From: a virus
DNA: 43,777 nucleotides
Virus record (IMG/VR): IMGVR_UViG_3300032241_003067
Coordinates: 1 to 43,777 of that record
Strand: one strand, 5' to 3'
How positions within the stretch are numbered: the stretch's first letter is position 1; every line of letters starts with the position of its first letter. The notes under the pieces are model-generated. The model did not search any database. It saw only the letters and a program-made list of their open reading frames with translations, and had not been told where the DNA came from. Positions 1 through 43,777 of the stretch are shown one piece after another. Made by a program: the position numbers and the translations under genes.

Positions 1-886
1 ATCCCGTACCGCCGTTTGTAATCGTGACGTTTGACGCCGACGGAAGCAACAATGACTGTGCTGATCCAGTTGCTTGAACCCCACCAGCCGTAGTCGGTGA
101 TGATGCGGTCCATGTTGGAACGCCAGTGTATCCAGAACCCGTTGCGGTTAATGTAATCGCAGTTACCGTCCCACCATTACTGATGTTCACCCCAGACGAT
201 CCGGGGGCAAGGTCAATGGACCCTGTACCCTTGGGTTGTAATAACATACTAATGTTGGTGTCACTGCCGATAGACGAAATTACTGGGGTACTACTGGTTA
301 TGGCGCCCGATATGGCGATATTATTGGCAAGATTACTACCAAATGTTGCAGTATTTCCCACATATAAAGCACCGGTACCGGGATTAATACTAAAACTGCT
401 TGTAGTATAAACACTCATTGCAGTTGCCGAGGCATTATTTGCACTTACAAAAGTTGGATAATAAGTAGCATTGGCAGTTTGCGCTTGAGTTTGAATATTA
501 ATTGCGTTAGTAGCGGTACCAGCACTTAATGAACCTACCGCAACCCATGTAGCAGTATTGCTTCCTGCCGTTAAGACATATCCGGTTGTACCCAATGGAA
601 TGAATGAGGTTGCACCACCACCGGTTTGAATTGGGATACTACCAATCGCTCCGCCAGCTATATTAGATGATGTGGTTGCGAATCCTGTTAATGTTCCTAG
701 AAAGGATCCGATGAAATTGGTTGCAGTTACAGTTCCGCCAAAATAGCCACCGCTGCCTACTCCGATTCCTCCGACAACTTGTAGTGCACCCGTAGTTGTA
801 GAATTTGATGTTACTGTCGAAAGAATGGTCGCAGTGGAATTAACCACTAGACCATTTTTGACTTTAAAGTCATTATGGTTTGACAT
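1..886 (-). CDS. Partial modular tail-fibre/virion structural protein
   Basis: The reading frame opens at an ATG at 886 and stays open to the left edge of the window, so the C-terminus is missing (about 295 residues seen). The N-terminus (MSNHNDFKVKNGLVVNST) is followed by a TGALQVVGGIGVGSGGYFGG module, nearly the same as modules in the next genes, and by Gly/Ser/Thr-rich beta-type sequence. A late promoter-like ATAAATA lies 42 bp upstream and AAAGGG sits just before the start. It heads a run of related minus-strand genes. By analogy with T4-type cyanophages I infer a virion surface or tail-fibre protein. There is no catalytic motif in the part seen. The left end resembles a GSGYxxxP motif also found in the protein ending at 12968. 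Confidence 0.7.
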   Translation of the reverse strand, partial: MSNHNDFKVKNGLVVNSTATILSTVTSNSTTTGALQVVGGIGVGSGGYFGGTVTATNFIGSFLGTLTGFATTSSNIAGGAIGSIPIQTGGGATSFIPLGTTGYVLTAGSNTATWVAVGSLSAGTATNAINIQTQAQTANATYYPTFVSANNASATAMSVYTTSSFSINPGTGALYVGNTATFGSNLANNIAISGAITSSTPVISSIGSDTNISMLLQPKGTGSIDLAPGSSGVNISNGGTVTAITLTATGSGYTGVPTWTASSPTTAGGVQATGSAQSLLLPSASNVTITNGGTG

Positions 887-927
887 TGCCCTTTAGTTTC
901 CCTTTCCGCTAATTGGCTGGATAATGT

Positions 928-934
928 TATTTAT
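928..934 (-). promoter_or_regulatory. T4-type late promoter
   Basis: The minus strand reads CATAAATAACATT, one base from the T4 late consensus TATAAATA, 42 bp upstream of the ATG at 886 in an otherwise empty 95-bp gap. Confidence 0.6.
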
Positions 935-981
935 GTGTTGGTAGAAATTAAAAAGAAATAAAGTAAGATAACTTTTTTAAA

Positions 982-3900
982 TTAAAGAGTTATTGCTTGT
1001 CTAACAACTTTAATTGTCATCGAACCCGGAACATAGTTAGGAGTAAAATTCAATGTAACAACTCCACCAGATAAATTAGAATCAAATGTTCCTAATTCCC
1101 CTGTGTTTGTAACTATTCCATATTCTGTCATATAAACAGTTGTACCATCATGGAATAATAAAATTTCTTCTGTATGTATTTTATTACCTGTGGTGTCGAC
1201 AATTTGAACAACATATTTACATGTTCTGTATGCTGCCGATGAAAATGTATCTAGATTGGTTTGAGTTTGAGAGCTTATTGCACCACTTGTATAGCTGCTT
1301 AACAAGAAGTTATTTGAATACAATGCGTTGTAAGTTGTTCCTGCACTACTACCACCAACAGTTATACTGTTACCAACGGTCAATTGGTTTCCAATACCTA
1401 CACCACCTGTAACAACTAACGCACCTTGACCGGTACTTAAACTTTGAGTTGTATTGGAAATAGTTACAATTCCGGAAGCATTGATTGTACTACTAAATGT
1501 CGCTGCACCTGTTGAAGTAAATAGGTTTCCGACACTTAAATTATTGCCTATAGTTTCATTGTTTGTAACGGTTAGATTTGTAAATGTTCCGGCACTTACA
1601 TTAATTGAAGTTGGAAGTGTTATATTACCTGTAACTGTAAGATTTGTAACAGTTAATCCACCGGCCGTTGCATTTGTAAGAGTTGTCCAACCTGTTACAT
1701 TTAATCCGCCTGTGATTGTTTCACTACCACTAACAGTCAGGTTATTGGTTACTGTGGCAGCACTTATTGTAGCGCCACCATTAGCTGACAAATAACCAGT
1801 TACTGTTTCATTACCACTGACAGTTAAGTTATTAGTTACAGTAGCAGCACTTATTGTAGCGCCACCATTAGCAGACAAGTAACCAGTTACTGTTTCATTA
1901 CCACCAACAGTTAGATTGTTAGTTACAGTAGCAGCACTTATAGTAGCACCACCACTTAGCGATGTATAACCAGTTACACCTAATGTATTTGTTACCGTAG
2001 CAGCACTCAATGTAGCACCACCACTCAATGATGTATAACCAGTTACACCTAATGTATTTGTTACTGTGGCTGCACTTATTGTAGCGCCACCATTAGCAGA
2101 TAAGTAACCAGTTACTGTTTCATTACCACTGACAGTTAAGTTATTAGTTACAGTAGCAGCACTTATTGTAGCGCCACCATTAGCTGATAAGTAACCAGTT
2201 ACTGTTTCATTACCACCAACAGTTAAGTTATTAGTTACAGTAGCGGCACTTATGGTAGCACCACCACTTAGCGATGTATAGCCGGTGACTCCTAATGTAT
2301 TTGTTACTGTAGCAGCACTTATGGTAGCACCGCCATTAGCAGATAGATAACCAGTAACACCTAGTGAGTTGGTTACTGTAGCAGCACTTATGGTAGCACC
2401 GCCACTAGCAGATAGATAACCAGTAACACCTAGTGAGTTGGTTACTGTAGCAGCACTTAGAGTTGCTCCTCCGCTCAGTGAACTATATCCTGATATAGAT
2501 AACGAAGTTCCGGTGATTATTCCACCTACAAATAGTCCGCCGACGATTCCTACACCGCCTGTTACCTGAACAGCACCTGAATTAGTTGAGTATACACCTG
2601 TAGAGCTTGTAATCGATAAATTTCCACCAATTGTAGAATTACCTGATATCGCCATCACGGTACCATTTGTACCGGTAACCACAAGATTTACAAATGTACC
2701 GGTTGTACTTGTAATTTGGTCAAGTCCAACACCTTTTAGGAATAAACTACCTTGTAAGTTAATATTGCCACCTACCCATAGGTCGTTATTAATAGCTGCA
2801 CCACCGGCAACCTGTAGAGCACCTGTGCCGTTATTATAACCTGTTGAATTACCGGTTCCGCTTACAACGATGTTGGTAGTTGTAAATGTTGTACCGTTAA
2901 ATGTTAACCCTGCATTGAATACTGTGCTACCGGGTGCGTTTTGATAAGGAATTTGGTTGGCTACCCCACCTGCAATATTACTTGCGGTTGTAGCATTACC
3001 TGCGCTCAATCCACTGATTGCTGTCCAAGTTGGAAGACCGCCCGCTACGGACAGTATAAATCCATTGGAACCAACAGGCAACATCGAAGTTACACCTGGA
3101 TTGCTTTGATATGGTATACTTCCTGTTCCACCGCCTGTTAAATTATTTGCACTGGTTGCTGTACCTGTTAAGCTTCCAACAAATGTTGTGGCAGTGACAA
3201 TTCCTCCGAAATATCCGCCACCACCGACGCCTATCCCTCCAGATACCTGTAGTGCACCGGTATTTGTTGATGCCGATCCGGCGGTTCCTATAAGTAAAAT
3301 TTGACCTGTCTTAAATGTACCGTATACTACACTACCTGTAAATGCACCACTTGAGCTTTCTGCACCACTTTGATACCATTCCAGGTATTTGGTATCATCA
3401 GCTAATACAAGAGCAGCATTTGTGTCTGTTGAGTTGGTATAGTAATGGAATCTAAAACCAATATCTTTGCCGTCATCAAATGTCCACTGTCCGTATACTC
3501 CTGTAGGTGGTACATGTATCTCTAGTATGTTATCTGTATAGAATGAATTTGTACTAAGAACATAAGTTGCTGTACCGCTAAATGTTACCGGTCCTTTGAA
3601 TAAAACCGGACCATTTGTACCCACTGTAAGTCCACCGTCGGCATATATACCGCCAGGTGTATATATTGCGTTGGCTGTATTTGTTGCGGTGTTATAGTTA
3701 GAACTGTTAACAACTAAATTTCCACCTATATAGGTTCCGCCGGTGACCTGTAAGGCGCCTGTTGGTCCTACATTACTTGCAGCGGTTGAATTTGTTATAT
3801 TAACAATATTTGTTATTGTTGTTAGACCACCAACATATAATCCACCACCGACACCTATTCCACCTGCAACCTGCAATGCTCCGGAGTTAGTTGAAAATAC

Positions 3901-4287
3901 TCCGGTTGTATTTGTTATGGTAGTTAATCCTAAGATTGTGCCACCATTTAATGTTGAAAGTCCTGTTACAGTTAAACCGGTTCCTACCGATGCTGCATTT
4001 GTCACAGTAAGCGCGCTGATTGTTGCGCCACCGCCTAAGCTCGAAAATCCAGAAACAATTAGATCACCGTTTAAAGTAGAGGTTCCATTTACTACCATTG
4101 GTGCATAGTGTACGGAAAGACCCCAAAATGTTGAAGTAGTTCCTACTATAAGATTTTTTGCAATTGCCGCACCGCCGGAAATTTGTAAAGTTCCGGTTTG
4201 GCTGGTAGATGAAGTTACAAAATTTGTTCCTTCTGAAATCAGACCAGATTTAACTATAAAATCTTTAGTGATGGATGTTAGTGCCAT
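982..4287 (-). CDS. Large repetitive tail-fibre-like protein (1101 aa)
   Basis: This is a Gly/Ser/Thr/Asn/Val-rich protein with no enzymatic motif. The N-terminal half carries several TGALQVxGGxxxGGxLxVGG modules shared with its neighbours. The middle (encoded at about 1737-2488) is an array of about ten units of the form GYxSxxGGATxSAATVTN followed by a short linker (LGVT or LTVxGNETVT). The last ~100 residues form a distinct domain (YRTCKYVVQI, EEILLFHDGTTVYMTEYG, GELGTF, then a final beta segment). That domain is clearly paralogous to the C-terminus of the next protein. AAAGGAAC gives a good ribosome site for the ATG at 4287. The repeated beta modules fit an elongated trimeric fibre or baseplate-attached structure. 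The exact role is inferred, not shown. Confidence 0.75.
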   Translation of the reverse strand: MALTSITKDFIVKSGLISEGTNFVTSSTSQTGTLQISGGAAIAKNLIVGTTSTFWGLSVHYAPMVVNGTSTLNGDLIVSGFSSLGGGATISALTVTNAASVGTGLTVTGLSTLNGGTILGLTTITNTTGVFSTNSGALQVAGGIGVGGGLYVGGLTTITNIVNITNSTAASNVGPTGALQVTGGTYIGGNLVVNSSNYNTATNTANAIYTPGGIYADGGLTVGTNGPVLFKGPVTFSGTATYVLSTNSFYTDNILEIHVPPTGVYGQWTFDDGKDIGFRFHYYTNSTDTNAALVLADDTKYLEWYQSGAESSSGAFTGSVVYGTFKTGQILLIGTAGSASTNTGALQVSGGIGVGGGGYFGGIVTATTFVGSLTGTATSANNLTGGGTGSIPYQSNPGVTSMLPVGSNGFILSVAGGLPTWTAISGLSAGNATTASNIAGGVANQIPYQNAPGSTVFNAGLTFNGTTFTTTNIVVSGTGNSTGYNNGTGALQVAGGAAINNDLWVGGNINLQGSLFLKGVGLDQITSTTGTFVNLVVTGTNGTVMAISGNSTIGGNLSITSSTGVYSTNSGAVQVTGGVGIVGGLFVGGIITGTSLSISGYSSLSGGATLSAATVTNSLGVTGYLSASGGATISAATVTNSLGVTGYLSANGGATISAATVTNTLGVTGYTSLSGGATISAATVTNNLTVGGNETVTGYLSANGGATISAATVTNNLTVSGNETVTGYLSANGGATISAATVTNTLGVTGYTSLSGGATLSAATVTNTLGVTGYTSLSGGATISAATVTNNLTVGGNETVTGYLSANGGATISAATVTNNLTVSGNETVTGYLSANGGATISAATVTNNLTVSGSETITGGLNVTGWTTLTNATAGGLTVTNLTVTGNITLPTSINVSAGTFTNLTVTNNETIGNNLSVGNLFTSTGAATFSSTINASGIVTISNTTQSLSTGQGALVVTGGVGIGNQLTVGNSITVGGSSAGTTYNALYSNNFLLSSYTSGAISSQTQTNLDTFSSAAYRTCKYVVQIVDTTGNKIHTEEILLFHDGTTVYMTEYGIVTNTGELGTFDSNLSGGVVTLNFTPNYVPGSMTIKVVRQAITL
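1737..2488 (-). repeat. Coding tandem repeat array in fibre gene
   Basis: About ten in-frame repeats encode the core GGATISAATVTN with alternating flanks GYLSANGG / GYTSLSGG and linkers LGVT / LTVSGNETVT. Some blocks recur as higher-order units. The pair of consecutive NETVT-linked units preceded by a GYTSLSGG unit occurs twice, almost base for base. Copies are similar enough at DNA level for slippage or unequal recombination. Confidence 0.85.
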
Positions 4288-4303
4288 TTAATTGTTCCTT
4301 TAA

Positions 4304-5443
4304 TTAACTTCGCATCGCTGATCTAAAAATCTGTAGTGTCATAGGAATTGTATAGTATGGTGTAAAATACAATCTTACAAAATTATCATTTTCAATATCC
4401 GATGCAAAATCTCCTAATTCTCCGTTTGAGCTCAAAACAGCATATTCTGTTGCATAAACTGTTTGTCGATTGTCTACCAAAAGTAATATTTCAATTGTTT
4501 CAAACTCTGCTGTTTCTCCGCTTCCTGCTTCAATTTGAATTAAATATTTGGCAGATCTGTATTCATCCAATGAATATTCATCTATTATAGTAGTCGCAGT
4601 AGTATTTATGCTAATGAAGCCAGAATCCATGATGGTGTCAGCTATCTGAAGACTTTCAGAATTAATTCTACCACCAACTCCTAAACCTCCAGAAATAACT
4701 ACAGCACCTGTTGAACTTGAAGTACTATTGGTTGTATTTGTAAAATATACAATATGGTCGGTGCTACTACCTCTTGAAGTTACAGTTTGCAATGTACTAG
4801 TATTGCTGATAATAATAGTGTATGCACTTGTTGTTAACTCAGGTACGGCCTCGATATAAATGTCTGTACCAGCAGAGAAATGGTCAATTAAGGTACTTGT
4901 GGTAATTATAGGAACACCTGCACTATAAATTGTGCCTCCTAACCATAAATCTCCAGTAGCACTTATTCCTCCATCGACAATAAGAGCACCAGTTCCTACA
5001 CTGGTGGCACTAGTTGAATTTGTAATTTTAATTTGATTGTTTGTTGTATTTCCTCGGTCGGTTACTGTTTGAAGTGTGCTAGTATTCCAAATTGTAAAAT
5101 AAGATCGGCCGTTATCGGCATACTCTGTTACAACTGTATCTGTTCCTGCTGTAATAACCGTCTGTTTGACATAATTGTCCAATGTAGCCGTGGTAAGAAT
5201 TTCTGCGCCGTTTATAGTAGATGTAGATCCGGCATTAATAGAACCACCCACACCCAGTCCACCTTGCACCACTAAACTACCTGTTTGTGTAGATGTGCTT
5301 GCGGTAATTACATTCACAGTAATCGATGTTAAAGGACTACTGGTTAATTTTATCCAGGCAGCACCATTCCATACCCATGTAGAATTTCCTATTGAGTAAG
5401 TTTGATTTAAAGTTGGATTAGTTGGAAAATTTAGTAATGACAT
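4304..5443 (-). CDS. Modular virion/tail-fibre protein (379 aa)
   Basis: The start is placed at the ATG at 5443 (MSLLNFPTNPTLNQ), two bases after the TAA of the gene before it. The longer in-frame start at 5470 would overlap that gene and is less likely. The N-terminus (FPTNPTLNQTYSIGNSTWVW, AAWIKL) resembles the short head domain found at the start of many phage fibre proteins. Two TGxLVVxGGxGVGG modules and two STLQTVTxRGxxT segments follow. The last ~95 residues (YRSAKYLIQIE, IEILLLVDNRQTVYATEYAVL, NGELGDF) are homologous to the C-terminal domain of the 1101-aa neighbour, so the two probably end in the same fold. No enzymatic motif is seen. I infer a virion attachment or fibre component. 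Confidence 0.7.
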   Translation of the reverse strand: MSLLNFPTNPTLNQTYSIGNSTWVWNGAAWIKLTSSPLTSITVNVITASTSTQTGSLVVQGGLGVGGSINAGSTSTINGAEILTTATLDNYVKQTVITAGTDTVVTEYADNGRSYFTIWNTSTLQTVTDRGNTTNNQIKITNSTSATSVGTGALIVDGGISATGDLWLGGTIYSAGVPIITTSTLIDHFSAGTDIYIEAVPELTTSAYTIIISNTSTLQTVTSRGSSTDHIVYFTNTTNSTSSSTGAVVISGGLGVGGRINSESLQIADTIMDSGFISINTTATTIIDEYSLDEYRSAKYLIQIEAGSGETAEFETIEILLLVDNRQTVYATEYAVLSSNGELGDFASDIENDNFVRLYFTPYYTIPMTLQIFRSAMRS

Positions 5444-5445
5444 TT

Positions 5446-6198
5446 TTAAAAACCTGTAAATTGTATCCAAAAGGTACTAGTACCATCTTTGATATATTGA
5501 AGTTCAACACCATATATTGGATTAATCCAAAAATCCCCTACTCTAGGGTTAGATGGTGCGGAAATTGAAACAGTAACTTGAGGTGTATATAATAAATTGT
5601 TTTCTAAAGTGTTACCGTTTGGACTATATACATTTAAAAAATTCGCGTTTTCAGGAACATATTGTCCTATAACCATGTTGTCCAAGTTACCTGTTAAATT
5701 AGGTTCAATTTGTACAGTTCCACCTAATGTAGGTTGAATTAGCACCGTTCCTGCTTGTGGACTTAAATTTACCGTTCCTATACCTGTAACTTGCAAGCTC
5801 TCGTTTGCAATCAAGTTTCCATTTATAGTTGTGGTATTAACTACAGTTAATTCTCCACCTATATACACATCATTACTTACACCTATACCACCTTCAACAA
5901 CTAGTGCACCTGTTGCTGTATTTGTTGTAGGAACACCACCTGTAACAATAACAGCCAAACTTCCGGTGCCAATTAATTGTAGTGGTTGGGAAGGAATATT
6001 ACTATAGATTGTTCCTGTATAAAATTGTATATTTCCTAAACTGCTACTATAGGTGGTTTGCAATAGATCATTAGTTATTACTGTATAACCTGTGCTTGTA
6101 CTAGGACTTGGTGGAAGTTGAGGTTGTGCGGCTTGAAGTTTAATAAATTCTCCGCTACCTCCTGATCTTAATATTGATCCACTTAATAATGATGGCAT
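5446..6198 (-). CDS. Modular virion structural protein (250 aa)
   Basis: The ATG at 6198 has AAAAGGACT upstream. The protein starts MPSLLSGSILRSGGSGEFIK and has one TGALVVEGGIGVSNDVYIGG module in the middle (about residues 117-136). A repetitive beta stretch follows (VNLSPQAGTVLIQPTLGG, then TVQIEPNL). The C-terminus contains a PRVGDFWINPIYG segment. That PxxGDxWxNP pattern is common near the ends of phage fibre and baseplate proteins. It is part of the same closely spaced minus-strand group and ends two bases before the next start. The role is inferred to be structural, and I cannot assign it to a T4 gene. Confidence 0.65.
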   Translation of the reverse strand: MPSLLSGSILRSGGSGEFIKLQAAQPQLPPSPSTSTGYTVITNDLLQTTYSSSLGNIQFYTGTIYSNIPSQPLQLIGTGSLAVIVTGGVPTTNTATGALVVEGGIGVSNDVYIGGELTVVNTTTINGNLIANESLQVTGIGTVNLSPQAGTVLIQPTLGGTVQIEPNLTGNLDNMVIGQYVPENANFLNVYSPNGNTLENNLLYTPQVTVSISAPSNPRVGDFWINPIYGVELQYIKDGTSTFWIQFTGF

Positions 6199-6211
6199 TA
6201 TCTAGTCCTTT

Positions 6212-6595
6212 TTATGAATTCGAAGTTTGTAATATACTCATTACCAGTTGCATTGTACCTGTTGTTGATGCATATGCTCTAATACTGTCTAATTCTTCGA
6301 TAATCATTTTTCCAACAATAGGATTAGCAGCATCATTAGGAGGAACAGCAAAACTTTGAACCAATGTACTAGGAGTATTTCCAGGCTGTCCTCCAAATCC
6401 TTGTGCATCAGGTAATATAGTTTTGTATCTAAAATGCTCAAAAGTTATGTTTTGTGTCGATGTACTAATGTTAGCAACCTGTGCCATAAGCACAATTGAA
6501 GTAACTCCAATAGGTGATGTATAAACATTATAGGTAGGATCAGTTCCTAGAACTGCCGTTTTCGTTAAAAATTTGTTTAATGGTAATTGTGCCAT
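6212..6595 (-). CDS. Small virion-associated protein (127 aa)
   Basis: The gene starts MAQLPLNKFLTKTAVL with AGGAT upstream of the ATG. It has no signal peptide or membrane segment. The sequence is hydrophobic/beta (GVTSIVLMAQVANIS) and then holds a segment around SFAVPPNDAANPIVGK leading into MIIEELDSIRAYAS. It lies 11 bp from the start of the next gene and directly follows the 1911-aa virion protein. From the pattern I think it belongs to a conserved small structural family of cyanophage-like myoviruses, but I cannot name the T4 counterpart. A receptor-proximal or tail-tip accessory role is only a guess. Confidence 0.55.
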   Translation of the reverse strand: MAQLPLNKFLTKTAVLGTDPTYNVYTSPIGVTSIVLMAQVANISTSTQNITFEHFRYKTILPDAQGFGGQPGNTPSTLVQSFAVPPNDAANPIVGKMIIEELDSIRAYASTTGTMQLVMSILQTSNS

Positions 6596-6606
6596 ATTAT
6601 ATCCTA

Positions 6607-9600
6607 TTATTCAATTGCCAATATGAATGGTGTCATATTAGCATATAAACTCTGAACAAATGTTCTTCCGCTTAAAACACCTGTTGCTTGGCTAATTACA
6701 AGCCCCGGTCCTATTCTAAAGTCTCCATTTTGATCTGTGCTTGTATAGAAAACCTTGCCTGCATTTAATTGTACAACCTCTTTACTTTGAACAGGATCGG
6801 CCACGCCTCTTTGAGGTAAGGCTCCATAGTTAGTACCTGCACCGACATATTCAAATAGATAACCGCTAGCACTGATGTAACTTCTTTGATAGAAGTTAAC
6901 TGTAGAACCATCTGGGAATAAGTCAGGTCTAGTAACCGTTTCTCCTAACTCTACCAAATGATAAGTTCCTGCTCTACTCCAGTAACTTAATCCACTATAG
7001 ACACTATTATAATTTCCACCTGTTTCCAAATCATAGATTAATTGTTGTAAAATTAATTTCACATCTCTTACACACTTTGTTTGGTTGTAAGAACCTAAAG
7101 ATGATAAGAAATTTACATTTACATAGGCTGCAATCTCATTGGCCAAGAAATCTAAATTATTTTGAATTAAAATAATTGCACTTCCTGCACCTTGTGGTAT
7201 TGTACCTGATGTGGTAATTTGACTTTGAGGAACTACAGCATTGGCAGCGGAAATATTTGCCGCACCTATAATATCGATCATATAACCAAATCTTAAGTCA
7301 ATAAATTCCTTGGATAAAATTCCACCTGTAACAGTATTATCTATATATTGTGTTGATGAATTACCCACTGTGGGTGTTATTTCGACATTATTGATGATAC
7401 TATCTACTATGGTATTCAAATATTCCAAACTTTGAATGTGTGCGTAAATCTGACTAACCGAGGGTCCTTGATAATATGGATCATAGTTAGCAGACAGAAT
7501 ATTCGTATTTGGTGCATAAGGGCTGTTAGCAACAGAACTTGTTTGCACAGTATAATAGCTATTGCCACAAAAATAAATTGTGAAATATGTAGGATTGGTA
7601 GGATCTCCTCCACCACTACCTAAGGCCTGATTCAGAGAAATACTATTATAGTTTACATCAGTGACCACGGTTCCTGTAGCAGCGTACCATACTCCATTGT
7701 CATCGTGTTGTCGACCAAACTGGTCTCTAATAAACACAGTATTACCGATATATACATCAGTGGTATCAATATTAACAAGTTCAATGGTTCCTGTGGTTAA
7801 TGTACTAGTACTTGGTTGTGCATTAAGAAAGCCTGCAAAATCTTGTTCATTGATGTGTCCTTCAGGAGGAATAATTTCCATTACCAGACCTATATGTGGT
7901 CTATTAGCTGTATCAGGTACAAAAACTTCTACCTGACCACTATTTGGCCAGTAACCATCAGGATAAAATTGATCTAAATAAGCCCCACCTGGAACATTGG
8001 GACTAAACGGATATGCTCTAAATGCAGGATTAAACACTGTTCCACTGAAACTTCTAGGACCATATCCTTTTGCTACTAAAGATATATCACCGAAGTTACA
8101 GTTTGAGTTAGTGATACTAGCTATTCCACCATTGTCACATTGTACACCTACATTACAGAAGATGGTAAACACACTAACCAACTGTGCATATCCATTATTA
8201 GTAACTTTTACACCAATACCACCTTGATTTAATTGTGTGAATGCATCAAATACAAACGATTGAATTGGGCTGCGATCACTGATTACAGCACCATCAATTA
8301 GTGTACCACCCATTGCACCAAGTGGATCAACTTTGCGTTCATTCCATGTATTTGAATTTCCTGTGTATTCAAGACTCAATTGTTCAACCTGTGCATTTTG
8401 TAACGGATACACTTCTGTTTTACCAAAATATAAAGTCGCATTATTTCCAAAACCTATAGTGGCCGTATCTAAACCTACTCGATAGGTATTGGTCGAGATT
8501 TGATTTAAGCTAGTCACCTTAGGTGCTATCTTTACCGAGCTACCATTTAATCCTGTCAGACCAAACAATCCTCCACCTGCATATTCTTGTGGTGCTGTCG
8601 ATGGTCCATCGTTTATGATTGTGGTTACAATATTGAAATTACGAGTAACCGCTTCTTGAGGCATATAGGTATCACCATACTGGAAAAATGTATTAATCAC
8701 TTGAGTAGCCACCGTGCCTGTGATACTAGTTACCGTATTATTGGCAATAATTTGTAATGCAATATCTCTTACATAATTAATAGCCGCCGTAGTTGTAGTT
8801 AATTGTCCTGACACATAATTGTAAGCTTGATTCCAATAACTTAGTCCTGCTTCTATAGTCTTTTGATTTCCACCTAAGAGTATATCTTGACTAACAGCAT
8901 CTACAATTAACCCAACATCTCTATAACATAATTCTTGATTGTAATTAAAACTATTTGAATTATATTTGTTATCTAAATAGGCTATCATTTCTGCCACAAT
9001 GAAGGCCTTATTAAATTCTATTATATTATATGCATTTTTAACATTACTAACCGAAGACTGTATTAAACTGATCGGTCCTAATGGAGGTGCTGCGCTTGGT
9101 CCAGATGCTAGAATATCTGTAATTGTTGAAAATATACTAGAAATTTTAGAGGTAGTATCGGTGTCGCCTACAGGTAAATTTAGCACAGGTTTGACAACAG
9201 TTTGTAGAGGAGCATACTGATTACCTAGTACTAATGTTTCTGCTAAATTGGCCATAAAATTAAAGGCATCAATTGTGGCATTTATTTCACTGGGTATAAC
9301 TGTTGCGCTAGATAAGTTTGTGTAATAACTTAATCCGCTTTGAATACTTTGTCTGTTTCCGCCGTACAATAAATCAAACGCTATACTGTCTATGATATAA
9401 CCAACATCACGAGAGCATGTAGTTGAATTATAATTCAATGTTGGATAATTTGCTGTGATAAATCCTATTATCTCGCCTTTTAAATAATCGGTATTTGCTA
9501 ATAATAAATTATAAGTATCTTGTACACTAGGGAACATACTGGGTGTTCCACCGTTAGGTACAATCAAATCGGTCCATCCTATAGTTCTTCCATTTAATAT

Positions 9601-12342
9601 GGTTATAACATTAGAAAATTCAGAGGTTAATATAGCAACCTCGTTGGCGGTTGCATAGTTACTTGATGTTGTTTGAACACCATTTGTATATCTCGTAATA
9701 CCATTAATTGCATCTATATCGGGTGTAATATTTTGGACAACTTTAATACTTAAATCTCTTAGATAAGATATTGCCGCGATTGTAGCAGTAATTTCACTAG
9801 GAATATTGCCTGTGTATCCACCTTGAATATAATATTGTAAGGCTGCGAATGTGCTTTGACTATTATCGGTGGTAGGAAACAATAAATCGGCTGCGACACT
9901 ATCTAAAATAATTCCACCATCTCTTTTACATTTAATTTGATTATAAGGTAAAGATTTGCTTGGATAGCATAAATTATAATTTATGTAATTTAGTGTGTTC
10001 TCTTGTATAAATGTTCTATTGGCCTGTAACAGTATTTCTGCACTGACAAATGCAGCATCGGGTCCGGGTCCTACATACATATCTGGTGCTGCATCAGGAC
10101 CATTTGTTATAATGTTACCAACGATATCGAAAAGATTACTGATAGAATCGTTTGCAATATCTCCACCGATTAGATTTGAATTAAAGACCTGTGGTGTATA
10201 AGGAATATTTGCAGGTGGACTTAAAACTGTGCAAGTAGAATTTACAGCAACCTGTTGACATAATGTTTTAATATAATTTATTGCACCAACTGTTTGAGTT
10301 TCTTGTCCAGCAATAACGCTAGTTACGCCTCGATAATATGCTTGACCACTTTCGATGCTTTTTTGATTTCCTCCAAATGCCATATCATAGCACATGTTTT
10401 CGACTAATATTCCTGCATCTCTAAAACAAAGTTGCTCATTATATTTAAAATCAGGATAATTTGCGTTTACCCATGCTACAGCTTGATTTTGAATAAACGG
10501 TTTATTGGCTAATATCAATGTTCTTGCATTAAAAAACCCGGGATTTTGTTTTCCTGCATTAATACTTTGTCCTATGCTTAATGTGCCTTGTTCAACTGTT
10601 ACAACAATGGATGCGGTATTTGCTTCCCATGATCCCATTGCAACAGCTTGAGGTACCTGAACAGTTTGATTTGGCAAGAACATCGTGCCATCGTTTAACC
10701 ATGGGCCACTTTGATTGGTACAGTTCTGAATGTAAGGCGATTGAAATAAGTCTATTCTCTCACTACCAGTTAGAGGTGGGAATGCTGCACAATATGCACC
10801 TCTGTTAAATCTTTGATCATATTGACCAGGTAGTCTACCGCTGCGGCCATTAAGAAAATTCATGTAGTTCAAATAACAACCGCTGTTCATATGAAACAGA
10901 TCTTGAGTCTTATTAATGGGCTCTATAAATGTTGTACGAATGTCGCTGCCTCTTACACTGGTGTAAGGTTTCATTTCCAAAGGATTATTTTCTAAATATC
11001 TTCCTGCAGAAACTAAAATTTGTGTACCTGGTTGATAATAAGGACTTTTCATTGCACCGCCAATGGTCCTACATGCTCTGCTAGGATCCATTGCACGCCC
11101 GTCATTGGTATCATCACCATCCATGGTCACATATAGTGTATTTGTAACCATTGGTGCAGTTCCAATAGGATTAGAACCACGAACACGAATATCACCAAAA
11201 ATATCAACTATTCCGTTTCCATCCGAAGGACTTAAGGTAATATTACTGTTTGTATTACCTAAAAATCTTGTGTAGATATTGTTAAGATATGAATCTCTCC
11301 AACTAACTACACTATTACCTATAGTACCTGTATTGTCTGCACTGGGTAAAATATTACCGCTTGACACAATATCCTTGGCTATTCCTATACCGCCACCTAC
11401 AACTAATGCTGCAACAGATGTAGATATAGCATTTAATGTATTAGTAAATGTTGCCAATCCATTAACTGTAGTGTTTCCTCCTACATAAACATCTTGACTA
11501 ACACCTATGCCACCTAAAACTACAATACTTCCTGTTGATGTTGATGTAGCATTATCTGTACTGGTTACTAAAATTCTTTCTAATTTAAGTTTTCCTGTGT
11601 AAGGATTATATTTTAATCCGTTATTTGGACCTGTTAAATTATTTCCATTTTCAGTATCAGCATAAAGTTGTGCACCTGAAGAAATTAATCCGGATGCATT
11701 TGTAAATGTAGGAAAATAATCATCATTGTTATTTGTCACAACAACAGTAACAGCGGTAGCAGTAGAGGCCGTATTAGCTGCTGCAATTCTACCAAAAATA
11801 AATCCTCCTACAGCTAAATCTTTTTCAATACCTACACCACCTGAGAAATAGGCCTGGCCCATTTGTCTTAATTCTGTAGTACTATATAAAGTTTGATCTA
11901 TGGTTACAGGGTCGTTTGTGCCATAGACTATGCTACCGACATTACTAGCAGTATTTGTAATAGTTGCTGCATAGTTTCCCGAACTATCTAAAATATTTAA
12001 AGGACCTGTTAAATTTAAATTATTAGTAGTTAGATCAAACTTTGTTGTGCTTTTAATTACAGATTGATCTGTGTTTACAGTAAATAGTTGAGTTGCAAGT
12101 GTAAATGTTCCTGTGCTTTCAATATTGGTGTCATTGGTTTGAATGGCAACTTGACTAGAACTTTGAATGGTAGTTTGATCTGTTTGAATATTAACTGTAC
12201 TCGAACTTATAATGTTAGTTTCGTCTGAAGTTATATTTGTTTGATTTTGATTATTTTGAGTAAAGGTAATTAGACCCGAATTAGAGGTTACACTTCCACT
12301 GAGTGGTGCTATATTTCTTGTACCTGAAGTTCTACTAGCCAT
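6607..12342 (-). CDS. Giant virion structural protein (1911 aa) with five repeated modules
   Basis: Residues 1-400 are Ser/Thr/Asn-rich with two GGIGV/GGGIGI modules like the neighbouring fibres. Residues 404-560 look like a pectate-lyase-type beta-helix start (VTMDGDDTNDGRAMDPSRAC, GRYLENNPLEMKPYTSVRGS). Five copies of an alpha-rich module follow, at about 609-700, 771-866, 946-1040, 1107-1200 and 1725-1797. Each has F(I/L)xxE/Q, a Tyr/Asn stretch, C-x-RD, then D-(L/M)-xx-GGNxxSIxxGxxYY. The Cys residues are 639, 805, 976, 1139 and 1757. Between copies 4 and 5 is more beta-helix-like sequence. The C-terminus (KVFYTSTDQNGDFRIGPGL) resembles ends of other large cyanophage virion proteins. It has a late promoter and AAAGGA upstream. 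I infer a long tail-fibre or baseplate-associated protein; no catalytic residues could be assigned. Confidence 0.75.
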   Translation of the reverse strand: MASRTSGTRNIAPLSGSVTSNSGLITFTQNNQNQTNITSDETNIISSSTVNIQTDQTTIQSSSQVAIQTNDTNIESTGTFTLATQLFTVNTDQSVIKSTTKFDLTTNNLNLTGPLNILDSSGNYAATITNTASNVGSIVYGTNDPVTIDQTLYSTTELRQMGQAYFSGGVGIEKDLAVGGFIFGRIAAANTASTATAVTVVVTNNNDDYFPTFTNASGLISSGAQLYADTENGNNLTGPNNGLKYNPYTGKLKLERILVTSTDNATSTSTGSIVVLGGIGVSQDVYVGGNTTVNGLATFTNTLNAISTSVAALVVGGGIGIAKDIVSSGNILPSADNTGTIGNSVVSWRDSYLNNIYTRFLGNTNSNITLSPSDGNGIVDIFGDIRVRGSNPIGTAPMVTNTLYVTMDGDDTNDGRAMDPSRACRTIGGAMKSPYYQPGTQILVSAGRYLENNPLEMKPYTSVRGSDIRTTFIEPINKTQDLFHMNSGCYLNYMNFLNGRSGRLPGQYDQRFNRGAYCAAFPPLTGSERIDLFQSPYIQNCTNQSGPWLNDGTMFLPNQTVQVPQAVAMGSWEANTASIVVTVEQGTLSIGQSINAGKQNPGFFNARTLILANKPFIQNQAVAWVNANYPDFKYNEQLCFRDAGILVENMCYDMAFGGNQKSIESGQAYYRGVTSVIAGQETQTVGAINYIKTLCQQVAVNSTCTVLSPPANIPYTPQVFNSNLIGGDIANDSISNLFDIVGNIITNGPDAAPDMYVGPGPDAAFVSAEILLQANRTFIQENTLNYINYNLCYPSKSLPYNQIKCKRDGGIILDSVAADLLFPTTDNSQSTFAALQYYIQGGYTGNIPSEITATIAAISYLRDLSIKVVQNITPDIDAINGITRYTNGVQTTSSNYATANEVAILTSEFSNVITILNGRTIGWTDLIVPNGGTPSMFPSVQDTYNLLLANTDYLKGEIIGFITANYPTLNYNSTTCSRDVGYIIDSIAFDLLYGGNRQSIQSGLSYYTNLSSATVIPSEINATIDAFNFMANLAETLVLGNQYAPLQTVVKPVLNLPVGDTDTTSKISSIFSTITDILASGPSAAPPLGPISLIQSSVSNVKNAYNIIEFNKAFIVAEMIAYLDNKYNSNSFNYNQELCYRDVGLIVDAVSQDILLGGNQKTIEAGLSYWNQAYNYVSGQLTTTTAAINYVRDIALQIIANNTVTSITGTVATQVINTFFQYGDTYMPQEAVTRNFNIVTTIINDGPSTAPQEYAGGGLFGLTGLNGSSVKIAPKVTSLNQISTNTYRVGLDTATIGFGNNATLYFGKTEVYPLQNAQVEQLSLEYTGNSNTWNERKVDPLGAMGGTLIDGAVISDRSPIQSFVFDAFTQLNQGGIGVKVTNNGYAQLVSVFTIFCNVGVQCDNGGIASITNSNCNFGDISLVAKGYGPRSFSGTVFNPAFRAYPFSPNVPGGAYLDQFYPDGYWPNSGQVEVFVPDTANRPHIGLVMEIIPPEGHINEQDFAGFLNAQPSTSTLTTGTIELVNIDTTDVYIGNTVFIRDQFGRQHDDNGVWYAATGTVVTDVNYNSISLNQALGSGGGDPTNPTYFTIYFCGNSYYTVQTSSVANSPYAPNTNILSANYDPYYQGPSVSQIYAHIQSLEYLNTIVDSIINNVEITPTVGNSSTQYIDNTVTGGILSKEFIDLRFGYMIDIIGAANISAANAVVPQSQITTSGTIPQGAGSAIILIQNNLDFLANEIAAYVNVNFLSSLGSYNQTKCVRDVKLILQQLIYDLETGGNYNSVYSGLSYWSRAGTYHLVELGETVTRPDLFPDGSTVNFYQRSYISASGYLFEYVGAGTNYGALPQRGVADPVQSKEVVQLNAGKVFYTSTDQNGDFRIGPGLVISQATGVLSGRTFVQSLYANMTPFILAIE

Positions 12343-12361
12343 TATTCACATTCCTTTAGGA

Positions 12362-12368
12362 TATTTAT
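12362..12368 (-). promoter_or_regulatory. T4-type late promoter
   Basis: The minus strand reads AAATAAATATCC, matching seven bases of the late consensus. It lies 20 bp upstream of the 1911-aa gene and touches the 3' end of the preceding gene. Confidence 0.6.
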
Positions 12369-12374
12369 TTGATT

Positions 12375-12893
12375 TTAAAAGATCTGTAACTCTATGCCAT
12401 TTATGATGGGTGTAGTTTTATGTGGCCAACTAGGATGGCTTCTAAATCTAACTGTAACACCAAATGAATTATCTTGTATCATCGATAATGAAATGTTCTT
12501 GACATCCCAAAGATCGGTAGATCCTCCATATATTTGTACAGGATCACAACTTTGTCCTGTTTTATTAATTCCTATCAAATTATTTTGAAAACAAAGTTGT
12601 ATTGTGTCATCAAATATTCTACCACCTCTGTTTATTGTAACTCTACATGCTATTCCACTAAGCACCTGAGGTAAATTAACAAAATTAAAACCAGTGGCCT
12701 GCAAATAATAAGTCTTCATGTTTATATCATTTTTTGGTTGACGAGAGATATGCAAAAGTGGGCGAACTGTTGAAGTTCCTTTTCCATTTAGGGTTTTGAT
12801 ATTGCTAAAATTATCTTGCTCGAACCAAGCGATATGATTTAAATCCTCCGGATATTGTATTATTGTTGTAGGGGTAGTAAAAATCGTGCTCAT
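12375..12893 (-). CDS. Hypothetical virion protein (172 aa)
   Basis: The start is set at the ATG at 12893 (MSTIFTTPTTIIQYPEDLNH). An in-frame upstream start at 13019 would overlap the preceding gene and read through its terminator, so it is rejected. The product is beta-rich, with no membrane segment and no recognised motif. It includes LWDVKNISLSMI and GVTVRFRSHPSWPHKTTP near the C-terminus. It has its own late promoter-like sequence immediately upstream and lies between two probable structural genes. I do not recognise it. A small virion or assembly protein is the most likely reading from context only. Confidence 0.6.
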   Translation of the reverse strand: MSTIFTTPTTIIQYPEDLNHIAWFEQDNFSNIKTLNGKGTSTVRPLLHISRQPKNDINMKTYYLQATGFNFVNLPQVLSGIACRVTINRGGRIFDDTIQLCFQNNLIGINKTGQSCDPVQIYGGSTDLWDVKNISLSMIQDNSFGVTVRFRSHPSWPHKTTPIINGIELQIF

Positions 12894-12897
12894 AATG

Positions 12898-12904
12898 TAT
12901 TTAT
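12898..12904 (-). promoter_or_regulatory. T4-type late promoter
   Basis: The minus strand reads CAATAAATACATTATG with the ATG of the 172-aa gene immediately downstream. The transcript would have almost no leader, so the true -10 or start could differ. The same CAATAAATACATT string recurs at 27774. Confidence 0.45.
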
Positions 12905-12921
12905 TGCAACAAAAACATAAT

Positions 12922-12949
12922 AAAAAAAGGACCCCTAAGAGTCCTTTTC
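12922..12949 (-). terminator. Rho-independent terminator
   Basis: AAAAGGAC (12925-12932) and GTCCTTTT (12941-12948) form an 8-bp stem with an 8-base loop. On the minus strand the stem is followed by a run of T. It lies just after the stop codon of the 292-aa gene and separates it from the 172-aa gene, which has its own promoter. Confidence 0.8.
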
Positions 12950-12967
12950 TAATTAGATTATATCTAA

Positions 12968-13846
12968 TTAATTTGTTACAATTTGTACAATACCTGTGCT
13001 TGGTGCACCTGTTGTCCAACCTACTACCGCTTCGTTATTGAACAAAAAGCTACCATTTACTGTTTTTCGATAAATCACTGCCTTACGAGCAGTTAATTTC
13101 TTAACATAGTAGGTACTACCATTGGTATCATTAGCAATAATGGTCATTTGACCAGCAGTTAATGTACTTGTAGTTGCCAATAGACATGTTCCGCGACCTT
13201 GATCGTTTTCAACAAAATAACGATGACTGCCTTCTTGCTTAATAATAGCCGATTTAACAGCACTAGAACCGGTTGTTAGATATGCTGTACATGCGATAGT
13301 ACCTGTATCTGCTTCAACTGCGGTTAGTCCTACTGTAAATGTAGCACCTGAGCCAACATCACTAAATGTCACAGCGGTAGTTGTATTAGCTGTAAAATTA
13401 TAAGTTCCCGTTACAGATGTAGGATTAACGGCAGTAACATAGTTAGAGGCTGGCATACCGGGTGTACCATCCATTCTCATACCTACATATATTCCATTGG
13501 TACTAATACCTGAAATAGTAGATGTAGATGTACTTAATGTAGCCGATAAGGTTACAGTTGTCGGTTTAACAAGTGTAACTGCCGGTGCAGTTGCATATCC
13601 GGAACCTGGATTAACAATAGTTGCGGCTGTAACTCCGCCACCTGCACCAGGTAAAGCAATTGTTAGTGCTGCTGTGGCTTGAACACCTGGACTAGAATCA
13701 GGTCCTGAAAAAACTGCGCTAGTTCCTTGCGAATAATGTGATCCGGCAGCATTAGCACTTAAGGTAACACCTTTATATTTTACAACTGAACTGGCATCAT
13801 CGGAACCACCTTTGACGAAATATTTCTTTTTAATTGGACGACCCAT
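12968..13846 (-). CDS. Virion structural protein following gp23 (292 aa)
   Basis: The gene starts MGRPIKKKYFVKGGSDDASS with AAGGAGAT upstream. The MGRPIxKKxF start recurs in virion proteins encoded next to the capsid gene in T4-type cyanophages (recalled, not searched). Residues 80-200 are Gly/Ala/Thr/Val-rich beta sequence with a GSGYATAPAVT motif. The C-terminal ~90 residues are more globular and basic (SHRYFVENDQGRGTCL, TYYVKKLTARKAVIYRKT). It would be the gene directly after gp23 were it not for the endonuclease gene inserted in the opposite direction. It ends in a strong terminator. A head decoration or other capsid-associated role is plausible but inferred from position. Confidence 0.65.
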   Translation of the reverse strand: MGRPIKKKYFVKGGSDDASSVVKYKGVTLSANAAGSHYSQGTSAVFSGPDSSPGVQATAALTIALPGAGGGVTAATIVNPGSGYATAPAVTLVKPTTVTLSATLSTSTSTISGISTNGIYVGMRMDGTPGMPASNYVTAVNPTSVTGTYNFTANTTTAVTFSDVGSGATFTVGLTAVEADTGTIACTAYLTTGSSAVKSAIIKQEGSHRYFVENDQGRGTCLLATTSTLTAGQMTIIANDTNGSTYYVKKLTARKAVIYRKTVNGSFLFNNEAVVGWTTGAPSTGIVQIVTN

Positions 13847-13984
13847 TTGTTTTATCTCCTTAAATTTAGACAGTTCTATTGCCTACGCGGAGGGATACCG
13901 CATAAACTCTCCGTTAAGAGCGAACAATATTATTTACCTGGTATCAAAATATTAGAATGTTAATTTTTAAATCATTTTGTGTTA

Positions 13985-13992
13985 TATTTATA
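13985..13992 (-). promoter_or_regulatory. Late promoter, minus member of divergent pair
   Basis: Perfect TATAAATA on the minus strand, 139 bp upstream of the 292-aa virion gene. It overlaps by four bases a perfect plus-strand TATAAATA at 13989-13996. Confidence 0.55.
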
Positions 13993-13996
13993 AATA
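13989..13996 (+). promoter_or_regulatory. Late promoter, plus member of divergent pair
   Basis: Perfect TATAAATA followed by AAAC, 22 bp upstream of the ATG of the endonuclease at 14019. The palindromic core ATTTATAAAT lets one sequence act in both directions. Confidence 0.6.
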
Positions 13997-14018
13997 AAAC
14001 TAACTTTACATAAACACA

Positions 14019-15815
14019 ATGCAGAATTTACAAACTCTTAAAGAATCATTAATTTCATTATTTTCTGGAAAAAATACCAAAGCATATTCTAAATTAATAT
14101 TATCAAGACCTGAGTTACAAAAACAGATCAGTGATTATCAACAACAAATAAACACACAATCTATATCCGAAACATTATGGTGTATCATTAATGAATCGTT
14201 GCCGTTAAAGTGTGAATGTGGAGGTATGAGGCAATTTAACACATTTAATTTAGGATATAGAGAATTTTGTGGATCTAAATGTTTGGCAAAAAACCAAGCA
14301 CATAGTAAAAAAATATCTGAGATATGGAAAAATAATCCAGATAAGTTACAGTCAATGATCCACAATCGAAATAAGACAAATTTAAAAAAATATGGATTCG
14401 CAAATGCTGCTCTTAATTCCCTAGTAAGAGAAAAAACAAAACAAACAAATTTACAACGATACGGAACCGAATTTCCTTTACAATCTGATCAAATTCAAAA
14501 AACAATTCGTAAAAGAACATTAGACAAATATGGGGTGGAATATCCTTTTCAGTCTCAAACAATACGGCAAAAATCTCTAGATACATTTAATAATAATCAT
14601 CCAAATTTATCAGATAAAATGCAGTTAGCAAGACAAACATTTATAGATAAGCATGGTGGTAACCCGTTTTCTGTTCAAGAAATTAAAGATAAAATTTATG
14701 ATATTCGCAAAGAAAAATATGGATATGTGCATGCTTTACAGTCACATCTTTCAAAAGAAATTGTAGATATTTTAGAAAATAAAAATTTGTTTATTGAAAA
14801 TTTACAAGGTCTAACTTTAGCAGAGTCAGGAGAAAAATTAGGTGTTAGTGCAACAACAGTTGCCAGGCGTGCTGCAAAATATAATTGTCGAGAAATATTT
14901 TCCGTTTCATCTAGATCAAAATGGGAATTTAAAATTAGAAATTTTTTATTAAGTTTAGGATTAATAGAAGGTATTGATTTTATTCAAGGTGATAGATCTA
15001 TACTAAATGGAAAAGAATTAGATTTTTACTTTCCAAAAATTAAAGCTGCAATTGAAGTGGGTAGTGTTTTTTGGCATTCCGAAATATCTGCTGGTAGAAA
15101 AGACACATATCACTACGAAAAATGGCAGCAATGTCAGAAGTCTAATATTAACCTTTTTCAATATTGGGACTTTGAGCTGAGCAAATCCTGGCAGGTTATT
15201 GAATCTAAAATAAAATATCTATTTGGTAAAATTGATAAAACAATAGGGGCAAGAAAGATTAGAGATTTTAAAATTGTTACATTAAATGAAGAAAAAGAAT
15301 TCTTATTTAAAAATCATATACAAGGATTTTCAGGAGATCGAAAAAAAACATTCGGTGCTTATTATGAAAATAAACTAGTAGGGGTTATGGCGTTGGCAGT
15401 GCGACCGTCAGGAGTCGAGATTGTAAGATATGCTACAGATTTAACAGCTAATTATCCAGGGCTATTCAGCAGATTATTAAAATACTCACTACATTGTCTT
15501 AATATTAAACACACAGATGTTTTTTCTTATAGCGATAATCGCCATAGTTCCGGAAATGTTTATCAACAATCGGGATTTGAATTGATTCGTACTTCTTTAC
15601 CAAATTATTATTATACACAAAATTACCATAATATTGAAAATAAGAAAAAATTTACCAAACAAAAAATTAAATCAAAATTTAATATTCAAGTAGGTGATAG
15701 AACCGAATGGCAAATCATGCAAGATTTAGGTTATGACCGTATCTGGGATGCAGGAAAGAAACTTTGGAAAATAACTTATAAACAAAAACCCGCCGAAGCG
15801 GGTTTTGTTCAGTGA
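14019..15815 (+). CDS. Free-standing homing-type endonuclease, zinc finger plus Vsr-like (EDxHD) domain
   Basis: This 598-aa protein is encoded against the surrounding late genes. Residues 65-95 hold a CxC...C...C zinc-binding pattern (LKCECGG, FCGSKC). About five YG-centred repeats follow (residues 120-245: KKYGFANAAL, QRYGTEFPLQ, DKYGVEYPFQ, KYGYVHALQ). Near residue 270 is a helix-turn-helix-like stretch (LAESGEKLGVSATTVARR). The nuclease core is ELDFYFPKIKAAIEVGSVFW followed by HSE, H-Y-E-K and FQYWDFE, matching the EDxHD/Vsr-like pattern of phage homing endonucleases. The C-terminal ~170 residues resemble the acetyltransferase-like domain that accompanies this family. It is a paralogue of the protein at 34310-36067. 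The last codons run through the gp23 terminator. It probably promotes its own transfer at the gp23 locus. Confidence 0.8.
   Translation: MQNLQTLKESLISLFSGKNTKAYSKLILSRPELQKQISDYQQQINTQSISETLWCIINESLPLKCECGGMRQFNTFNLGYREFCGSKCLAKNQAHSKKISEIWKNNPDKLQSMIHNRNKTNLKKYGFANAALNSLVREKTKQTNLQRYGTEFPLQSDQIQKTIRKRTLDKYGVEYPFQSQTIRQKSLDTFNNNHPNLSDKMQLARQTFIDKHGGNPFSVQEIKDKIYDIRKEKYGYVHALQSHLSKEIVDILENKNLFIENLQGLTLAESGEKLGVSATTVARRAAKYNCREIFSVSSRSKWEFKIRNFLLSLGLIEGIDFIQGDRSILNGKELDFYFPKIKAAIEVGSVFWHSEISAGRKDTYHYEKWQQCQKSNINLFQYWDFELSKSWQVIESKIKYLFGKIDKTIGARKIRDFKIVTLNEEKEFLFKNHIQGFSGDRKKTFGAYYENKLVGVMALAVRPSGVEIVRYATDLTANYPGLFSRLLKYSLHCLNIKHTDVFSYSDNRHSSGNVYQQSGFELIRTSLPNYYYTQNYHNIENKKKFTKQKIKSKFNIQVGDRTEWQIMQDLGYDRIWDAGKKLWKITYKQKPAEAGFVQ
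15785..15806. terminator. Bidirectional terminator between gp23 and endonuclease
   Basis: A perfect 9-bp stem AAAACCCGC / GCGGGTTTT with loop CGAA. On the minus strand it follows the gp23 stop by 26 bp and is trailed by TTTTTGTTT. On the plus strand it is trailed by TTTTG and lies inside the last codons of the endonuclease. Confidence 0.85.
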
Positions 15816-15831
15816 AATTACAAGTAATCAA

Positions 15832-17019
15832 TTACTTGAAGCTTACTGTGTTAGAGTTGATGCTTACTTTACCTAAGTAATCTGCCGCATTACCTAAACT
15901 TGATGCGGTGTTACTTAGTTCAACATAACCATAGCGTGTTAAGAAGCCAACTACTGGTTCGAAAGTAGCCGGATCAAGTACAACTCCAGAACTCATTAGA
16001 GGAATATATGGGCAGTAGAATGCAGCGGCATCAGCCTCTGAACTTCCCTTATAACCAATTAGAACCTGGTTGTCCTGGATTGCTTGGCTACCACTATCAG
16101 GTAGATAAGCGTCAACATAAACGCGCATAGCGCCGTTTAATGTACCAACAAACTTGGTGTTAGTTGGAGCTTCGAAAGTACCTTCTGTAGTGCGAGCAAA
16201 TGCGCTTGTTGTAGCACTTTGAAGAATAGTCAAAGCTTGGTTAGAAACAACGGCCCAGTTACCAGAACCACGACGTGTGCGCTGAGCGATCAAGTTAGCA
16301 ACACGATTGACTTGAATTGCTAAAGCAGCATGCTCGTCACCAACGAATGTAGCTGTACCAGAAACTAGTGCTTGGTCGTATGTCTCTTCGACTGTACCTA
16401 GAGCGCGGAGGCTAGCTAGAATCTCTTGGTCGATCTCAGCAGTAATTTCTTGTGCTAGAGCGGCCATGATTTCTGCTTCGATATCAATACCTTGTTGAGC
16501 CTGTGCATCTTGAGCAGCCTCAAAGGTCCAACGAGCTGATAGCTTGCGGCTCTTAGCTTCTACTGGAGCTTTCAAGATCTGGATGCTCATACGCTTACCT
16601 GGTGTACCTTCAAGTGTGCTTGTAGCAGCAGCTTTAGGTGTTGTGCTATTATCGTTACCAGAATAAGCTTGAGCAATCTTAAATGGGCTCAATGCTTCCT
16701 CACCTGCTACAACTTCGTTTGAGTTGTCAGCATAGCGAACGCGAAGTGTGTGAATCTGACCAACAGGACCTGTCATTGGTTGAACACCAATAATTTCGTT
16801 AGCAATAACTGTTGGCATAACACGACGAATTACTGGAAGAATTACACGATTTAATGTAGCAATATTTCCAGCACTTGTTGCACCGCTTGTAGCACTTTCT
16901 GCAAGGTACTTACGTGTGTTTTCTAAGCAAACTGACATTGAAGCACGACGGTTACCCTGTAGGCCTTCAAGCAGAGCGTCCTTGGTCTCTGACCATCTTT
17001 CATTTAATAAACGTGACAT
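15832..17019 (-). CDS. 23: Major capsid protein gp23
   Basis: This 395-aa protein matches the T4 gp23 family: NRVILPVIRRVMPTVIANEI and VQPMTGPVGQIHTLRVRY in the N-terminal part, TFEAAQDAQAQQGIDIEAEI in the middle, and YCPYIPLM and FEPVVGFLTRYG at the C-terminus. T4 gp23 is 521 aa, so this is a compact form like those of marine and distant T4 relatives. A prohead protease site of the L/I-x-E type is present at LAE41/S42, implying removal of an N-terminal peptide by gp21. AAGGAGAC precedes the ATG. It is the last of the gp20-67-21-22-23 set, in T4 order, and ends in a strong terminator. Confidence 0.97.
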   Translation of the reverse strand: MSRLLNERWSETKDALLEGLQGNRRASMSVCLENTRKYLAESATSGATSAGNIATLNRVILPVIRRVMPTVIANEIIGVQPMTGPVGQIHTLRVRYADNSNEVVAGEEALSPFKIAQAYSGNDNSTTPKAAATSTLEGTPGKRMSIQILKAPVEAKSRKLSARWTFEAAQDAQAQQGIDIEAEIMAALAQEITAEIDQEILASLRALGTVEETYDQALVSGTATFVGDEHAALAIQVNRVANLIAQRTRRGSGNWAVVSNQALTILQSATTSAFARTTEGTFEAPTNTKFVGTLNGAMRVYVDAYLPDSGSQAIQDNQVLIGYKGSSEADAAAFYCPYIPLMSSGVVLDPATFEPVVGFLTRYGYVELSNTASSLGNAADYLGKVSINSNTVSFK

Positions 17020-17042
17020 TTATTTGTCTCCTTGAATATAGT

Positions 17043-18134
17043 TTATTTTAGACCCGCCAATTTACGGATATCTAAGATGTTATCTAAGCCTACCTCGGGC
17101 TTTGTCTCACGATTTCCAGTTACTTCTGCACTTTCAGCAAGCATGGTTTTATTTTTAACCGGTTGCTTTTTATGTCCTTCTATAACTGCTGGTAGGTATT
17201 TGTCGAAAGCATCATTAAGTTTCTTGGTCTGAACTGATTCAAGAAGTTCCTTCATGATCTCTCGCTTATCAGCACTTAAAGGTGCCAATAGTTCGCCCAT
17301 CACTTGTTTACGCTCCATTAGGTCTTTAGTGACACGAATTTCGCGTTGAGTAGATTCTACAATAGTTTCTTTCTCAGTGATGGCTTGTTTTGCCTCTGCA
17401 AGTTCTTGATCTTTCTTCTGAATAATCTTTAGCAATTTACTTGTTTCAGATTTTTCGTTTAGATATGAACCTGCAAACTCTTGTGCAAATGCCTCATAAA
17501 TTTTGCGACCAAAGTCATTGTTACGAGCACTATCAATATCTTCTTTTAATTGTTTAATTTCAGAAGTTAATTTTTTAGTAACTGTATTTTCAACAACTCG
17601 TGAAGCTCGTTTAATAAAACCTTGCTTGATCTCTTCAAATTTGCTCTTAGCTTCGCGAACTAGTTTAACTTTCGTTTCAGCTAAATCGCGTTTATCTGTG
17701 GCAAATTCTTTGATTTCACGAGCTAGAGCATGAACAACAAATTGCTCTAGTTTTGTAAAATTCTCAGTGACTTTTTTACGATCACCTTGGAATTCTACCA
17801 ATTCTTTACCTAATTGCTTGATAACAAAACCTTCTAGTTTTTTAGCATCATCTGACATACGCTTTTTATATGTCTTTTTAGCTTCATCTAGTGCCTTTTT
17901 GTCAGCATGCAATTCAGTCATCTCAACGGCCAAACGGTCACTTAACATGCGATCGATTGCTTCAACCATCATGGTTTTATCATGATTGTATTTTTGAGCA
18001 AATTCCTCGCGAAGTTCAGCTGTAATTTGGTCGCGATTCTCTTGAATTTTGGCCTGAAGTGCAGCTTCGACAACATTTTTTGTCTCTTCTGTCATCACAC
18101 CTGATTCAACTAATTGTTTGAATGCGTCCAACAT
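17043..18134 (-). CDS. 22: Prohead core scaffolding protein gp22
   Basis: The protein has 363 residues and is almost entirely charged alpha-helix and coiled coil (long Lys/Glu/Asp/Ala-rich stretches from residue 20 to 280), typical of the T4 gp22 scaffold. The position between gp21 and gp23 is diagnostic. A cleavage-type site LAE/S occurs near the C-terminus in KTMLAESAEV, fitting degradation of the scaffold by gp21 during maturation. The C-terminal tail (LDNILDIRKLAGL) is likely to contact the shell. GAGGAGA gives a strong ribosome site. It is somewhat longer than T4 gp22 (about 270 aa). Confidence 0.93.
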   Translation of the reverse strand: MLDAFKQLVESGVMTEETKNVVEAALQAKIQENRDQITAELREEFAQKYNHDKTMMVEAIDRMLSDRLAVEMTELHADKKALDEAKKTYKKRMSDDAKKLEGFVIKQLGKELVEFQGDRKKVTENFTKLEQFVVHALAREIKEFATDKRDLAETKVKLVREAKSKFEEIKQGFIKRASRVVENTVTKKLTSEIKQLKEDIDSARNNDFGRKIYEAFAQEFAGSYLNEKSETSKLLKIIQKKDQELAEAKQAITEKETIVESTQREIRVTKDLMERKQVMGELLAPLSADKREIMKELLESVQTKKLNDAFDKYLPAVIEGHKKQPVKNKTMLAESAEVTGNRETKPEVGLDNILDIRKLAGLK

Positions 18135-18151
18135 TAATTTCTCCTCGGGCT

Positions 18152-18784
18152 TTATTTTAGACCTTTAATAACATTCAAGATTGTTTCTTGAAGATATTTC
18201 TGGGCCTTTGGATCTTCTTTTACTTCTGTAGCGACCCTAAGTGCTTTCATACCACCTCGTGTATTCATCAAATGTTCGTACACAGGAGTAGGATAAGCAC
18301 CAGGGGCACTGGGTTGGGCTACTATGTCCACAGTGATAATCTCAAAATCGGATACATGGCCGTTCATGTCGTTAACGTTGCCACTACCACGAGAACTAAC
18401 ACCAAGTTTTACACCGCTTTCAAGCATGGTGCGGACTAAATTTCCCATTGGGGTTGGAAGGATTTTCATCTTTCCATATCCATTTGGACCTTCCATCCAC
18501 ATTTGTGTAATCATGTGGCTTACTCGGTCTAAATTTACTTTAAGGTCATCCGGATGGTCAACTTCTCCTAAAACGCTATAGCCATTTTGGATTTGATCAT
18601 TTAGTGTTTTAACTGCACGCTCAATTTCATCTACTGGGTAAACTCGTTGATTGGCATTGCGAATCCCGCCTTGAATGGCAATACCTTTTAAATAAAGGTT
18701 CTTGCCATCCTTGTCATCACTTTCTAAAACAGCTTGTGCTTGATCAAAACTTAGATGTTCACGCAAATAAGATAATTGTTTCAT
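18152..18784 (-). CDS. 21: Prohead core protease gp21
   Basis: This 210-aa protein matches the T4 prohead protease family. The motifs are GGIRNANQRVYP near residue 40, GEVDHPD with the likely catalytic His77, and GVSSRGSG with the likely catalytic Ser at 130/131. These are followed by FEIITVDIVAQPSAPGA, a typical conserved block. It is a serine protease that trims gp22, gp23 and other core proteins at L/I-x-E sites inside the prohead; such sites are visible in gp22 and gp23 here. It lies between the gp67-like core protein and gp22, 17 bp from gp22. Confidence 0.96.
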   Translation of the reverse strand: MKQLSYLREHLSFDQAQAVLESDDKDGKNLYLKGIAIQGGIRNANQRVYPVDEIERAVKTLNDQIQNGYSVLGEVDHPDDLKVNLDRVSHMITQMWMEGPNGYGKMKILPTPMGNLVRTMLESGVKLGVSSRGSGNVNDMNGHVSDFEIITVDIVAQPSAPGAYPTPVYEHLMNTRGGMKALRVATEVKEDPKAQKYLQETILNVIKGLK

Positions 18785-18795
18785 CCGGTTTCTCT

Positions 18796-19857
18796 TTATC
18801 TCTTACCGTGACCTGGGGCACCAGTTAAAGGACTTGGAGTGTTGTGAACACTGGTTTGACCAGCTTTATCACCAGAGCCACTTCCTACTGGACCGGCAGT
18901 TTTATTGTTACCAGGGTATCCTGCACCTTGCTTGTTTAGAGTTTTAACACCGCTTTTAACTCCATCTACATTGTGCATACCGTTGGCAAACTTTTCACCA
19001 CTAACTTGTGCAATACCTTTGTTTAGACTGTCGGGACTTGTACCAACATTCTTTCCTTTTCCGGTGCCTGAGTCACCTAGAATATTTTCTGCGGTTGCAC
19101 TAGTTGTTATTTTTCCTTTTCCAGAACTTACTGGACTTTTACCTGCAACTGGTTTACTTTGTGTTTCACCAGACCCTGCACCGGCATAGTCACCATCGGT
19201 CTTTTGAGTTCCACTTTTGTCCCAATCGTTACCGACTTTTTCTGTATATTCACGAAGTTTGCGACCTTCGCCAAGACCCATCATTAGATCGTCTTCTCCG
19301 ACTTCTTCGTCATCGCTGTCGGCAAATTCGTCACCCATTTCATCTTCATCGCCTTCTTCGTCATCGCTGTCGGCAAATTCGTCACCCATTTCATCTTCAT
19401 CGCCTTCTTCGCCGTGACTGGCTTTGAGCTCTGAAAATGCGGCTTCTAGCTCATCGATGGCTTTCTGAATATCGTAGATAGCTTGATCATGTTCGCTTTC
19501 TTCACCGCCCATGTCACCGCCCATATCATCGTCGGCAGCTACATCAAGACCTAATTTGTCTGTGGCATCATGTTCATCACCACCTCCAAATCCACCTTCG
19601 TCGTCCGAGTCCATCATATAGGAATCTTCAAGGTCTTCGGCTTCATCCATTTCTTCATCCTCTTCTTCATCATCCTCTTCTTCATCATCTTTTTTACGAC
19701 TATCATCCTCTTCTTCATCATCCTCTTCTTCTTCAGCGATGAGATTTTCGTAAATCTGGCGAGACTTCTCCACAACGATTTCGTGGAACAGCTCATTGGC
19801 TTTATCCATTTCTTCGTTAACAAGATAGTCTAGCAATTTTTCAAATTTGGTAGACAT
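18796..19857 (-). CDS. 67: gp67-like acidic prohead core protein (353 aa)
   Basis: The N-terminal helix (ANELFHEIVVEKSRQIYENL) followed by a long run of Glu/Asp resembles T4 gp67, which has the same short helix then acidic tail in 80 residues. Here the acidic region (residues ~40-190) is far longer. It includes a perfect 17-residue tandem repeat around EDEMGDEFADSDDEE. A basic, Gly/Ser/Lys-rich tail of ~140 residues (SGKGKITTSATAENIL, GNNKTAGPVGSGSGDK) follows. Position between gp20 and gp21 fits gp67/gp68 of T4; the tail may do the job of gp68. AAAGGAG precedes the ATG. Highly charged composition suits an internal head protein. Confidence 0.8.
   Translation of the reverse strand: MSTKFEKLLDYLVNEEMDKANELFHEIVVEKSRQIYENLIAEEEEDDEEEDDSRKKDDEEEDDEEEDEEMDEAEDLEDSYMMDSDDEGGFGGGDEHDATDKLGLDVAADDDMGGDMGGEESEHDQAIYDIQKAIDELEAAFSELKASHGEEGDEDEMGDEFADSDDEEGDEDEMGDEFADSDDEEVGEDDLMMGLGEGRKLREYTEKVGNDWDKSGTQKTDGDYAGAGSGETQSKPVAGKSPVSSGKGKITTSATAENILGDSGTGKGKNVGTSPDSLNKGIAQVSGEKFANGMHNVDGVKSGVKTLNKQGAGYPGNNKTAGPVGSGSGDKAGQTSVHNTPSPLTGAPGHGKR
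19302..19403 (-). repeat. 51-bp coding tandem duplication
   Basis: Two copies of a 51-bp unit (17 codons) with a boundary at 19353, encoding an acidic EDEMGDEFADSDDEE-type segment in the gp67-like protein. Confidence 0.85.
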
Positions 19858-20031
19858 GTTTAAAATTCTCCTTTTTTTGGTAGCGGCATGGCTATAAGTT
19901 ATTTACGGCGTTGATTATTTTCATGCGCGAAATAGGCCTAAAATGAACCATTTTAGCCAAAAGACTAAGGATTTTTAATCCTTGTTTTGATATTTTTGTT
20001 AAATTTATTTATTTTTTAACAAAAACTTATC
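19858..20031 (-). promoter_or_regulatory. Leader with late promoter and two hairpins before gp67-like gene
   Basis: The 174-bp gap has no ORF of note. On the minus strand it reads a late promoter-like AAATAAATAAAT (core 20006-20012). A hairpin AAGGATT/AATCCTT (19967-19983) and a second perfect hairpin TAAAATG/CATTTTA (19939-19955) come next, then GTAAATAACTTATAG and the ribosome site AAAGGAG. The hairpins would be at the 5' end of the late transcript for the head core genes and may stabilise it. Confidence 0.5.
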
Positions 20032-20274
20032 TTAACCTGCTGCTTCTGCTGGAGGAGCAGCATACATTTTTCTAACTAAACCAAGTTCTTCACGCTTTTC
20101 TTTGTCATGTGCCTCTGCTGCTTTACGAATATCGTTTATCATTCTTAATGTCAAACGAGTTTTACGCAAATCCTTGCTTTTGAGAATGCTGGTATCATTT
20201 TGACTCAAATACCTATTATCCTCTTGAGGTTCTGCATGTTCTCTATCAAAATAAATGAATTCTCTTAGTATCAT
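20032..20274 (-). CDS. Small conserved head-cluster protein (80 aa)
   Basis: The protein starts MILREFIYFDREHAEPQEDN and has a charged helical C-terminal half (KTRLTLRMINDIRKAAEAHD) ending in an Ala-rich AAPPAEAAG tail. It lies between gp20 and the gp67-like gene. T4 gp67 is also 80 aa, but this sequence lacks the long acidic tail, so I do not call it gp67. It is probably a small virion or prohead protein kept in cyanophage-like myoviruses; the function is unknown. Its upstream late promoter-like CATAAATAC overlaps the gp20 stop codon. Confidence 0.6.
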   Translation of the reverse strand: MILREFIYFDREHAEPQEDNRYLSQNDTSILKSKDLRKTRLTLRMINDIRKAAEAHDKEKREELGLVRKMYAAPPAEAAG

Positions 20275-20279
20275 AATTG

Positions 20280-20286
20280 TATTTAT
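20280..20286 (-). promoter_or_regulatory. Late promoter-like site overlapping gp20 stop
   Basis: The minus strand reads CATAAATACAATTATG. The gp20 TAA stop is part of the ATAAATA core and the next ATG follows at 20274, so any transcript would be nearly leaderless. Confidence 0.4.
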
Positions 20287-23200
20287 GCTGGAGGAGCACC
20301 TCCTGGAGCACCACCTCCTCCTGGAGCACCACCTCCTCCTGGAGCACCGCCTTCCCCTGGAGCACCGCCTGCGTCTCCTCCACCTGGCGGAGGAGGAACA
20401 TCTCCTCCACTCATTGCTGCTGTATCTGCTGCCATACCATTTGCTGTAATTCCTGCCCCTCTAAGTTCACTACCGGCGCTTAAATATTGATCCTCGTTGA
20501 CATTCTCTTCACGCCACATTCTTTCATTTTCGGCAACTTCTTCTGCAGTCATTCCTAAAAATCTCTTCATGGCAAATCTTTTACTCATAAATTGAATGGC
20601 TACCATTGTATTAAATGTGTTGACTCTTGCTGTATCCATTTCTGCCTGACGATAAGCAGCAAAATTTTGAGGAGGATTAAATTTTATTTCAAATAGATTA
20701 TTGTCAACATTTATACCCTGTGTATGCAAATACAATTTAAATTCGTTATCAAATGGATCATTTAATAAACTCTGTAATCGTTCACAGTATTTGTTAAATC
20801 TTAATTCTTGGATGAATGCTGTTCCAACTCTTCCATCATTGAAGTTAGATCCTCCGTCGTCGGACCCAGTAGGGAGGTAACTGCTAGGAATCCGTAAAGC
20901 ACGAAACAACTTATTGGTAAAATATCGTAGATCATCGATTTCTCCTAGGTTTTGACCACCTTGTAATATCTCAACTTTTGATCCGCGGCCTTCTGCTGTT
21001 TGAGGGAAAAAGTAATCTTCATTTATTGAATTTTTAACAAATATACCACTATCGATGGCAAAAGTATGGAATGCATGCCATTTTTCAGTTCCATCTATAG
21101 TAATAGTACCCGTATCTCTGCTAGCAACTTTTTCAATTTTTACAATCTTATGATTGAAATTATCAATTTCTTTAACAAAAGTTTTCCAATTTTTGTAACC
21201 ATATTTTGCTAATAACTTATCTAATTTACTGTAGCCAAATTTGTTAAAATTAATTTTGCATTGAGAATTTTTATAATCAAGTGCATTACTATTATATTCT
21301 TTTACTAATTTAAGTAAATCACTATCAGTATCGCATAGCGCAAGTACATCATTTTTATTAGTAATCCCAGATTTAACTTTATCTGCAACTCGTTGCAACA
21401 TATCAAATGTTAATTTTAACTCTTGATTTTTAATTTTAATTCTAGATTCCAAATTAGTTAATAACTGTGCTTTAGCTGTTGGATTATTTTCTAAATAATG
21501 TTTACGAGCAACAGAGGCATTCTTTTTATAACTTGCAGCCACTTTAGGATCATTACTTCGAGCCCACACCGATTGTTTTTGAGCTGATCGAATATTCCAC
21601 AATGCAGTTAATCGACTTTCGTTGGACATATTTTTCCAATATTCTTTCAATGTATTGGATATTTTGCCGGTCATTTCCACTCTATATTCGTTAGACATAG
21701 TATCCCAGAAATCTTTTTTCTGTGCAGCATGATACAATATATGATCCTCTTTATTCATGTAAGTCAAATTTCTTGGATCATTATTAAATCTATTAGAATC
21801 TTTATGGTGAATTACAGTTTTTGTCTTGGTAATATTTTCTTCTAGATAAGTGAATTCTTGATGTTTATTTCTAGATCTAAAAAAATCACCAACCATTCGA
21901 TGTGTCCATTTCCAGGATTTTGATGCATGGTCCCATACTTGTTGATATTCATTTCCGTTAGATGCAATTGCCTTTTGTTGTGTATTAAAAGAAATCAAGC
22001 TATCATTAACTGTTAAATCTTTTGCCTGAACAAATCCTTTACCAAATACCGGAATTTTATGATCCGGTGTGCAAATTAATTCTTTACCGTTATCAAAAGT
22101 TAATTTAATAACTTCTGCATCTTTTCTAGTGACCCCTGCCCAATTAATCACACCCGGAACAACTTCACCTGTTTCAGGATTACAACTATATGCCCAATTC
22201 TCTTTTCCGGCATCGAACTCTTCGATGAGTTCAGATAAAGTAAGAGTTCTACCATCTAATAGTGGGATAAGAGTAGTTAGGTCTAAACATAACGGGTTAT
22301 AACTTGCGTCAACAACACTTTGAGCTCCTCCGGTGACACTGGGAATTCTTCGTTGATTTACCTCATTTTTAACACGCTCAACGAAACTCATAGCTAGGTG
22401 GCTTGGCATGTTACCTACATCAATATAAAATACTCGTCTTTCTGGAGCTCTTTGAATACGATAGATTAAAATCGAATCTTCTAAAAGTTCCTTTTGTTTG
22501 AAAACTTTAAAAATACTTTCCATTAAACTGTTACCAAATGGAAAATTATTATCTAGACCTTCACTCATACTAATATGAATTACATGTCTAGCATCTATCG
22601 CATATTGATTTTGATTTTGACTAAATCTGCTGCTGTTGGCCGTGGTTGGAAAACTTCCCACCATACCACGACTACCACCTGCACCACCTTGCCCTGAACT
22701 ATATCCTCCCCCAAATTGACTACCACCGCCTTGTATATTTGTGGGTTGAATCGCTGTTGTTGCCAGTGTTTCTAAATTAGGATTAAAATCTCTAATGTGA
22801 TACTGTTCAGGGTTTTTACCATCACTTTCATTAACAATAATTTTATCAACTTTGGCAGGATCTATATATAACCATGCTTGTGTTTCGGGATCTCGAACAA
22901 AGAAACTATCACCGTACTTCATGGCATTACGAACAATTTTAAACATTCGAATATTAAATTTGTTCAGTTTAGACCATTGCTGTAGATATTTTTTAATGAT
23001 TTTAATTTCTGTTTGTGTGGCTTGATCTTTGAAGAAAATTTGAAATGGTGTTCCATTTTCATCATTCTTTTGAGTACAAAATTCCGCTAGAATATCAAAT
23101 GCAGCATTTACCTCACTATCCGTGTCCATGGTGTCGTATTGACCATATCTTTCTAATCTGTTAGGATGCCCTGCATAAACATCAGGCAGATAACTCGAAT

Positions 23201-23306
23201 AGTTCAATCTACTTCCGTGGGCACTTGAATATGAGCTCATAGCTCCACTAACAGGACTTAGTTTTCCACTAACATTAACAGGTGTAAAGAATTTTTTCCA
23301 TGACAT
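20283..23306 (-). CDS. 20: Portal vertex protein gp20 interrupted by an intein
   Basis: The ORF is 1007 aa. The exteins (residues 1-339 and 760-1007, 587 aa joined) match T4 gp20 (524 aa). They include ERYGQYDTMDTDSEVNAAFD, SEGLDNNFPFGNSLMESIFK, YRIQRAPERRVFYIDVGNMP and GGQNLGEIDDLRYFTNKLF. gp20 forms the dodecameric portal used for DNA packaging and tail joining. The intein (residues 340-759) sits just before the SINEDYFFP segment, in a conserved part of the portal. There is a Gly-rich insertion near residues 192-215 and an unusual Pro/Gly/Ala-rich tail of about 40 residues at the C-terminus. The latter would project from the portal. The gene overlaps no neighbour and lies eight bases from the next gene on each side. 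Confidence 0.95.
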   Translation of the reverse strand: MSWKKFFTPVNVSGKLSPVSGAMSSYSSAHGSRLNYSSYLPDVYAGHPNRLERYGQYDTMDTDSEVNAAFDILAEFCTQKNDENGTPFQIFFKDQATQTEIKIIKKYLQQWSKLNKFNIRMFKIVRNAMKYGDSFFVRDPETQAWLYIDPAKVDKIIVNESDGKNPEQYHIRDFNPNLETLATTAIQPTNIQGGGSQFGGGYSSGQGGAGGSRGMVGSFPTTANSSRFSQNQNQYAIDARHVIHISMSEGLDNNFPFGNSLMESIFKVFKQKELLEDSILIYRIQRAPERRVFYIDVGNMPSHLAMSFVERVKNEVNQRRIPSVTGGAQSVVDASYNPLCLDLTTLIPLLDGRTLTLSELIEEFDAGKENWAYSCNPETGEVVPGVINWAGVTRKDAEVIKLTFDNGKELICTPDHKIPVFGKGFVQAKDLTVNDSLISFNTQQKAIASNGNEYQQVWDHASKSWKWTHRMVGDFFRSRNKHQEFTYLEENITKTKTVIHHKDSNRFNNDPRNLTYMNKEDHILYHAAQKKDFWDTMSNEYRVEMTGKISNTLKEYWKNMSNESRLTALWNIRSAQKQSVWARSNDPKVAASYKKNASVARKHYLENNPTAKAQLLTNLESRIKIKNQELKLTFDMLQRVADKVKSGITNKNDVLALCDTDSDLLKLVKEYNSNALDYKNSQCKINFNKFGYSKLDKLLAKYGYKNWKTFVKEIDNFNHKIVKIEKVASRDTGTITIDGTEKWHAFHTFAIDSGIFVKNSINEDYFFPQTAEGRGSKVEILQGGQNLGEIDDLRYFTNKLFRALRIPSSYLPTGSDDGGSNFNDGRVGTAFIQELRFNKYCERLQSLLNDPFDNEFKLYLHTQGINVDNNLFEIKFNPPQNFAAYRQAEMDTARVNTFNTMVAIQFMSKRFAMKRFLGMTAEEVAENERMWREENVNEDQYLSAGSELRGAGITANGMAADTAAMSGGDVPPPPGGGDAGGAPGEGGAPGGGGAPGGGGAPGGAPPA
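21030..22289 (-). mobile_element. Intein with HNH homing endonuclease in gp20
   Basis: This 420-residue insertion begins with Cys340 (LDLTTLIPLLDGRTLTLSEL) and ends at Asn759, followed by Ser760 as the +1 residue. Block B is ICTPDHKIPV (TxxH). Block F/G is WHAFHTFAIDSGIFVKN then S; the penultimate residue is Lys, not the usual His. The central endonuclease has an HNH motif at about 497-526 (TVIHHKDSNRFNNDPRNL, then KEDHILYH), preceded by HRMVGDFFRSRNKHQEFTYL. A further ~170 residues with a possible DNA-binding role precede block F. Cys1, TxxH, terminal Asn and Ser+1 suggest an active splicing element. Confidence 0.92.
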
Positions 23307-23314
23307 AATTTATT

Positions 23315-25792
23315 TTAAGCAAACAAGTTGCCACTTAAAGATTTTGTTGCACTGACATTTTTCTTGGTGTTTTCCGAGATATCTTTCATATAAACAACCA
23401 ACTCTCTCATTGTATTATTTAATGCCGACAGCGCCATTTGTGTTTTTTCTTCGTTACTACTAGAACCTGACACTAATTTTGTTGCAGCCGATGATATAGA
23501 ACCTGCTGCACTTGTTATAGATTCAGCAAGACCGGGTCCTTTCATTAGTTCTTTAATTTCTTTGGCCTTTGCAATATTAACACCATCTACTGCACGACCA
23601 AATGCTACAATCCCGGATGCATAATTATTCAATGCAGGGCCTATTGCAGCTATTTGAGGTAATATAGGAGTTAGAGAAGTTATACTATCTTTAATCTGAG
23701 CAATAGGACCACCGCCTGAAAATATATTCAAAACTTTTGTTCCTACTGATGCAATAGCACCACCTACCATAACAGCTGAAAATACTCCTAATCCCGCTCC
23801 TAATTCCAACAAACCTACTGCAACCTGTTTTAGATTCTCTCCGTTTATCTCACCAAATGATTTTAAACCTTCGGCCATTGTAGGTAATGCTTTACCTATT
23901 AAAAATGCTGCTGCTGCAACACCGGCACCTATACCTGTTATTATTAATGCTATAGATCCGGCAAAAATACCTGCTCCTAGTAAAATTGCAGGATTGGCAA
24001 ATGATAGTAATCCAGATGATAATCCTTTTAATACATCTCCTATGCCTCCACCTAGACCTGCAATAGCTCCTAACGGTCCACCTCCTGCACCAGGAACACC
24101 CCCGCCTTTTCCTGGTCCCGGTGCTCCACCGCCGCCACCTCCACCTCCACCTTTAAATGGAAATCTACCGATAATGTCTTCGGCCTTTGATGATACAATT
24201 GTTTTAGCCCTTGCCATTAAGAAAGCGGCGGTAAGTAATCCCACTGCTACAATTACACCTTTAAATGCCTGTCCATATGATGGAAATTGTTCAAAGAAAT
24301 TATTAAATCCTTTGAGTATCGATGAGACACCTGAAGCAAGATATCCCATACCTTTGACTAATAAAGCGGCAACGGATACCAACGGGCTGAATACTCCCCA
24401 CAATGCGGAACCTAGTTCTTTAAGTGCTTTCATTCCTTCGGCCATTGAATCTGCTTCGCTTTGTTCTCGTTCCTGTCTTTTTGCCTCAATGCTGGCCCTT
24501 TGTCTTTCTGCTTCTTCGAGAGTTTCTACTCCTTGTTGTGCATTTCTATTTGCAGTTCCTTGTAGGGTACCCATCATTTCGGCAAAACTTCCACCTCCTA
24601 CTACTATCGCGGTAATTGAGTGTCCTAAATCTTTCACAGTTTGATTCGCTGCTACTCTCATTTCACCGCCATATTGTTTGATATCAGAAACACCTTTACT
24701 AGCATCCGTGATAGCAGAGGCCATTTTATTATTTGCTGCTGCCATCTTAGGTGCTATCGCAGTAAATTCTTGGGCAGCTTTTGTCATCGGTGGTAAACCT
24801 AATAGCTGACTTTGCAGGGCCTGCACTGCACCTTTACCACCGTGAGCTAAAGCTTCTGCCATTGCAGTGTTGGCTTTCTTTTTACCTTCTTCGTCTAATG
24901 TTAATAAATATGCTTGGTAAGCCTGATTTGCACTAGCTTCTTTTAGTGCTTGTTCTTGTTGTTCTCTTGACTTACCTGTAATTTGTGCTAGATCGTCTAA
25001 TTCAGTTAAATACTCTCCTGCTGCTTTTGCTAAATCACCCGTTTGCTTCATTTCCTTGGCATTTCTACCACCGGTCATTGAAATATAATCAGCTAACCCT
25101 TTGTTTAAATCTTCTGCTGTATAACCTAATGCCATTAACTGTGAACCAGTTTTACCTTTAACCAGTTCTGCACCTGCTTTACTAAATGCTATTGCACCTT
25201 CATCTGCGGTGCCTCCCATTTTTGCTAATGCTTCGCTATTTGATTTTAAGATATTAGAAAATTGATCTAATGTTAGATATGCATTTGAAGCAGCCAGTCT
25301 AAGATTGGTTAAATTACCCGAAAAGTTAATACCACTGGCACTAAGTTTTTGATATGTTTCAAAATTTTGTTCTTGTATCGAAACTAGTCTTGCTGTGATA
25401 GCAATTACATTACCAAATACTCCTGGAAATTGACTACCAAATTGCCCCAAAAGCTTACTTGCAGATGTTGTTCCATTTTGAAAATCCGTGAGAACAGCAA
25501 CCGCAAGATTTAATTTATCTATGTGAGATTGAGATTTTTGTTTAACCTGATCTGCATAATCCAGCTCAGTTTTGGTTAATATCTTAACCGCAGATTCATT
25601 TTCTTTAATCGCGTTGTTGGCATTTTCGATACTTTTATCATCAAGTCCAACTTTAGCAGCCATATCCATAACACGGCGCATCTCCGCTGCGGACCCAGTC
25701 ATTGCAGCCAAGATGGCTTTTAGTGTGGCTTCAGTGGCCGCATTATTTAATTCTAGATATTGATCACCAAGTGTACCGGTTACTTCTGCCAT
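23315..25792 (-). CDS. Tail tape-measure-like protein (825 aa)
   Basis: The first ~450 residues are alpha-helical and Ala/Lys/Gln-rich with coiled-coil character. Hydrophobic segments follow that could span a membrane (ALWGVFSPLVSVAALLVKGM, GVIVAVGLLTAAFLMA, AILLGAGIFAGSIALIITGI). Between them is a striking Gly/Pro-rich linker (about residues 548-575, including nine consecutive Gly). This mix of long helices and late hydrophobic segments is typical of tape-measure proteins, which set tail length and are ejected into the cell. T4 gp29 is the counterpart by function, but I see no sequence signature that proves it. It is divergent from gp26 and the following short frame, which fit tape-measure chaperones. 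Confidence 0.65.
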   Translation of the reverse strand: MAEVTGTLGDQYLELNNAATEATLKAILAAMTGSAAEMRRVMDMAAKVGLDDKSIENANNAIKENESAVKILTKTELDYADQVKQKSQSHIDKLNLAVAVLTDFQNGTTSASKLLGQFGSQFPGVFGNVIAITARLVSIQEQNFETYQKLSASGINFSGNLTNLRLAASNAYLTLDQFSNILKSNSEALAKMGGTADEGAIAFSKAGAELVKGKTGSQLMALGYTAEDLNKGLADYISMTGGRNAKEMKQTGDLAKAAGEYLTELDDLAQITGKSREQQEQALKEASANQAYQAYLLTLDEEGKKKANTAMAEALAHGGKGAVQALQSQLLGLPPMTKAAQEFTAIAPKMAAANNKMASAITDASKGVSDIKQYGGEMRVAANQTVKDLGHSITAIVVGGGSFAEMMGTLQGTANRNAQQGVETLEEAERQRASIEAKRQEREQSEADSMAEGMKALKELGSALWGVFSPLVSVAALLVKGMGYLASGVSSILKGFNNFFEQFPSYGQAFKGVIVAVGLLTAAFLMARAKTIVSSKAEDIIGRFPFKGGGGGGGGGAPGPGKGGGVPGAGGGPLGAIAGLGGGIGDVLKGLSSGLLSFANPAILLGAGIFAGSIALIITGIGAGVAAAAFLIGKALPTMAEGLKSFGEINGENLKQVAVGLLELGAGLGVFSAVMVGGAIASVGTKVLNIFSGGGPIAQIKDSITSLTPILPQIAAIGPALNNYASGIVAFGRAVDGVNIAKAKEIKELMKGPGLAESITSAAGSISSAATKLVSGSSSNEEKTQMALSALNNTMRELVVYMKDISENTKKNVSATKSLSGNLFA

Positions 25793-25816
25793 TGTTTTTC
25801 TGCGATTTTATGCGTA

Positions 25817-25824
25817 TATAAATA
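25817..25824 (+). promoter_or_regulatory. T4-type late promoter for gp26
   Basis: A perfect TATAAATA followed by TC, 41 bp upstream of the gp26 ATG, which has GGAGA as ribosome site. Confidence 0.7.
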
Positions 25825-25844
25825 TCATTAAGAAATCTATAGTT

Positions 25845-25851
25845 TATTTAT
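25845..25851 (-). promoter_or_regulatory. T4-type late promoter for tape-measure-like gene
   Basis: The minus strand reads GAATAAATAAAC, 52 bp upstream of the ATG at 25792. It faces the plus-strand promoter at 25817, so the two transcripts would overlap at their 5' ends. Confidence 0.55.
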
Positions 25852-25865
25852 TCGGAGATTGAACA

Positions 25866-26726
25866 ATGAATTCCACTAACCCGTTGTCCATGTTTATGCG
25901 TCAACCAAAAATCTATATAAGATTGCCCAGTCAAGGGAAATATTGGCCCGAGGGCAGTATAGATATTCCAGAAAATGGAGAATTACCCGTTTATTCCATG
26001 ACCGCTAAAGATGAACTTCTATTAAAAATTCCCGATGCACTTATGAATGGACAAGCGGTGGTTGATGTTATACAAAATTGTTTACCAAATATTAAAAATG
26101 CGTGGGTGATTCCTAATTTAGATCTGGATGTAATTTTAATCGCCATAAGAATAGCCACCTATGGACATATGATGGATACCCCTGTTAAAATCGGTGAATT
26201 AGAGTTTGATTACAAAATCGATCTTCGTGTATTGTTAGATACCTTAATGAATCAAATTAAGTGGGATCCGGTAGTTTCTATCAATAATGATATCACTGTA
26301 TTTGTTCGCCCATTACAGTATAGACATGCCACCGAAGCAGCATTGCAAACTTTTGAAACTCAAAAAATTATACAATCAGTCAATGATGATAAGATCTCCG
26401 AAGAGCAGAAATTAAAAATTTTCAAAGAAAGTTTTAAAAAACTCAGTGATTCTACTTTAAAAAGTTTAGCAAATTGTATTGAAAGAATAGATACAGTAAA
26501 TGGGTCAACTGATAATCCAGAATACATAAAAGAGTTTATCAACAATGTTGACAAAGAGATTTTTAATCAAATTCAAAATCATATAGAAAATCTAGTTAAA
26601 CAAAATACAATTAAACCTTTTGTTGTTGAAACTACTGACGAAATGCGTAGTCAAGGGATTACCGCTGATAAAGTAGAGATTCCTATTACTTTTGATCCAT
26701 CAACTTTTTTCGCTCAAGGCTTTTGA
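25866..26726 (+). CDS. 26: Baseplate hub subunit gp26
   Basis: This 286-aa protein matches the T4-type gp26 family: RLPSQGKYWPEGSIDIPENG, LPVYSMTAKDELLLKIPDAL, NGQAVVDVIQNCLPNI and a later charged helical half. It acts in baseplate hub and tail initiation and, by position beside a tape-measure-like gene, may be a tail assembly chaperone. The last codons contain a T_TTT_TTC heptamer at 26705-26711, with the zero-frame stop 13 bases later. The -1 frame is open from 26696 through 26938. A -1 slip would therefore give a gp26-long fusion. It has its own perfect late promoter. Confidence 0.9.
   Translation: MNSTNPLSMFMRQPKIYIRLPSQGKYWPEGSIDIPENGELPVYSMTAKDELLLKIPDALMNGQAVVDVIQNCLPNIKNAWVIPNLDLDVILIAIRIATYGHMMDTPVKIGELEFDYKIDLRVLLDTLMNQIKWDPVVSINNDITVFVRPLQYRHATEAALQTFETQKIIQSVNDDKISEEQKLKIFKESFKKLSDSTLKSLANCIERIDTVNGSTDNPEYIKEFINNVDKEIFNQIQNHIENLVKQNTIKPFVVETTDEMRSQGITADKVEIPITFDPSTFFAQGF
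26705..26711 (+). promoter_or_regulatory. Candidate -1 ribosomal slippery site
   Basis: Zero-frame codons read ACT TTT TTC, giving the X_XXY_YYZ heptamer T TTT TTC. It lies 12 bases before the gp26 stop. The -1 frame enters the short downstream ORF without a stop and ends at 26938. Confidence 0.6.
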
Positions 26727-26938
26727 ATCTCGACCTCGAAGGTATCGATAATCTAGTCAATGACTATGAACAAGATTCAAAAGCCTTAAAAGATGAGATA
26801 TTTAGGATCTGTTGGTATATGCGGGGGACACCAATTTCAGAATGTTTTCAATTAAGTCATGAGGATAGAAAAATTATTGCTCGTATAATTGAAAAGAATC
26901 TAGAGATAACCAAAGAAAGCGGTATAGCCTTTGTTTAA
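26723..26938 (+). CDS. gp51-like short frame after gp26 (71 aa), possibly expressed by frameshift
   Basis: The frame overlaps the gp26 stop and has no ATG in a plausible place. A TTG at 26723 is the only early start and lacks a well-spaced ribosome site. Content is clearly protein-like and conserved in style: IDNLVNDYEQDSKALKDEIF, RICWYMRGTPISECFQLS, HEDRKIIARIIEKNLEITKE. In T4, gp51 (hub assembly) follows gp26, so gp51-like is the best name. The -1 frame relation, the slippery heptamer and the short length point to expression as a gp26 fusion, like lambda G and GT. The 3' end overlaps the convergent gene by four bases. Confidence 0.65.
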   Translation: MNLDLEGIDNLVNDYEQDSKALKDEIFRICWYMRGTPISECFQLSHEDRKIIARIIEKNLEITKESGIAFV

Positions 26939-27747
26939 ATTTTCATCTTTAAAAATCTACTTTCAAAAGTTCTGTGCTTTTTCTTTCTATTTTCGTGTAT
27001 ACCTTTGTCTGCGGCTGCTTTTAAAGTAATTTTATCCTGTGCTGTTTGTTGAGATCCTAAACTCTCCGGAGTTGCAATTGGTGGATTTGCAATTGGTGGA
27101 TTTGCCATTGGTGGATTTGCAATTGGTACAGAAGACGGAGATTGTGCAGAGGCGTTTGGAGATAGCATCTTATTCAATCCATCTAATTCTTTTTGGATTG
27201 CTTTCATTTGTTTTTGTTTGGCTGCAATCTCTTTTTGGATTGCTTTCATTTGTTTTTGTTTGGCTGCAATCTGTGCTTTGATACTTCGAGGAGTAGGTTG
27301 AGCTCCACCAGTGCCACCACCACCAGTGCCACCACCTCCAGTACCTCCACCACCTCTAGTACCACCACCACCTCCAGTACCACCACCTCCAGTACCACCA
27401 CCTCCAGTACCACCCCGACTTGATTTGGCCTGTTTATAACCAGCTTTGGCATCTTTCCAAAATCCTTTTAAACCTCTCCAAGCTGCGCCCGAGGCGCCTG
27501 CAACATGCCCGGCTGTTTTACCTAACATTGTTCCTAAACCTTCGTCAAGGTGTTGACGATAATAAACTGATAAAATTTTTGCAGCATAGGATTCGTTGGT
27601 TCTTTTTGCATTTTCCAATCCAATTTTGCTAACTAAATTTGAATATCCGTAAGTTAATACCTGTCTAGGATCATTTATTCCACGAGGAATTTGACTAACA
27701 ATATCTTCAAAAATATCTGTCGATTTAATAACCTTGTTGATTCTCAT
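26935..27747 (-). CDS. Unknown protein with Gly linker and repeats (270 aa)
   Basis: The start is set at the ATG at 27747 (MRINKVIKSTDIFEDIVSQI) with AGGGAT upstream, five bases after the previous stop. A longer start at 27804 would overlap that gene. Residues 1-110 look globular (LTYGYSNLVSKIGLENAK, ILSVYYRQHLDEGLG). A Gly/Thr linker of ~40 residues follows. A 14-residue coiled-coil unit (AAKQKQMKAIQKEI) is then present twice, then NPPIA repeats and a basic C-terminus (ENRKKKHRTFESRFLKMK). I do not recognise a family. The layout suggests a two-domain adaptor with a flexible spacer. The Gly-linker DNA is highly repetitive. Confidence 0.65.
   Translation of the reverse strand: MRINKVIKSTDIFEDIVSQIPRGINDPRQVLTYGYSNLVSKIGLENAKRTNESYAAKILSVYYRQHLDEGLGTMLGKTAGHVAGASGAAWRGLKGFWKDAKAGYKQAKSSRGGTGGGGTGGGGTGGGGGTRGGGGTGGGGTGGGGTGGAQPTPRSIKAQIAAKQKQMKAIQKEIAAKQKQMKAIQKELDGLNKMLSPNASAQSPSSVPIANPPMANPPIANPPIATPESLGSQQTAQDKITLKAAADKGIHENRKKKHRTFESRFLKMKI
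27072..27126 (-). repeat. 15-bp coding repeats (NPPIA)
   Basis: Three to four tandem 15-bp units encode ANPPI/ANPPM in the 270-aa protein. Confidence 0.7.
27189..27272 (-). repeat. 42-bp coding tandem duplication
   Basis: Two near-identical 42-bp units encode the 14-residue helical unit KQKQMKAIQKEIAA, likely two turns of a coiled coil. Confidence 0.8.
27300..27418 (-). repeat. Gly/Thr linker repeat (GGGGT units)
   Basis: Simple coding repeats of about 15 bp encode a GTGGGGTGGGG-type linker of roughly 40 residues. The DNA is close to a simple CACCAC/CAGTA sequence and prone to length change. Confidence 0.8.
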
Positions 27748-27751
27748 TTGA

Positions 27752-27928
27752 TTATCCCTGTAACGCTGCAATGTATTTATTGTAACCTCTAATAAAACCT
27801 TCATCTAATTTCTTCCAGTGAGATTTCATCTCAGGAGTCGAATATAAATTTTCAGATAGATATTGTCTGATCGACAATTGATCATTTTCAATGATACCAA
27901 CTCGATCAATTAATGTTCTAATTTCCAT
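27752..27928 (-). CDS. Small protein of unknown function (58 aa)
   Basis: A 58-codon ORF starts MEIRTLIDRVGIIENDQLSI and ends HWKKLDEGFIRGYNKYIAAL plus QG. It follows a perfect late promoter TATAAATA (27953-27960) with CGGGAT before the ATG, and ends four bases before the start of the 270-aa gene, so the two are probably co-transcribed and translationally coupled. The composition is that of a compact helical protein. No family is recognised. Promoter, spacing and amino-acid use make it likely to be real despite the short length. Confidence 0.65.
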   Translation of the reverse strand: MEIRTLIDRVGIIENDQLSIRQYLSENLYSTPEMKSHWKKLDEGFIRGYNKYIAALQG

Positions 27929-27952
27929 GAATATATCCCGATAAGTATCAAC

Positions 27953-27960
27953 TATTTATA
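27953..27960 (-). promoter_or_regulatory. T4-type late promoter
   Basis: Perfect TATAAATA on the minus strand, followed by G, 24 bp upstream of the 58-aa ORF. A perfect hairpin (27961-27977) abuts it on the upstream side. Confidence 0.7.
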
Positions 27961-28392
27961 AACGAACTGCGTTCGTTTGCTGTATCGCTATTCGCTCACA
28001 GCATTTTTATTGGAAGAGATTAAAGTATTATCCAGATTCTAGGGTCACATTTTGCCCGTTTAGGGCAAAAAGCAAGCATTATCCGAGTTCGACAAGTCAC
28101 TTAGCGTTAGAGCATTACAGAGGCGGTCATCCGGTACCTCGAGCTCAGTCTTTGTTATGACGGCGGTTACAATATAAACGCTAACCTATACTGTAACTTG
28201 GGGTTTTTCTCCCCTCTTTTTGCCTGAATTATTCCTATTCAAACAACCAAATCGCAGGACTTACAAGCGATCCTCATCCCTTACGGGGTAGTGGTTGAGT
28301 ACTCTTAACGGCAAGAGATTTCCATCCCTGCGACACAAGGTCCAGGTCTCCGGACACTAGAAATTAGCCAGTGTGAGCCATTACCGTTTTTA
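27961..28392. other. Hairpin-rich noncoding region, candidate structured RNA
   Basis: About 430 bp contain no credible ORF, while almost all other DNA in the window is coding. The sequence looks richer in G+C than its flanks. Inverted repeats are dense: AACGAAC/GTTCGTT (27961-27977), TGCTGT/ACAGCA (27979-28003), TTTTGCCC/GGGCAAAA (28050-28070), GTTACA/TGTAAC with inner TATA/TATA (28166-28197) and GGGG/CCCC followed by TCTTTTTG (28200-28221). An 82-base element is closed by TCGCAGG/CCTGCGA (28252-28333) and contains CTCTT/AAGAG (28302-28317). A minus-strand TATAAATT at 28393-28400 could start a late transcript across it. It could be a phage noncoding RNA, a long leader, or a replication or packaging site. 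I could not fit it to tRNA, tmRNA or a riboswitch class. Confidence 0.5.
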
Positions 28393-28395
28393 AAT

Positions 28396-29235
28396 TTATA
28401 AAAATTGCCAATCTAAAATTTTGTTACAGGATTTTACAATGTTTACTATTTCAGTTTTAGAATATATTTTTTCGTTGATATTTGATAATTTGCCTAAATT
28501 TATGTACCCAAATGCTAATCTTGGATCTTCTAGTTTGTACGGCCATGAAAGTTTGCTTAGATAATAAAATTTTTTAAATTGTGTTGAATAATTTTCTAGA
28601 TCGAAAAATCTTAATGTATGATAAGTTGAAATTTCTGATTGAGGTTTAATTTGATCTGCTGGACAGTCTATATCATTTGATAAAAAAATTTCCAAAGGAT
28701 GCCTTCCTACATGACAATAATGTAAAGTTAAATCGCCAAAACTAAAATAAGGTTTAAAAAATTTGAAATACTCTAAATCGATATCTATATTTTTTGGTTT
28801 ATTTTCACAACATAATAACAGATAAAGAAGATCACTATTCTTTGATCTTGCTGCTAAAATAACTTGAAGACCGTGAATTAGATCGTTGAATTTTGTCAAT
28901 TGACTTTTTTTCGTAGAATCTATTTCTGTTTTTTCATGCTTAGGAAAATGTATATGTAAATTATTTAAACTTTCGAAAGGTTTGTCTAAATTCCATTTGG
29001 AATTTAATTTTTCAGGGATCCATTGGTTTAATTCATCGATTGTGTCATTTAACTGTACAACCATTGAACTATAACTGTCTTTTACTCCTCTCCAAGGATT
29101 TAAACTTTTTCTAAGATCTCGCGGTTTTGTTTCGTTGGCCAACGATTTCCAAATCAATGTGGGTTCTTGTGAATTTAATTCGTAGTTGAGTTTAAATTCA
29201 TCAAAATCGTCTCCGATTGTGACTTGGTAAATCAT
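28396..29235 (-). CDS. Conserved hypothetical protein (279 aa)
   Basis: The gene starts MIYQVTIGDDFDEFKLNYEL and overlaps the GIY-YIG gene by four bases (ATGA), so it is translationally coupled. It is rich in aromatic and acidic residues, without membrane segments or cysteine pairs. Segments such as NPWRGVKDSYSSMVVQLN, FGDLTLHYCHVGRHPLEIFL, LSWPYKLEDPRLAFGYINLG and NKILDWQFL suggest a globular cytoplasmic protein. I believe similar proteins occur in marine T4-type phages, but I know of no function. It is the last gene of the gp55-gp47-gp46 operon and is followed by the structured noncoding region. Confidence 0.6.
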   Translation of the reverse strand: MIYQVTIGDDFDEFKLNYELNSQEPTLIWKSLANETKPRDLRKSLNPWRGVKDSYSSMVVQLNDTIDELNQWIPEKLNSKWNLDKPFESLNNLHIHFPKHEKTEIDSTKKSQLTKFNDLIHGLQVILAARSKNSDLLYLLLCCENKPKNIDIDLEYFKFFKPYFSFGDLTLHYCHVGRHPLEIFLSNDIDCPADQIKPQSEISTYHTLRFFDLENYSTQFKKFYYLSKLSWPYKLEDPRLAFGYINLGKLSNINEKIYSKTEIVNIVKSCNKILDWQFL

Positions 29236-29660
29236 GATAACTTACCTTTTATATGCAGTTGGTGGCATCGTACACTAATTTGACCATTATAGTAATCATC
29301 TGACTCTAATACCTTATGCTCAAACTGCAATTTTGCCTCTATATATGAACATTCTGCTTTGCTTTTACAAAATTTTAGTATCTCTCTGGTGAAACTACTT
29401 TCTCCTAATATTGATACATCTTTTTTAAGTTCTTCCGAGCTTGACCAATATGTTTGCCAATCACTGTTTATTTTATTGCGAATTTTTCTTTTCTTTTTGG
29501 TACCATTTTTTAATTTTACAGTTTTGTATGTTGTTTTTGAAAATTTAGATAATTTCTTTCCTATATATTTTCGGCCATTGGTTAAATTTGTTATAAGATA
29601 TACAAAACCTACACAGTCTTCAGGTAGTTCTTTAACTTCTTCATTTTGGTACATCCACAT
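29232..29660 (-). CDS. GIY-YIG-type nuclease-like protein (142 aa)
   Basis: Residues 18-36 read GFVYLITNLTNGRKYIGKK, a GIY-YIG-like motif with the two tyrosines, followed by a Lys/Arg-rich insertion (KNGTKKKRKIRNKI). SYIEAKLQFEHKVL follows, with a Glu in the position expected for the metal-binding residue. GIY-YIG domains occur in phage homing endonucleases and repair nucleases. This short version has no clear DNA-binding add-on, so it may be a domesticated nuclease of the gp46/47 operon. The start is either ATG29660 or ATG29654. Both overlap the previous gene. Confidence 0.7.
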   Translation of the reverse strand: MWMYQNEEVKELPEDCVGFVYLITNLTNGRKYIGKKLSKFSKTTYKTVKLKNGTKKKRKIRNKINSDWQTYWSSSEELKKDVSILGESSFTREILKFCKSKAECSYIEAKLQFEHKVLESDDYYNGQISVRCHQLHIKGKLS

Positions 29661-29943
29661 TTTTTCTTTTTTTACCTAATCCACTGGTGTTTCTGTATTT
29701 TTGTTTTTTATATTCTTTTTTTGTTTGTTTGTTTATGGCAACTTGTTCTCTATAAGCGGCCAATGAAGCCTTTTTTAGTTCCGATTCTAATTCACTTAAC
29801 GACCGAAGATATTTTTTAAGACTAAGTTGACTTCCATAACCGCATCTTTTTACAAAGATACAATGATAATTATGCAGATGAACTCTTGCCTCGACATATT
29901 TTGAATATAGTTCTTTGTAAATTTCTAATGATTTATTCAACAT
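29641..29943 (-). CDS. Small basic hypothetical protein (100 aa)
   Basis: The protein starts MLNKSLEIYKELYSKYVEAR, is mostly helical, and ends in a strongly basic tail (KQTKKEYKKQKYRNTSGLGK). It overlaps gp46 upstream by 11 bases and the GIY-YIG gene downstream by 20 bases, as expected in a tightly packed operon. No family recognised. The basic tail suggests nucleic-acid contact, which is an inference from composition. Confidence 0.55.
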   Translation of the reverse strand: MLNKSLEIYKELYSKYVEARVHLHNYHCIFVKRCGYGSQLSLKKYLRSLSELESELKKASLAAYREQVAINKQTKKEYKKQKYRNTSGLGKKRKNVDVPK

Positions 29944-31927
29944 AATCTACATCATTGTTATAGCTGGTGAACCCATTTTGTTTTACCACATGCAAAACAT
30001 TATTTACACGACCCACTAACTCGTCTTTATGGCTGATTAGATAGATATTTTTATTTCTTTCTCTGGCCATTTTCTTAAGTACAGCAAGACCTGCTTCAAC
30101 ACCGGCACTATCCATACCTGCATCTATCAGTTCATCGATGAAAAGTAAATTAATACTTTGATATAACCCTTCCCAAACATCTCTAAAAGCAAAACTCATT
30201 GAAAGTATTAATCTATTTCTTTCCCCTCTACTGAGATTATCAAAGTCTAGATCCTGCCCTAGCTGGGTAATTTGAACACTTAGATCATTAAGGAACAAGA
30301 CCTGATGAGGTAGTCCTAATTTGTCAATATAGTAAGTTAGTCTTTGATTAAGATAGGTGAGATTTTGATCAATAATTTTTTTACGAATAAAACTGTCTTT
30401 GTTTGTTAATAACTTATACAAAAATTCTTGATGATCTCGATATCTCGATAATAAATTAATATTGTTCCAATCGATAGTTTGAATAGCTGTTTGTTGTAAT
30501 TCTTGAATTTGTTCTGCATAAGGATTACTTTCCTCAGCTTTGGCTATTAATTGTTTCTCTAAACTGATTAAATTATTTTTATGACCTAGTGCTTCGGCCT
30601 CTGTATCATAAAATGTAATAGGTTTGCGAGGTTGTTCACCAATCTTTGACAATTCTGAAGCGATCTCTTGCAAATCATCTAGCAGTTTATTTCGATATTT
30701 TTCTGTTTCCTCTCCCTGTTTGATAATTTCATTCATCATTTCCTTGTGTTTATGATCGTGAAGATCTTGTTCACAAGCAGGGCATTTTTTATTTTTAAGT
30801 TTTTCAACCTCTTGTTTATTTTTTTCAAAAGCTTTATCAGTTTGACTTAGGGCAGATTCTAATGTGGCCTTTTGTCGATTGAGATTTCTGATTTTGTTAT
30901 CATTATCATCCCACAATTTTAAGGCCGTATGTGCTGCCAGCTCTGCTTCGATGTCGACTGATTCCAGTTTTAAAATAGCACGACCGAGGTTTTCTAATTC
31001 TGTTTGATGTTTAGTTTCCCAAGCAGAACTTTTGAGCTGCAAACTATCGATACTTTTTTGTACATTTTCGTTGGCTGTCTTAATTGCTGAAATTTTTAAT
31101 TCTTCCGATTGAATAGAATCTTTGGTTTCTTTTATTTGTGCTTTTAATGCCTCAGATTTTGTACTTAATAGAGTTATACCCAATAATTGCTCAATAACTT
31201 CCCTCTGATCTGCGGCACGCATACTAAGAAAAGGTTCGGTATAAGTGTTTAGTGCCACAAGATGTTTGAACATAGTATGGCTCATCTCCAACATATCTTC
31301 AATGGCCTTTTGGGTTTCTCTACTGTCACCTTGGCTTTCGTCGTCACTTTCTTCAGTTTTTAACTGATTGTCATTAACAAAAAGCTTAAGTATATTAGGT
31401 TTACGACCTCTTTCGATACGATATTTGTTACCGTTTTTTTCAAATTCAACAGTAACCAACATGTTCTTACCATTAATTTTGTTTATTAAATTTTCTTTTC
31501 GAATATTTGTCAATGCCTGCCCATACAAAGCATAGCTTAAGGCATTGATGATTGTGGTATTATGCGAAAGAATACCGTTTGTATAAAATCTGTGATCATT
31601 GGATTCTACGGTGACATCATACATGTTTTCTTCTTTATCAGAAACATGTATAGATGAAATTTGTTCTGGTCCGTTGATAGTTTGAATTGTCGATCCAATT
31701 TGAAGATTTTTAACGAATATTTCGTTATGATCTTGATCAAATACGATATGATCATCTGCACACTCAAGGAATTTTTCTGATTGTGTTTTAATGGTCCACA
31801 CTTTGTATGGAACTGTTTTCATTATTTTAGAAATAGGATGCCATCCCGAATCTGTTTCGATCTCTAGGTTATTCAGATCTAAACTATCGATAAATTTTCT
31901 GTCTACTGTGTTAGAAATTGTATGCAT
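29933..31927 (-). CDS. 46: C-intein plus main part of gp46 (SbcC/Rad50-like)
   Basis: Residues 1-123 are the C-terminal piece of a split intein, ending GILSHN. From Thr124 the sequence is gp46: TTIINALSYALYGQ continues the Walker A motif. C382-PA-C385 inside a long coiled coil is the Rad50-type zinc hook. NLSRGERNRLILSMSFAFRD is the ABC signature, and NLLFIDELIDAGMD is Walker B with ISHKDEL after it. gp46 with gp47 resects DNA ends for recombination-dependent replication. This ORF lacks the P-loop start, which is encoded separately at 33086-33244. Joined exteins give 594 aa, close to T4 gp46 (560 aa). A stop lies two codons upstream of the ATG at 31927, so it is a separate ORF. There is no clear ribosome site. 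Confidence 0.93.
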   Translation of the reverse strand: MHTISNTVDRKFIDSLDLNNLEIETDSGWHPISKIMKTVPYKVWTIKTQSEKFLECADDHIVFDQDHNEIFVKNLQIGSTIQTINGPEQISSIHVSDKEENMYDVTVESNDHRFYTNGILSHNTTIINALSYALYGQALTNIRKENLINKINGKNMLVTVEFEKNGNKYRIERGRKPNILKLFVNDNQLKTEESDDESQGDSRETQKAIEDMLEMSHTMFKHLVALNTYTEPFLSMRAADQREVIEQLLGITLLSTKSEALKAQIKETKDSIQSEELKISAIKTANENVQKSIDSLQLKSSAWETKHQTELENLGRAILKLESVDIEAELAAHTALKLWDDNDNKIRNLNRQKATLESALSQTDKAFEKNKQEVEKLKNKKCPACEQDLHDHKHKEMMNEIIKQGEETEKYRNKLLDDLQEIASELSKIGEQPRKPITFYDTEAEALGHKNNLISLEKQLIAKAEESNPYAEQIQELQQTAIQTIDWNNINLLSRYRDHQEFLYKLLTNKDSFIRKKIIDQNLTYLNQRLTYYIDKLGLPHQVLFLNDLSVQITQLGQDLDFDNLSRGERNRLILSMSFAFRDVWEGLYQSINLLFIDELIDAGMDSAGVEAGLAVLKKMARERNKNIYLISHKDELVGRVNNVLHVVKQNGFTSYNNDVDYVE
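31559..31927 (-). mobile_element. C-terminal fragment of a split intein (IntC, 123 aa)
   Basis: IntC begins with ATG31927. It contains the segment LEIETDSGWHPISKIMKTVP, block B (LECADDHIVFDQDHNEIFVK), block F (MYDVTVESNDHRFYTNG) and block G (ILSHN). The terminal His122-Asn123 are followed by Thr124 of the extein. Because block B lies here and not in the N-fragment, the break is near the intein N-terminus, unlike the common split site between blocks B and F. Confidence 0.92.
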
Positions 31928-32961
31928 TTTTTAATTGTTTCGTCTTGATTTTTTTTAAATTCGGATTCCCAGACTACTAAGACATTATACCCGTTATCTC
32001 TCGCGAATTGCAATTTTTGTTGATCCAAATCCCATTTATTTTTTGCTGAAATTTTAGTTCTGGGATTTATGAAATCTTCGGAATAATATTTTGGGTTTGG
32101 GTGCCAAAAGTCTCCATGATATTCGATAATTTTTTTATTATACATTATATCATATACATATTGTTTTTTATTTTGTTGAAGTAATGAAAATTGTGTTTCA
32201 ACTTTTATTCCTGATGTTAATAATCTTTCCACAATGAGTTTTTCAGCCTTTGAAACAGTTATTCCTTTTGACAATTTAGATCTATTGATTCTTGCTTTTT
32301 CTTGTTCAGACTTACTATTTAAAGTTGCTTGCCACCGATCTTGTCTCCGTTTCCAAATTTCGATACCTTCAACCTCTCCATATTTTTCTATACAAATTTT
32401 TTTTGAGAAAAATTTTTGATTATTTGATAACAATTTTTTAGCTTCATCAATTGAGAAACCTCGTGCAATATAGTATTCGACGCATCTTTTAGATGTTATT
32501 CGTCGAACCACTGAAGATTTACTTGATATAGCCCCCGACTTATTATTTTTATTTTTAGTTTCAACGGCTAGTCTTATTGAATCTTCTTCAGTATAACCTT
32601 TCTTTATCCAGTATTCTTTTCTAATAGGTCTGCGGCTGTTTCTTTCAAAATCTGCTTCATCGACGGTATAATAAGTATTAGTTGCGGGATTTATTTTTGA
32701 TGTCCAAAATTCTTGGCTATAAACACTCTTATTGTTTTTCTGCTTGTTTTCTTTTGACTTAACATATGCCTCGCTAGCATCCCAACCTCTAGATAACCAA
32801 TAGCCGGATGTGTGTTTTGATAATTTCGTTGTTAAACCCAATCGAACTCTTATAAAATGTTCTATTAACTTTTTATTGTTATCGATATCTGATTCGAGTA
32901 CTTCTGATAACATTTGTTGATAGATGTTGGGTTTAAGGTTTCTAATAGTCTTATCCAACAC
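31903..32961 (-). CDS. Vsr-like (EDxHD) homing endonuclease between the split intein halves
   Basis: This 352-aa protein has three motif repeats in the N-terminal half (YWLSRGWDASEA, YWIKKGYTEEDSIRLA, YYIARGFSIDEAKKLL), probably DNA-binding. A C-terminal nuclease core follows: VYDIMYNKKIIEYHGDFWHP, then W-DLD-Q-K and GYNVLVVWESEF. That matches Vsr-like nucleases used by phage homing elements. The start is a GTG at 32961, 10 bases after the N-intein stop. The frame remains open for another 20 codons upstream, across the end of the N-intein, so its true start or a +1 frameshift is open. The 3' end overlaps the C-intein ORF by 25 bases in another frame. The location between the intein halves fits the published fractured-gene arrangement. 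Confidence 0.85.
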   Translation of the reverse strand: MLDKTIRNLKPNIYQQMLSEVLESDIDNNKKLIEHFIRVRLGLTTKLSKHTSGYWLSRGWDASEAYVKSKENKQKNNKSVYSQEFWTSKINPATNTYYTVDEADFERNSRRPIRKEYWIKKGYTEEDSIRLAVETKNKNNKSGAISSKSSVVRRITSKRCVEYYIARGFSIDEAKKLLSNNQKFFSKKICIEKYGEVEGIEIWKRRQDRWQATLNSKSEQEKARINRSKLSKGITVSKAEKLIVERLLTSGIKVETQFSLLQQNKKQYVYDIMYNKKIIEYHGDFWHPNPKYYSEDFINPRTKISAKNKWDLDQQKLQFARDNGYNVLVVWESEFKKNQDETIKKCIQFLTQ

Positions 32962-32971
32962 TTCTTTGATG

Positions 32972-33085
32972 TTATCTTCGACACTGTTGTTCCAACGCGG
33001 AATTGTACAATTCTCCCATGGTTAATTCAGTTATTTCACCTGTTTTGGTGTTTCTAACTTTTACTACGGTATTTATACCAACACA
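32972..33085 (-). mobile_element. N-terminal fragment of a split intein (IntN, 37 aa)
   Basis: It begins with Cys54 (TGT at 33085-33083) immediately after the Lys of GTGK and carries only block A (CVGINTVVKVRNTKTGEI). It ends with QQCRR and a stop. At 37 residues it is close in size to the short N-fragments of atypically split inteins such as AceL-TerL, and much shorter than the usual ~90-100. Confidence 0.9.
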
Positions 33086-33244
33086 TTTCCCTGTACCGTT
33101 TCGGGAACCAGTGTCGACACCACCGAGATCTAAATTGCTACCTAATACAAGAGTAAGGTTTTCTTGATCAAAATTTACAGCTTGAGATTGGTTGCCCACA
33201 CTCATGAAGTTTTTAATTGTGATATTTTTTAATCGAAACATCAT
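32972..33244 (-). CDS. 46: gp46 N-terminus fused to N-intein
   Basis: Residues 1-53 (FRLKNITIKNFMSVGNQSQA, then SRNGTGK) are the start of gp46 and stop in the Walker A motif after GTGK. Residue 54 is Cys, and residues 54-90 (CVGINTVVKVRNTKTGEITE, LTMGELYN) are the N-terminal piece of an intein. The ORF ends at TAA 32972. The ATG overlaps the gp47 stop codon (ATGA), as in intact gp47-gp46 operons. On its own the product has no ATPase; it needs trans-splicing with the C-intein-gp46 protein. Confidence 0.92.
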   Translation of the reverse strand: MMFRLKNITIKNFMSVGNQSQAVNFDQENLTLVLGSNLDLGGVDTGSRNGTGKCVGINTVVKVRNTKTGEITELTMGELYNSALEQQCRR

Positions 33245-34254
33245 AGATTATTATAAATTTCTAATAGAATATTTTTGTCATATTGCTCACTACCGATACT
33301 GGTTAATTCCTGACTAACAATTTGATCTACACTTTCAAATTTAGCATCGGGGTTATCCTCATATGTACCTTCGATAACAGATTTGTCCTGAATTAAACTG
33401 ATTTCTCTAATATCATATTCATTGGAAAAGGTTTCTTTAATAAAATTTGCTTCTTCAAAACTGATATCGATATCTAAATTTACTCTTAGGTGCATTTTAC
33501 TCTTCATAATAGTATCTTTACGATCGATAAGGTCGCTAAGATTGATTACTCGATATTTTGGACAGTTTTCCCAGTTGATATATTGAGGTTGTTGACCCCA
33601 TCCGAGGATCATCATACCTCTATCATCGTCCCAGGAATCGGAATAGTTATGTGGAAATGCATTTCCTATATAGTGAATCTTATTACGAGATTGTCTTTTA
33701 TGAAAATGCCCACTGAAAACCAACTCTTGATTGACAAAATTTCCGTCCTGTAGTTCTCCATGATCGGGCATTTGTACCATCGCATTCATATAGAATAGTG
33801 GTAATTCAAAATGTCCAAACATGTATCTGCTTTTAGTTCGATCAATGGTTCTCCATTCTTCTCCAACTAGCCAAGGAACCAATGTGACATCGTCGATTGT
33901 GGTAATATTGTCTACAACCGTAACTCCGGGAATATGTCTCCCAAACGCAGAACTATGAATCTCTCGACGATCTTTATAAAAAAGATCATGATTACCTGGG
34001 AACCAAAAAAATTGATCAAAGGCCGCACCTAATTTTTCTAGACATCGAATACTGGTATCTAGAGTAAAAAGATTTAAATTATTTCGATTATGAGACCAAT
34101 CACCTAAAAAAATTCCAGTTTCACAGTTATTTTTTTGTGCCTGATCAATAAACCAATCTACAAATTCTTCACAATCTTTTAGATGTATAGTTGAGTTTGA
34201 TTTAAGACCAAAATGAATGTCTGTCATCGCGGCAACTTTTTTAAATAACCCCAT
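33241..34254 (-). CDS. 47: Recombination endonuclease subunit gp47 (SbcD/Mre11-like)
   Basis: This 337-aa protein has the metallophosphoesterase motifs of the Mre11/SbcD family in order: MTDIHFG (D-x-H), IFLGDWSHNRN (GD), WFPGNHDLFYKD (GNHD), MFGHFELP and FSGHFHKRQ (GHxH). Length matches T4 gp47 (339 aa). It is the nuclease partner of gp46. It overlaps the split gp46 start by four bases, showing the ancestral operon junction is intact. AAGGAA is the ribosome site. A 27-base gap hairpin (ATAATGCT/AGCATTAT, 34271-34297) lies before it, after the endonuclease stop. Confidence 0.96.
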   Translation of the reverse strand: MGLFKKVAAMTDIHFGLKSNSTIHLKDCEEFVDWFIDQAQKNNCETGIFLGDWSHNRNNLNLFTLDTSIRCLEKLGAAFDQFFWFPGNHDLFYKDRREIHSSAFGRHIPGVTVVDNITTIDDVTLVPWLVGEEWRTIDRTKSRYMFGHFELPLFYMNAMVQMPDHGELQDGNFVNQELVFSGHFHKRQSRNKIHYIGNAFPHNYSDSWDDDRGMMILGWGQQPQYINWENCPKYRVINLSDLIDRKDTIMKSKMHLRVNLDIDISFEEANFIKETFSNEYDIREISLIQDKSVIEGTYEDNPDAKFESVDQIVSQELTSIGSEQYDKNILLEIYNNL

Positions 34255-34270
34255 TTTTTTCCTTGTTATT

Positions 34271-34297
34271 ATAATGCTTTAAATATTTTAGCATTAT
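34271..34297 (-). other. Hairpin between endonuclease and gp47
   Basis: An 8-bp stem ATAATGCT/AGCATTAT with an AT-rich 11-base loop lies in the 55-bp gap upstream of gp47. No T-run follows on either strand, so it is not a standard terminator. It may protect or expose the gp47 ribosome site. Confidence 0.4.
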
Positions 34298-34309
34298 GTT
34301 AATACAGTA

Positions 34310-36067
34310 TCAACGATTCTCGGTAAAAACAAATAATAATTGACCACAATCCCAAATTCGTTGATAGCCATGGTTATTCATATTCGCTATCTCACTTTTG
34401 TTTTCGTCAAAATTTACTAGTTTAGATTTTAATGTATGTTTTTGCCATTGATTTCTGGTACCGGCATATTGACCATTTTTAGTAACATAAAAATAATTAG
34501 GAGGACTTTGATGAACAAGAGTAAACCCTAATGCTGAGTAGAGATGGCCAGATGACCATCGAAGATTACAATAACTAATCACTGTTTCGTTTTTGTCTTT
34601 GATATTTTTTAAAAAATACGATAGTAATTTACCTGCCGCCCCGGTTACGGAGGTATTTTTTAGACAGCAAAATCTAAGTAATTCCCACCCGTACTTTTTA
34701 TTAAATCTACTTTTACCAAAAGTCATTAAAGCATATAGTTTTCCATTTTGATCTGTTAACCCTAAATTTATCTTACTAGTGCAATCGCCTTGTAAATGAT
34801 TTTCATTTAAAAAAATAGATTTTGTTTGTGTATTAATTTCTTCAACTTTTAGTGTTCTTGCAAAGATTTTTTCATTTTGTTTTAATTTTTGTCTAATTTT
34901 AGAAATAATGATATCGAAATTTTTATTAACCTCCCAGTCGAAAAATTGCCATAGTTCTATTCCTTTTTCTTTACACATAGATAGTTTATTCAAATGATAA
35001 AACTTATCTTTCCCTTGTCCTTCGTTATGCCAATAACCGCCATTTATCTCTATAGCTAAATTTATTTTGGGAATAAAAATATCTAATTCATAAGGGTAAA
35101 TAATTTTACGATTGTTTTTTAGATAATCAATTTCAATGTTGTCTAGATAGTCTGTGATACATCGTTCTTCACTGGAAGAAAAATGTCTAATAATTGGAAT
35201 TTTATATTTGTCAAAATATTTACAAAGATTACTTGAACTAATTCCTAATTCTTTTGAAATCTCGCCCACAGTTTGACCTGCTTTATTTTTTGATTCTAAC
35301 CAGGCAGGGTCATTAAGTCGCTCTAATATTTCTGTTGAATAATATTCAAGTTTTCTACTGTTACCTGCTTTTGATGCAATATCGCTATTTGACATAGCAT
35401 TTTCAAAACCATATTTTTCAATATTAGTTTTTTTAATTTTTTCTTTAACTTCACTGGATAAAAGACTACAAGTTGTTCCATATCTTTGTAAGTTTGTATT
35501 AATAATTTTTTCTTTTATCGATTCTAATTTACTAGGATTGTCAACCCCATATTTTAATAACCATTGCTGTTTAGTTTGATTTAAAATATTTTGATTTTTA
35601 AAAGGATGTGATGTTCCGTATTTTTCGATATTGGTATTTTTTACTCTTTCGTAAAATTCAGAAGTTTTTGAATAATGTTCAACCCCGTACTTGTCTAATG
35701 AAGTATTTTTAATTTTTTTAACAAATTCCTTGGTTTTTGAATAATGTTCAACCCCGTATTTTTTTATGGAAGTTTCTTTCCTTTGAGAAACGGAATAAGT
35801 ACTGGAACATTTTTTCGAACAATATACTCGATATTCACGGCGGTCGGCATGCCAGGACAACTTGTTACCACATTTACATAGTGGAATCTTGTCGATTTGA
35901 TTTAACGCATGATATAATATTTGTCTTACATTGTTGGTATTCAGATGGTGACCTAGTGAAATTAATTCTGGATATTCTTTTATATCACTAAACAAGAGGT
36001 ATTTCCTCTTGTTTAGATTTTGATATATCTCTTGATTATTGTTCTTCGAGATTTTCGTCATCACCAT
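34310..36067 (-). CDS. Second free-standing zinc-finger/Vsr-like endonuclease (585 aa)
   Basis: It has the same architecture as the protein at 14019. A zinc-binding pattern CKCGNK and YCSKKCS lies near residues 64-90. Six YG repeats follow (KKYGVEHYSKTKEF, DKYGVEHYSKTSEF, EKYGTSHPFKNQ, LKYGVDNPSKLE, QRYGTTCSLLS, EKYGFENAMS). A helix-turn-helix-like VGEISKELGISSSNLCKYFD comes next, then the nuclease core ELDIFIPKINLAIEINGGYW with HNE, H-LNK and QFFDWE. A C-terminal domain with ENHLQGD, LMTFGKSR, RFCCLKNTSVTGAAGKLLSY and GFTLVHQSPPNYFY resembles an acetyltransferase fold. The start (ATG 36067 or 36061) lies inside the 3' end of gp55 in another frame. It separates gp55 from gp47, as expected for an inserted homing gene. 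Confidence 0.8.
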   Translation of the reverse strand: MVMTKISKNNNQEIYQNLNKRKYLLFSDIKEYPELISLGHHLNTNNVRQILYHALNQIDKIPLCKCGNKLSWHADRREYRVYCSKKCSSTYSVSQRKETSIKKYGVEHYSKTKEFVKKIKNTSLDKYGVEHYSKTSEFYERVKNTNIEKYGTSHPFKNQNILNQTKQQWLLKYGVDNPSKLESIKEKIINTNLQRYGTTCSLLSSEVKEKIKKTNIEKYGFENAMSNSDIASKAGNSRKLEYYSTEILERLNDPAWLESKNKAGQTVGEISKELGISSSNLCKYFDKYKIPIIRHFSSSEERCITDYLDNIEIDYLKNNRKIIYPYELDIFIPKINLAIEINGGYWHNEGQGKDKFYHLNKLSMCKEKGIELWQFFDWEVNKNFDIIISKIRQKLKQNEKIFARTLKVEEINTQTKSIFLNENHLQGDCTSKINLGLTDQNGKLYALMTFGKSRFNKKYGWELLRFCCLKNTSVTGAAGKLLSYFLKNIKDKNETVISYCNLRWSSGHLYSALGFTLVHQSPPNYFYVTKNGQYAGTRNQWQKHTLKSKLVNFDENKSEIANMNNHGYQRIWDCGQLLFVFTENR

Positions 36068-36941
36068 TGTCTATTTCTGATTTTGGCATCCGCATGTTTT
36101 TATATATCTCGGCTTGGCGAGCAATCTCCTCTGCATACTCTTGAGCATTTTGTCTAGTTAAACTCGGAGTTAGACCTGCTTCCTCTAATAAATCATCACG
36201 AATGTTTTGGCTTTTCTTCTCTATATTTAGTATTCTTGTGAATGAATTGGTGACAGCCGCGGTATAGTATGCGAATGGATTCTCCGATTTTGATTCATCA
36301 AATTGTAGTCCAATCTGACTTAGTTGTAGAATTGCCTGCCCTCGCATTTCGTCTACATAAGTATATCCTCGCCAATTGCTTCTTTGTGCATATCGTTCAC
36401 TAAGTTTAATGAACATTTTGCCTAATTCTTCGGTAATACGGCCGTGATCTTTGCTAAATTTACCAGTTTTCATAGGACCCGTCCAATGGCTCTTACCGAC
36501 GCAAATTAATTCGTCCTTGTCATTGAATTTCCAATGTTGGAATGGTGGGAAATTAACTTTATCATGATTGTCTGCACGAGTTTTTGTAGTTTTTTTACGG
36601 CCCGGTGCAAGAGGGATATGATCAAAAGTCATTATTCTTATAATGATATCTGTTTTTGCAATGGATTTGTAATCCAAGGTGCATTCTGACAATTTTATTT
36701 TTTTATCGCCATCGGCTCTTGCTTGTAAAAATGTTTGAAGACCTAATCTTTTAGCTCTATTTCTTTTTGCTTCGGCAATGGTACGAATATTGATTTTGTC
36801 TAAACTACTTAGAATTATATCATATTGTGAGTATTCGGGTTTAGTGAAACTTGAATATGAGCATTTGCTTTTGTGTATCTCTGCTAGTAAATCTCTATTA
36901 TTTAGATATTTTGTTCTTTTTGTTGTTTGTACTAGGCTCAT
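36036..36941 (-). CDS. 55: Late-transcription sigma factor gp55
   Basis: Residues ~150-260 carry the gp55 family core: GKSHWTGPMKTGKFSKDHGR, ITEELGKMFIKLSERYAQRS, NWRGYTYVDEMRGQAILQLS, ENPFAYYTAAVTNSFTRIL and a helical C-terminus. gp55 directs the host RNA polymerase to TATAAATA late promoters, many of which are present here. At 301 aa it is much longer than T4 gp55 (185 aa). The extra ~130 residues are N-terminal (KNxRDLLAEIHKSK-like start, YDIILSSLDKINIRTIAEAK) and basic. Upstream is a host-type promoter, consistent with early or middle expression. Its last ten codons overlap the endonuclease ORF. Confidence 0.92.
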   Translation of the reverse strand: MSLVQTTKRTKYLNNRDLLAEIHKSKCSYSSFTKPEYSQYDIILSSLDKINIRTIAEAKRNRAKRLGLQTFLQARADGDKKIKLSECTLDYKSIAKTDIIIRIMTFDHIPLAPGRKKTTKTRADNHDKVNFPPFQHWKFNDKDELICVGKSHWTGPMKTGKFSKDHGRITEELGKMFIKLSERYAQRSNWRGYTYVDEMRGQAILQLSQIGLQFDESKSENPFAYYTAAVTNSFTRILNIEKKSQNIRDDLLEEAGLTPSLTRQNAQEYAEEIARQAEIYKNMRMPKSEIDNGDDENLEEQ

Positions 36942-36966
36942 TATAAATTTTTATCCTTTTATGGAT

Positions 36967-36994
36967 ATTTTAACATGGAAAATTTGTTTGTCAA
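36967..36994 (-). promoter_or_regulatory. Sigma70-type promoter for gp55 operon
   Basis: On the minus strand TTGACA (36994-36989) is followed after 16 bases by TAAAAT (36972-36967), 26 bp upstream of the gp55 ATG. The ribosome site AAAGGAT lies between. The other strong promoters in the window are TATAAATA type. Confidence 0.6.
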
Positions 36995-37023
36995 CCGTAT
37001 TAAGTAGGTAGATTATTTATTGG

Positions 37024-37030
37024 TTAAATA
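37024..37030 (+). promoter_or_regulatory. Late promoter-like site for baseplate operon
   Basis: TTAAATAG lies about 20 bp upstream of the first baseplate ATG at 37050, which is preceded by AGGGGA. The match to TATAAATA is partial. Confidence 0.35.
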
Positions 37031-37049
37031 GTATATAGGGGAAATAATA

Positions 37050-37811
37050 ATGTCAGGTGGTTTATCTAATGATCAAATTCGTAGAGCATCGTCAGGGTTA
37101 CCGGCAGGAGCCGAAACCCCTACAACACCCGGTGTTCAACAAGTTATTAATCAAACTGTTAATAATACATTAAGTTCCACACCTGTGGCAAATAATTTAG
37201 CTGTGGATCAACGAGTTAAAATTAGGGTACCTAGTGATTATCTCACTGAACTGACCATGGGTTCTACAGATAAAAAAGAACTAGGTGCTGACAATATATC
37301 TGGGATAATTTTTCCTTATACTCCTAGTATTAATATTACACATAAAGCAGATTATACATCTCAACAACCTACACATAGCAATTATGCTTTATATTTTTAC
37401 AAAAATAGTTCCGTATCGGACATAACAATATCTGGTAAGTTTACGGTTCAAAATGAATCTGATGCAATGGTATGGTTAAGTACTGTAAGACTTTTACAAG
37501 CACTGACAAAAATGCGGTGGGGTGTGGATAGTGATAGCGGATCGCCACCACCGGTATGTAGATTAGATGCGTATGGTGAATATAATTTTAAAAATGTTCC
37601 TGTGGTAATAACCGAATTTCAACATAACTATCCTGATGATGTAGATTTTTATACATTAAGTCCTAGTAATTTCTTCGGTGTAGTCAGTGTTCCATTGCGA
37701 TCCACATTACAGGTAATATGTAAACCCGTATATAGTCGTGCGGAGATGCAGCAAATTAGTGTTAGTGGTTATTTAGACCCATCACAATTTAGAGGTCAAG
37801 GATACTTATAA
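37050..37811 (+). CDS. Baseplate protein, tube-cap-like (253 aa)
   Basis: The N-terminal ~50 residues are a flexible Gly/Thr/Pro-rich tail. The rest (IRVPSDYLTELTMGS, NISGIIFPYTPSINITHKAD, HSNYALYFYKNSSVSDITIS, FTVQNESDAMVWLSTVRLLQ, GSPPPVCRLDAYGEYNFKNV, VVITEFQHNYPDDVDF) reads like a tail-tube-type beta-sandwich found in phage baseplates. Position just before gp53 and the gp5-like gene suggests the gp48/gp54 tube-cap position of T4. I cannot prove which of the two. Its stop overlaps the next ATG by one base, so gp53 is coupled to it. Confidence 0.6.
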   Translation: MSGGLSNDQIRRASSGLPAGAETPTTPGVQQVINQTVNNTLSSTPVANNLAVDQRVKIRVPSDYLTELTMGSTDKKELGADNISGIIFPYTPSINITHKADYTSQQPTHSNYALYFYKNSSVSDITISGKFTVQNESDAMVWLSTVRLLQALTKMRWGVDSDSGSPPPVCRLDAYGEYNFKNVPVVITEFQHNYPDDVDFYTLSPSNFFGVVSVPLRSTLQVICKPVYSRAEMQQISVSGYLDPSQFRGQGYL

Positions 37812-38110
37812 TGGCCAATTACAGTAAAACAAGCCCTTATTATCAAACGGATCAACCACAAGGTTATTTAGATGTAATGAATTGGAGGCAAATTCCTTTT
37901 GAATCTGATGATATTCTTTTTTCTGTTACCAACACATATCAAAATAGACCAGATTTGTTGGCCTATGATTTGTATGGTGATGTTAATCTTTGGTGGGTAT
38001 TTGCTGTAAGAAATCCTGCAATATTAAAGGATCCTATTTTTGATATGGTAGCAGGAATTAAAATTTATCTTCCTAAACTAAGCTCTATGAAAAAGACTCT
38101 AGGAATTTGA
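37811..38110 (+). CDS. 53: Baseplate wedge protein gp53-like (99 aa)
   Basis: This 99-aa protein contains the gp53 signature NRPDLLAYDLYGDVNLWWVF followed by AVRNPAILKDPIFDMVAGIK and IYLPKL, a LysM-like fold. T4 gp53 is 196 aa, so this is the short core version common in cyanophage-like phages. In T4, gp53 joins baseplate wedges to one another. It starts in the stop codon of the previous gene and ends one base before the next ATG. AAGGAT is the ribosome site. Confidence 0.85.
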   Translation: MANYSKTSPYYQTDQPQGYLDVMNWRQIPFESDDILFSVTNTYQNRPDLLAYDLYGDVNLWWVFAVRNPAILKDPIFDMVAGIKIYLPKLSSMKKTLGI

Positions 38111-38111
38111 T

Positions 38112-41100
38112 ATGGGTTATACGGGTTATACGAATGAAATAAGAGATTCTATTGGATTACCGGATTATTCATCCGGTGATGATTTATCTCCTGATGTCAC
38201 AAGAAAAACCAAAACTGGGGGCAACACTGATAATACTCCTCAGGAAAATTATGCTCAGGTACCTAAAGGTATTAATGTTTTAAACAAGTACAGATCGTTT
38301 ACATATCGTTTTACTCTCGCTGCATTAAGAAAAGAACTAGCAACAGATCCTACCACATATAGAAATAGTGCATTAGATTTTGTAATTTTAAAATCCGGGG
38401 GAAAAGGGCTCGATGTAGTTCAAAATGTCAATAAAGCTGATGCAGAAAAAAACTACTATAATGTTATTCAGACACCGAATGCCGATTCCGAGGATGTACA
38501 GAACTCATACAGAAGATGGACGAATTCTGATCAGACCAATGAATTGATAGGAGGGTTTAATTCAAGTAGCCCTGGTAGATTTGATATGTTCATTGACAAT
38601 GTTGAAATACAAACAATTATGACTTCGAGTGAAGCCGGCGGGATGGCATTGCCTACAAATATAAATTTTGATGTCATCGAACCTTATAGTATCAACGGAT
38701 TTGTTGAAGCATTACATGTTACCGCGGTTGCAGCAGGTTATCCTACATATACGAATGCAATGTTTTTATTAAAGGTTGAATTTGTAGGATATCCCGACGA
38801 TCAGGATTTACCTAAACCTGAAATAATTGATCTAACAACACGATATTTTCCTATAGTTATAACAGGATTAGATGTTACCATAGATGAAAAAGGGACAAAA
38901 TATCAGGTAAGGGCAATTCCATCAAACGAAAAAGGATTTGGAAATCCTGGACAAATTAAAAAACCGATTAAAATTTCTGGCAAAACTGTTAAAGATATTT
39001 TAAACAGTTTTATGGATGAACTGACAAGCCAAGAACGAGACAATAACAAAGAACTTCGTAAAAATGCTGTCGGTCCTAATGATTATGATGAATATAAAAT
39101 AATTTTTCCTAAGTTTATAGATGGTGAGGGGGATAGTGATGGTGTTAAGGTAACAAATGACATTTGTCTTGCAAAGGTTAGTGAACTATTAAAAGAAAAC
39201 ACTCTTTATAAATTTCCTGACCCTGGAGAAACAACTAAACCTACTGCTAATCAACCTAAAGATCAAACTAATCCATCACCTCAACAAAATGCTAAACAAC
39301 CTGAATATTATAAATTAGAACCTAATCAACCGGTTGTACAATTTGCCGAGGGAAAAAATATTCATGAATGTATTACAGCGATTATAAGAGATAGTCAATA
39401 TGTAAGAAATATATTAGAAAAACTTTCATCAAAATCTGAATGGAACAAAGTGGTTGATAGTAATGGTATGGTGGATTATTTTATAATAAAACTTCAAGTT
39501 GAAAATAAACCAAACACGGATCCTGAAAAGAAAAGACCATACCAAATATTCACATATGTGGTAACACCATATAAATTGCTTTATACTCGTATACCTGGTT
39601 ATGCCAGTCAACAAATAGATGTTAGCAAACTAGGTAATCTATGTGTAAGAGAATACAATTATGTTTATACAGGTCAAAACCTTGACATAATAAATTTCAA
39701 ACTAAATTTTAATACTTTATTTTTTGAAGCCATACCGTCGGCTATGGGTAATCCCAAAGATATTCCATCGAGAGATTCTGCAGGTAGAGATAATAAACCT
39801 GAATATAGTAGATCTGGTGACAATATTTCGGTTATTAACGACAGGGAATTACCTGCATCACCTGTTCAAGTTAGTCCGACATTGACTTCAATTGATGCGA
39901 ATAGTGGCGGACAGATTCAAAAGGATGCTTACTATGCAATGGCTAAAGCTATGCATCAAGCAATTACAGATAGTAAGGCCAGTATGTTAACTGGAGATAT
40001 TGACATATTAGGAGATCCTATATATTTGGTCACCGGGGGTATTGGAAACTATAGTCCTAAACCTAAAAATAAAGAAGTAAACAGAGAAACAAAGGATGGT
40101 GAAGCAGCTTTTTTACTTGGCGAGGTGTTAATAAACATTAATTTTAGAAATCCTATAGATATTCAACCATTAGAACAGGGCGGTAGAATGTTTTTTGATC
40201 CTGCATTGGTTCCATTCAGTGGTATATATAGGGTAATAAAAGTAAAGTCTACATTTAAAGATGGGTTATTTAAACAAAGTTTAGAAATAATCAGACAGCC
40301 TGGGCAACCATTACCTGAACCAAAACCGACAAATCAAAATAATAGTGCACCTACCGATCCATCTCAGACAATCGGTCAGCGAGCCAATCCTAATGATATA
40401 CCAGCAGCAGATTCTTCACCGGCAACGGAACAAACACCAGGAACCAGGCCCGATGTTGGAAATCTTGCACAACAGTTAGATAGAGGGTTACCGTCGCCAG
40501 GATTACCTGGTGCATTAAGTAATTTTACAAATGCAACTGGAGGTTTAGGAGGAACAATACCTATAGGGCAAACCTCGGGTGCAACAAATAATTTGTTTGT
40601 GGGTAATAACAGATTGGCCAATCAGATTTTTGGAGGTGTTATTCCTGGGGGTATTAATCAACCGGCATCTGGTATACCTATTTCATTGAGTGGAATAGCT
40701 AATTTACAAACGCAAATTCTAAGTCCTGCAGCATTAATAAATCAAGTTGGACAAAATATATCAAATTCTTTGGGATTAAATGGAACAGCCGCCAGTTTAG
40801 CAAGTCAAATAGTAGGGGTTGCCACTCAACAAATTAGTAAAACAGGAATAGTAGGGTCTGGTATAGGTCAAGGTGCTACAATACAATTTAATCAAACAGA
40901 TCTTTCTAATCCATCTGCTTATGATTTAATCAGCAATAACAATAATCCTGTGATCACTGCACAACCTAATTCTGGATTTGCTGGTGCATTAACACCTAAT
41001 ACTTTGAATGCGGTTGCATCATTAAATGACCAAGGTGCAGGGGTCGTTAATAATGCTCAAAGCAATGTTTTATCGGCAGTTCGAGGAAATAATTCCGATC

Positions 41101-41735
41101 CATTGGCAATTGCAAATCAATTTGGTATCAATCAAAGTCAATTGTCAGGTTTAAGTCCAAACATTCAAAGTAAAATTTTAAGTCAATTAACAAATATTGC
41201 CAATAGTATTCCTGCCAATGTCGATATTGCGTCGGCATCAGCTCAGGGAGTAAATATCAGACAATTAGATCAAACAGGATTAAGTAATTTACCTGCTACC
41301 TCTCCGTACAGTACAGCTCCTCAACCTGCACCTGATAAAAATTATCTATCTGTTCTTGCCCAATCCGGCGGGCCCAATGCTATAGCCAGATCTTATGGTG
41401 TTAATAATATTAGAGAGGTGCCACAGAGCCAGTTAAACAATGATGGATATCAAACAGCAATAGCAAATAGTCCTCAAACTTATCAAAATCCTTTTACACA
41501 GTTGGGCAGACCCACACCTGTAGATCTTGTTGCCGCCGCAAATAAAATATTGGCGTCGAGAAGTATATTAAATTCATCGGCAAATGTAAATTCATCTGTT
41601 GAAGGAAATTTCATTGCCACCGCAAACCAATTAGGTGCTACTAATTTAAAAAGTAATCTCGGTAATTCTGTAATAAGTAAATTTGGAAGTAAATCATCTG
41701 GTCAAAGTCCATTAGATAAAATTATGTTAAGGTAA
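38112..41735 (+). CDS. Large baseplate/virion protein (1207 aa)
   Basis: Residues 50-720 look globular: GRFDMFIDNVEIQTIMTSSE, NINFDVIEPYSINGFVEALH, MFLLKVEFVGYPDD, TRYFPIVITGLDVTIDEKGT, and a later segment LLGEVLININFRNPIDIQPL, followed by a DPALVPFSGIYRVIKVKSTF block. From about 730 to the end it is Pro/Asn/Gln/Ser-rich and repetitive, with a weak module of the form AIAxxxG(I/V)N (AIANQFGIN, AIARSYGVNN, ATANQLGATN). The gene lies between gp53 and gp5. Similar large proteins occur at this position in cyanophage-like myoviruses. A hub or tube-proximal baseplate role is likely, but no T4 number can be assigned. AGGAAT precedes the ATG. Confidence 0.6.
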   Translation: MGYTGYTNEIRDSIGLPDYSSGDDLSPDVTRKTKTGGNTDNTPQENYAQVPKGINVLNKYRSFTYRFTLAALRKELATDPTTYRNSALDFVILKSGGKGLDVVQNVNKADAEKNYYNVIQTPNADSEDVQNSYRRWTNSDQTNELIGGFNSSSPGRFDMFIDNVEIQTIMTSSEAGGMALPTNINFDVIEPYSINGFVEALHVTAVAAGYPTYTNAMFLLKVEFVGYPDDQDLPKPEIIDLTTRYFPIVITGLDVTIDEKGTKYQVRAIPSNEKGFGNPGQIKKPIKISGKTVKDILNSFMDELTSQERDNNKELRKNAVGPNDYDEYKIIFPKFIDGEGDSDGVKVTNDICLAKVSELLKENTLYKFPDPGETTKPTANQPKDQTNPSPQQNAKQPEYYKLEPNQPVVQFAEGKNIHECITAIIRDSQYVRNILEKLSSKSEWNKVVDSNGMVDYFIIKLQVENKPNTDPEKKRPYQIFTYVVTPYKLLYTRIPGYASQQIDVSKLGNLCVREYNYVYTGQNLDIINFKLNFNTLFFEAIPSAMGNPKDIPSRDSAGRDNKPEYSRSGDNISVINDRELPASPVQVSPTLTSIDANSGGQIQKDAYYAMAKAMHQAITDSKASMLTGDIDILGDPIYLVTGGIGNYSPKPKNKEVNRETKDGEAAFLLGEVLININFRNPIDIQPLEQGGRMFFDPALVPFSGIYRVIKVKSTFKDGLFKQSLEIIRQPGQPLPEPKPTNQNNSAPTDPSQTIGQRANPNDIPAADSSPATEQTPGTRPDVGNLAQQLDRGLPSPGLPGALSNFTNATGGLGGTIPIGQTSGATNNLFVGNNRLANQIFGGVIPGGINQPASGIPISLSGIANLQTQILSPAALINQVGQNISNSLGLNGTAASLASQIVGVATQQISKTGIVGSGIGQGATIQFNQTDLSNPSAYDLISNNNNPVITAQPNSGFAGALTPNTLNAVASLNDQGAGVVNNAQSNVLSAVRGNNSDPLAIANQFGINQSQLSGLSPNIQSKILSQLTNIANSIPANVDIASASAQGVNIRQLDQTGLSNLPATSPYSTAPQPAPDKNYLSVLAQSGGPNAIARSYGVNNIREVPQSQLNNDGYQTAIANSPQTYQNPFTQLGRPTPVDLVAAANKILASRSILNSSANVNSSVEGNFIATANQLGATNLKSNLGNSVISKFGSKSSGQSPLDKIMLR

Positions 41736-41738
41736 AAA

Positions 41739-43777
41739 ATGGCAGAAGAAACAAGAAAAGTTGGAAGATTACCTACCCCTGGGCCGTATCTTGCCGAGAT
41801 AACCAATCATCTTGATCCTACCTACATGGGTAGTCTTGAAGTATCATTATTAAAAACAATACAAAATAATACCACCTATCAAGGACAAACATTTATTGTT
41901 AGATATTTAAATCCCTTTTATGGTGTTACATCTATAAGATACGAAGGCAATAATAGCAGCAACTTTAATGATGTTCAAAAGAGTTATGGTATGTGGTTTG
42001 TTCCGCCAGATGTAGGTACCATAGTGATGTGTATTTTCATTGACGGTGATCCAAATCAAGGATATTGGATGGGCTGTGTTCAAGATCAATTTCAAAACCA
42101 CATGGTGCCTGGGATAGCAGCTAGTCAACAAACTGACATGACAGCAGAACAACGAACAAGATATGGTACCAATTATTTGCCTGTGGCGGAATTTTTAAAA
42201 TCTACACAGGATCTTAGTATCCCTAGAGTCGATACCATTAAAAAGCCTGTTCATCCGTTTGCTGATAGATTGGTTCAACAAGGACTACTACTAGACACAA
42301 TTAGAGGAGTTACTTCAAGTAGTGCCAGACGAGAAACTCCTAGTAGTGTATTTGGTATTAGTACACCAGGTCCGCTTGATACAAGTCCTGGAGCTAAAAC
42401 AGGTACAATTGGATATCAGACAAAAAGACAGGCCGCGGTCAGTAGATTAGGTGGAACGACCTTCGTTATGGATGACGGAGATATAAATGGTCAAAATGAA
42501 TTAGTAAGATTAAGAACAAGAACAGGACATCAAATACTTTTACATAATAGTCAAGATTTAATTTATATTGCAAATGCACAAGGTACAGCATGGATAGAAT
42601 TAACAAGCAATGGTAAAATTGATATATATGCTGCCGATAGTGTTAGCATCCATAGCGAGCAGGATTTTAATTTTAGAGCAGACAGAGATATCAATATTGA
42701 AGCGGGTAGAAATATACATATGAGATCCGTTAAAAATCTTGAGGCCAATGTTGGTGGTTTCATGAATTTTATTGTAGATGATTATGCCAAGTTAGCAATT
42801 AAAAACGATCTTGATTGTTTAGTAGGTAATACTGTCAAATTATCATCGATAACGGATTTTCATTTAAATGTTGGGCAAAATATTTTTGCCACCGCAGGTT
42901 CTGACATTAATTTGATATCGGGTAGTGAATTTAAAGTAGGTTCTGGTGGAATGTTATCTGTTGATTCTAATGGTGAAATAAGAATGATAGGATCAAATAT
43001 TCACTTTAATGGTCCTGCAGGTAATACACCAGGAGCGGCTGATAGCGCAGATAATCCTCCTAGATTAAGTGTATATACTTTACCTAACAGAGATGTAAAT
43101 TATGGTTGGGCTCCAAACAGGTTTTATAATACCGGCACAATTAAAACAATTATGCAGCGTGTACCTACACACGAACCTTGGCCTCAACATGAAAATATTA
43201 ATCCATCGCAGTTTTCTTCTCAACCAACCGATGTAACTCTGCAAAGTAGATCTAGTAGTGGCATTCCTGATAATCCTAATACAGGAATTCAAACTCCTGC
43301 CAACCAACCCGATGTTGTTCCTGGTACATGTACTGTTGATTTTGCAAAAGATATCAATGCCAGTAGTGCCCAGACTGGAATTTCTGCTATCAAAGCAGCT
43401 TGTGCAAAATATGGTTTAACAAGTCCATATGCTGTGTCCTCTTTATTGGGTATTGCCGGCGGGGAAACACATTGGAAAACTGTAGAGGAGAGTTTTAATT
43501 ATACAGCACAAAGATTGTTGCAAGTATTCCCTAGTGTGTTCAAGGGAGATTTAAATCTTGCTCAGCAATATGCAGGTAACCCAAATAATAGTTTGCCCGA
43601 ATTCTTGTATGGATATCAAACTTCTAAAGGTAGAGGATTAGGTAACACACAGCCAGGAGATGGTGCAAAGTTTATAGGAAGAGGTTATATTCAAATAACA
43701 GGTCGAGCAAATTATACAAAATATGGTTCAATGATAGGCCAGGATCTTTTGAATAATCCTACACTACTAAATGATCC
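41739..43777 (+). CDS. 5: Baseplate hub gp5-like protein with GH19-type lytic domain, 3' partial
   Basis: The ATG at 41739 follows the previous stop by three bases. The frame is open to the window end (679 residues seen). Residues ~8-120 are a gp5/VgrG-type OB domain ([47 protein letters not shown]). Residues ~220-430 are repeated short beta strands ([36 protein letters not shown]), as in gp5/VgrG spikes. From ~555 a lytic domain starts: GGETHW with probable catalytic Glu576, then [40 protein letters not shown]. This resembles GH19 (chitinase-like) muramidase, not the GH24 lysozyme of T4 gp5. It would pierce the cell wall at infection. The end of the domain is outside the window. Confidence 0.88.

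Follow-up and report, generated by a model that had tools for sequence, protein, structure and literature searches.

A class 1 HNH intein in the T4-type portal gene gp20, a probable homing element in a likely intein hot spot

We analyzed a 43,777-nt stretch of viral DNA, IMG/VR record IMGVR_UViG_3300032241_003067, positions 1 to 43,777 (hereafter the window), in which the portal gene gp20 is interrupted by an insert that is very probably a class 1 HNH homing intein (Cys1, Asn-terminal, Ser+1), at a position designated site a. The original prediction of a contiguous 420-aa intein with Cys1, TxxH, HNH nuclease, terminal Asn, and Ser+1 at a conserved gp20 site was borne out at its exact coordinates, 21030-22289. 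The intein is more common and more mobile than that prediction supposed, and its interest lies in the probable hot spot and retargeting more than in the one insertion. We consider it probable that gp20 is an intein hot spot in which one HNH family was retargeted several times inside the gene, to four sites in 36 residues, giving individual portals with two or three inteins. In the same reading, the lineage at sites a and c exchanged the usual penultimate His and block F Asp for mainly Lys and Thr, a possible alternative drive for Asn cyclization.

The gp20 ORF encodes 1007 aa, and the intein occupies ORF residues 340-759, in-frame and contiguous, ending in Lys419-Asn420 followed by Ser+1 (site a, YNPL/S, where the slash marks the junction). 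The Pfam Portal_T4 match falls in two stretches flanking the insert, and the insert itself matches Pfam Intein_splicing (5.7e-11), the NCBIfam intein N-terminal region TIGR01445 (3.4e-8), the PHROG HNH endonuclease phrog_7545 (3e-8), and, below its curated cut-off, Pfam HNH_3 (4.6e-4). Excision of residues 340-759 leaves a portal of 587 aa that aligns without a gap at YNPL-SINEDYFFP to the portals of Pseudomonas phage PA5oct and Sinorhizobium phage Phosso, which lack an intein. The head genes around gp20 lie in a T4-like order.

The class 1 residues are present, namely Cys1, block B TxxH (T74-P-D-H77), C-terminal Asn420, and Ser+1, and across 27 aligned site-a and site-c inteins Cys1, T74, H77, H408 (block F), and N420 are invariant (Table 1). 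Cys1 was found in all 44 distinct site-a inteins examined. The penultimate His that is common but not obligatory in class 1 is absent from the window intein, which has Lys419 instead. Three other assignments were rejected: a class 3 intein would lack Cys1 and carry Cys at block F position 4, while the insert has Cys1 and, at the assumed F:4, Thr; a split intein does not agree with a single uninterrupted ORF; and a chance ORF does not agree with purifying selection and a frame open in all 44 distinct site-a inteins.

Table 1. Features of the window portal gene and its intein, and intein sites in gp20 numbered by window extein residue.
Feature	Position	Strand	Evidence
gp20 portal gene (N-extein, intein, and C-extein, stop included)	20283..23306	-	Portal_T4 2.5e-102; phrog_213 portal 1.1e-104
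N-extein, portal residues 1-339, ending ...DASYNPL	22290..23306	-	
Intein, 420 aa, gp20 site a	21030..22289	-	
C-extein, starting Ser+1 SINEDYFFP	20286..21029	-	
Cys1, N-terminal splice-site nucleophile	22287..22289	-	unchanging in 27 aligned inteins
Block B TPDH (T74, H77)	22059..22070	-	T74, P75, H77 the same in all 27 inteins aligned
Core of the HNH motif, intein residues 161-187 (HHKDSNRFNNDPRNLTYMNKEDHILYH)	21729..21809	-	Pfam HNH_3, PHROG HNH; motif in 77/78 site-a loci
Blocks F and G (DTGTITIDG..HTFAIDSGIFVKN), including H408, K419, N420	21030..21116	-	
Ser+1 of C-extein	21027..21029	-	Ser in 44/44 distinct site-a inteins
Site d	after residue 328		
Site a	after residue 339		
Site b	after residue ~350-352		
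Site c	after residue 364		

In an AlphaFold2 model of the intein (pLDDT 87.3, pTM 0.70), a long helical insert separates N- and C-terminal parts that are rich in beta structure. At E<=1e-3 the model matched 46 PDB chains, nearly all of them inteins or hedgehog Hint domains, with the NrdJ-1 intein (8ubs, 2.7e-7) as the top fold match and also the best by sequence (2.3e-8). The insert is predicted from this model to have the Hint fold expected of a class 1 intein.

Scanning viral contigs with the window intein as a single query recovered 15 related loci, and a profile scan recovered 238; the 80 best of these were retained, and every one lies in gp20. As lower bounds that are not convertible to prevalence, at least 44 distinct inteins occupy site a in contigs of uncultured viruses, and at least 120 contigs carry a DNA pattern marking the empty site, with gp20 uninterrupted in 120 of the 120 listed. 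Every occupied site-a locus is metagenomic, and two of them (L196, L197) hold shorter inteins of 365-387 aa. Among the matches listed, the closest exteins to those of the window, L124 (82% identity) and L138, are both intein-free. BLASTN of the window against L124 breaks at window 21026/22287, with the L124 bases adjoining (8050/8051), and a near pair of occupied and empty loci (L174 and L039) has the same clean break at site a and no target duplication. Since both alignments break at the intein ends, the element is a clean 1260-bp insertion. The original prediction had proposed looking for insertion at the same site in other gp20 proteins and for intein-free gp20 in related phages, and these scans supplied both.

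Of 2205 gp20-matching phage records, none reached 80% coverage of the 1007-aa query; the isolate records inspected (the top ones and an evenly spread set) gave two-piece matches of extein length only, as for an intein-free gene. A profile scan of 84,980 prokaryote genomes for a bacterial reservoir gave 151 pattern matches and no relative, using two peptide patterns that remote relatives could escape.

Occupancy of site a was mapped on a gp20 tree of 130 distinct portals, 37 occupied and 93 empty. At least 26 changes of occupancy are needed, a figure that combines gains and losses and that recombination inside gp20 could raise, and 22 of them are forced by supported (starred) branches. With shuffled labels the mean was 32.3 changes, and occupancy is therefore weakly clustered. 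Several pairs point to horizontal transfer. Loci L001 and L002 share 96% aa and 94% nt identity in the intein, compared to 58% aa and ~60% nt in the exteins, and L174 and L181 share 96% aa in the intein versus 71% aa in the extein. In L001 and L002 the endonuclease part is near-identical (dS 0.07) while the splicing part has a dS of 0.78, a contrast that suggests exchange within the intein. Both domains are under purifying selection: in close pairs dN/dS is 0.06-0.16 over the intein and 0.06-0.24 over its endonuclease part. Of 78 site-a loci, 77 retain the HNH motif, and L189 has an altered one. The G+C content is lower in the intein than in its own exteins in 37 of 37 cases. Some metagenome contigs may be assembly chimeras; many independent contigs agree. 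These data indicate that the intein family jumped repeatedly between related phages. From the occupancy changes, the conflict between intein and extein identities, and the low dN/dS, we conclude that the site-a intein is, as judged from sequence, a maintained and horizontally moving homing intein, active or recently active.

The same intein family was found at four or more gp20 sites within 36 residues (a, b, c, and d; Table 1). Double inteins occur at sites a and c (L191, L192, L206), a and b (L204), d and a (L214), and b and c (L229, L233), and three inteins (a, b, and c) lie in a single portal, the partial 1141-aa ORF of L259, over a span of ~30 extein residues; these counts do not come from automated motif counting, which undercounts. 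Short inteins without a full HNH domain are present at sites b, c, and d. Other inteins occupy ~5 further sites in divergent gp20s, near residues 76, 259, 271-272, 284, and 406, positions that leave out site j of divergent gp20s. Separately, intein-like inserts in the divergent gp20s of L256, L267, L274, L298, and L300 lack a Cys or Ser where their N-terminal boundary is expected (e.g., APM/PVWKNTPIPLLDG). A quick tree of 80 inteins, unrooted and so giving no direction of site change, needs 5 site changes, compared to a possible minimum of 4 and a shuffled mean of 28.7, by which measure of sequence relatedness site specificity is mostly inherited and retargeting rare. The site-a inteins of L259 and L269 fall among site-c inteins on starred branches, as does the single site-d intein.

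Lysine precedes the terminal Asn in 43 of 44 distinct site-a inteins and in 36 of 51 at site c, and none of these 44 and 51 inteins has a penultimate His. The original prediction was right that the residue is Lys and not His, but its suggestion that Lys may slow Asn cyclization is weakened, as conservation in 43 of 44 suggests that Lys is a functional trait of the lineage and not a sign of decay. Splicing without the penultimate His is known (Chen 2000, as cited in PMC4031507; Sun 2005, as cited in PMC8529194), and the concern over slow cyclization is thus unproven. In the window intein Thr seems to stand where block F usually has Asp. Where block F is readable, Asp goes with His in 4 of 4 inteins (site b type), and Thr or Cys goes with penultimate Lys, Gln, Phe, Tyr, Arg, and others. 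Because the pairing of Asp/His versus Thr/Lys follows one clade, and position 4 of block F was assigned by motif rather than structure, we treat it as a lead only.

In the course we propose, the 1007-aa portal precursor would be made first, Cys1 and Ser+1 would transfer the N-extein, and cyclization of Asn420 would release the intein. The ligated portal of normal length, 587 aa (predicted peptide ...DASYNPLSINEDY...), would then assemble as a 12-mer. The transfer pattern suggests that the HNH domain would cleave a co-infecting relative's intein-free gp20 at the YNPL/S codons or close to them, and repair of the cut allele would copy the intein in. This gp20 stretch is strongly conserved, so the element could move between phages with portals 40% different.

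Other readings of the insert were weighed against this one. It could be an old, vertically inherited intein that splices but no longer moves, its endonuclease decaying; the altered HNH motif in L189, the 365-387 aa inteins of L196 and L197, and the short forms at sites b, c, and d are what such decay might leave behind. The low endonuclease dN/dS in close pairs and the motif retained at 77 of 78 loci speak against this reading, however, as do intein identities far above extein identities in several pairs and the empty sites of the nearest relatives among the matches listed, and we find it improbable. It is less probable again that the insert stays in place, as a domain of a longer portal or as a switch spliced under some condition only. 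Conditional splicing exists for some other inteins and the penultimate His is missing here, but the exteins join to match intein-free portals without gap or loss, the splice residues are invariant even though close relatives do without the insert, and 420 additional residues would be hard to fit in a 12-mer ring.

The metagenomic origin of every occupied site-a locus would also suit an assembly artifact, and a group I intron might be taken for an intein. Against both stand an in-frame insert free of stops, whose protein sequence is conserved across 44 distinct inteins of many samples, dN/dS that is low throughout, and the predicted Hint fold, which leave this explanation with hardly any likelihood. 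A mobile, splicing homing intein is the reading we prefer.

Additional elements were observed in the window and in other records. The gp46 gene (SbcC-like, 29933-33244, minus strand) is broken at its P-loop: the ORF at 32972-33244 runs ...SRNGTGK/CVGINT... into a ~37-aa N-intein, the ORF at 29933-31927 opens with a C-intein ending GILSHN/TTIINALSYALYGQ, and a stand-alone endonuclease-like ORF (31903-32961) sits between the halves. This arrangement resembles that of an atypically split intein whose N-half is short. The window also has two free-standing homing endonucleases from a single family (phrog_3339, DUF7487), at 14019-15815 (+) and 34310-36067 (-); L124 lacks the first, with window 13936/15784 aligning to L124 2796/2800. 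The 1911-aa ORF at 6607-12342 (-) has a Pfam Phycobilisome match at residues 1130-1204 (27.9 versus a cut-off of 22.2 bits, E 2.6e-6), possibly by chance. In Bacillus phage SP-15, SP15_022 (L017), whose product is given as hypothetical and which lies near the annotated terminase gene, has an unannotated intein (VHN/C) upstream of a P-loop GLGKST motif.

In uncultured T4-like phages inteins are common in a structural gene of the virion, and such portals may be overlooked or given a wrong size by annotation pipelines and gp20 marker surveys. The original prediction also suggested possible hindrance of PCR surveys. Insertion between conserved blocks could have this effect in principle, but the presumed core sequence of a gp20 forward primer in common use has no match in the window within 3 mismatches, and for the window phage primer mismatch would thus precede intein length as an obstacle. 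The natural set of empty and occupied alleles provides material for homing tests between phages. With several sites in a single gene, HNH intein retargeting is directly accessible to testing, and the conserved Lys/Thr pair is relevant to how inteins function without a penultimate His.

A structural gene had been considered an unusual target for a phage intein. The open-access literature describes inteins in terminase, polymerase, and reductase, and we found in it no report of a T4-type gp20 intein (subscription papers and InBase lie outside this scope, and priority is uncertain); the isolates inspected had none either, and to this extent the view holds. Its strong form is ruled out by the viral-contig scans, in which gp20 is a frequent, multi-site target in uncultured T4-like phages, and is countered by Kelley et al. 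(2016, PMC5050341), who reported six portal (PORT) inteins in mycobacteriophages of cluster C1. Those are likewise phage portal inteins but belong to cluster C1 portals, while the present family is in T4-type gp20. The likeness drawn here is by description; in a tblastn search over 50,697 phage records, no mycobacteriophage appeared at E<=1e-3.

LR756508.1, an uncultured huge phage of 484 kb, also carries inteins in a T4-type gp20. Its three are at window-extein positions ~259, 272, and 406, with none at site a, and the 458-aa HNH intein is a detectable relative (31.6% identity over query residues 1-246). In this unannotated record (locus L018, 143734-152540) the gp20 ORF encodes 1387 aa with inteins of 150, 141, and 458 aa. 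The best solved relative by sequence and fold, NrdJ-1 (PDB 8ubs), shares the Hint splicing domain, to which the match is confined, but is a split intein named for ribonucleotide reductase, unlike the contiguous gp20 intein. From fractured phage genes, Dassa et al. (2009, as cited in PMC8228797) reported split inteins with free-standing endonucleases; these are likewise phage inteins coupled to homing endonucleases, whereas the gp20 intein is contiguous and has its HNH domain inside.
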